Origin: a virus
Strand: one strand, 5' to 3'
Virus record (IMG/VR): IMGVR_UViG_3300030329_005103
Span: 1 to 39,390 of that record
DNA length: 39,390 nt
Both the position numbers and the translations under genes were made by a program. The stretch's first letter is position 1. Each line of letters opens with the position of its first letter. Positions 1-39,390 of this stretch are shown here, one piece after another. The notes below the pieces were generated by a model. The model did not search any database. It was not told the DNA's origin and was given only the letters and a program-made list of their open reading frames with translations.

Positions 1-98
1 GTGTCCGTACTGAAGGTTGGTGGCGAGGAGTAACCAGCTCCTCGCCACACCTAACCTTCGGGAGATACCAAGCACTGTATCTGTGACCACCATAGCGA
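1..98. repeat. Terminal direct repeat, left copy
   Basis: Bases 1-98 are identical to 39292-39389; the next base differs (C at 99, T at 39390). The repeat holds the last codons of the acidic-protein gene, when read from the right-hand copy, and a strong hairpin. Either the contig is a circular assembly with a k-mer-sized overlap, or the virion DNA has a short terminal redundancy. The assembly explanation is more likely because a gene and operon run across the join. The unique genome is then 39,291 or 39,292 bp. Confidence 0.95.
12..82. other. Tandem hairpins between acidic-protein gene and VRR-NUC gene
   Basis: An 11-bp perfect stem pairs 20-30 (GTGGCGAGGAG) with 38-48 around a 7-base loop. 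It is extended by an outer 7-bp stem, 12-18 with 53-59 (GAAGGTT/AACCTTC). A second small hairpin follows (63-68 with 77-82, AGATAC/GTATCT). There is no T-run on either strand, so it is not a classical intrinsic terminator. It starts at the stop codon of the acidic-protein gene and fills the gap before the nuclease gene. It could be an RNA-processing or attenuation element, or a replication or packaging signal. Confidence 0.7.
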
Positions 99-134
99 CG
101 ATTGCTGAAACCAGCAAGTGAAAGTGGGGATGCA

Positions 135-650
135 GTGGCGAAAGATAGACGGCAGAGCACTCTCGATGCAATCAACAGGTTTGGCCAGAAGGTATCAAAG
201 AACAGGGAAGAATATGAGCGAGAAGCATGGCGCCAGACGAAACCGAAGACGAACACACCAAAGAAATCTTCAGTCCCAACAGAGCGAGAAGAGCAGGTTA
301 GACTTGCGAAGCTCCTCGATAAACTTGGGCTCCTCTGGTGTTCAATCCCGAACAGTGGGCACGGTAACTACGGAAAACAAGGAGCCATCAGAGGCGCAAG
401 GCTTCGAGCAGAAGGCCTCAAATCCGGGGCCCCTGATGCACTCATATTCGATTCTCCACCGACCCCGAGGGAAGCCAATCCGCACTGTAAGGGTCTTGCG
501 ATTGAACTCAAGAGGGTCAAAGGCGGAAAAGTAAGCGAAGCCCAGGAGCGCTGGCTCTCAGCGCTTCGGGAAAGAAATTGGGAAGCTAGGGTGTGTCGAG
601 GATTTGATGAGGCACTCGAGGTTTTAAAGGAGTTAGGTTATGCCAAGTAG
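135..650 (+). CDS. VRR-NUC domain nuclease
   Basis: Predicted PD-(D/E)XK-type nuclease of the VRR-NUC family, which in phages is thought to cut branched or flap DNA during replication and recombination. The order EREEQVRLAKLL, IPNSGHG, LKSGAPDALIF (catalytic Asp), LAIELKR (the ExK pair), then SEAQERWLSAL and a final 'V-G-D-E-A' helix matches the family. About 170 aa, usual for stand-alone members with a charged N-terminal extension. Start is uncertain: a TTG at 102 is in frame but lacks a ribosome site, while GTG at 135 has GGGGA four bases upstream; an in-frame stop lies at 93-95. It overlaps the HTH gene by 11 bases and, on the circular map, continues the primase operon. Confidence 0.8.
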   Translation: MAKDRRQSTLDAINRFGQKVSKNREEYEREAWRQTKPKTNTPKKSSVPTEREEQVRLAKLLDKLGLLWCSIPNSGHGNYGKQGAIRGARLRAEGLKSGAPDALIFDSPPTPREANPHCKGLAIELKRVKGGKVSEAQERWLSALRERNWEARVCRGFDEALEVLKELGYAK

Positions 651-860
651 TAAAAGGGTAAAAGTGAGAGTTAATCAGGGAGCGGTCCTTCTCAAGGAAT
701 TTCGCGACAAGAAAAAAATGACTGCGGAAGCCCTGGCGGAGAAGCTCGGCTGCGACAAGTACATGATCTGTAGGTACGAGAGAGGCGTCCATGTCCCCCA
801 GGGTCGTCGAGCGATTCTCCTGAGGGACGTGTGCAATATTCCAGTGGAGAGCTGGTTCCT

Positions 861-864
<4 letters not shown>
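640..864 (+). CDS. XRE-family helix-turn-helix regulator
   Basis: A 74-aa DNA-binding protein with a Cro/C1-type HTH: LLKEFRDKKKMTAEALAEKLGCDKYMICRYERGVHVPQ (about residues 16-53) has the usual 'LAEKLG....I..YERG' spacing. There is no second domain, so it is Cro-sized. GGAG lies upstream of the ATG inside the end of the nuclease gene. It is the only recognisable transcription factor in the window and so the best candidate to bind the GTTGCGG-type operators; that link is inference. Its stop overlaps the end of the opposing helicase gene by 4 bases. Confidence 0.85.
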
Positions 865-2360
<1,496 letters not shown>

Positions 2361-2423
2361 AATACGCTCCTGTGGTTAGTAGCTGCAAAACCTAACAGGA
2401 ATCTCTAGGGGCGGTCTATGCTT

Positions 2424-2459
2424 TTGTTGTTGCGGAGTTCCGCAACTATGCTGTAAGGT
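2424..2459 (+). promoter_or_regulatory. Promoter region for early operon 2493-4339
   Basis: Two overlapping sigma70-like readings are possible. One is TTGTTG (2424-2429), 17 bases, TATGCT (2447-2452). The other is TTGCGG (2430-2435), 18 bases, TAAGGT (2454-2459). The second shares its -10 and the following CTCTAACCT with the promoter before the exonuclease gene. The operator lies between or over the -35 and -10 in either case. TATGCT occurs on both sides of the operator (2417 and 2447). Confidence 0.5.
2429..2446. promoter_or_regulatory. Operator copy 1 (palindrome GTTGCGGAGTTCCGCAAC)
   Basis: An 8-bp perfect inverted repeat around two bases, in the 132-bp divergent region between the helicase gene (start 2360, minus) and the 2493 operon (plus). 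The same 18-bp pattern recurs at 4393, 35984 and 36283, with a weaker copy at 6970. It would let one regulator act on both divergent transcripts. Confidence 0.8.
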
Positions 2460-2492
2460 GGTGCTCTAACCTATTTTTTTGGAGATCATAAA

Positions 2493-2930
2493 GTGCAAAG
2501 ATTAAACTCTCTTACTGGCCCCCTGGCCGTCGATACTGTGAGCCCCAGTGGACTCAAATACACTGTGATGTGCTTAGGCTTCACGCATCACGCACAAGCC
2601 CGACTTGCTGTTGATGCAATCGCCAATAAGTTGCACTCACTATCTGAAGATGAGAGCCAGCCTCGAGAATTGAGAAATCATCGACTGGTTACCGTTGCCG
2701 CACCTGGCGCCGATGCCGGGTCCCCTGCCGATATCCAGCGGGAGATTCGCGGCAACATCTACACGATCACCACAGATCAACAAGTTGAAAAGGATCGCCC
2801 ATGGGTGACCTATGGGGTTGAACGAATCCAGCGTCTCGACATGACTCGTCAGTTTTTGGTGTGTCCGCTCTCCGCCGATCTCTCTTCGGTTGTTGATGTT
2901 CGTGTTCTCGGGGGGTTGCGCTGTGAGTAG
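2493..2930 (+). CDS. Hypothetical early protein, 145 aa
   Basis: First gene of the early operon downstream of operator copy 1. GTG start with GGAG eight bases upstream. The product is soluble-looking, with no signal peptide or membrane segment and no motif I recognise; it contains a helical stretch 'HAQARLAVDAIANKLHSL' (about 32-49). The stop overlaps the start of the next gene by 8 bases, suggesting translational coupling. Position suggests an early host-interaction or replication-accessory role, which is inference only. Confidence 0.65.
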   Translation: MQRLNSLTGPLAVDTVSPSGLKYTVMCLGFTHHAQARLAVDAIANKLHSLSEDESQPRELRNHRLVTVAAPGADAGSPADIQREIRGNIYTITTDQQVEKDRPWVTYGVERIQRLDMTRQFLVCPLSADLSSVVDVRVLGGLRCE

Positions 2931-3354
2931 TCAATACAAGAGGATTTGGGGTTGTCCTGATTCCGCTGCCCAGTCTCTCACGGTTAGCTTGCAAATTTCC
3001 CGCAATCGGATGGTGATGCTGAACCATAACATCAGCTACTGGGAGACCTACCCAGACAAGGACCCCGAAAAGAACGCAATGTGGTTGGGCCAAATGCGCC
3101 GGGGGCTCGCTGTCTCTGATAGCCATATGCCTCGACACAGGGAAGATATACCGGCTTTTTGTGCTGAGTTTCCTCAGCATAGAGGGGCCCTGTGGTTAAT
3201 GCTTGAGCTTGGACACCTGGAATTTATGCACTCGGAAACACACCGACTGTTTACACACTGGGCAACCGGGACACCTGACACACACACACACCGGATGATG
3301 TACGGCTTAGCTAATGGGTTTAAGAACCGGGGGAAAATGGAGCTGCTGCCATGA
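2923..3354 (+). CDS. Hypothetical early protein, 143 aa
   Basis: Start chosen at GTG 2923, which overlaps the previous stop and has a G-run ribosome site just upstream; the frame is open further back to 2890 without a better site. The protein is rich in His, Met and Trp ('SDSHMPRHREDIPAF', 'HLEFMHSETHRLFTHW'), which might bind metal, but no known fold is recognised. A short CA repeat (3278-3290) encodes THTH. It ends in an ATGA overlap with the next gene. Confidence 0.65.
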   Translation: MSSQYKRIWGCPDSAAQSLTVSLQISRNRMVMLNHNISYWETYPDKDPEKNAMWLGQMRRGLAVSDSHMPRHREDIPAFCAEFPQHRGALWLMLELGHLEFMHSETHRLFTHWATGTPDTHTHRMMYGLANGFKNRGKMELLP

Positions 3355-3605
3355 CACCAAGAGAAAAAAAGGATCTTAGAGAGGCGCCGTTAGAGCATTT
3401 GTGGGCCGATGTTTACCACACTGAGAAGTTGTGGAAGCACGCCAGGGCTTCAACTCCTAGGGGGCTTCAGCTCATTCTGAACGTTACCCACATCTACACT
3501 ATGGAACAGTTCTGGTACTGCATCGATATGATTCGGGACCACATTGATCAGCTCACAGTGCCGCCGCGCTACTTCTACCCATCGGATGGGGGGCCCAGGC
3601 AATGA
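3351..3605 (+). CDS. Hypothetical early protein, 84 aa
   Basis: Small gene coupled to both neighbours by ATGA overlaps (3351-3354 and 3602-3605). The product begins 'MTPREKKDLREAPLEHLW' and has an aromatic-rich helix around 50-65 (YTMEQFWYCIDMIRDHI). No family recognised. Its conserved overlaps make it a real gene of the operon rather than a chance frame. Confidence 0.65.
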   Translation: MTPREKKDLREAPLEHLWADVYHTEKLWKHARASTPRGLQLILNVTHIYTMEQFWYCIDMIRDHIDQLTVPPRYFYPSDGGPRQ

Positions 3606-4339
3606 CTTTCTATAAGCTAGTCAAGAATTCGCAGCCCGGTGGGAAGCTTGGCGGTATGACTGCCGTATGGGTGTCGTCGAATACATGCCCACCGAGCTGC
3701 GCCTTTAACATCGAAGAGAGCTGTTACGGGATGTTTTGGAATGCCGCGAAAACGTGGGACAAAGTTTCAGCGGGTGACGGTTTGAGCTTTGATGAGCTCG
3801 TGCGGCGGTTTCGTGATGCGGGGTTATCTCGCTACATCCGATGGGCTCCCGCTGGTGACTTGCCAGGGGAGGGCGAATGTATCGACGGGGCTCGTCTTCG
3901 TCGTCTCGTCGTCGCGCTCTCTCGCTGGTTCGTCGGCTTCATCATGTACACACACAAGGCAATAGAGGGTGTTCACCTTCGCGGCCATTGGAGAACGAGG
4001 CGAGCGAACCGGGCCCACCTCGAGGCCGCTCTCTCGTCGTCGTCGTCTGCAATCAATCTGAGTTGTGACAATGCAGGGGAAGCTGAGAGAGCTATGGAGC
4101 TGGGTTTCGATTGCACTATGCCCATGCCATCGGATTACCAGGGGAATGGTGAGCCGGTGGGCCGGTTCAAGGGTCGGCTCTGCTGGGCTCAGTCCGGGGA
4201 GGATAGGAGCTGTTCAAATTGCGGAGCTGGGCAACCCTGGTGTTCTATCAAGGGTCGGGGCTTTGTTGTTCAGTTCAAATCTCACGGGGCCAGGAGGTCA
4301 ACGGTTGATAGGCGGCTGGCTATGCCCATCCTGAACTAA
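3602..4339 (+). CDS. Conserved Cys-rich phage protein (DUF7227-like)
   Basis: A 245-aa member of a phage family of unknown function that I recall by its pattern: SNTCPPSC-x8-CYG near the N-terminus, a 'W.PAGDLPGEG..ID...L..L' segment, a 'YTHKA' segment, 'AINLSCDNA', and a C-terminal Cys cluster CSNCGAGQPWC followed by a VQFKSHG end. The seven or more spaced cysteines suggest a bound metal or Fe-S cluster; no reaction is known to me. A run of five Ser (about 145-149) is encoded by a TCG repeat, another instance of the local GTCGTC triplet bias. It is the last gene of the first early operon, followed at once by a terminator. Confidence 0.7.
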   Translation: MTFYKLVKNSQPGGKLGGMTAVWVSSNTCPPSCAFNIEESCYGMFWNAAKTWDKVSAGDGLSFDELVRRFRDAGLSRYIRWAPAGDLPGEGECIDGARLRRLVVALSRWFVGFIMYTHKAIEGVHLRGHWRTRRANRAHLEAALSSSSSAINLSCDNAGEAERAMELGFDCTMPMPSDYQGNGEPVGRFKGRLCWAQSGEDRSCSNCGAGQPWCSIKGRGFVVQFKSHGARRSTVDRRLAMPILN

Positions 4340-4343
4340 GAAG

Positions 4344-4371
4344 AGCCCGGCCATGTGTCGGGCTTTTTTTT
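4344..4371 (+). terminator. Intrinsic terminator after early operon 1
   Basis: AGCCCG (4344-4349) pairs with CGGGCT (4359-4364), with a 9-base loop closed partly by an extra G-C, and seven T residues follow directly (4365-4371). It sits 5 bases after the 4339 stop, a textbook rho-independent terminator. Confidence 0.93.
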
Positions 4372-4392
4372 GCCCACTGCTCCTGGGTTTAT

Positions 4393-4410
4393 GTTGCGCA
4401 ATGCCGCAAC
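4393..4410. promoter_or_regulatory. Operator copy 2 (GTTGCGCAATGCCGCAAC)
   Basis: Eighteen bases matching copy 1 in both outer half-sites (GTTGCG and CCGCAAC). It sits between the terminator and the 4454 gene. Its left half provides a -35 (TTGCGC, 4394-4399), with GATATT 17 bases downstream (4417-4422) as -10, so a bound protein would block this promoter. Confidence 0.75.
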
Positions 4411-4422
4411 ACGTGAGATATT
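4394..4422 (+). promoter_or_regulatory. Promoter for early operon 4454-6254
   Basis: TTGCGC, 17-base spacer, GATATT, placed 32 bases before the first ATG and just after a strong terminator, so an independent promoter is needed here. The downstream CACTAACC resembles the CTCTAACC seen after the other operator-bearing plus promoters. Confidence 0.5.
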
Positions 4423-4453
4423 CAGATTTTTACCCACTAACCAAGGGGCAACC

Positions 4454-4939
4454 ATGGAACATTACCAGTTTTTTAAAATCGGTCGATTTGACGCAAAGGT
4501 GGGCCTGGCCTTTGTCGATCGCGGCTTTCGGTTTTACTTTCCGGCGCAAGGCAAAACCAGCAACCTCAAGCCCCGTAATCCTGAGCGGCGCCAGATGCAC
4601 CTCGCTATGATTTGTTGGGCAGGGCAAGACGGGGGGATCTTGTGGGTCGAGGGGTTCCGGGCTGGGAAGGGGAGGCCCTACAGTGATTTCTCTCGGGACA
4701 ACCCGAGCACGGGGACACCTTACCCGAGCTATACACAGTTTCGTGATTTCTTCCCGGTGCCCAAGGCCGGGAAATTTGCATACTGGCTCTACTGCAATGG
4801 GTCGGGCGCTCTCCCGTTCGCAAAGAGTCAACAACTCACGCCCGAGGATCGGGTGGGCCGATTGGCCACGATGCTCGGGCTGGTACCCACAACCAATGCG
4901 CGGCCGGTATCTGTCCGGTTCGCGAAGCCATCACACTGA
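4454..4939 (+). CDS. Hypothetical early protein, 161 aa
   Basis: ATG 4454 is chosen because AAGGGG lies five bases upstream; the frame is open further back but would run through the operator and terminator. The product is aromatic-rich and probably globular (GLAFVDRGFRFYFPAQG, ILWVEGFRAGKGRPYSDFSR, YPSYTQFRDFF). No known motif. First gene of the second early operon under operator copy 2. Confidence 0.65.
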   Translation: MEHYQFFKIGRFDAKVGLAFVDRGFRFYFPAQGKTSNLKPRNPERRQMHLAMICWAGQDGGILWVEGFRAGKGRPYSDFSRDNPSTGTPYPSYTQFRDFFPVPKAGKFAYWLYCNGSGALPFAKSQQLTPEDRVGRLATMLGLVPTTNARPVSVRFAKPSH

Positions 4940-4957
4940 ATTAGGAGAATCAAGCAC

Positions 4958-5482
4958 ATGAGTATTTTAGACAGCAATGAAAAGAAGTTGATCACGTCTG
5001 CGGCAAACCGGCTGAGGATGTTTGTTGAAGATCGGACCGGCGGGGGTGATATCTGGTTTCGGGTGGATTCTACGCGGCGATTTGTAAAGCGCGGGCTTCG
5101 GGGAAAATATCCCGGCTCGGTTGAAGCTCTAGCACTGGGCTTTGCCCTGGTGGAGCTTCGCTTCGGTCTCCGGTCCCCTCACGATTCCTGTGAGCGGCTC
5201 CTTCTTTGTCCCGCTGGCAATGAGGGCGGTTCTCTGCGTGCTGGCTATCCTACGCTAGCTGAAAAGGCTGGGGTTGAGCTGTTCGCCAGGGTTTCAGGTG
5301 AGCTGCACAATTCCGAGAATTGGTATCACGAGGAATTCAAGAACATCGAGCCATGGGATCAGGACCACGAGCACAACCCAATGGGCATGGATCATCGCTC
5401 GGTGGTGCAGCTCCTGGCGCATCTGGACACCGTGAAGGGAATTATGGATGAGGCATTTAAAGAGGTTGGGGGTGTCTTATGA
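4958..5482 (+). CDS. Hypothetical early protein, 174 aa
   Basis: Preceded by AGGAG and an 18-base gap after the previous gene. Mixed alpha/beta composition, with a His/Asp-rich stretch (WDQDHEHNPMGMDHR, about 129-143) that could bind metal and a helical C-terminus. No recognised family. ATGA overlap with the next gene. Confidence 0.65.
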   Translation: MSILDSNEKKLITSAANRLRMFVEDRTGGGDIWFRVDSTRRFVKRGLRGKYPGSVEALALGFALVELRFGLRSPHDSCERLLLCPAGNEGGSLRAGYPTLAEKAGVELFARVSGELHNSENWYHEEFKNIEPWDQDHEHNPMGMDHRSVVQLLAHLDTVKGIMDEAFKEVGGVL

Positions 5483-6042
5483 GCAAGTCAGAACGAATCC
5501 CATTCTACTCATCGACCGGGCGCCAGATTGATGCTCACTTTTCCGTTCATCGCGGATCTTCTGAGGCCTGCCTGCTCCCAGCTCCTAAGGACATCAGGAT
5601 CAAGTTCCATGCTCGCGGCGGGTCCAAGAAGGGCAAGAGTAAGCCGACTAACACGGAGTACTCTGAAGGGCTCCTGACGATGTGTCGACGGCTGGTAATG
5701 ATTCCTGGGCTGACCATCGGTGTCGGTTATCTGGACACTAGAACGGTTCAAGATGCCGAGTTCAGCTCTCGCTGGATCCTTCCCCTGGCGCTCAAGCCCG
5801 GCGATCTGGCGGATGACAAGGGCACGGCGAAAGCTGAGCTGCTCAAGCGGATGATCAGCCGCGGGCAATCGCTCAAGAGCAAGAATCCGGGCAAGGGGAA
5901 CACCACACGAGCCTTCTCGCTGGTGATCCACTTCGAGCGCGGCGTACCTCCTGAGAATCTGATTGATTGGCTCTCCCGGGGTCCTACGCACTGCTCGGTT
6001 GAGACTTCTGCGATGCTTTGCGAGGGGGGGTTAGTGAAATGA
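5479..6042 (+). CDS. Hypothetical early protein, 187 aa
   Basis: Overlaps the preceding and following genes by ATGA motifs. The product has a basic, flexible region around 48-58 (GGSKKGKSKPTN) and a segment that looks like beta sheet (RAFSLVIHFERGVP). No nuclease, methylase or other signature found. Third gene of early operon 2. Confidence 0.65.
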   Translation: MSKSERIPFYSSTGRQIDAHFSVHRGSSEACLLPAPKDIRIKFHARGGSKKGKSKPTNTEYSEGLLTMCRRLVMIPGLTIGVGYLDTRTVQDAEFSSRWILPLALKPGDLADDKGTAKAELLKRMISRGQSLKSKNPGKGNTTRAFSLVIHFERGVPPENLIDWLSRGPTHCSVETSAMLCEGGLVK

Positions 6043-6254
6043 CGCAGATTTTTGTTGATGCGAGGGGCTATGTCGAGGTGCGAGCTGTTCAGGTTGATTG
6101 CGATGGCGATATTGAGCTGTACATTAAGAGGCCAAAGCGGGGGTATGAGTGGATCAACCTGGAGGCCTGCCAGCTGTCGCCAGAGGACCTAGCGAGGGTC
6201 CGGGCTGATTTTCCTGATAGCTTCGAGCTGTCTGACTTCAAGCGGGGTGTGTAG
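6039..6254 (+). CDS. Hypothetical small early protein, 71 aa
   Basis: ATG 6039 lies in an ATGA overlap with the previous stop and has a G-rich ribosome site (GAGGGGGGG) upstream; the frame also opens at 6018 inside the previous gene. The product is acidic and beta-rich (QIFVDARGYVEVRAVQVDCDGDIELYIKRP). Last gene of the operon. Its TAG stop is part of the first GTGTAG copy of the downstream repeat array. Confidence 0.6.
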   Translation: MTQIFVDARGYVEVRAVQVDCDGDIELYIKRPKRGYEWINLEACQLSPEDLARVRADFPDSFELSDFKRGV

Positions 6255-6613
6255 GAAGCAAAAGCTATCTACACGTTGCTACACAGAGCCTCGGGATCTT
6301 CACGGATTCCGGGGCTTTTGTGCTTCTGGGGGGTGTAGGTGTGTAGATGCGTGTAGCAAGCAAAACCTATCTACACACAAGAAAAGGCCAGCGATTAAGA
6401 GGGCTTAACTCTACTCCGTGTAGATGTGTAGATGATATCTATGTACTAAGTACACACCCGAAACGAGCCAATACGGCGCGCACCATTAAGAGGGCCCCCT
6501 CTTTGCGTCACATCTACACACTGGCCAAAGCTCTCCGATGGGTTTAGGATTGGATCAACGTTGTTGGGTGTCTTACATCGATAGCCTAGAGACACCTATA
6601 ATTGTCGGTGTAG
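6249..6613. repeat. GTGTAG hexamer array (iteron-like)
   Basis: Eleven copies of GTGTAG or its complement CTACAC in 365 bases. Plus-strand copies start at 6249, 6333, 6341, 6351, 6418, 6426 and 6608; minus-strand copies at 6269, 6279, 6371 and 6514. Several are paired 8 or 10 bases apart, about one helical turn. Longer shared units are GTGTAGATG and CTATCTACAC. ATTAAGAGGGC also occurs twice (6394 and 6485). No convincing gene lies here; one 66-codon frame (6347-6547) has odd composition and no ribosome site. A protein-binding array (origin iterons or operator cluster) is the likeliest reading. Confidence 0.75.
6287..6320 (+). terminator. Probable intrinsic terminator after early operon 2
   Basis: AGCCTCGGGATC (6287-6298) pairs with GATTCCGGGGCT (6305-6316), with two G-T wobbles and a 6-base loop, followed by TTTTG. 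It lies 33 bases after the 6254 stop and inside the GTGTAG array. Confidence 0.75.
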
Positions 6614-6761
6614 GGCACCATTTCACGTTCTAGGGCCCTTCCTGGGCTGTTCTCGTGCTCATCTGACCCTGCGACAATGACTCCCGAGGTGGTGGCGATA
6701 GGTTCAGCTCGGTGTCCGCCTACGAATTGCGCGGTTTCTGCGCTTTTGGCGATAGGGCCCG

Positions 6762-7057
6762 CCGATAATTGACGCTCCTGGGCGGTGGGTGGGCGATAAT
6801 TGCCCCAATTAATCCCGCTGAAGTGGCTGGGCAATTAATGGCCGAATAATTGCCGGCGGCCGCAATTCGGATAATTGGGGGCTCACCGAATGGCCTTTCG
6901 CAATTCCGGTAAGTCCCTCCCAGCCTATCGCCTGTCTTTCGTTCGGTGTCGTCGACGGATTGCCGAATAATTGCGACATTGCGCAACAACGGCAGGGGCA
7001 AGGGGGATTAATTGCCCCAAATCCGTTCGGTGGGGGCCATATATCGCCGAATAATGC
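6762..7057. repeat. AT-rich repeat series CCGAATAATTGC (candidate origin region)
   Basis: The pattern C[CG]GA(A)TAATTG[CA] recurs at 6762, 6793, 6842, 6868, 6963 and 7047, with exact 12-mers at 6842-6853 and 6963-6974. A second interleaved motif, (G)GGCAATTAATCCC, occurs near 6803, at 6829 and inverted at 7002-7017. All stand in otherwise G+C-rich DNA with no credible gene on either strand. Such regular AT-rich repeats next to a separate hexamer array fit a replication origin or a multi-operator control region ahead of the late operon. Confidence 0.65.
6970..6987. promoter_or_regulatory. Weak operator copy 5 (ATTGCGACATTGCGCAAC)
   Basis: Matches the operator pattern in TTGCG and CGCAAC with the same 18-base length, but has one changed base in each half-site. 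It overlaps the second CCGAATAATTGC repeat. I see no promoter at the spacing used at the other sites, so this may be chance or a site acting on the origin or late control region. Confidence 0.35.
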
Positions 7058-7190
7058 TCTGAAAGTGCTTCGAGGGGGGGGGTGCCCCCGATGCCGATGC
7101 CTCCCTTTATTTTTATATACCCTGACACTCACTCGATTAATCTCACGAATTAACACAGCGCGTTATTTCTGGCCCCAAAAAAACCGATAG

Positions 7191-7219
7191 TTGTTTTATT
7201 TTCCTCACCTCTGTATTCT
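7191..7219 (+). promoter_or_regulatory. Candidate late-operon promoter
   Basis: TTGTTT (7191-7196), 17-base spacer, TATTCT (7214-7219), 22 bases before the first late gene at 7242. It is the only sigma70-like pair at good spacing just upstream of the late operon. No GTTGCGG operator overlaps it, unlike the early promoters. Confidence 0.5.
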
Positions 7220-7241
7220 TAGCTCAACGAGGGGAATCGCC

Positions 7242-7967
7242 ATGACCGAGTACACAAAGACTATTGTCTCAGCTCTCTCGAGCCGGAATTCCGATTATTC
7301 GGACCCGCACGTCCTGCTTCGAGAGGCGACTCAGACTGGGGCGAATGAAGTAACTCGCCGGATCGACGGTCGGCTAGAGGCCAATACGACAGATGGTACG
7401 AGCACCATTTATAAGGGGGCTGATTATTACAACCTCTCATTAATGGCTCTTGGTACAATCGATAGTTTCATTTTCCACAACCGTTCTGACGTAGAACTTG
7501 CCTTGACTGTGTTCGCTTTCCTTGGTGAATTCACTACCGACACCAACCCTGGCGATATTGCTGTGACGAGCAGCCATATTACCTCATCGGTATCTCAGGC
7601 TTTTTACCGGGGGGTCTATACCCCTGGCGCGGCTACCCATGCTCTTACCTATAGCGCGAACGCTAGTAACAATAATGATTTCACCGAGATCTCTTCGATT
7701 GGGACGAGCAATACCCGGATTACGTCAACCGGTACGCCATGGGGGACCGCTGAGACAGATGCCGATATGAAAGTGCAGCTATTCCAGAAGCAGCTCCATT
7801 ATGTTCCTGCTGGTAAAATTTTAATGCTGCCCAATATCCGTAAAATTAAGACGGATATTGCTCAGCCAGAGGTTACGGTTGCCCATGGTTTTTCTAGCGA
7901 CGCCGGGATTACGCCAGTGACAACAGCCGCCGATTACACGATTTTCATGACAGGGACCAACAGCTAG
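7242..7967 (+). CDS. Hypothetical protein at head of late operon, 241 aa
   Basis: ATG 7242 has GAGGGGA seven bases upstream; the frame opens earlier (7191) but across the promoter. The sequence is Thr/Ser/Asn-rich and beta-like, with few charged helices (TSSVSQAFYRGVYTPGAATHALTYS), as in virion surface or decoration proteins. There is no signal peptide. It lies upstream of the terminase genes, so a structural role is likely but unproved. Confidence 0.6.
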   Translation: MTEYTKTIVSALSSRNSDYSDPHVLLREATQTGANEVTRRIDGRLEANTTDGTSTIYKGADYYNLSLMALGTIDSFIFHNRSDVELALTVFAFLGEFTTDTNPGDIAVTSSHITSSVSQAFYRGVYTPGAATHALTYSANASNNNDFTEISSIGTSNTRITSTGTPWGTAETDADMKVQLFQKQLHYVPAGKILMLPNIRKIKTDIAQPEVTVAHGFSSDAGITPVTTAADYTIFMTGTNS

Positions 7968-7990
7968 AAAAGACCGTCGCAGGGGTTTTT

Positions 7991-8434
7991 ATGTCGAAGA
8001 AGATTCATATGGGAGACCGGCTTAAGGTTCGGTACGACGAAGCATGCGGGCCCAAGGGCAGCAAGCTCGAACGTCGTGAAATTTTAGAGCTGGCAGAAAA
8101 AGACCTGGAAACAGAAGGGTCTAGAGTCCCAATCAACGCTCATACGGGCGAGCTCATCGACATCAAAGTCCTCCCAAGCCTCCATGCGGTGATGGAGTGC
8201 GCCTTAGGGGTTATCGATTCCGAGCTTCGCCGGATGCTTCGGACCTCGCAGACGGGAGGGGGCTTAGACCGCCACCAGTCTCAGGCATTTGGTCAGATGA
8301 CTCGCTCATTGGCCCAACTGGTCGGTGTGGACCAGCAACTCAAAGAAAAATCGGAGCTAGAGACGATGAGCGATGAAGACCTCATCAAGTTGGCAGAAAT
8401 AGCGACTAAGCGCCTAGCTGAGGGGGACGAATAA
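7991..8434 (+). CDS. Hypothetical helical protein, possible small terminase subunit
   Basis: A 147-aa, highly charged, helical protein two genes before a GNAT-like gene and three before the large terminase, which is where a small terminase subunit is expected. I cannot see a clear HTH; 'ERREILELAEKDLETEG' (about 27-43) might be part of one, and the C-terminal half is an oligomer-forming-type helix (ETMSDEDLIKLAEIATKRLAEG). AGGGG ribosome site; the stop overlaps the next start in TAATG. Confidence 0.5.
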   Translation: MSKKIHMGDRLKVRYDEACGPKGSKLERREILELAEKDLETEGSRVPINAHTGELIDIKVLPSLHAVMECALGVIDSELRRMLRTSQTGGGLDRHQSQAFGQMTRSLAQLVGVDQQLKEKSELETMSDEDLIKLAEIATKRLAEGDE

Positions 8435-8958
8435 TGCAGCAGGGGCGTAAAGAGTTCCGCGAGGCGTCTGAGAAGTATAACCCTTTGCGAGATTCGGGAA
8501 AATTGCCGGTTTATATCCGTCTCGCAGACAGCGGAGACGCCAGTTTTGTCTATAAGAGCTGGTTAGACTCTTGGTGGGTCCAAAATAAAGACCAGTTCCA
8601 GCCCCTGTTCTACAAGGGACATCGCCAGACTATTGCCCGGCTCATGGAAAACGCAATTACGGTAATTGCCTGCTCCGATGAAGACCCAAATCTGATTTTT
8701 GCGTGGATGTGTGGGCTTAGGACGGCAAATGGTCGCCTAATTATCCATTATTCCTACACCAAAGAGGCGTTTCGCAAATTTGGGCTAGCAAAAACCCTTT
8801 TGAGCTACTTCGAGCACACTAAGGGCGAGCCTATTCTTTGTAGCCACCGAAGTTTTATCTTCCGAGATATTAAGCAACCCTATAACCTGTTTTATGTCCC
8901 GAGCTTGCAACAGCCCGATGGCGTATCAAAGATTGAGAGCGAAGAATGGAGATTGTAG
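8434..8958 (+). CDS. GNAT-fold acetyltransferase-like protein
   Basis: The 174-aa sequence follows the GNAT order: an N-terminal 'YIRLADSGDASFVYKSWLDSW', a central beta strand 'LIFAWMCGLRTANGRLIIHYSYTKEAFRKFGLAKTLLSYF' with the R-x-F-G-L-A turn in place of the usual acetyl-CoA loop, and a C-terminal strand region. Phages often carry such a protein just before the terminase, but its substrate is unknown. It overlaps neighbours by 1 and 13 bases. Confidence 0.6.
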   Translation: MQQGRKEFREASEKYNPLRDSGKLPVYIRLADSGDASFVYKSWLDSWWVQNKDQFQPLFYKGHRQTIARLMENAITVIACSDEDPNLIFAWMCGLRTANGRLIIHYSYTKEAFRKFGLAKTLLSYFEHTKGEPILCSHRSFIFRDIKQPYNLFYVPSLQQPDGVSKIESEEWRL

Positions 8959-9218
8959 CGATTCAGCTTACTGAGGGAGCCCGTAGCGTCCTAAACATGA
9001 GCTTTGTTAGTTCCGAGAACGAGAAGCACCGGGCCATGTATACGATGAAGCATAAAAGCATCGATGGGACGCCTGGTATTCTGCTTCGGCATGAGCAGAA
9101 GGGGGATTATTGGCTCCCTATGACCTCCATCGCCTGGTGTCGTGTGCGGGAGAAGCCAGCGGCAAAGCGGGGTCGTCCTCGCAAGTCGCAGCAGGTTCAA
9201 AGTGAAGCCGCCGCATAA
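8946..9218 (+). CDS. Small protein with AT-hook-like tail, 90 aa
   Basis: The first 65 residues look like a beta domain (MYTMKHKSIDGTPGILLRH); the tail KPAAKRGRPRKS contains an RGRPRK AT-hook-like motif that could touch the DNA minor groove. Located directly before and overlapping the large terminase gene, so a DNA-binding packaging accessory is possible, but this is inferred from position. The ribosome site is weak, typical of coupled translation. Confidence 0.55.
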   Translation: MEIVAIQLTEGARSVLNMSFVSSENEKHRAMYTMKHKSIDGTPGILLRHEQKGDYWLPMTSIAWCRVREKPAAKRGRPRKSQQVQSEAAA

Positions 9219-10665
9219 GGGCCACGATGCCAGGGAGGTTCTTCGCCAGTTCCACAAGCGTTTTGGGGACGTTAAAGATCTGCGCGAAGAATCCTCCAGC
9301 TCCTTAGAGCGGTCTTACCGATGGCAGGAAGACCTTTTTGAGGAGCAGCTCGCCTTTATTAATGACCCGGCATCCTTCAAGACAGCCCTATGCTCGCGTC
9401 GAGCTGGGAAAACCTATGCGAGCTGCTATTATTTGATTGAGACAGCCTCTAAATACCCGGATTCGTTATCGGCATACATTGGTCTAACGCGCAGTTCAGC
9501 TAAGCGACTCATGTGGACTGAGCTGAAAAAGGCGAACCGGAAATATCATATCGGAATGACGTTTAATAACTCTGAATTAATCTGCACTTTTCCAAACGGA
9601 AGCCAGATTGTTTTAACGGGGGCAAACGATGAAGCTGATATTGATAAGTTGCGTGGCTCTGCTTATCGCCTCGTCATTCTTGATGAAGCTGCCAGTTTTG
9701 GCGCGCACATGGAGGAGCTGGTAGAGGAAGTACTCGAGCCAGCCCTAATTGACCACAACGGTGTTCTCGCGATGATTGGTACGCCCAATGCTGCCTGCGC
9801 TGGGATGTTCTTTAAGGCGACGACTGACCCACGGTTTGGGTACAGCAATCACGGGTGGACTATTTTAGACAACCCCCACATCCCGCACGCCCAGGAATGG
9901 CTCGACAAACGAATGAACCAGAAGGGCTGGGATGCTAATCACCCGGTTTATCTTCGAGAGTGGAAGGGCCAATGGATTCGCTCTGACGACTCACTGGTCT
10001 ACAAGTACAATCCCGACAGGAACTTCTACACCGAGCTGCCTCACCATGAGCACGACTTCGATTACATTCTTGGCGTTGACCTTGGATACGAAGATGCGAC
10101 TGCTTTTGTAATTGGCGCTTATTCACGGGATTTGCCCCATTTCTATGTGGTGGACTGTTACAAGCAGACAAAGATGCTGCCTTCGGAAATTGCTGAAAGA
10201 ATTCAAGCCTACAACGAGCAATATCGGTTCACATCAATTGTGGCCGATACGGGTGGTCTTGGTAAGTCGATTGTCGAGGAATTCCGCCAGCGCTGGGCTC
10301 TCCCAATTAGAGCTGCCGAAAAACGGAATAAGGACAGCTATATCGAGCTGATGAACTCCGATCTGGCGTGTGGGCATATCCAGGTTGAGGAGGAGTCACC
10401 GCTTGTTGAGGAGTGGAAACTTCTTCAATGGGATGAAGACCGGCGCAAGGAAGACTCTCGGTTTGAAAACCATTTAAGTGATGCTTGCTTGTATGCCTGG
10501 CGGGAGAGCAAGCACTATACATACGTGGAAGAGCTCGCGCCGCCAAAGCTTGGAACTCCTGAATATTACAAGTCTTTGGAAAGCAAAATATGGCAATCTC
10601 AAGAGAATGCGCTTGCTATTCAGGACACTCAATCATGGTGGGACGAAGAATGGACGCTGAATTAA
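9202..10665 (+). CDS. terL: Terminase large subunit (packaging ATPase/nuclease)
   Basis: Motor that packages DNA into the procapsid at the portal and cuts genome ends. Counting from GTG 9202 (487 aa): Walker A CSRRAGKT (64-71), Walker B VILDEA (158-163), coupling motif around GTPNAACAG, then an RNase-H-like nuclease with Asp residues in GVDLGYE (293), VADTGG (349) and LSDACLYAW (427). The frame is open upstream to GTG 9142; 9202 is preferred because it overlaps the previous gene less, but no strong ribosome site decides it. It overlaps the next small gene. Confidence 0.93.
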   Translation: MKPPHKGHDAREVLRQFHKRFGDVKDLREESSSSLERSYRWQEDLFEEQLAFINDPASFKTALCSRRAGKTYASCYYLIETASKYPDSLSAYIGLTRSSAKRLMWTELKKANRKYHIGMTFNNSELICTFPNGSQIVLTGANDEADIDKLRGSAYRLVILDEAASFGAHMEELVEEVLEPALIDHNGVLAMIGTPNAACAGMFFKATTDPRFGYSNHGWTILDNPHIPHAQEWLDKRMNQKGWDANHPVYLREWKGQWIRSDDSLVYKYNPDRNFYTELPHHEHDFDYILGVDLGYEDATAFVIGAYSRDLPHFYVVDCYKQTKMLPSEIAERIQAYNEQYRFTSIVADTGGLGKSIVEEFRQRWALPIRAAEKRNKDSYIELMNSDLACGHIQVEEESPLVEEWKLLQWDEDRRKEDSRFENHLSDACLYAWRESKHYTYVEELAPPKLGTPEYYKSLESKIWQSQENALAIQDTQSWWDEEWTLN

Positions 10666-10859
10666 AAGAAGCAGTCGAGTTTGCAAAAACACTTGGTGTT
10701 ACTCGAATTGTGTACGAAAGCAGACACGGTGGGCGAGTTGAGGTAGAGTTTGACCAAAGACAAATGGTCGAAAGCGCTATTCCTTCTCAATACCTAGTAA
10801 GCGAAGAAGAGGGTGTTAGTGATGACGACCTTCTCTTTTATTCTTCAGGGGGTAGATGA
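10650..10859 (+). CDS. Hypothetical small acidic protein, 69 aa
   Basis: Lies between terminase and portal genes, overlapping both (16 bases and ATGA). Sequence 'MDAELKEAVEFAKTLGVTRIVYESRHGGRVEVEF' suggests a helix followed by beta strands; the C-terminus is acidic. Start chosen at ATG 10650; upstream in-frame ATGs at 10635 and 10590 lie deeper in the terminase gene. Function unknown; an assembly factor is plausible by position. Confidence 0.6.
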   Translation: MDAELKEAVEFAKTLGVTRIVYESRHGGRVEVEFDQRQMVESAIPSQYLVSEEEGVSDDDLLFYSSGGR

Positions 10860-12736
10860 TGAAGTACTGGTGGACATACGCGGATGACGCCCACGAAGAA
10901 GTAATGGGGCTCTACGAGGCAATCAAAGAAGACCAAGAGTACCGCAAAGACGATAATTTGAAGCATTTGCGTCTTTACGGGAATTATTACCACTCAGGCT
11001 TAAACCATTCGCAGTATTCTCGCCCAGTCTCAGTGGGCATGCAGCACAGAGTTACCCTGAACGTAATTCAGTCTATGTGCGATACGGTTGCTGCCAAAAT
11101 TGCCAAGAATAAGCCAAAGGCTACTTTTCTTACTTCTGGTGGTGATTACCGGATGCAGCGCAAAGCAAAGCTTTTAGACAAGTTTTGTGAGGGGCAGTTT
11201 TACTCAACAAACATCTACAACATTATGCCAAGGGTGTTTTTGGATGCCTGTGTTTTCGGGACAGGCATTATGAAGATTTTTGAGTATGACGGAAAAATAA
11301 AGTGCGAACGGGTTTTTCCCGATGAGATTGTTGTTGATGACCGAGAGTCGGTTTATGGCGAGCCCCGTCAGTTATTCCAGGTAAAGTATGTTGATAGGAA
11401 CGTCCTTGAGAACATTTACCCGGAGTATAAAGATGCAATACGCAGCGCACCGAGTCCCGAAAATGATAACTCGGGCCACCGGGAATCAAATCAAATTATT
11501 TGCGTTGAGGCGTTCCACCTACCATCGGGTGAAGGTTCCGGGGATGGTCGCCACTGCATTTGCATTGACGGCGCTACACTCGTCAACGAAGACTACGAGC
11601 GGCCTTACTTTCCGTTCGTGTTTATCCGGTGGACCGAGCGTCTTCTCGGCTTCTACGGGCAAGGCCTTGCAGAACAACTAACTGGCGTGCAGCTTGAAAT
11701 TAATAAGCTGCTTTACAACATCCAAGAGCAAATGCACCTGGCAAAGCCAAAGGTTTTTGTTGAAGCTGGTTCAAAGATTTCAAAGGCGCATTTAAACAAC
11801 GAGACATGGGGAGTTATCGAGTACCGGGGCTCTCCTCCTCAGTTTTTTGTGCCTAAAACGGTTTCAGGGGAAATATTTTCTCACCTAGACCGGTTATTCA
11901 ATAGAGCTTACGAGATTACTGGTGTTAGCCAGCTCGCTGCGCAATCCAAGAAACCTGCTGGCCTTGAGTCAGGCGTAGCTCTTCGAGAATTCCAAGACAT
12001 TGAGACTGAGCGCTTTATGCTTACTGCCCAGCAGTACGAAAAGGCCTTTCTCGACGCAGCGCGCCAGATGATTGATATCGCCCGTGAGGTTCACCTTCGA
12101 GGTGATTCTTATGAGGTTATCAGCCAGGGTGATAAGAACATCGAGAAGATTAAGTGGAAGGATATTGACCTCGACGAGGATCAATACGCCATGAAGATCT
12201 ATCCTACCAGCCTCCTCCCGACTACTCCTGCGGCAAAATTGCAGAAGGTTATCGAGATGTTACAGGCTGGGATGCTCTCCCAGCAGGAGGCTCGAGGTTT
12301 ACTCGATTATCCGGACCTAGAAGCGGTGAACAATATTGCCACGGCAGCTAGGGACGATATTCACATGCTGCTAGAGCAGATGCTTGAAAAAGGCGTCTAT
12401 GTTCCGCCGGAGCCATTCAGTGATCTTGAGCTAAGTATTCGAGTTATTCAATCAGCCTATCTAAGAGCTAAGATTAACGGAGTTCCCGAAGAGCGGCTCG
12501 ATTTACTCCGCCGATACATCGAGGATTGCGTAAATCTGCTTACTCAAATGCAGATTGAAGCCCAAGAAGCGCAAATGGCTGCCCAGCAACAGCAGTTGCA
12601 AGCAGAGCAGGGCCCGCAAACGGGAGCGGATGAGCTTCCTATGCCAAGCGGGGCAACGCCCGCAGGGCTTGATGACCAAACACTAGAAGCAGAGGCAATG
12701 ATGGCAGAGGGTGAACAAGCCCTGGCCCCAATGTAG
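10856..12736 (+). CDS. Portal protein
   Basis: A 626-aa product directly after the terminase and before scaffold and capsid genes. Podovirus-type portal features: an N-terminal 'YNGNYY'-like helix region, 'NVIQSMCDTVAAKIAKNKPKA' (about 70-90), the wing/stem segment 'ITGVSQLAAQSKKPAGLESGVALREFQD' and a Gln-rich C-terminal tail (MQIEAQEAQMAAQQQQLQ) typical of the barrel. It would form the dodecameric channel at the unique vertex. Tandem ATGATG start with AGGGGG upstream. Confidence 0.9.
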   Translation: MMKYWWTYADDAHEEVMGLYEAIKEDQEYRKDDNLKHLRLYGNYYHSGLNHSQYSRPVSVGMQHRVTLNVIQSMCDTVAAKIAKNKPKATFLTSGGDYRMQRKAKLLDKFCEGQFYSTNIYNIMPRVFLDACVFGTGIMKIFEYDGKIKCERVFPDEIVVDDRESVYGEPRQLFQVKYVDRNVLENIYPEYKDAIRSAPSPENDNSGHRESNQIICVEAFHLPSGEGSGDGRHCICIDGATLVNEDYERPYFPFVFIRWTERLLGFYGQGLAEQLTGVQLEINKLLYNIQEQMHLAKPKVFVEAGSKISKAHLNNETWGVIEYRGSPPQFFVPKTVSGEIFSHLDRLFNRAYEITGVSQLAAQSKKPAGLESGVALREFQDIETERFMLTAQQYEKAFLDAARQMIDIAREVHLRGDSYEVISQGDKNIEKIKWKDIDLDEDQYAMKIYPTSLLPTTPAAKLQKVIEMLQAGMLSQQEARGLLDYPDLEAVNNIATAARDDIHMLLEQMLEKGVYVPPEPFSDLELSIRVIQSAYLRAKINGVPEERLDLLRRYIEDCVNLLTQMQIEAQEAQMAAQQQQLQAEQGPQTGADELPMPSGATPAGLDDQTLEAEAMMAEGEQALAPM

Positions 12737-12744
12737 GAGATATT

Positions 12745-13599
12745 ATGAGTGACGAAGTTGCAGTAGACGCCGCAGTAGAAGAAGCCACCGCAGAGGCACC
12801 AGAACAAGAAGCTCCAGCTGCTGATCCACCACCGGATTTTTCAGCTCAATTTGCCGCGCTAGCTCGAAAAGAGTCTGCATTTCGGCAACAGCAAGAGTCG
12901 GCAAAGAATAAAGACTCAGAAATCGAAGAATTAAAAGCCCGCATTGCTGATTTTGAGTCTCGTGGAGGCCTGGCAAAAAAAGACCCAGTGGCTTTTCTCA
13001 AAAAAGCAGGGGTTGATATAAAAGACCTGTTACATCAAGACCTTAACGGTGAGTTGCCAATTGAAACGCAGCTTACCCACCGGCTTGAAATGCTTGAAAA
13101 GCAAAATTCCGAATTACTTGAGCGGCTTGAAGGTGAAAAAAAGACTGCCACAGAGCAGAAAGAGCAAGCCGAATGGCAACAATTTGTTGACCAAGTAAAT
13201 AAATTCGTCGAGAATGAGGATAAATATGAGCTAATTCGTGCAGGCAATATGCAGTGGATGGTTCCTGAACTTATGAGGGACTTTTTTAATAAGCAGGGCA
13301 AAGAAATTACCGCCCAGCAAGCTGCTGACCTGGTTGAAGAAAGCTTAATGGAGTCGCTGTCGGGCTACTTTGGTAGCAGTAAGTTGCAAGAGAAGTTTCG
13401 AGGCGCAATGAGCGCCCAAGAGCCGTCGCAGGAAGGCTTGGCCGAAGTTGCAGAGGAAAAGCCCAAAAGGGCTAAAGAACGGCCTAAAACTTTGACTAAC
13501 GAACTAGCTTCGGGGCAAACCGAGAAGAGCACTGGTCTGCTTTCTCGTGAGGAGTCTCTGGAGCGTATTGCACGAATGCTGGAAAATCCGGCTTCGTGA
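12745..13599 (+). CDS. Scaffolding protein
   Basis: A 284-aa acidic, Glu/Gln/Ala-rich protein with a low-complexity N-terminus (EEATAEAPEQEAPAADPPPD), long predicted coiled coils (about 40-70 and 110-145) and a charged C-terminal helix. Placed between portal and major capsid genes, the standard scaffold position. It should drive procapsid assembly and leave before or during packaging. No protease domain seen. Confidence 0.82.
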   Translation: MSDEVAVDAAVEEATAEAPEQEAPAADPPPDFSAQFAALARKESAFRQQQESAKNKDSEIEELKARIADFESRGGLAKKDPVAFLKKAGVDIKDLLHQDLNGELPIETQLTHRLEMLEKQNSELLERLEGEKKTATEQKEQAEWQQFVDQVNKFVENEDKYELIRAGNMQWMVPELMRDFFNKQGKEITAQQAADLVEESLMESLSGYFGSSKLQEKFRGAMSAQEPSQEGLAEVAEEKPKRAKERPKTLTNELASGQTEKSTGLLSREESLERIARMLENPAS

Positions 13600-13613
13600 A
13601 GAGGTAACTTGCG

Positions 13614-14888
13614 ATGGCAGCTTTGACTTTAGCTTCAGGGGCTTCAACTACGCCTACGGTATATAATATCGACGGTGCCCTTAAAGAGCATTACAAACCG
13701 CAGCGAATCAAGGAGATGACCTACAAAAACAATCCCTTGCTTGCGCTAATGCCCAAATATGAAAAATTTGGTGGTGAAAACCTTCCAATTCCAATCATTG
13801 TAACTGGGCCTCAGCGACGTAGTGCTGACTTTTCTTCTGGGCAGGGCAATGCTTCTACTTCAGAAATTCGTCAGTTCTTGCTAACGCGTTCTAAGGATTA
13901 TTCCTTCGCTCAAATTTCACATGAAGCGATTCGGGCCAGTGCGTCAAACACTGATGCGTTTGTTCGGTACGCGACCATGGAGATTGACGGGGCAATCCAC
14001 AGCCTTAAACGGTCTCTTGCAGTAGCAATGTACCGCGATGGTACTGGCTCTATTGGAACAGTTGCTGGCGATGACGCGGCTGGTGGTGATCCTGATGGTT
14101 CTTTGACTACAATCTACCTAGCCGACGCGGCCGACATTACCAACTTTGAAGTTGGAATGAAGATTGAGTTTTATGCAAACTCAGGCGGCGCTCCTAGCGG
14201 TAGTGCCCGAGGCGGTACCACTGCAACCATTTCAAAAGTAAGCCGAGGCGGAACACAGCCTTTTATTACTTTTAGCGCAACTACTCATGCAGATATTGCC
14301 GTTGGTGACCACTTGGTCCAGTACGGTGATAAAGACGCCAAAATGAAGGGTCTTGAAGCATGGGTTCCTTCTTCAGCTCCTTCCGCGTCACCGTTTTTTA
14401 ACGTTGACCGCACAGCGGACACTACGCGTCTCGGCGGAGTGCGCTTTGACGGGTCTTCTTTGCCAATCGAAGAGGCCCTTATCGGGGGTGCTTCAGAGAT
14501 TGCGCGAGAGGGTGGCGCTCCTGACCATGTTTTTATGGACTTTGCGTCTTATGCAAACCTTGAAAAGGCTCTTGGGTCCAAGGTTCAGTATGACAAAGTG
14601 GCATCAAATGATGCTGACGTTGGCTTTGACGCTCTTGTGGTTAACGGCCCTCGTGGTCGAATGAAGGTTATTCCTGACCACAACTGCCAGCCAAACGTGG
14701 CATGGATGCTTCAGCTTGATACTTGGAGCCTTAACTCCCTAGGTGCAGCTCCACAGATTCTCAATGCTGATGACGCAGGGCAGATGCTTCGGGTTTACAA
14801 CGCAGATGCGTACGAGGTCCGGGTTGGATTCTATGGAAACGTAGCCTGTACGGCTCCTGGGTACAACTGCCGAATCGCATTGGCATAA
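13614..14888 (+). CDS. Major capsid protein
   Basis: A 424-aa protein right after the scaffold, with AGAGGTAA ribosome site. N-terminal 'YKNNPLLALMPKYEKFGGENLPIPIIVTGPQ' followed by 'ALAVAMYRDGTG'-like and 'VFMDFASYANLEKAL' segments matches the pattern of HK97-fold capsid proteins in podoviruses and related phages (N-arm, E-loop, P- and A-domain order). Length and position agree. Confidence 0.88.
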   Translation: MAALTLASGASTTPTVYNIDGALKEHYKPQRIKEMTYKNNPLLALMPKYEKFGGENLPIPIIVTGPQRRSADFSSGQGNASTSEIRQFLLTRSKDYSFAQISHEAIRASASNTDAFVRYATMEIDGAIHSLKRSLAVAMYRDGTGSIGTVAGDDAAGGDPDGSLTTIYLADAADITNFEVGMKIEFYANSGGAPSGSARGGTTATISKVSRGGTQPFITFSATTHADIAVGDHLVQYGDKDAKMKGLEAWVPSSAPSASPFFNVDRTADTTRLGGVRFDGSSLPIEEALIGGASEIAREGGAPDHVFMDFASYANLEKALGSKVQYDKVASNDADVGFDALVVNGPRGRMKVIPDHNCQPNVAWMLQLDTWSLNSLGAAPQILNADDAGQMLRVYNADAYEVRVGFYGNVACTAPGYNCRIALA

Positions 14889-14914
14889 TTTAGGCTCAGA
14901 AAGGAGAATAAGTT

Positions 14915-15271
14915 ATGGCGAATCGTGATTTTAAAGACGTGCAAGCGCTAGAGCGCGAGGTGAAAATCCTCGCGTTTCGCTTGACCGGCATTAACGCAGG
15001 AACGCCTGTGGCCACCCCTAACACGGGTATTGCAAGCGTTGCTCAGGCTGGCGGCGATATTACAATCACCTTGGAAGATAAATACAGCTCACTGTTGTCT
15101 TGTCAGCTTACGCTCGGTGCAACTGACGGAGTTGTTGCGAGCGGGGTTGCTGCTTATCAGACAGACACTGTGTCGACGACCAAGACTGTTGTGATTGATA
15201 CCGCAGGTTCTCCGGATGGCAACGACACACTAGATGTGGCGTTGTTTCTAAAGAACAGCAGCGTGACGTAA
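14915..15271 (+). CDS. Small head-associated protein, possible decoration or head fibre protein
   Basis: A 118-aa product with an N-terminal helix (FKDVQALEREVKILAFRLTG) and a beta-rich Thr/Val/Asp C-terminal part. Strong AAGGAG site. Position next to the major capsid gene and the helix-plus-beta design suggest a capsid surface protein. No family assigned with certainty. Confidence 0.6.
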   Translation: MANRDFKDVQALEREVKILAFRLTGINAGTPVATPNTGIASVAQAGGDITITLEDKYSSLLSCQLTLGATDGVVASGVAAYQTDTVSTTKTVVIDTAGSPDGNDTLDVALFLKNSSVT

Positions 15272-15272
15272 G

Positions 15273-15476
15273 ATGCCCAAGGGTAACTTAGCGCTAATGG
15301 TCTTGGAAAAGGCCAAGCAGAAATACGGCGAATCCGAAGAACCGGATACGAAAAACGTCGGCAAGAGTGAGGCTTCAAAAAAGGTGATGTCTGCCTTTCA
15401 AAGCGGTGACTCTGACGCACTGGGTGATGCACTCGGTGAGTTTTTTGATATCCATTCTTCTGGTTCAATGGATTGA
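15273..15476 (+). CDS. Hypothetical small protein, 67 aa
   Basis: Charged helical peptide ('VLEKAKQKYGESEEPDT', 'SALGDALGEFFDI'-like end). It begins one base after the previous stop with only a weak ribosome site, so probably coupled. Followed by the strong UUCG hairpin at 15479. Function unknown; part of the head gene cluster. Confidence 0.55.
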   Translation: MPKGNLALMVLEKAKQKYGESEEPDTKNVGKSEASKKVMSAFQSGDSDALGDALGEFFDIHSSGSMD

Positions 15477-15478
15477 TC

Positions 15479-15500
15479 GAGGGGGGCTTCGGCCCCCCTC
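15479..15500 (+). other. UUCG-capped GC hairpin between head genes
   Basis: GAGGGGGGC (15479-15487) pairs perfectly with GCCCCCCTC (15492-15500) around TTCG, the very stable UUCG tetraloop. No T-run follows; the next gene's ribosome site (GAGGGGG) starts soon after. It may act as an RNA processing or stability element, or a partial terminator that sets the ratio of capsid to connector proteins. Confidence 0.8.
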
Positions 15501-15515
15501 AATCGAGGGGGTAAC

Positions 15516-16193
15516 GTGGCCACTTATCTTGAATCAGAACTGCGCAACCGTGTCCGCCGAATGGCAGACATGGAGAATTCTACCTTTGTAACGGATGCCG
15601 AGCTTCGCGATTACCTCAATATGGCGATGGCGGAGCTCCACGATATCCTGGTCGAAAAGTACGAAGATTATTACATAAAAAGCGTTACTCTCGACCTTTC
15701 GAGCGGTGATGAGCTTAACCTTCCCGATGACTTCTACAAGGTTCTTGGGGTGGATATGGAGTCTGGCGGCTCCACGTATTCTCTCAAGAACTACTCTTTT
15801 AATGAGCGGAACATGTACAAGGCTGACCCTGTTCACGGGTTAGACCCATCCGCATCAACCCGCTACCACATTCAAGGGACAAAGATTAAGTTTATCCCTG
15901 AGAATGCTACGGGCACACCGACGCTTTATTACGTCCCTACACCCGTCCAGTTCAAAGAAACCGGCCCAGACCAAGTAGAGTCTATTATTCCCGGCTACGA
16001 GGAGTACATCGTCATTACGGCGGCTATACAGTGCCTAATGAAGGAAGAAAGCGATGTCAGGGTTCACATGGCAAGAAAGGCTGAAGTAAAGGCCCGAATA
16101 GAGTCTTCTGCCGGAAAAAGAAATGCTGGTGACTCTTACGCAATAACGGATGTTAATGTTGGAGCACAATCTTTGGGCCGAATGTATTTCTGA
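15516..16193 (+). CDS. Head-tail adaptor / connector protein
   Basis: A 225-aa protein with GTG start behind GAGGGGG. N-terminal helices 'LESELRNRVRRMADMENSTFVTDAELRDYLNMAMAELHDIL' and the later 'PGYEEYIVITAAIQCLMKEESD' match podovirus adaptor proteins that dock under the portal, a role like that of P22 gp4 or T7 gp11. Position after the capsid genes agrees. Assigned by pattern, not by search. Confidence 0.7.
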   Translation: MATYLESELRNRVRRMADMENSTFVTDAELRDYLNMAMAELHDILVEKYEDYYIKSVTLDLSSGDELNLPDDFYKVLGVDMESGGSTYSLKNYSFNERNMYKADPVHGLDPSASTRYHIQGTKIKFIPENATGTPTLYYVPTPVQFKETGPDQVESIIPGYEEYIVITAAIQCLMKEESDVRVHMARKAEVKARIESSAGKRNAGDSYAITDVNVGAQSLGRMYF

Positions 16194-16201
16194 GGTAATT
16201 T

Positions 16202-16528
16202 ATGCCGTCAAGAATAGCGCCACATCCTAACTTCCCCACTGGCGAGCCAGGCCAGGACATCTCTCAGCGTCTAACTGGGGATGCGATCAGGAGTCTTCGG
16301 GAAATCCCCATCTTGAACGGAGTCTTGCTCGAGGATGTGGCGCTTTTGTCCGCATCAGCTACGCGGGTTTACCACAACCTGGGCAGGGCTTATCGGGGCT
16401 ACATTGTTGTTTCCAACAATAAGTCCTCTGTTGTGCATGTTGATGATTCTGCCGATACTGACCCGACAAAGTATATCCCATTAAAAAGCCCCAGTTTGAA
16501 TTCAACCGTTAGCCTGTGGGTGTTTTAA
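16202..16528 (+). CDS. Small virion protein, 108 aa
   Basis: Sits between adaptor and large tail protein. Contains a beta pattern 'RVYHNLGRAYRGYIVVSNN' and 'STVSLWVF', which resembles short fibre- or spike-attachment proteins. GAGGTAA site; the TAA overlaps the next ATG by one base (TAATG). Function inferred only from position. Confidence 0.55.
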   Translation: MPSRIAPHPNFPTGEPGQDISQRLTGDAIRSLREIPILNGVLLEDVALLSASATRVYHNLGRAYRGYIVVSNNKSSVVHVDDSADTDPTKYIPLKSPSLNSTVSLWVF

Positions 16529-19500
16529 TGACCCTGAAGAAGCAGACACTCACTTTCCCTTTCGCCAAAGGCCTCAATGAGAAGGCTTCGGATAAGGTTA
16601 CGCCCGTAGGAGAACTGACCGAGGCAAAGAACGTTGTTTTCGATAAGGCAGGGCAGCTCATCAAGCGAGGGGCGTTTGTTAAGCAGGGTGGGGACACAAT
16701 TGCCTTTTCCGATGGTGACTCATCCATCGGCACATCCTTGGACTCTGCAACCTACACGACATCATACGGAGACGAGATACTTACGGCAGGTAAAGGGCGC
16801 CTTTTTGCCCGCTCTGGCTTAACGATGAACGGCAGCGGTCATGTCTATACGGACAAAGGGCCACTGGTTTCATGTGAAGCCGAAAATTCATTCTTGCTTA
16901 GAAATGAGAACTACAAGCATGGTCCTGCTCATATAGCTTACGCCTACTACGCCTCTGTTCCGACGCTAATGCTGGTCACGTATGTTCGGGCCCCAATTAG
17001 CGGCTCTCATGCGATGTATGAGGTAATGGGTGAAGTTCGTGATGCCGAGACAAAGAATCTTATCCACCAGGAAAGCATTGCGACTGTCAACTATTACGAT
17101 GTTGGGGATGACAGGCTTTACCGGGTTCCGGCTCCAAGGGCTATTGTGCTGGGTGACTATGGGTACATTCTTTACCTGGAGCCTAGCTTTGCAAACGCTA
17201 AGACAAAAATCAGGTATGTCGGCATAGACCTCGGTCTCCCCCTAGATGCTGGATCTCTCGATATCGACAATACCGGGTTTGTGGGTCCATCGGACCTTCC
17301 TAACTCTGATGGGGTATCTTACCATCGTCCAGTGTTTGATGTTGATGTTGCAACTTCAGCGGGAAACACAACGGTAAGTGGTGAGTCCCCACATGGCTCA
17401 GCGGCGGCTATTGTTGGCTCTATGACGGGTTCAAACCTTAACGTCGTAACATTTACCGATAATACGTGCGACACGGCAAGCAGCACTACCGTTACCATGG
17501 ACAGCACTGCTAACATTCGCCCTGGTGATGCTGTTAGCGGTTCAGGTATACCGGGTGGAGCGACTGTTGTATTGCGGCTTTCAACTACACAGTTTCAGCT
17601 TTCCGCAGCAGCAACGTCATCGCTAACAAACACTACGCTAACATTTACTCGAGGTGTAAATGAATCAAGCGCAGACGGTACGCTGCGCTTTGAGTACTTC
17701 AAGTCGAGCGGTACAAACCTCGTTAGTTTCGGCACCCCAGTAAGTACGACATCACTAACAGTGGGTAATGATGGAGCTGGCTCATCGGGCAACTGCGAAG
17801 CCTTTCCGGCATTTGCGTCAGATACTTCGATAGTCTCTGGATTGTGCGTCAAAGCCATTAACGACACAGGGACTCCAGCAAATGGTCAAATCTTCTATGC
17901 GGTAAACAACTACAAGGCCTCTGGCACGCAGGTAAGGCAGAAGTACGCTCTCATCGCTAGAGATCTTGGTAGTGAAAAAACAATGCTTGCATCCTATACT
18001 GGATTCTTGATGCGGGCATCGGCAATATCTGAAAGCGACTCAGACCTTCGTGTGATTGCTGAGCTTGCCAATGCCAGCGGGGGCAGCGCGACTACAGGCA
18101 GGCCTGATAACCATGAAATCATCTCATTTAAAATGAGTCGATCGACGGCAACTCAAACATCTTTCACGCCCTCTTTGTCCAGCTATGTGGTGGCCCGCAA
18201 CTCAAGTATTGCATCTGACTTATTTATACAGGGAAGCAAGACTTACTTTGTTTTGTCATTTCTAAATGGAAAGCGTAACAGCCTGAGCGGGAACAACCTG
18301 CTAATGGAAGCTCCTCCAATAAGCAGCACAACACTTTGGTATCGCCCGGTTGCTGCCATTGGCATGGGAGACAACTCGGCAACATTTACATCTGACTTTC
18401 TGTCTGGCCAGGAGAACGGATGGCGGTTTTTTACCCACCCTTCTAGGGTGTACTCGTATACGAACGTGTTTCGTTTCGGTGCAAATCGATTCTCGAACCT
18501 CGTGGAGTACTCCGCTGTCTTCAACCCTTCGGCGGCATCGACTTATGAGGATGAGACACATTCTCCCTCAGTGATGGAGATCAACTTCGCCCCTAATCGG
18601 GTGCACAAGAGCCTTACTACTCCCAATGGGATGCTTTTGACAGGGGGCATGTTGTATCACTATGACGGCTTCCGTCTTCATGAAAACAACTTCTTCGGAT
18701 TTCCTGTTTTTGATTTGGATGACTCAAACACTGGTGGAGCCATAGCGAACGGCACGTATCTCTATCGCGTTGTTTACGAGTGGTACGATGACATGGGGAA
18801 CGTCCACCGCTCTGCTGCTTCAGAATCAAAAACTGCTGTTATCACAGGCAGCAACGTTGGAAAAGTTACGCTCGCCATTTACGTGTTGCAGCATACTCTA
18901 AAAAGAGAAGGCGTTTTTGATAGCGCAAACACCGGCATACGTGCTTGCGTGTACAGGACAACCGCAGCGGGCTCGGTCTATCACAAGGTTGGGTCGATAA
19001 ACCTTAGCGCAAAAGAGTCTTCAATTACTGATTCCTTTATTGACTATGGAGGAATTGACGACACAGAGCTTGTGGACAATGAGCTTCTTTATACCCAAGC
19101 AGGGCTTCAGGCGAATGCCTTTGTTGGCTCATGCAAAGACCTCTGCATGCACAAGGAGCGTGTCTTTGTAACTACGAGCACTAACGCTGTTAAGTTCTCC
19201 AAGTACATGCTGTCCAGAGACGGGGTAAACTTTACTGACAACAATGAGCTTCGGGTAAGCAGCGAGAAAATCGACATCAATGCGATTGAGGCTTCCAGAG
19301 AAGCGCTCCTGATGTTTACTGAATCTGATGGCTATTATGTTGGAGGTGATGGCCCAGATAACGCAGGTATTGGGTCGTTTACGCAGCCCCGTGTTTTCGC
19401 GGCTGGGGTGGGTGCCTTGCCTGGGGCTGAGCACGCCTTTTTTAGTGGGGGCACTCTTCTCCAGACTAATCGTGGCATCATGAATATCCTTCCTAATTTG

Positions 19501-20181
19501 CAGCTTGATTATATCGGAGCAAATATCGAGGATCTTCTGGGGACAAAAACGGTGCCTTCTATCGTTGTTGATGAGGATACCAGCGAGGTTCGGTTCCTCG
19601 TTCAAAACAAAACGTCTAGTTCAGCAAACATTATCCTTGTTTACAATACGCTGTTTCGCCAATGGACTTCTCACGAAATCGCGTACAGCTCATCAAATTA
19701 CGGAGTAAGCCTGTTTGCCCAATCAATGAATGGGTCAACTAGCCTTTACTTGGCAACAGCGGATGGAAGTATTCACACGTATAGCCCGAAGGTTTACCAG
19801 GATACCAATACCGGGAGTTCTGCGAATTACGACATGGTCGTTCAAACCGGATACTTGAATGTGGCTGGGCTCCAAGCGCTCCAAAGAGTTTATCGTTGTA
19901 TGGTTTTGGGCAAATTCCTGAACTCTCATACGCTTACTTTTGACGTGTTCACGGATTATGACGACAGCACATCATCTACGTTTACCGGGGCAGTAAGTGT
20001 AGACGCAAACCCTTACCAGTATCGAGTACATCTTTCGAACCAGAAGTGCCGTGCGGTCAAAGTGAAAATAACCATTAGCGGGGCAAGCAGCTCTGCGGTC
20101 AATTTAGATGGCATCGCGCTCGAAGTTGGAGCACGACCAGGAACATTCAAGTTGCCAGCGGCACAAACGATAGGAGCGTAG
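16528..20181 (+). CDS. Large tail protein (tail-tube/nozzle type)
   Basis: 1217 aa from ATG 16528, which overlaps the previous stop; an in-frame ATG at 16516 is inside the previous gene. The N-terminus 'FPFAKGLNEKASDKV.PVGELTEAKNVVFDKAGQLIKRG' is a signature I recall from large podovirus tail proteins (proteins performing the T7 gp12 nozzle role). The body is beta-rich with Ser/Thr/Asn-rich loops, and the C-terminus ends in 'LDGIALEVGARPG'. It probably builds the short tail below the adaptor. Confidence 0.7.
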   Translation: MTLKKQTLTFPFAKGLNEKASDKVTPVGELTEAKNVVFDKAGQLIKRGAFVKQGGDTIAFSDGDSSIGTSLDSATYTTSYGDEILTAGKGRLFARSGLTMNGSGHVYTDKGPLVSCEAENSFLLRNENYKHGPAHIAYAYYASVPTLMLVTYVRAPISGSHAMYEVMGEVRDAETKNLIHQESIATVNYYDVGDDRLYRVPAPRAIVLGDYGYILYLEPSFANAKTKIRYVGIDLGLPLDAGSLDIDNTGFVGPSDLPNSDGVSYHRPVFDVDVATSAGNTTVSGESPHGSAAAIVGSMTGSNLNVVTFTDNTCDTASSTTVTMDSTANIRPGDAVSGSGIPGGATVVLRLSTTQFQLSAAATSSLTNTTLTFTRGVNESSADGTLRFEYFKSSGTNLVSFGTPVSTTSLTVGNDGAGSSGNCEAFPAFASDTSIVSGLCVKAINDTGTPANGQIFYAVNNYKASGTQVRQKYALIARDLGSEKTMLASYTGFLMRASAISESDSDLRVIAELANASGGSATTGRPDNHEIISFKMSRSTATQTSFTPSLSSYVVARNSSIASDLFIQGSKTYFVLSFLNGKRNSLSGNNLLMEAPPISSTTLWYRPVAAIGMGDNSATFTSDFLSGQENGWRFFTHPSRVYSYTNVFRFGANRFSNLVEYSAVFNPSAASTYEDETHSPSVMEINFAPNRVHKSLTTPNGMLLTGGMLYHYDGFRLHENNFFGFPVFDLDDSNTGGAIANGTYLYRVVYEWYDDMGNVHRSAASESKTAVITGSNVGKVTLAIYVLQHTLKREGVFDSANTGIRACVYRTTAAGSVYHKVGSINLSAKESSITDSFIDYGGIDDTELVDNELLYTQAGLQANAFVGSCKDLCMHKERVFVTTSTNAVKFSKYMLSRDGVNFTDNNELRVSSEKIDINAIEASREALLMFTESDGYYVGGDGPDNAGIGSFTQPRVFAAGVGALPGAEHAFFSGGTLLQTNRGIMNILPNLQLDYIGANIEDLLGTKTVPSIVVDEDTSEVRFLVQNKTSSSANIILVYNTLFRQWTSHEIAYSSSNYGVSLFAQSMNGSTSLYLATADGSIHTYSPKVYQDTNTGSSANYDMVVQTGYLNVAGLQALQRVYRCMVLGKFLNSHTLTFDVFTDYDDSTSSTFTGAVSVDANPYQYRVHLSNQKCRAVKVKITISGASSSAVNLDGIALEVGARPGTFKLPAAQTIGA

Positions 20182-20183
20182 CT

Positions 20184-21194
20184 ATGGCTACACCACCATT
20201 AAATCTGTCGGGAATGGATAGGTTGTCTGGCCAGACAGCTTCTCAGCCCAAGGTTAGTGATGCTGTTCGGCGCCTATTCCGCGAATCTCAGCGGGTGACT
20301 CAGATGAATGACCTACTGGTGAGTGAGCTGGCCTCTGGCGTTCTCCCCGCTGGAGCTGCCCAGCAAGTAGGCAGGCAAATCCAAAAGAACCAATCTATCG
20401 CAAGATTTAACTCAAGCATGGCAAGGGCCAAATTTGCAGAAGAGCAGGCCACCGAGGGGCGCTCTGCGAAATTTGCGATGGCTGCTATTCCGGCTCTTGG
20501 AACGCTTGCTGCTCAGTACATTGGTTCTAGCCCTGGGGAGGCTGGGGATGCGGCTACTGGCGGAATGGAGCAGGCTTGGCAAGAGACAGTATCTCCTGGT
20601 GATTTAACTGTCCCTGGTGGAGCTGCTGCTCAGTTGCAGGCTCAGGCAACAAAACAAGCCCAACAAAGCCAATTGGGTGTTCCGGCATTACAGGTAGATC
20701 CATCAGTACTTGCAGCGCAAGGCAGAGTGGGCTCTGTTCAGGCTATAGACCCAATGGCTCCTGCTGGGGCTACATCACCATCCTTGACTGGTGAGTATTA
20801 CGTTTCCCCCCAAGCCCTCGAAGACGCCCGTATGAGGCAGAGCCTTGTGGCTCAAGAAGGTCTAACTGAGCCTAGGTCGCTGTATCCGATGTACCGACAA
20901 AATCTCCTAGAAAGGCTTCCGGCATATACAGCACCCAGGGCTATACCGGCTCGCGAAGGAGTTCCTGCTGGCGCAATGATGGACTCTGATTTACGAGATG
21001 AGACGCTTGCTATCCGACCACGCCCCGCAGAGTCCGGGTTTGGTGCCGCTGGAGTAGCGAAAGCAGAGCCCAGGGAAAAGCCTGATACAGCCCAATTGAT
21101 TTCAGCCGCAATGGACATTGAAGACGACGAAAAGAAAAAAGAAGAGCTGCGAAAAATCATTGAGCAGTATGGCCTTGCAATGGGAGGTGAGTGA
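20184..21194 (+). CDS. Probable internal virion (ejection) protein, 336 aa
   Basis: Ala/Gln/Pro-rich sequence with an N-terminal helical region (VRRLFRESQRVTQMNDLLVSELASG), a short hydrophobic patch (FAMAAIPALGTLAAQYIG, about 98-115) and a charged helical end (DDEKKKEELRKIIEQYG). Located at the start of the four-gene set between tail protein and fibre genes, where podoviruses encode ejection proteins. AGGAG site; overlaps the next start. Confidence 0.55.
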   Translation: MATPPLNLSGMDRLSGQTASQPKVSDAVRRLFRESQRVTQMNDLLVSELASGVLPAGAAQQVGRQIQKNQSIARFNSSMARAKFAEEQATEGRSAKFAMAAIPALGTLAAQYIGSSPGEAGDAATGGMEQAWQETVSPGDLTVPGGAAAQLQAQATKQAQQSQLGVPALQVDPSVLAAQGRVGSVQAIDPMAPAGATSPSLTGEYYVSPQALEDARMRQSLVAQEGLTEPRSLYPMYRQNLLERLPAYTAPRAIPAREGVPAGAMMDSDLRDETLAIRPRPAESGFGAAGVAKAEPREKPDTAQLISAAMDIEDDEKKKEELRKIIEQYGLAMGGE

Positions 21195-22099
21195 TGGCTC
21201 GACCAGGGAATCCTACTTACGCTTCAATGACATCGCCAGAAGAGCGCAGTCAAGGCAGGGCGCGCAAAGCTGGTTTGCGTAATACTCCGTACAACCAACC
21301 GTCGGCTCCGCCAAGCCAGCCTCCTGTTGACCCTGGTGCAATTACGCTTGGGGGTCGAACATTCGCAGGTTCTGAAATTGGTGAAATGAGCGACTTCGAG
21401 CGCGAGTATCTTTACGGCCTTGAGCAGCAAGCTCTTGGCAACGTGGAATCGCTTGCACAGCAGCAAATGCGCAGAAACATTGGACAGCTCGCAGGAGCTC
21501 AAGAGGGAATTGCGCGGTCTATGGGCGCCCGCAGTGGAGCAGCGGCGCTGCGTTCAGGAATGTCTCGAGGTGAGCAAGTTTTGGCGCAGGGGCAGGAGCA
21601 GCTAGGCGCACTTAAATCCCAAGAGCAGCAGATTGCCTCTGATACAATGCGAGATCAAATTCTTCAGCGAATTGCAAATCAGCGAGGGTTTAATGCCCAA
21701 CAGGCAGCCGCAGAAGAAAGCCGCAAGATGGGGCTTATTGGAACGGGCATTCAGGCCTTGGCCACTATTGGCTCTGCTCTTATTTTTTCCGACGAAAGAC
21801 TCAAAAGCGATAAGTCTCCCGAAAAAGGGGAGGGTGATATTCGCGAGCTGCTGTCCAGCCTTCAGCCGACCAACTACGATATGGGCGGAAAAAACGAGAC
21901 TGGTGTTTTGCTTAACGAGAAGGTTGAGAACACTGAGGCTGGCAAGGAGATGATCCGCAAAGGCCCGGCAGGTTTAAGGATGATTGACCAGCCGCAAGCC
22001 ACAAAGAAGATGCTCGCAGCTATGGCCCTTCTTCACAAGGATAACGAGGAGCTTCGTGGTAGGCTAGGCAAACTCGAAGGCAAGAAAGGGAAGAAGTAA
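21194..22099 (+). CDS. Internal virion protein with C-terminal S74-type chaperone-like domain
   Basis: 301 aa from ATG 21194, with GGAGGTGA upstream. Helical Gln/Ala-rich region (70-178), a hydrophobic segment LIGTGIQALATIGSALIF (181-198), then SDERLKSD (199-206), the start signature of peptidase S74 / intramolecular chaperone domains, where Ser and the Lys five residues later form the self-cleavage dyad in endosialidase tailspikes. 'LLSSLQPTNYD', 'TGVLLNEKVEN' and a final helix 'TKKMLAAMALLHKDNEEL' follow in S74 order. Cleavage before Ser199 would leave a ~103-residue tail. Such a domain in an ejection-type protein is less usual than in a fibre. Confidence 0.7.
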   Translation: MARPGNPTYASMTSPEERSQGRARKAGLRNTPYNQPSAPPSQPPVDPGAITLGGRTFAGSEIGEMSDFEREYLYGLEQQALGNVESLAQQQMRRNIGQLAGAQEGIARSMGARSGAAALRSGMSRGEQVLAQGQEQLGALKSQEQQIASDTMRDQILQRIANQRGFNAQQAAAEESRKMGLIGTGIQALATIGSALIFSDERLKSDKSPEKGEGDIRELLSSLQPTNYDMGGKNETGVLLNEKVENTEAGKEMIRKGPAGLRMIDQPQATKKMLAAMALLHKDNEELRGRLGKLEGKKGKK

Positions 22100-23805
22100 T
22101 GGCTTATGAACCAATGACACAAGGGGCTTCCCGTGCCCTGCAAGAGGCAACGCCAGGCGTAGCAGAAAATCCTCAAGCAAGAGCCCAGATGGAACAACGC
22201 GCAGCTATGGCGCGGGAAGAAGCTCAAAGAGCCGAGAGAGAGGAACAGCTTGCAGCACAAGAAAAGGCGAGAGCTAATGAGCTAGCCTCAATTCAAGAAG
22301 AATTATACAAAATTGGCGTTCCCACGAATCAAGTGGCCAATGTTCAAAACTTAAATCCGGCACAGTTGGCAAACGTAAAAAGCTATCTTGGTATCGACAT
22401 GGGGCGAGATCTTCCTGAGACAGCGTTGATGCCCCCACCAGAAGAAGGTCTCTACAAGGCAGATATTGAAACAGCCCTGGCCGACCAAGAGTCAGCTCTT
22501 CGCGATGAGTATGCCGGTCTTTTTGGCGAGTACCGCGGTAGGCTCGCAGATATTCGCAACAGGACAAGAGGGGCAGCAGACGCTGAGAGGCTTTCCGCGG
22601 AAGCCAGCAGCGCGGCGAACGTTGCTCGACTTGAGGAAGAGGGCAGGGCCCGCGCTGAGTTCCGTGAAGAGTATAGGGAGCTTGCAAAGCAGCAAGAAGT
22701 CGCATCAAGAATTCGAAGAGAGTCGAAGGATAAGGCGCGTCGAGACATTGATGATGCGGTGTCTGAAGTTAGGGAGATGCGGATTAACCCAAACCGCATA
22801 TTCCACAACACGTCATCTAGGGTTGTCGCCGCTATCGCCGCTGGGCTGGGTGAGTTTGGTCGCCAGTTGCAGGGAGGTGGCACAAATACAGCGCTGCAGA
22901 TAATCAACTCTGCGATTGACCGAGATATCGATGCCCAAAAGCAGGCAATTAGGACTGCCGAGGTTGGCGTTAGGATGCAGGAGAATAGCTATAAGCGATT
23001 GCTGGACCTGCACGGTGATGACGAAAAAGCTGAGATGCTAGCAAGGCACCAGGCTTTGGAGTTTGCCAAAATGAAAGTTGGTGAAATCACCGACCGATAC
23101 AAGGTTCCGCTAGAGAAGAGTAAGCTATCGGGGCTTATTGCGGGAATTGACAAAGGCCTCCTTCAGACCGAGCTGGCTTTAGCCGACAAGGAATTCAGCT
23201 CAAGAGTTGCTGAATTAAGGGCGCGCCCTAAAGCCAAGGCAGTTGAGTTTAATAAGGATGAGGCTAACTTTTTTCGCATGTTTAGCGATTTTCGCACAGA
23301 GCTGGCCAATCTCAAGGATATGTACAGAGGAACAGGCAAGTACAAGGATCTTGGCCCCCTTAAAGGCGAAGCTATTAGTCGGATTTTTTCGGAAAAACTT
23401 ATGGGCAAAGATGCTCTTATTAGCGGTCTTGGGCGAACACTTGGCACCCACGCTGCTCAGTTTTACGAAACTGGTGCCCGGCTTTCTAAGTCATTTTCGG
23501 AAATTAAAGAAGCTGGTAAAATTTCGGATATGGACCTTGTGTTCTACCTTGAGCGCGTTCCGCTCCCGGATGATTCTGACGTAATGATTGAAGCTAAGAT
23601 TGAAGCTCTTGATGCTTTTGCAGAAAAAGCCATGGAGCTTAGGCTTGGTTTTCTTACACCTGCTGCGTTTAGGAAAGCTAACAAATTGCTTCAAGCCCAA
23701 ATGTCTTCTGATGGTCTTACGACAGTTAGCCCTGAGGAGCGCTCAAACTTAATAAAACGCGTTTACGGAAAGAAAGAGCCAGCTTACCAGGGTCCGTGGA
23801 GGTAA
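22099..23805 (+). CDS. Probable internal virion (ejection) protein, 568 aa
   Basis: Starts in a TAATG overlap. Strongly helical, with a long charged coiled coil at 30-65 (MEQRAAMAREEAQRAEREEQL) and more around 130-215, plus 'VVAAIAAGLGEFGRQLQGG' (about 238-256), a small amphipathic segment. No enzyme motif found. Gene order suggests the middle component of an ejectosome-like set. Confidence 0.6.
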   Translation: MAYEPMTQGASRALQEATPGVAENPQARAQMEQRAAMAREEAQRAEREEQLAAQEKARANELASIQEELYKIGVPTNQVANVQNLNPAQLANVKSYLGIDMGRDLPETALMPPPEEGLYKADIETALADQESALRDEYAGLFGEYRGRLADIRNRTRGAADAERLSAEASSAANVARLEEEGRARAEFREEYRELAKQQEVASRIRRESKDKARRDIDDAVSEVREMRINPNRIFHNTSSRVVAAIAAGLGEFGRQLQGGGTNTALQIINSAIDRDIDAQKQAIRTAEVGVRMQENSYKRLLDLHGDDEKAEMLARHQALEFAKMKVGEITDRYKVPLEKSKLSGLIAGIDKGLLQTELALADKEFSSRVAELRARPKAKAVEFNKDEANFFRMFSDFRTELANLKDMYRGTGKYKDLGPLKGEAISRIFSEKLMGKDALISGLGRTLGTHAAQFYETGARLSKSFSEIKEAGKISDMDLVFYLERVPLPDDSDVMIEAKIEALDAFAEKAMELRLGFLTPAAFRKANKLLQAQMSSDGLTTVSPEERSNLIKRVYGKKEPAYQGPWR

Positions 23806-23812
23806 TAATCGA

Positions 23813-26800
23813 ATGGCTAGACTTTTTGATTTTGCGGCAAACCAATATGTCGATGTGCCCGACGAAGAGGTTTCAGGCCTGGTTACTCGGGGCTCGCACG
23901 GGTTTGCCCAGGGGCAAGAGGTCGATATCATTCTTCCCAATGGGCAGGCTTACAAGCTTGGTGGCCCAGATGCCGCGCATGCTTTTAGGCTGGGCGCTCA
24001 ATATCAATCGCCAGAGCAGGCTGAGAAAGAGGCGCTTAGGCAGGAATATGGATCTGGTTTCGGCAACGCTCTGCTCGCATTCGGGGCTGGTCTTGGTCGC
24101 GGCGTCAGCTTGGGGATGTCAGACGCCGTATTATCTCAGGCAGTAGACCCCAAAATCCTACAAACCTATCGTGAAGAATTTGGGGGGCTGAGTACTGCGG
24201 GTGAGTTAACTGGTGCTATTGCTCCAGCCTTTTTTACTGGTGGGGTAGGCGCTCTTGGAACCGCTGCAAGATTAACCCCTAGCGGGGCATTAGCCGCCGC
24301 ATCTACCGCTGCGGGCCGAGCTGCTAGCGAGCGGGCTCTTAGGAAGATGGCCGTTGATGGCTTGTCGAGAAAAGCCGGGCAGGCCGCCACTGCGTTTGCC
24401 GTAGCCGGGGGATTAGAGGGAGCTGTCTATCAGGCAGGGACAGAGCTCACAGATAAAGTCCTTTTGGATAAGCCTAAAAGTGCCAATGAAATCATGGCAA
24501 ACATTGGATTTAGCGGGCTGTTGGGTGGCGGATTAGGCGGATTTTTGGGTGGAGGAGCTGTCGTTGGAATCGCAGGAACCAAGCGAACAATGGAGGCCTC
24601 AAAGCGCTTATTTGAGAATGTTCTCGATATGCCGCTGGTTGATGGGTTTACCGATGTAGCGGTTAGGGCTGTATCGACCCTTACTGGTGAAGCCCCTGAA
24701 AAGGTTCGCCCATTCCTGACGCTGGGGAAAAAAGGTGTTCCAGCCAAAAGAGAAGCAATTGAGGCAATTGACGCCAACAAGAGAATTCTCGATGAGGTTC
24801 GCCTTGAGAGACTTGCCCTTCGAGCACAGAGTGTCCGCAATAAGATTGCTGGGCGGGCGCGCTCTTTCGAGCTGGAAGTGGATGTCGAGACAGCCCGATT
24901 GGACCTGGCGGGCGATATTGAGGCCAACCTTCAGCGCAAGCAGTCCATTCTAGATGACCTGACAGACGAAGAGATTGATGTCGCCATAACAGACCTTGAG
25001 CTGCATGGTGTTCTCGATAAGATGGTTGAGGAAAAGGGCGTCATTAAAGAGATGTCCATCGATCGCAAGAGGCAGCTCTTGAGTGACCAGATGGATTTAC
25101 TCGAGACTCACACTCTTCAAAAAGTAGATGAAGCTAAAGAGCTTTCTGATTTAAACGGCAAAGCCTCTGCTTTTCGTGAATCTCTGTATGGCATTAGGAC
25201 CCGTGGAGCTGATGGGGTAGAGCAGCTCCGGGCCCAACTAGCCGACTCAAAAAGCCGCGCCAAGGCCAATATTGCCGAGATAAAGCAAGAGCGCGCCGAG
25301 CTGATTAACAACTACACAGAGAAAGAAATCGACCTGGGCCTTCGCCAGCTTCGCGAGCAGGGCTATTTGACCGAAGAGATGTTCGACATCGAGCGGATGA
25401 CGGCAAAGCAAAAGCACGAGATAGCGGTCGAAAAAGCGGATTTAATGTTTCGCAAAGCGGAAACTGAGGCTGAGCGTGCAGTTCTCTTCGAGGAAATCCA
25501 AGAGCGAGTTATTGAGGATTCAATCCTCAAGCTAGACCTTGATGAGCAGATAGCTACGACGCAAGCCGCAATTAAGCAGGTGGGTGAAAAAGCTAAAACC
25601 GAGGCCGACCGGTTAATCCAAGACGCTGATGGGGCGATGACAGATATCACCCAGAGGGGGGTGGGGGCCCTCAATAGCGTCCTTGACCTCGCAGAGGATG
25701 TCGCCACCAAGATCCAGCGCAGAGGTGTTGAAGGCGCCACTGAGGCAAAAGCGGGCTTTTACGCAAGGATGGAGAACCAGATTGAAGCTCCCCTGGGCGG
25801 AGACGCGGATATGCTGGAGTCTGTTTCATTGAGGCTGGTGGGGGAGGGAGAAGAGTATTTTATAGAGCTTGATAAGCTCATGAAAAATGATTCCCCTGAT
25901 GCTGCATTTATTAGCGAGCAAATGGCTCAGGACATGAATGCGTTCATTAAGGGAATGGACGAGTCGTACAGTGCGGCCATGATTAACATAAATAACATTC
26001 GCAGGCTTGCGAAGATGGACAAACTTGAGCCTAAGACAATAGCATTTGAGACGTTTAAGGTTCTGGACACCCTGAAAAGACGCCTTCAAGAGGTTCAGAA
26101 GTATGGCGATAACATCCACGTAAAGGATGTGCGGTTTAAGTCGCAGGTTGTTGATGAGCAGCTCATTAAGCCACTTGAGCAAGTTCTCATGAATCCCGAA
26201 TACTTTGGCGAAAAAGCGGTGCAGGCTTACGCCAAGGTAAACAACGCCAGCAGCAATTATTATCGACTTCGTAAATTATTTCGTCAGAAATTGACCACAG
26301 AAACCGTCAAACCAGGTGTAAGGACTCCGCGAGGCATGGACCCGGATATGGCGGAAGACCTCGGGCTTGACGCTCTTCCGGCTCAAAACCTGGTGCGCGG
26401 CGTAAAGTCAGGAACCCTTGGAAACGTCTTTCGGCAAATCGATAGCAATGTCAGTAGCACGACAGAGGTTCGCAAGGCGGCAGAAGAGTTCCTGAATGCT
26501 GCCGATGAGCTAAATATCGTTTATCGGGATATGCTCCCTGACGACACAACAAAGTATGGTGAAATTCATAAAGAACTTGGTGAAGCTATCGCGAGTGCCC
26601 GGAAGAGCTTTACCGATGCGAGAAAAGCGAAGAACACCCTCAAAGCCTACCACATGGTCACCGGAAGAAAGGTGCCGTTTAGCGACCAATCCGACCCCAT
26701 CCGTGAGGGCTTGGCAGGGTACCAGAAGAACGTTGAGACTCTAGAGGGCCTGCAGGAAGTGCTTGGTAATCTCAAGAACTGGCGCCGAGCCATGGGGGAT

Positions 26801-28495
26801 TCGACCTTTGAGCAGTCCAAGAGGTTTGCAGCAGAGACCAAGACCTACGCTGCCCAGGTTCGCCAGGTCATGGCGGAATCTCAGACTAAGTCGATTCTCA
26901 AGCTATCAGACCTGATGAGCCAAAAGGCGACTGTGCAAAAACAGGTGTCTGACTTGCGCCGCGAGGTAGCAGAGAACAAGCTAGACTTAAAGAAGGCCAA
27001 GACAGCTCGCGAGAAAATGATTAACGGTAAGCTGGCGGAAGCTCAGAAAAAGCTCGCAGGCATTGATGACCAGGCAAACAAGCTCGATTACACCCTCCGT
27101 AAAGCGGTTCGTGACCAGTTAAAAGAAGAGCGCGGCAACCTGGCGAAGGCTCAGGACGATATTCGCAGCGGGCGGACCAAGCAGCGAATTGCAGAGCAGT
27201 TCCGCAAAGAGCAGGCAGCTCGAGTTAAAAACGAGGCCCAGCAGGATATCTTGGCACTAGAGACAGACCTTCAGAAGATTGAACAGCGGCGAGCGAGTAT
27301 TAAGAGCCAGGTCGCGTGGAACAAAAAGAATCTCAAAGCAAATAAGTCCAAGGCAAACGCTGAGCAGAAAAAGCTTGATGCCGATTTAGAGGAAAGAGCA
27401 CAGGCTCTGCGCAACGAGATTAAAGAGCGCAAGCATGCAATGAAAGCTGCTTCTTATCTGGACGATGAAGCTCTCGATAGGGCCAAGCTCGACTTGCTGA
27501 TGAGAGAGCAAATGGCAAAAACAGCCCTCGACAACATGGGCACCGGGCTCGATGGGGTTGGGGCGTCCATTCTCGCCGGAGCTGCCGGAGCTATCCCTTT
27601 TGGGGCCACCGGGGCTATAATGGGAGCCACTGTCGCCGCTATGTCTAAGCCAGCGACCTTTGGCCGAGCTACTCTGGCTCTCTGGGATTTAGCCGATGCC
27701 ACTGAAAAGGGGCTTCAAAAAGGAGCTGACGCAGTAGTTGAGTCAATATTCAAGAAATCTCGACCCACTGCGGCATCCAAGGTCAATTTGCTGCCAACCT
27801 TTCTGGGTGCATTATCCGGGCTGGCAGATATGGCTGACCCAGTTGAGCAAGATAAAGAGTTCGCAAGAGCTTCTCAGAGACTGACTCAGTTCGCCACAAA
27901 TCAGCAGCTCCGAACAAAAATGCTAGAAGAATCAACGAAAGACTTGGCTGACTACCCCGAGCTCAGGGCGGAAGTTCAGCGGCAGCAAGCGGTAATTGGG
28001 GACGCTCTATATTCCTATTTACCAAAGAAACCGGGCAATAACGCGCCGAGCATCCGACCGCGCCCATACGACCCGCCAGACTCGAAGAAGCGTGCGTTTT
28101 ACTCGCTGGTGGAAGTTGCCGATAATTACACGGAAACCATGGTGAACGGGTGCATCAACAATACCATTACCCAAGACCAGTGTGATTTCTCTCGAGTAGC
28201 CTTTCCTGAAAACCATGCGACATTTGCAACAGCTCTGTCATCAGCCTTGGCTGAGCTGGAGCCGGGGGTAATGCCTCCCGAGAAGATGTCTGTATTCAAA
28301 AAGGTTTTAGGTCCAATGATAGACCCGACATTTGGCGGCGCCTTTGTTGCTGTGACCCAAGGTGCTCACGCTCAGCCGCAGGAGCCAGCCGCAAGTGGCG
28401 GTAATTTTAATGCTTTACGAGGACAGCCCGGTCGGGCGATACTACCATCACAGGGGCCACTTCAAGAAGGAGCGGGCTCCCCTGTTATCACTTGA
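23813..28495 (+). CDS. Giant internal virion / DNA-ejection protein, 1560 aa
   Basis: Largest gene of the window; GGAGGT ribosome site. N-terminal about 65 residues form a small domain ('YVDVPDEEVSGLV', 'VDIILPNGQAYKLGGPDAAHAFRLGAQ') of a type seen at the start of large phage internal proteins. Glycine/alanine-rich hydrophobic stretches follow (about 83-250, including GLLGGGLGGFLGGGAVVGIAG), then about 900 residues of coiled coil, another Gly/Ala hydrophobic patch (about 1243-1280) and a loose C-terminus. There is no obvious lytic transglycosylase motif. By size and position it corresponds to the T7 gp16-type channel former that crosses the host membrane during ejection. Confidence 0.65.
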   Translation: MARLFDFAANQYVDVPDEEVSGLVTRGSHGFAQGQEVDIILPNGQAYKLGGPDAAHAFRLGAQYQSPEQAEKEALRQEYGSGFGNALLAFGAGLGRGVSLGMSDAVLSQAVDPKILQTYREEFGGLSTAGELTGAIAPAFFTGGVGALGTAARLTPSGALAAASTAAGRAASERALRKMAVDGLSRKAGQAATAFAVAGGLEGAVYQAGTELTDKVLLDKPKSANEIMANIGFSGLLGGGLGGFLGGGAVVGIAGTKRTMEASKRLFENVLDMPLVDGFTDVAVRAVSTLTGEAPEKVRPFLTLGKKGVPAKREAIEAIDANKRILDEVRLERLALRAQSVRNKIAGRARSFELEVDVETARLDLAGDIEANLQRKQSILDDLTDEEIDVAITDLELHGVLDKMVEEKGVIKEMSIDRKRQLLSDQMDLLETHTLQKVDEAKELSDLNGKASAFRESLYGIRTRGADGVEQLRAQLADSKSRAKANIAEIKQERAELINNYTEKEIDLGLRQLREQGYLTEEMFDIERMTAKQKHEIAVEKADLMFRKAETEAERAVLFEEIQERVIEDSILKLDLDEQIATTQAAIKQVGEKAKTEADRLIQDADGAMTDITQRGVGALNSVLDLAEDVATKIQRRGVEGATEAKAGFYARMENQIEAPLGGDADMLESVSLRLVGEGEEYFIELDKLMKNDSPDAAFISEQMAQDMNAFIKGMDESYSAAMININNIRRLAKMDKLEPKTIAFETFKVLDTLKRRLQEVQKYGDNIHVKDVRFKSQVVDEQLIKPLEQVLMNPEYFGEKAVQAYAKVNNASSNYYRLRKLFRQKLTTETVKPGVRTPRGMDPDMAEDLGLDALPAQNLVRGVKSGTLGNVFRQIDSNVSSTTEVRKAAEEFLNAADELNIVYRDMLPDDTTKYGEIHKELGEAIASARKSFTDARKAKNTLKAYHMVTGRKVPFSDQSDPIREGLAGYQKNVETLEGLQEVLGNLKNWRRAMGDSTFEQSKRFAAETKTYAAQVRQVMAESQTKSILKLSDLMSQKATVQKQVSDLRREVAENKLDLKKAKTAREKMINGKLAEAQKKLAGIDDQANKLDYTLRKAVRDQLKEERGNLAKAQDDIRSGRTKQRIAEQFRKEQAARVKNEAQQDILALETDLQKIEQRRASIKSQVAWNKKNLKANKSKANAEQKKLDADLEERAQALRNEIKERKHAMKAASYLDDEALDRAKLDLLMREQMAKTALDNMGTGLDGVGASILAGAAGAIPFGATGAIMGATVAAMSKPATFGRATLALWDLADATEKGLQKGADAVVESIFKKSRPTAASKVNLLPTFLGALSGLADMADPVEQDKEFARASQRLTQFATNQQLRTKMLEESTKDLADYPELRAEVQRQQAVIGDALYSYLPKKPGNNAPSIRPRPYDPPDSKKRAFYSLVEVADNYTETMVNGCINNTITQDQCDFSRVAFPENHATFATALSSALAELEPGVMPPEKMSVFKKVLGPMIDPTFGGAFVAVTQGAHAQPQEPAASGGNFNALRGQPGRAILPSQGPLQEGAGSPVIT

Positions 28496-28534
28496 GATGA
28501 AGATATGTCTCGGCGAAAGCCCTAGGAGAAATTG

Positions 28535-28867
28535 ATGAGAACCGTCACCAAAGTATTCGCTGGCCTGTCTGGCACCACAGAAGCCACGGCCCTGGACCTC
28601 AAGGTCCAAGAGCACTCTAAGCAGACGTGGGAATTTTACGCAGACAACAGTTCGGCGAATATCCGCATCCGTCTCAAATCTATCTTCACAGATGCCACCG
28701 GGGCAGAGGTTGCAACGCCGACAATCCAAACTATTGACCTGACTGACCAGGTTTTAACGATTGTGAATTTCGACATGAAGCTCGAACACATCCGATGTAC
28801 CTACGACGATGATGGCACTGGCGCGATGGCTGGCGACCTACACATCAAAGCCACAACAGCGAAGTGA
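28535..28867 (+). CDS. Hypothetical virion-region protein, 110 aa
   Basis: ATG 28535 has AGGAG nine bases upstream; an in-frame TTG precedes it. The 39-base gap before it is the largest in this part of the operon. Beta-rich sequence (YADNSSANIRIRLKSIF, DQVLTIVNFDMKLEHIRCTY) without a recognised fold. It leads the fibre gene group and may be a fibre attachment protein. Confidence 0.55.
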   Translation: MRTVTKVFAGLSGTTEATALDLKVQEHSKQTWEFYADNSSANIRIRLKSIFTDATGAEVATPTIQTIDLTDQVLTIVNFDMKLEHIRCTYDDDGTGAMAGDLHIKATTAK

Positions 28868-28875
28868 GGTAAGTC

Positions 28876-30018
28876 ATGGCAGATGCTAAAATCATTACTT
28901 ATGGCGAGCCCTTCAGTGCGACGACTGATGTTGTGCCGGATGGGCAGACTGCTGCCCTGCATATCGAAAGCTCGGACGGAAAAGATTTCCTTCAGGCCGA
29001 TACGTCAAACGAAAAATTGTACTTGTTCGGCTCGACCGAAGCTGACGGAAAAGTGATAATCAACCGCTTGCAGAGCAGCGGCAACGAAACATACGGGTTG
29101 AACGTTGACGGGGGTATGCGAGTCGAGCACAGCTCGGCAGATGGAATTCTCACTTTTCTCAACACGATGATGTTTGCCGAGACTGATGAGATTGTCCTTC
29201 GGCTGGATTCCACCGCAGCAGATAAAAGATTCGAGCTTCAGAATTCGTCGCAAAATGCGCTGTTGTTCGTCACGGCAGATGGGAGAATCTCCACCGGTGG
29301 CGAGACTACCAGCATGGCAAGTATCGGGGGGCTGCACCTAAAAATTGCAAATAGCGGGCTAGCTAACCCAAATAGCGGGTTCGATGACTTTGTGATTGAG
29401 AATAACGGCAATACTGGCATTACGTTTTCAACCCCAGGAAACGCTGGAATTCGTTTTCACGAAACCGGCACGGATTCAAACCACCACGGTATAACGTATG
29501 ATGCCGGCACCAACAGCATTCGCGTGCGTTGCGGAGATACAGACCGCTTTCGCGTTGAAGACAGCGGAGTTGTAAAGTTCAACCAGTGCGGCGTCCAATA
29601 TTTCGCAGGTACGGGGGCTGATGATGCCGCAACAGAACCGGTCTATCTTGATGATTCTGGCGCAACTCTCAAAATTGATTGTCGCAAAGGTAACTACGGT
29701 GACGTAACGCTCACTGCAAATGTTACCGCCGTTGAGTTTCTCTATCGCCCCGACGATGGGCGCGTTTTCACTGTGACGGCAAAGATTACTCAGCACGGAA
29801 GCTCTGCGAAAACAATTGACTACTCTGATTCCGCTGTCACTGTTTACGCTGGTGATGGAACCGGGTCAGCATCGACTGGTGAAATGAAGTGGGCTGGCGG
29901 CGTTCACCACACAATGAGCACCGGAACGGGTGACGTGGATATTGTGCAATTCACCATCTTTCCCAACGGGACAACGTTCGACGTTTTTGCTGCCGTGATA
30001 GGCCAAGACTTTAGCTAA
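28876..30018 (+). CDS. Tail fibre-like protein, 380 aa
   Basis: Asp/Gly/Thr-rich, with repeating short beta patterns (ADGKVIINRLQSSGNETYGLNVDGGMRVE, GNTGITFSTPGNAGIRFHETGT, GTNSIRVRCGDTDRFRVEDSG), the style of trimeric phage fibre shafts ('tail fibre with GFxLGxxG-like repeats'). The C-terminal 120 residues (about 260-380) look like a separate beta domain (VTLTANVTAVEFLYRPDDGRVFTVTAKI). GAGGTAAG site. Probable receptor-contact or shaft protein. Confidence 0.65.
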   Translation: MADAKIITYGEPFSATTDVVPDGQTAALHIESSDGKDFLQADTSNEKLYLFGSTEADGKVIINRLQSSGNETYGLNVDGGMRVEHSSADGILTFLNTMMFAETDEIVLRLDSTAADKRFELQNSSQNALLFVTADGRISTGGETTSMASIGGLHLKIANSGLANPNSGFDDFVIENNGNTGITFSTPGNAGIRFHETGTDSNHHGITYDAGTNSIRVRCGDTDRFRVEDSGVVKFNQCGVQYFAGTGADDAATEPVYLDDSGATLKIDCRKGNYGDVTLTANVTAVEFLYRPDDGRVFTVTAKITQHGSSAKTIDYSDSAVTVYAGDGTGSASTGEMKWAGGVHHTMSTGTGDVDIVQFTIFPNGTTFDVFAAVIGQDFS

Positions 30019-30029
30019 GGATTTTCAAA

Positions 30030-30263
30030 ATGGCGACAAAGCAAATCACACGATATCAGGTAACTCTTCAAGTCGACGCTAGTAGTGACGGGGCAACCAG
30101 CACGTGTCAAGTGAGTGCTCATTACTGGGTGCCAGAAGTCTCCGCTCGCGGCGGCGGTTCTGTTGAATTGTCGGGGTCCGAGGTTGACGCCCTTGAGGCA
30201 TTGGCGAAAGCAGCGATCGAAGCAAAGCTCGCAGAAGACGGAAGCACGGTTGAGGGCATCTGA
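30030..30263 (+). CDS. Hypothetical small protein, 77 aa
   Basis: AAGGA site. Sequence 'QITRYQVTLQVDASSDGATSTCQVSAHYWVPEV' plus a C-terminal helix 'SEVDALEALAKAAIEAKLAEDG'. It sits between two fibre genes and shares an ATG/TGA overlap with the second, so it may be a chaperone or connector for the LamG fibre. No family recognised. Confidence 0.55.
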   Translation: MATKQITRYQVTLQVDASSDGATSTCQVSAHYWVPEVSARGGGSVELSGSEVDALEALAKAAIEAKLAEDGSTVEGI

Positions 30264-33091
30264 TGCTAGCTCCAGATATCGGCCAGGTCTATCCCAAATC
30301 GGGACTTGACGCAGACATCCGCTTCGACACGACGCCGAGGTTTGTCTCGACGGGGTCGATGTTCCTTGATGGTACGAATGACTATCTTGACCTTGACGGT
30401 CTGACGGTCACAACATCAAGCGCGAATTATTCGTTTTCATTTTGGTTCAAATCGGAAGACGGGACATCCGACCACCGCTTTTTTGGAATCAAAAACAACA
30501 CCACAAACGACCGGCTAAACCTGTACATGAACGCCACCACCATCTACAGTTATTCGCTTTCAAGCGCTGGTGGCACCACCACAACCTTTAGCACGTCCTT
30601 CGTCGCCGATTTCGAAGATGGCACATGGCACCATGCTGCTCTTGTTGTTACATCAGGAACGGGGGTTGTTCTGTATCTGGATGGACAACTGGTGACAGCA
30701 TCGCAGACAATGAGGAATGTTGATCTTAGTGCTAACGGTCTGTTTGCGGTTGGAGCGGATTTTGATGGCTCTGCCAGTGGAACTGTTTCTGCGAACATAT
30801 GCCATTTCGGCGTGTGGCACGATGCGCTAACGCAGGCCGAAGTTCGTGCGCTGATGAGCGCGACCACCTACGCTGAGGCTACGAGCAAGGGTGGGTCAAC
30901 GCCACGAGCCTATTACCTGCTCGAAGATAACGCTAACGATTCAGTGGGGACGCAAAACGGGACACTCACAAACGGCGCTGCAATCGTGGGCGACCGAGCC
31001 CGGCTTCCAAGTGGCTTCGACCTCACCGGTAATCGAATAGATGCTCGGCCCTTCAGCGGTAGAGCGATCGACCTAGATGGTGCTGGCTTTGACTACATTT
31101 CACTCGCTCATCCTGACCTCGACGGGTTTTTTAATACCGGCGGTACAATTTCGATGTGGATCAATATGACATCAACCGCCGCATTTGAGCGCCTGTTCGA
31201 TTTCGGCACCGGTACCTACGTTTATCTTCAAGGCAGTTTTAGCGGCTACATTTTCAACAAAGATTTTAGCACCACTGATGGAAACTGGACTTACAACGGC
31301 AACGGGGGCGTTGCTCTTGGAGAGTGGTTTCATTTTTGTTTGAGTTACAACGCGGCGAGCACAAGCAACGACCCCGCTTTGTACATCAACGGAGTGCTTC
31401 AGACGATTGACGGAGAGACCACCCCGGTCGGTAGTGCTGCGGCTGAGACATCTGAAAAGCGGATCGGTGCCGACTCTAGTGGAACTAGCCCTCTCGATGC
31501 TTCGCTTGCTGACATCAAGCTGTTCACGTCAACGGTTACAGCGGCTCAAGCTTTGGAGATGTATCAAAACCCCGAACAAGTTTTACCAACCGGGATTGCA
31601 TCGTCGGCCCTCAAGTGCTGGCTGCCGTGTACTGATTTCGATATTCCAACAGCAGATAACAGCCTAAACGGGCTCTACGCGCAAGATGCATCGGGCAATG
31701 GCAACCATGGCGCGCTTACCAATTGCGGTATGATTTTCTCACAGCCGTCACCGTGTCCCCAGCTCGGCCTAAGAAGCTCAAGCTCTCGATGCTTATTTAA
31801 TGACAGCAACACAGTAATGCGGTTGTCTCCTTCTGGGACTGATATTGATTGCAGCGGAGCATTTACCTGCCTGTTCTGGGTGAAAACGTTCACTGCGAAT
31901 GGTGACGCCAGGCTTTTAGACGCCAACTCGGGCTCGGGTCTCGTCATCTTTATTGATACTGCCGACGCGGGTTATGTCAGATTGAGAACTAAGATCAGTT
32001 TTGGTGGCACCTATCATACCTGGGACACGCCCAACAATGTTGTGCCGATTGGTGAGTGGGTTCACCTTGGGATTACGTTTGCTGGTGGAGATACCAATGA
32101 GGTCGTTTATTATGTGAATGGTTCCTCTGTCACAGTCACAAACCCACCAGGCACTCCTTCAGGAACGCAGGGTGCTGATAGTGGAATTAAAGATATCGGC
32201 GGCACTGGCGCGAGTCAGGTCTGGGATGGCTTGATTTCAGAGGTGGCCATCTTTGCTGGGACTCAGTTATCGGCCAATGCGGTGGCGGTAGCATATAACT
32301 CAGGCGTGCAAGGCTTTGACCTTTTGTCTGACTCCGGGGATTACAGCGCGAGCGGATTAGATGGATGGTGGAAGATCGATAATCCTGTTTCAGTCGCAGA
32401 CCTAAAAGGCAGCACAAACGGAACTTGGAACAACACGCCAAACATGGCCACGATTCCAGAGGGCTCAACTGAGGGGCTCTCGGCGCTGGGGAGCCTAACC
32501 ACTCCCCGGCTGGGCCCTGGCGCGTTTTGCATTCCACCGCAAAAATCCGTGGCTGGAAAACTCGGCGGCGTGCTTACAGCATCGCAGCTTTCGTTCGGTA
32601 CTCAGAATTGGACGATCGGCTGTTGGGTGAAATCTTCCGGATACACCGATGACTATCAGGCTGTGTGGCAATTCAAGCCAGGGAACGACAAAGGGCCGAG
32701 GTGTTACATTACCGCAGCGACCACTATCCAGTTTGACTACAAGGGTGCGACGACCGATGACACCATTACTCTGACAGTTTCGTCTCTGATGGGCAACTGG
32801 ACCTTTGTGGTTCTTCAGAGATTGGCGGCGGCCAGCTTTAAAGGGTGGGCGCGAAAAATCTCAGATTCGTCGTGGACCACTCAGACGGAATCGGTTGACG
32901 TTGGAGACATGACGGATTCGGACAAAGGGGTTTGCGGCTGGGGCTTTCGATCAGATAACGACGCCTATAACCTAAACGGCCCCCTCGCCTTTCCCCGGGT
33001 CTGGATGCATGGATCCGACACCCCCTGGGTTGAGGCCGAACTCAATGCGCTGTTCGAGCAGGGCAAGCGATTTTTGATAGGAGATTCATAA
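30263..33091 (+). CDS. Fibre/adhesin protein with four LamG-like domains, 942 aa
   Basis: Four repeats of the concanavalin/LamG jelly-roll pattern: 'hydrophobic-x-LDG.ndYl.l...-FSFWFK..-W-H.a.-YLDG' start near residues 30, 265, 506 and 759. Each has the 'G(T/E)W.H..(V/L)' and 'LYLDGQLV / LYINGVLQ / YYVNGSSV' motifs, with the last repeat more divergent. These domains bind sugars in surface-recognising proteins, so this is the likely receptor-binding protein. The first three domains are followed by spacers 'ALTQAEVRALM', 'VTAAQALEMYQNP', 'QLSANAVAVAYN'. Coupled to the previous gene through an ATG/TGA overlap and to the next by TAATG. Confidence 0.82.
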   Translation: MLAPDIGQVYPKSGLDADIRFDTTPRFVSTGSMFLDGTNDYLDLDGLTVTTSSANYSFSFWFKSEDGTSDHRFFGIKNNTTNDRLNLYMNATTIYSYSLSSAGGTTTTFSTSFVADFEDGTWHHAALVVTSGTGVVLYLDGQLVTASQTMRNVDLSANGLFAVGADFDGSASGTVSANICHFGVWHDALTQAEVRALMSATTYAEATSKGGSTPRAYYLLEDNANDSVGTQNGTLTNGAAIVGDRARLPSGFDLTGNRIDARPFSGRAIDLDGAGFDYISLAHPDLDGFFNTGGTISMWINMTSTAAFERLFDFGTGTYVYLQGSFSGYIFNKDFSTTDGNWTYNGNGGVALGEWFHFCLSYNAASTSNDPALYINGVLQTIDGETTPVGSAAAETSEKRIGADSSGTSPLDASLADIKLFTSTVTAAQALEMYQNPEQVLPTGIASSALKCWLPCTDFDIPTADNSLNGLYAQDASGNGNHGALTNCGMIFSQPSPCPQLGLRSSSSRCLFNDSNTVMRLSPSGTDIDCSGAFTCLFWVKTFTANGDARLLDANSGSGLVIFIDTADAGYVRLRTKISFGGTYHTWDTPNNVVPIGEWVHLGITFAGGDTNEVVYYVNGSSVTVTNPPGTPSGTQGADSGIKDIGGTGASQVWDGLISEVAIFAGTQLSANAVAVAYNSGVQGFDLLSDSGDYSASGLDGWWKIDNPVSVADLKGSTNGTWNNTPNMATIPEGSTEGLSALGSLTTPRLGPGAFCIPPQKSVAGKLGGVLTASQLSFGTQNWTIGCWVKSSGYTDDYQAVWQFKPGNDKGPRCYITAATTIQFDYKGATTDDTITLTVSSLMGNWTFVVLQRLAAASFKGWARKISDSSWTTQTESVDVGDMTDSDKGVCGWGFRSDNDAYNLNGPLAFPRVWMHGSDTPWVEAELNALFEQGKRFLIGDS

Positions 33092-33411
33092 TGTCCCAAT
33101 GGTCCTGGACCTACGCTCTTATCGAGCTAGATAAAATCGACACCGCACTACCGGCGGCTATCACGCGATTCGACTACACAGAGACCGACGATGATGGAAA
33201 CGTTACTCACGTTCATCCGACGTATCGCCAAGCTACACGCTCACGTCAGGTAGGGCTCGGTGCAAAGAACGATACGCATCAGATTGTGAAGTTCTCTCAG
33301 CTAGATTTCGAGACAGAGATACCGGCGTTGCAGGCCGAAGGGTTTACGCTGATGCCCCAGGGCAAGGCCGCTGCACTGGTGGCAAGCTGGGCACCGGACG
33401 AAGGGGACTGA
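33091..33411 (+). CDS. Hypothetical protein downstream of fibre, 106 aa
   Basis: Starts in a TAATG overlap behind AGGAG. Sequence 'SQWSWTYALIELDKIDTALPAAITRFDYTETDDDGNVTH' with a C-terminal helix; no family recognised. Its coupling to the 942-aa fibre gene suggests a fibre assembly or tip protein. Confidence 0.55.
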   Translation: MSQWSWTYALIELDKIDTALPAAITRFDYTETDDDGNVTHVHPTYRQATRSRQVGLGAKNDTHQIVKFSQLDFETEIPALQAEGFTLMPQGKAAALVASWAPDEGD

Positions 33412-33412
33412 T

Positions 33413-33703
33413 ATGGATCCCGAGTCAGCGGTCGGGGGCGGCATAGTTGCCGCTATTGTCGTAGGGATGCGGCTGGCAGAGAGATTCAGTGACAAGCGTA
33501 ACCCGTCACACAACGGGAACGGGTTGGCTTCAAAGCTCGCTGTTCATGAAGAGAAGCTTGAAGGATTGAGTGACAGAGTGGATGACGTGAGCGAGAAGAC
33601 AAGGGAAGCACTAAGCAATACGTATGAAATAATTAGGCGGATGGACATCAAGGACGCAGTGGAAAAAGACCGGAGGGATCGGGATGATTCAGGGAAAGAC
33701 TAA
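33413..33703 (+). CDS. Small membrane protein with coiled coil, lysis region
   Basis: 96 aa: one N-terminal hydrophobic segment (AVGGGIVAAIVVGMRLA, about 6-22), then a charged coiled coil (VHEEKLEGLSDRVDDVSEKTREALSNTYEIIRRMD). AAGGGG site. The plan (one TM, then charged coil) fits inner-membrane spanin-like or antiholin-type proteins. It overlaps the next gene by 20 bases. Confidence 0.5.
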   Translation: MDPESAVGGGIVAAIVVGMRLAERFSDKRNPSHNGNGLASKLAVHEEKLEGLSDRVDDVSEKTREALSNTYEIIRRMDIKDAVEKDRRDRDDSGKD

Positions 33704-33917
33704 CGGACTAAAGAGCAGTGAGTTCTTGCTAGCCCTGCTGGGCATGGTTGGCGGTGCGCTCTGTGCAATCTTCTCGGATTCTCAGTGGTCAGAAATGTGC
33801 GGTGCCGTCTTAGCCATGGTGTGCGGTGCTAGTTATTCTCAGTCTCGAGCTACTGTTAAGCGAGCTCTTGCCAGCGCGGAGGCTGTGTCTTCGGCAAAAA
33901 AGCCGCCGGAGGGCTGA
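33684..33917 (+). CDS. Putative holin, 77 aa
   Basis: Small membrane protein with two predicted segments: EFLLALLGMVGGALCAIF (about 13-30) and MCGAVLAMVCGASYS (about 38-52), then a short basic C-terminal tail. Size, two TM segments and place just before the endolysin suggest a class II holin that releases the M15 peptidase. GGAGGGATCGGG upstream of the ATG. Confidence 0.6.
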   Translation: MIQGKTNGLKSSEFLLALLGMVGGALCAIFSDSQWSEMCGAVLAMVCGASYSQSRATVKRALASAEAVSSAKKPPEG

Positions 33918-33920
33918 GGG

Positions 33921-34049
33921 ATGTCTTCGCATCGAGGAGCCAAGATGATCATGGTCTTGACCTCGGTGTACGTATGCTCGGCTCTGCTAGTTCTGAAGTA
34001 CGGGCCGAGGCCTTTGCGCGAGTTAGCGGCACGATTACTGAGGGACTAA
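33921..34049 (+). CDS. Small TM peptide, 42 aa
   Basis: Begins 4 bases after the putative holin stop, behind GGAGGGCTGAGGG. One hydrophobic stretch, MIMVLTSVYVCSALLVL (about 9-25), flanked by basic residues. It may be a second holin-type or lysis-accessory peptide. No lipobox is evident. It shares 76 bases in another frame with the 33974 frame, so one of the two may not be expressed. Confidence 0.4.
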   Translation: MSSHRGAKMIMVLTSVYVCSALLVLKYGPRPLRELAARLLRD

Positions 34050-34129
34050 GCGCCTTCGCCGATGTTGGAATGGAAATGAACGAGGCGTTGGATTGGCAAG
34101 CTACGGCTGGCCTGCAATGGAGATGGTAA
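33974..34129 (+). CDS. Small hypothetical protein, 51 aa
   Basis: Frame 'MLGSASSEVRAEAFARVSGTITEGLSAFADVGMEMNEALDW' ending 'GLQWRW' has normal amino-acid composition, unlike chance frames here, and ends 1 base before the next start. No ribosome site at ATG 33974; the frame stays open upstream without another good start. Function unknown. Confidence 0.35.
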   Translation: MLGSASSEVRAEAFARVSGTITEGLSAFADVGMEMNEALDWQATAGLQWRW

Positions 34130-34130
34130 T

Positions 34131-34235
34131 ATGCCGAAAGGACCAGGGACATACGGAGGCCAGGTGGGTCGCCCAAAGTCAAAACCAAAGAAGGTTAAGC
34201 CCAAGAAGGTCAAACCCAAGAAGCCGAAACGATGA
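34131..34235 (+). CDS. Small basic AT-hook-like protein, 34 aa
   Basis: MPKGPGTYGGQVGRPKSK followed by a Lys/Pro repeat (KPKKV three times). The 'MPKGPGTYG..VGRP' start is one I recall as recurring in small phage proteins of unknown function. GRPK resembles an AT-hook core. GGAGATGG precedes the ATG, and the TGA overlaps the endolysin start (ATGA). Nucleic-acid binding is likely; the reason for lying in the lysis region is unknown. Confidence 0.65.
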   Translation: MPKGPGTYGGQVGRPKSKPKKVKPKKVKPKKPKR

Positions 34236-34654
34236 GCCAGCAGATAGGCAAATACTTTAAAGCCTCTGAGTTCGAGTGCCCGTGCTGCAAGAAGACAGCT
34301 CCCAGCCGCAGGCTTGTAGGGATCCTCGATGCTGCCCGCGCCCAACTGGGCCCTCTTCGAATCAATAGCGGATACCGATGCCCCAAGCACAACCAGGAGG
34401 TTGGGGGCAAAAAGCAAAGCCTTCACCTGCCTATTGGCGGCATTGTTTACGCAGCTGACGTTACTTATTCAGGCGTAGGTAAGCGCCATGGCGAGCACAT
34501 TCTCAAGCTCTACATAACGATTGAGGGGATAGCTCGAAGGTATGAGGGGATGAACTATGGACTGGGCCTCTATGGAACTTTCGTTCACTTCGATACCCGA
34601 GGGGAAGTAAATAAGCCAATGGCGCGATGGGACAACTATCCATGGCCCCGCTAG
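34232..34654 (+). CDS. Endolysin, M15 peptidase (D-Ala-D-Ala carboxypeptidase-like)
   Basis: 140-aa peptidoglycan peptidase. N-terminal 'YFKASEFECPCCKK' and 'LRINSGYRCPKHNQEVGGKKQSLHL' are typical of the phage Peptidase_M15_3 type; the zinc ligands would be His in QSLHL, Asp in AADVTYSG and His in TFVHFDTRG. The gap between the first His and the Asp (IGGIVYAA) is a few residues longer than the usual SxHxxGxAxD. No signal peptide, so release needs a holin. Last gene of the late operon. Confidence 0.85.
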   Translation: MSQQIGKYFKASEFECPCCKKTAPSRRLVGILDAARAQLGPLRINSGYRCPKHNQEVGGKKQSLHLPIGGIVYAADVTYSGVGKRHGEHILKLYITIEGIARRYEGMNYGLGLYGTFVHFDTRGEVNKPMARWDNYPWPR

Positions 34655-34687
34655 CTTATTACTTCCTGTGTGCGGGTTATCTCTGCG

Positions 34688-34843
34688 CTATTGTTTGAAT
34701 TGTCCGATATGGAATCGCCATGGCTCTTTGATCCTACCTCGCCTGCCTCGGCTTTGACCCCGGTTGCAGTGATGGCAGACGCGGAACCATTGGTCTCGGT
34801 AGCCCCATGAGTGAAATCCTAAGTAGCAAAACAGCTTCATCAT
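34688..34843 (-). CDS. Small Cys/His protein, DUF1660-like, 51 aa
   Basis: MMKLFCYLGFHSWGYRDQW...CHHC: the 'KLFC.LGFH.W' start and 'C-x2-C' (VCHHC) end match the short prophage zinc-ribbon-like family I recall as DUF1660. The first ATG has AGGAG six bases upstream and overlaps the stop of the preceding gene by four bases (ATGA). Last gene of the minus-strand operon; it converges on the endolysin gene with a 33-base gap. Function unknown; probable metal binding by Cys and His. Confidence 0.7.
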   Translation of the reverse strand: MMKLFCYLGFHSWGYRDQWFRVCHHCNRGQSRGRRGRIKEPWRFHIGQFKQ

Positions 34844-35166
34844 GCCAGGCTCCTCGCTGCGATTCGCTTACGGAGAAACAGGCGCTGAAAAAAGTTGGGC
34901 CTCAAAGACTTCAGCCTCTTGAGCCTAGAATTCAGCTCTGAGGAGATGCGAGAATACTGGTTCGTGTTCTTCCGCAGCTCCTTCAGCTCCACGCAGAGGC
35001 CCGTGTACAGCTCCCCAACAATCGCCAATTGCTCATCGTCGCTTTGCTGGTAGCGTGATTGAAAGACCGCCCCGTGCTCGCTGACTTCCTTGATTAGCCT
35101 GGTCACCCGATAGTCAAAGTCCCTGAGCTTCTCAAGGTCTTGCTTGCATTCTTTAATGGGATTCAT
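34840..35166 (-). CDS. Hypothetical coiled-coil protein, 108 aa
   Basis: Helical and charged throughout (ECKQDLEKLRDFDYRVTRLIKEVSEHG, ELKELRKNTNQYSRISSELNSRLKRLKSL), ending in a basic tail. Coupled to both neighbours by 4-base overlaps. No known domain. Confidence 0.6.
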   Translation of the reverse strand: MNPIKECKQDLEKLRDFDYRVTRLIKEVSEHGAVFQSRYQQSDDEQLAIVGELYTGLCVELKELRKNTNQYSRISSELNSRLKRLKSLRPNFFQRLFLRKRIAARSLA

Positions 35167-35603
35167 AATCCAGCCTCCTCTTTCGCCAGGTTATCTATGA
35201 AAGCAGATTCACCTGCCGCATACGTTTCCGGCTGAATTGAATTAATCACGGTTTCAAGCTCATCAGTCTTTTCTTTTAACTTCGCCTCGAGTTCGGCGAC
35301 GTGGTGATAGAGGTGCTCTTTGTCATCCTCCCATCGCTCCCTCTCCTCCGCCTTTGTCTCTCTGCCCCTGGGCGGAGCGCTCTGCTCAGCGCTTGTGATT
35401 CGGGCCGATAGCCCTGCCAGTTGCCTTTCGATATAATCGGGCCAACTGGACGGGCTCCTGTCCCTCACGCTTATTCCTGCAAAGTTATCGACCATCCGCT
35501 CTGTCTTTTCGTGCGCTACCCATAGCATGCCCGCGAATATAGCGACGGCGGTTACTACCCAAAACATTCCCCCGGCACTCACCGGCTTTTGATCTTCTGA
35601 CAT
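35163..35603 (-). CDS. Membrane-anchored coiled-coil protein (spanin-like?)
   Basis: 146 aa: short N-terminal cytoplasmic part, TM helix MFWVVTAVAIFAGMLWVAH (13-31), then a periplasmic-type coiled coil (ERERWEDDKEHLYHHVAELEAKLKEKTDELETVINSI). This resembles an inner-membrane spanin (Rz), although it is on the opposite strand from the endolysin and no outer-membrane lipoprotein partner with a lipobox is seen. AGAGGG site. Confidence 0.6.
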   Translation of the reverse strand: MSEDQKPVSAGGMFWVVTAVAIFAGMLWVAHEKTERMVDNFAGISVRDRSPSSWPDYIERQLAGLSARITSAEQSAPPRGRETKAEERERWEDDKEHLYHHVAELEAKLKEKTDELETVINSIQPETYAAGESAFIDNLAKEEAGL

Positions 35604-35709
35604 GAATTACCCTCTGGTTAGAATCTAAATTGTAAGTAGATAAAACGAGGCCGATGCTTCCGATGATGCTTGTAAGAGCAATACCGGCGGCCCATTCAAT
35701 TGGTGACAT
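35485..35709 (-). CDS. Possible small membrane protein overlapping the spanin-like gene
   Basis: Begins 3 bases after the preceding gene's stop, with AAGGGGA upstream of ATG. N-terminal TM segment WAAGIALTSIIGSIGLVLSTY (6-26); the C-terminal 39 codons overlap the start of the next gene in another frame. The unique 35 codons look real; the overlapped part is basic (RRSKAGECRGN). Could be holin-like or an attenuated leader peptide. Confidence 0.45.
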   Translation of the reverse strand: MSPIEWAAGIALTSIIGSIGLVLSTYNLDSNQRVIHVRRSKAGECRGNVLGSNRRRYIRGHAMGSARKDRADGR

Positions 35710-35712
35710 TAA

Positions 35713-35967
35713 TTATTTCCCCTTCTTATTTCTCCTCCATGGAAACTTTACGACCTCGGCTAGGCCGATCCTTTCCTTCCAGCTAACCCTCCATCGGCGC
35801 CCTACCTTCTCAAGAACTGGGTCTCCAACCTCCCGAGAACTATTGCGCCCCGCGTTATAACGGTCCATCGCCTTCTCTGGGTCGTTGCCCCAGACGCATA
35901 TTTTAATATTGCTGTTCCCCCTTGGGGGTTCGCCGCATTCCGAAACTGGTACTGGTGTTTTATTCAT
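35713..35967 (-). CDS. Hypothetical basic protein, 84 aa
   Basis: Starts at MNKTPV, with GGGAGGGG seven bases upstream; an earlier in-frame ATG at 36000 would lie inside the operator and has no ribosome site. The C-terminus is strongly basic and Trp-rich (GRRWRVSWKERIG.., FPWRRNKKGK). Its own promoter with operator copy 3 lies directly upstream. No family recognised. Confidence 0.6.
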   Translation of the reverse strand: MNKTPVPVSECGEPPRGNSNIKICVWGNDPEKAMDRYNAGRNSSREVGDPVLEKVGRRWRVSWKERIGLAEVVKFPWRRNKKGK

Positions 35968-35983
35968 GTAAGTCCCCTCCCGT

Positions 35984-36001
35984 GTTGATGTTATCCGCAA
36001 C
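35984..36001. promoter_or_regulatory. Operator copy 3 (GTTGATGTTATCCGCAAC)
   Basis: Same 18-base pattern as the other operators, with the right half CCGCAAC perfect and the left half GTTGAT altered. On the minus strand it reads GTTGCGGATAACATCAAC and covers the -10 TAACAT of the promoter for 35713-35967. Confidence 0.8.
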
Positions 36002-36017
36002 TTGGATTTTGTGTCAA
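35988..36017 (-). promoter_or_regulatory. Promoter for minus-strand genes 35967-34688
   Basis: TTGACA (36017-36012), 18-base spacer, TAACAT (35993-35988) on the minus strand; the -35 is perfect. The operator overlaps the -10, as it does at the 36256 promoter, so binding would repress transcription. Confidence 0.7.
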
Positions 36018-36046
36018 ACGGGAGAGAACTTATTTAGGAGAGAGCT

Positions 36047-36256
36047 TTAGAACGGGGGGTTGCTGCCGCCGTCGTCGTCTTTTTTCTTCGGTGGGGTCAC
36101 GTAGATTCTGATGTCTGGCTGGGATTCCTTGTTTTTGAACTTGTTGGGCAGCCCTAAAAGCCTCGTGTTCCCCATCTTCCCAGTCATAACGCCCGTGTCC
36201 TCGTTCACCCAAAAGGCGCCGATTTCTATCCCATCAAACTCTTTTTTACCTGCCAT
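36047..36256 (-). CDS. Small DUF736-like protein, 69 aa
   Basis: 'KKEFDGIEIGAFWVNEDTGVMTGKMGN' then 'LLGLPNKFKNKESQPDIRIYVTPPKKK' and a DDDGGSNPPF tail. The N/K-rich 'NK.K....PD.R.YV' part recalls the DUF736 family of small phage and plasmid proteins and may be an OB-like beta fold; that is a weak match. The Asp run comes from GTCGTCGTC at 36071-36079. First gene of the minus operon; ribosome site GGAG in 'TTTGGAGAAATC'. Confidence 0.6.
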   Translation of the reverse strand: MAGKKEFDGIEIGAFWVNEDTGVMTGKMGNTRLLGLPNKFKNKESQPDIRIYVTPPKKKDDDGGSNPPF

Positions 36257-36282
36257 GATTTCTCCAAATGTTGAAAGACAGT

Positions 36283-36300
36283 GTTGACGTTAACCGCAAC
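36283..36300. promoter_or_regulatory. Operator copy 4 (GTTGACGTTAACCGCAAC)
   Basis: Same pattern as copies 1-3, in the 87-base divergent gap between the 36256 (minus) and 36344 (plus) genes. Its inner GTTAAC is a perfect palindrome. It overlaps the -10 of the minus promoter and the -35 of the plus promoter, so one bound protein could govern both. Confidence 0.85.
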
Positions 36301-36312
36301 TGCAATTAAGGT
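36284..36312 (+). promoter_or_regulatory. Promoter for exonuclease-RecT-primase operon
   Basis: TTGACG (36284-36289) inside the operator, 17-base spacer, TAAGGT (36307-36312), followed by CTCTAACCT. The -10 is weak, but the TAAGGTnnnnCTCTAACCT block is shared exactly with the promoter before 2493. The same bases act as -35 of the opposite promoter. Confidence 0.5.
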
Positions 36313-36315
36313 CAA
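36287..36315 (-). promoter_or_regulatory. Promoter for the minus operon starting at 36256
   Basis: TTGACC (36315-36310), 17-base spacer, TAACGT (36292-36287) on the minus strand. Same layout as the 35988-36017 promoter, with the operator over the -10. About 31 bases to the ATG. Confidence 0.65.
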
Positions 36316-36343
36316 ACTCTAACCTGATTATATGGAGGATTCC

Positions 36344-37225
36344 ATGAGAGCAATAGGCTCAAGTTGTGTTCCAAAGATTTGCGAGGTTCACCACCTCGGC
36401 GGCCCCTGGGATGTTTACGAGGAAAGAGTTGAGGGTCGAGGCCTTCAGCCGTCTGAATTTATCCAGATTGGTGAGGATGCTGAACAGCTCATCGCCAAGC
36501 TGGGGATGCGAAAGATGGCCGAGAAGGGCTATCACTTCCACCTTCGCCCCGGAACCAAGAAAGGCGACGGCACCACTCTCACAAGATTTCGTGAATTTCA
36601 TGGTGTAGGTTTTCGGGATACACCTGACTTCACCCTTAGCGAGTCAAAGGGGCATCGGAAGGTGTTGATGGTTGGCGAGATTAAGCTGGTCAGAAACTCT
36701 GCCGACAAAGACCTTTATGGTGAGGATTGGTCACAGGAGCTCCCTGAGGGTTACCTCGTGCAGTGCCAATTTCATTGCTTTATTTACCAGGTAGACGTTT
36801 GCGTGGTCTTTGTGAGCTTTGGTTTTTGGGGTCCGCCTAAAATCTATCTGGTGAAAGCCGACGACGCGAAAATCGCTGCAATGGTTGAGCGCTCTGCGGC
36901 ATGGTGGAAGGCCCATGTTGAGAAGCGTGTCCCGCCCTCCATCGATGCGACTGATGCTTGCAGCGTATACCTGAAACATCTTGCGCTGCATGATGAAGCG
37001 CTGAGGGAATGCACCCAGGAGGAGTTTGCGAGAGCTGTTGCGATGGGTCAGCGGCGACAGCTCATGAAGCAACTCGAGAAAGAAGATAAGGCGGACGCTA
37101 ACTTTTTTCGTGAGCAGATTGGTGGTCACCGAGGTATCCGTCTTGGCGATAGGTCCAACATCACATGCAGCACAAACAAGCACGGCACGCGCACACTGCG
37201 CCTGAGCCTGAAGGAGTTATTATGA
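36344..37225 (+). CDS. YqaJ/lambda-type exonuclease
   Basis: 293 aa from ATG 36344, which has GGAGG five bases upstream; ATG 36332 is in frame but only overlaps the ribosome site. The core 'FHGVGFRDTPDFTLSES' then 'VLMVGEIKLV' gives the D...(E)xK nuclease centre, and 'PEGYLVQCQFHCFIYQVDVCVVFV' is the Q-helix typical of viral recombinase YqaJ-like nucleases. It should resect dsDNA 5'-3' and load the annealing protein encoded by the next gene, with which it overlaps by ATGA. Confidence 0.85.
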   Translation: MRAIGSSCVPKICEVHHLGGPWDVYEERVEGRGLQPSEFIQIGEDAEQLIAKLGMRKMAEKGYHFHLRPGTKKGDGTTLTRFREFHGVGFRDTPDFTLSESKGHRKVLMVGEIKLVRNSADKDLYGEDWSQELPEGYLVQCQFHCFIYQVDVCVVFVSFGFWGPPKIYLVKADDAKIAAMVERSAAWWKAHVEKRVPPSIDATDACSVYLKHLALHDEALRECTQEEFARAVAMGQRRQLMKQLEKEDKADANFFREQIGGHRGIRLGDRSNITCSTNKHGTRTLRLSLKELL

Positions 37226-38265
37226 CAGACATGGTTAAAGCGGTTGAAGAAGCCCTGATGATGAACAATTTTGAAAGGCTTCCGGCTGAGGCTCGGGTGG
37301 CTTACTTGCACCAGCTCTGTGAAAGCATGGGGCTAAACCCTCTGTCTCATCCATTCGAGTTTATCAAGCTCAATGGCCGGTGGACTCTTTATGCGAAGAA
37401 GGGCTGCACGGACCAGCTTCGGGCAGTTAACGGCGTGAACATTGAGATTGTTGAGAACACCATTCATGACCACCAGGTCTATGTGCATGTTCGTGCAACT
37501 GTTCCGGATGACAGGTTTCCTACCGGGGTAAGGAGCGACGAGGATATAGGCGTTGTCTTTATTGGCAGCGGCGCAGAAGCTCTCAATAATCGCATGAAGG
37601 CCGTTACCAAGGCCAAGCGGCGAGTGACTCTATCCATTTGCGGTCTTGGGTTTATCGACGAGACTGAGCTGGAGACGGTTAAGTCAGAGGTTCCTGCCCG
37701 TGCCGAGGAGCTTTTGGGCAAACCAAAGCCCGCTCTCCCTCCTTCTCAGAATGTTCAGGAGACTGCTAATGAGCTACTGGCTCCGTATGTTACGGTTCCT
37801 GCGAAGACACGTGAGCAGGTTGATGCCGAGATGGCCGATCTCGATCGGGCAATTGCTAAGCGCATTGAAGACGCGGTAAAGCCGAAAGACGATGCTGCAG
37901 TGGCTGTCGTTACAGGTGAGCAGTTGCGCAACTCGCCTAGCACTGAGGCTGTTGTTGCTGAGGTGAAGAAGCAGCTCAAGCAGCAGCCCAAGCAGGAAGA
38001 TAAGCCTAAGCGCGGGAGAAGAAGCAATGCCGTTCGGATGGCTGAGGCTGTTGGTGTCTTTGAAAAGCTAGGTATTAATGAGGCTCAAATTCAGGCTTAT
38101 TTGGACCTTGCAGATCTTACAAAGGCAAATAGCAAGGATATTGATAAGCTACTGGAAGCGCATGCAGAAGTCAGAGATGGAGCAAACCCCGACGACATCT
38201 TTGATTCAGGACATCCAACCGAGATACCGCCACTCCCCACTGGCGATATTAAGGAGATGTTTTGA
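37222..38265 (+). CDS. RecT/Bet-type single-strand annealing protein
   Basis: 347 aa from ATG 37222 (AAGGAG five bases upstream, ATGA overlap with the exonuclease stop). 'LHQLCESMGLNPLSHPFEFIKLNGRWTLYAKKGCTDQLR' corresponds to the 'yglnPf...i....g..pvvg.dG' core of Bet/RecT. 'NNRMKAVTKAKRRVTLSICGLGFIDETELETV' (about 115-150) is a signature I recall from phage annealing proteins. The C-terminal half (after ~170) is helical and basic (QQPKQEDKPKRGRRSN), likely a partner- or DNA-binding tail. Paired with the exonuclease as in Red/RecET systems. Confidence 0.75.
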   Translation: MTDMVKAVEEALMMNNFERLPAEARVAYLHQLCESMGLNPLSHPFEFIKLNGRWTLYAKKGCTDQLRAVNGVNIEIVENTIHDHQVYVHVRATVPDDRFPTGVRSDEDIGVVFIGSGAEALNNRMKAVTKAKRRVTLSICGLGFIDETELETVKSEVPARAEELLGKPKPALPPSQNVQETANELLAPYVTVPAKTREQVDAEMADLDRAIAKRIEDAVKPKDDAAVAVVTGEQLRNSPSTEAVVAEVKKQLKQQPKQEDKPKRGRRSNAVRMAEAVGVFEKLGINEAQIQAYLDLADLTKANSKDIDKLLEAHAEVRDGANPDDIFDSGHPTEIPPLPTGDIKEMF

Positions 38266-39113
38266 GCATGCTGGACTGGGCACTCTGGTATTGTCGCCAG
38301 GGGTTAGAGGTTTTCCCCGTTCATCGCATTCGTGATAACGGGCTCTGCTCCTGCGGCGATCCAGGGTGTTCATCACCGGGCAAGCATCCAGTAATCAGCA
38401 ATGGCGTTCGGGGCGCTTCGGCTGATTTGGATTTAGCTCGGGACCGATGGGGCCTTTACCCCAAGGCTAACATCGGGATTCACACTAACAAGCTCATTGT
38501 TCTAGATGTTGATGGCGAGGTGGGTATGGAGTCGCTACGCAGGCTCTGTAATGGGGATGTCCCCTTTGGCTTTGAGCCAAGAAGAAAGGTTCTTGAACGG
38601 GCTCCCAGGGTAAGAACTGGCGGGCGCGGCGCCCATTACTTCTTCAGACCTCGTCCTGGCACAAGCCTTACTAACAAGGTGGGCTTTATGCCTGGTTTAG
38701 ACATCCGGTCAGAAGGTGGTTACGTCGTAGCTCCTCCGTCGAATCACGCATCGGGTAATATGTATACCTGGGTTGCAGGGCTCCAAGAACAACGGGTACC
38801 TCGAGTACCTCTGTGGTTAGTGAAGACCGTGCAAGCCTCTAGCAATATTAGAGTTTTGCCCAACCAAGACTCGGGCGGAATCAGAAGAATTGAGATTCAG
38901 GCGTTGGCCACAATTGAAGAGGGCACTCGCCACGACAGTCTGAAGTCGTTGTGCGGGCGTCTTTTTTGGGAGGGTCGAGGCTCTGATGAAGTTTGGACAG
39001 TGCTGAACACAATTAACCAAACCTTATGCAAGCCCCCTTATCCAGAGAATGGTCTCAAAAAGATTTTTGACTGGACCAACAAGCGGGAGCAGATGAAGAG
39101 GAGAACAAGGTGA
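38262..39113 (+). CDS. Prim-Pol (AEP) primase, stand-alone
   Basis: 283 aa; N-terminal bifunctional primase-polymerase domain. Landmarks: 'DWALWYCRQGLEVFPV', a Cys-rich 'CSCGDPGCSSPGKHP', the catalytic 'NKLIVLDVDGE' (DxD), 'TGGRGAHYFFRP', then 'GLDIRSEGGYVVAPPSNHASGNMYTW'. The C-terminal region (RIEIQALATIEEGTRHDSLKSLCG) is the helical module that usually links to a helicase; here no helicase follows. Start: TTG 38262 overlaps the RecT stop (TTGA) with GGAG five bases upstream; ATG 38268 is the alternative. Confidence 0.85.
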   Translation: MSMLDWALWYCRQGLEVFPVHRIRDNGLCSCGDPGCSSPGKHPVISNGVRGASADLDLARDRWGLYPKANIGIHTNKLIVLDVDGEVGMESLRRLCNGDVPFGFEPRRKVLERAPRVRTGGRGAHYFFRPRPGTSLTNKVGFMPGLDIRSEGGYVVAPPSNHASGNMYTWVAGLQEQRVPRVPLWLVKTVQASSNIRVLPNQDSGGIRRIEIQALATIEEGTRHDSLKSLCGRLFWEGRGSDEVWTVLNTINQTLCKPPYPENGLKKIFDWTNKREQMKRRTR

Positions 39114-39304
39114 GTAGATTTACAACAGACCTGGGTAGCAACACCATCGAAGATGCAGAAGAGTTTGAGTCTCATAGAGCATCTAGAGATGCCTTTGATG
39201 ATTTTGAAGAGTACGGTGGTCCCGATGATGAGGAGGAAGAGGAGGATGAGGAGGATGAGGACCCTAATGAGGGGTTTGTGAGCCCCCCTGGGTGTCCGTA
39301 CTGA
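39110..39304 (+). CDS. Very acidic small protein, 64 aa
   Basis: GTG start in a GTGA overlap with the primase stop. Residues about 20-53 hold more than twenty Asp/Glu, including a DDEEEEEDEEDEDPNE run encoded by a GAG/GAT-rich tract (39226-39262). The last codons and stop lie within the terminal repeat. Such acidic proteins can act as DNA mimics, histone-like sinks or partner-binding tails; nothing specific is recognised. Last gene before the tandem hairpins. Confidence 0.6.
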   Translation: MSRFTTDLGSNTIEDAEEFESHRASRDAFDDFEEYGGPDDEEEEEDEEDEDPNEGFVSPPGCPY

Positions 39305-39389
39305 AGGTTGGTGGCGAGGAGTAACCAGCTCCTCGCCACACCTAACCTTCGGGAGATACCAAGCACTGTATCTGTGACCACCATAGCGA
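39292..39389. repeat. Terminal direct repeat, right copy
   Basis: Exact copy of bases 1-98. It begins inside the acidic-protein gene, whose stop codon is at 39302-39304, and ends just before the single mismatching final base of the window. Joining the copies puts the VRR-NUC gene directly downstream of the exonuclease-RecT-primase-acidic protein operon. Confidence 0.95.
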
Positions 39390-39390
39390 T

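Follow-up and report, generated by a model that had tools for sequence, protein, structure and literature searches.

A repeat array and an adjacent three-arm pairing element form a candidate replication origin in an uncultured phage lineage

Little is known about the origins of phages that carry primase-polymerase and D5 helicase modules. Replicons of the pRN1 family, with a primase-polymerase and an SF3 helicase, require a stem-loop of kept structure but variable sequence (PMC4234260), and the same type of stem-loop origin has been proposed for Bordetella phage BIP-1 (PMC4234260). In the alpha protein of phage P4, a Toprim primase is part of the same protein (PMC4234260). The oriV of RSF1010 has iterons and a priming hairpin, and is served by a separate primase, helicase and initiator (PMC4234260). 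The lambda ori consists of iterons plus a nearby promoter for a short RNA (PMC3985674), and some mycobacteriophage prophages need a region that produces a noncoding RNA in order to replicate (PMC7157519).

Here, we analyze a viral contig of 39,390 nucleotides (IMG/VR record IMGVR_UViG_3300030329_005103, positions 1 to 39,390; referred to as the window), which codes for a primase-polymerase and a D5-type helicase. A gap before its late genes holds a repeat array and, immediately downstream of it, three complementary arms (A, B and C). We tentatively read this gap as the phage replication origin, or as its cis-acting control region, composed of iterons and an RNA switch hairpin; we see somewhat less than an even chance for this. 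The A-B-C element, which had been missed in the first-pass annotation, is the most informative feature. The features referred to in the text are:

640-864: gene for a phage HTH protein
861..2360, minus strand: D5-type (SF3) helicase with a Pox_D5 C-terminal region (Pfam DUF5906, Pox_D5 and D5_N; PHROG DNA primase families), candidate initiator or loader
6249..6519, no strand: array 1, ten GTGTAG copies (6 plus, 4 minus) with the extended unit GTGTAGAT(G/A), based on shuffles and the RTGNAGAW count
6287..6321, plus strand: intrinsic-terminator-like hairpin of the upstream (early) gene, based on fold energy, followed by TTTTG and located inside the array
6522..6550, plus strand: promoter-like site TGGCCA-N17-TAGGAT, individually weak, 16 nt before arm A
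6556..6563, no strand: palindrome CAACGTTG just 5' of arm A
6567..6584, plus strand: arm A, complementary to B and C, based on complementarity and covariation
6589..6598, plus strand: arm B, pairs with the 5' part of A (A:B hairpin of about -13 kcal/mol in a truncated transcript)
6602..6619, plus strand: arm C, pairs with the whole of A (18 bp, five of them G.U) and holds the eleventh GTGTAG (6608-6613)
6766..7060, no strand: second repeat set, CAATTA / CCGAATAATTGCC, based on repeat counts
7078..7170, plus strand: conserved block GGGGGGGTGCCCCC...TACCCTGACACTCACTC... (alignment A7), directly before the late (structural, packaging) genes
38262..39113, plus strand: primase-polymerase (PHROG DNA polymerase/primase families), candidate primase at the putative origin

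Further genes of the window code for a VRR-nuclease, a RecE-like exonuclease, the terminase, the portal and the major head protein. Helicase and primase-polymerase are encoded by separate genes, and no primase domain was detected in the helicase ORF. The winged helix of the helicase is assigned by Pfam (Pox_D5) only, the AlphaFold model (mean pLDDT 41) being too poor to use. The helicase N-terminus in the window has Asp and Thr runs (13 consecutive Thr), which are missing from the leftward lineage described below. Searches with the terminase, the ORF 8434-8958 and the helicase retrieved about 50 related viral contigs. Annotated phage records have at best about 25-31% identity to the terminase or the helicase of the window. 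Cellular genomes, searched with terminase and helicase, contain no relative, phage records gave no match in a DNA search with window positions 4000-9000, and no relative was found with ORF 5479-6042, the neighbor of the gap, as a query.

The first-pass annotation had reported eleven GTGTAG hexamers in 6249-6613 (seven plus, four minus), with spacings of 8 and 10 bases. These counts are borne out (plus strand: 6249, 6333, 6341, 6351, 6418, 6426 and 6608; minus strand: 6269, 6279, 6371 and 6514). GTGTAG occurs at most 3 times in 5000 dinucleotide shuffles of 6249-6613, compared to the 11 observed. When any hexamer is admitted, the commonest one per 365 bases has no more than 7 copies if the whole window is shuffled (60 times) and no more than 6 if only the gap is shuffled (2000 times). 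The only hexamers of the window that are denser than GTGTAG are GAC-type repeats, all within the helicase ORF. The proposed extent of the array stands for ten copies (6249-6519), but not for the copy at 6608, which sits in arm C. Array 1 includes two 26-bp repeats, GTGTAGNAAGCAAAANCTATCTACAC (6249-6274 and 6351-6376, 92% identical), and two 17-bp units, GTGTAGRTGTGTAGATG (6333-6349 and 6418-6434, 94% identical). As had been noted, it starts in a stop codon, the first GTGTAG being the last sense codon plus the stop of ORF 6018-6254, and it surrounds a terminator, a hairpin at about 6287-6316 (-27.2 kcal/mol, z -5.0), although a simple terminator scan did not list the hairpin at 6287..6321. It also holds that there is no credible gene in the gap: its ORFs lack a homologue in the relatives, except for a near-identical fragment (L002/L006), which was also the only match for the exact 26-bp repeat among viral contigs. 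L002 is a contig of 5.4 kb (99.96% identical to the window) and begins at window position 6254, the final base of the first hexamer, as if the assembly had broken at the repeat. The term "iteron-like array" is a fair description, and a putative binding site of an initiator or regulator is still the best reading of array 1.

Close relatives had been named in the first-pass annotation as the place to look for a similar array, and they give a divided picture. Clusters of the pattern RTGNAGAW occur at the same place in part of the lineage (L019, L022, L025, L026, L027, L034, L035, L073 and the window), while L007, L009, L011, L012, L036, L030 and L033 have none at the array position. Overall, an array at this place is clear in 9 of 20 loci (window included), weak in 3 and absent in the rest. 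Nine loci have 4-7 copies of RTGNAGAW, a pattern defined only after the repeats in relatives had been seen, in the 435 bp before A-B-C, where 0.1-0.3 are expected (7 and 0.29, respectively, for the window). The exact GTGTAG hexamer is not enriched in other contigs of the lineage, and an open word count finds different repeats at about the array position in relatives. Because the excess in relatives is merely moderate with freely chosen words, we rate the conservation of the array across the lineage as supported but patchy. The C-terminal region of the helicase, a possible reader of the iterons, is very alike in the window and in L009/L036, yet their arrays differ; therefore, the iteron type does not track the helicase C-terminal domain. 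In some relatives the unit is TGTAGATAA, one letter off a DnaA box. Host DnaA boxes are a less likely identity of the array unit, as the unit drifts among relatives, which argues against a host reader.

The A-B-C element was found in twenty distinct copies, essentially one per gap-covering contig, at a constant position and always on the terminase strand. L003-L005, which are near the window, do not reach the gap. A sequence-blind scan for complementarity and spacing (1.94 Mb of strand-bases) detects it once per contig at the gap, with three stray matches elsewhere; the element of L007 was detected only at the lower threshold of another scan. An alignment of all elements by MAFFT misplaces arms between groups, and pair counts were therefore made on register-anchored arms. 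A:C pairing is present in 336 of 360 cells from the 20 distinct elements (with C arms swapped: mean 170, maximum 220), with the register set by Watson-Crick matches only and with sequences that are akin, so that cells are not independent events. For the group-2 alignment, the observed paired cells and covariation score were reached in 0 of 500 shuffles. A:B pairing is also kept (18 of 19 elements score at least 7, compared to 3.5% of shuffled loops). Thus, the structure of the stem is kept while its sequence varies. A covariance model (R1), based on 13 group-2 sequences, recovers group 2 but neither the window nor group 1, so that the window copy is counted as a member on account of its position, its geometry and the sequence-blind scan for complementarity. 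We consider it highly probable that A-B-C is a conserved one-strand structure. The element itself is well supported; its function at an origin is what we infer.

RNA folding of the A-B-C region of the window yields a z of -4.9. For all elements, a transcript that ends early in C is predicted to fold A:B, and the full-length transcript A:C. Rfam, including its phage antisense and plasmid copy-control RNAs, had no relevant match in the gap of the window or in eight relatives. At the place of the palindrome, most relatives have TAACGTTA, and another lineage has GTTAAC.

G.T pairs (69) far outnumber A.C pairs (7) in A:C when the register is set by Watson-Crick pairs only, which argues that the folding of one strand is under selection; such an excess is not expected of a double-stranded cruciform. 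Selection probably sees this strand as RNA. An RNA is favored because a weak sigma-70-like site recurs at a constant distance from A: in the window and in group-2 loci, the distance from the end of its -10 to A is 14-16 nt, and its spacer is 17 or 18. Many relatives have TTGA(A/C)N-N18-AATSAT-like sites at the equivalent place; in group 1, the best promoter-like site is located elsewhere, and a stricter promoter scan finds no site in the window. Other promoter-like sites, of early type, overlap a TTGACG...CGTCAA dyad in L018 (around 625), L022 (around 693) and L034 (around 7040, where the dyad is partial), and an AGCTAAC leader comes after the dyad in all three. This suggests that the dyad is a common early operator.

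The gene order shared across the lineage is primase-polymerase, VRR-nuclease, helicase, a variable early block, the gap and the late genes. The early block is rightward in the window, L009, L011 and L036 and leftward in L025, L028, L034 and L037. Four relatives (L018, L028, L034 and L035) have conserved leftward genes between A-B-C and the late genes to its right, and leftward genes are also found to its left; the neighbors in the window are rightward. The change of direction of neighbor genes on both sides argues against A-B-C as a fixed leader or attenuator. A conserved leftward gene for 99 aa (6682-6981, minus strand, in L034) adjoins the array in L034, L018, L038 and L039, and L030 and L076 have this gene as well.

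To the right of the element, the second repeat set of the window and its counterparts in relatives are possibly operators of late genes. Relatives have other repeats downstream of C, namely tandem copies of CCYGAATA and TGAAY-N4-RTTCA dyads. These dyads occur about every 33 bp in L022 (1140-1300), L030 (4780-4920), L032 and L037, and L018 has a 12-bp tandem repeat, GTCCTGAATA, at 1011-1110. The block at 7078-7170, for which CCCTCACACTCACTC and TGACGCANTGCG-like sequence are aligned in relatives, may serve as a late promoter or in packaging.

If the gap is an origin, array 1 would be the iterons for a phage-encoded initiator, most likely from the primase-polymerase / D5-helicase module. Judging from its position, the weak promoter right of the array would start a short rightward transcript at about 6557, the first 60 nt of which would hold the A-B-C switch. 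In the nascent RNA, A would pair with B first, and C would then displace B to form the 18-bp A:C hairpin. Through an initiator bound next to the promoter, on the iterons, transcription and initiation would be coupled, and transcript and switch would likely serve to open the origin, to prime it or to keep the frequency of its firing in check. This role would be comparable to that of the alternative RNA II foldings of ColE1 or, next to the lambda iterons, of oop RNA and the promoter pO. That we are dealing with a protein-initiated origin which has an RNA copy-control switch of its own, with two exclusive hairpins gating firing beside iterons, is on balance unlikely.

Several observations speak for an origin. 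The repeat count of the array by far exceeds chance, and several lineages have a related unit at this position. A-B-C is located beside the array in all distinct loci that cover this point, and its pairing outlives sequence turnover. Primase-polymerase and D5 helicase are both present and, by analogy, may act on a structure-kept stem-loop as such proteins do in pRN1. Persistence of array and A-B-C despite the changes among their neighbors fits a cis-acting origin and not a leader or attenuator. On the other side, the array unit is unrecognizable in about half of the relatives, the promoter of the window is weak, R1 misses the window copy, and the iteron type does not follow the helicase C-terminus. 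The GC-skew analysis proposed in the first-pass annotation as a check for an origin gave no sign of one, as the cumulative skew is without a turn. No AT-rich unwinding stretch is found beside the array (GC is 41-61% in 100-bp steps from 6150 to 7100).

The silent GC skew would also agree with a start of replication elsewhere, the gap being a regulatory hub in which array 1 consists of repressor or activator operators and A-B-C acts as a small regulatory RNA, with a switch that governs either the stability of this RNA or a partner. We consider this combination somewhat unlikely. In its favor, array 1 of the leftward lineage lies between two divergent promoter-like sites, with reverse-oriented units that abut a -35-like element, and the window codes for an HTH protein. 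However, the gene for the latter was detected only in that half of the lineage to which the window belongs, array and element persist while flanking genes change identity and direction, and the window transcript has no complement longer than 11 nt elsewhere in the window, a length that does not exceed that in shuffled controls. It is also conceivable, if rather improbable, that the plus strand folds A:C (or A:B) as single-stranded DNA once the iteron region is opened, and that this hairpin is the priming site of the primase-polymerase, in the manner of the ssi hairpins of RSF1010 or of the stem-loop proposed for pRN1. The gene module is indeed that of pRN1-type replicons (PMC4234260), the window lacks a strong promoter, and the strand asymmetry fits too, because G.T is better tolerated than A.C also in DNA. 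A nascent transcript nevertheless explains better both the A:B/A:C alternative and the promoter-like site at a constant distance, and RSF1010 has two ssi sites where one is seen here.

The late genes come next on the strand of the element in the window and in L009/L011/L036, as would be required if the promoter at 6522-6550 made the late transcript and A:C were a terminator overcome by an antiterminator. We hold such a leader or attenuator of the late operon to be very improbable, since conserved leftward genes separate the element from the late genes in L018, L028, L034 and L035, A:C lacks a proper U run behind it, and the late genes of several relatives have separate repeats of their own further right. 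Least credible of all is a chance or low-complexity clustering without function. The hexamers were selected post hoc, gaps in phage genomes often have short repeats, and other 400-bp windows of some relatives are equally repetitive; yet the counts are far above those in shuffles, clusters recur at the same place in relatives, and the neighboring element covaries.

The region is a precise origin candidate with two separable parts, the array and a strand-specific switch element, and can be followed through about twenty related contigs from an uncultured lineage. Covariation points to the pairs whose breaking and restoring would be informative. If the element is an RNA, RNA-based control would be joined to a protein-initiated phage origin. 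To our knowledge, a three-part switch is not known from the pRN1 family, BIP-1, lambda or mycobacteriophage origins.

Among the described systems, pRN1 from Sulfolobus is similar in having a primase-polymerase, an SF3 helicase, a winged helix and a stem-loop with kept structure and variable sequence. Its origin is about 100 nt long, has a 21-nt stem, is located behind the replication gene and lacks iterons. In contrast, the stem described here has 18 bp and a short loop, a competing A:B pairing, strand-asymmetric G.T pairs and an iteron array beside it. The region is not directly 3' of a replication gene but about 3.9 kb from the start of the helicase gene (861-2360, minus strand), and primase and helicase are separate genes. 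Phage P4 resembles our case by its repeats in cis and by a D5-type helicase whose C-terminal winged-helix region is the candidate binder. The P4 origin has two cis regions, whereas the window has one array, a separate primase-polymerase gene and no Toprim-type primase in the helicase ORF.

With lambda, the locus shares iterons that have a promoter for a short RNA (pO, oop RNA) nearby. Lambda differs by its four 19-bp iterons, which are bound by O, by its use of host DnaB and DnaG, and by an oop RNA that is antisense to cII; we know of no A-B-C switch in lambda. A noncoding transcript at the origin, as proposed here, is a likeness to ColE1 RNA II, which has competing foldings, and to mycobacteriophage prophage origins. 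Unlike in these, no second antisense RNA is seen, primase and helicase are the phage's own, and there is no Rfam match. RSF1010, finally, has two ssi hairpins (ssiA and ssiB), whereas the element described here is one hairpin with two alternative foldings.
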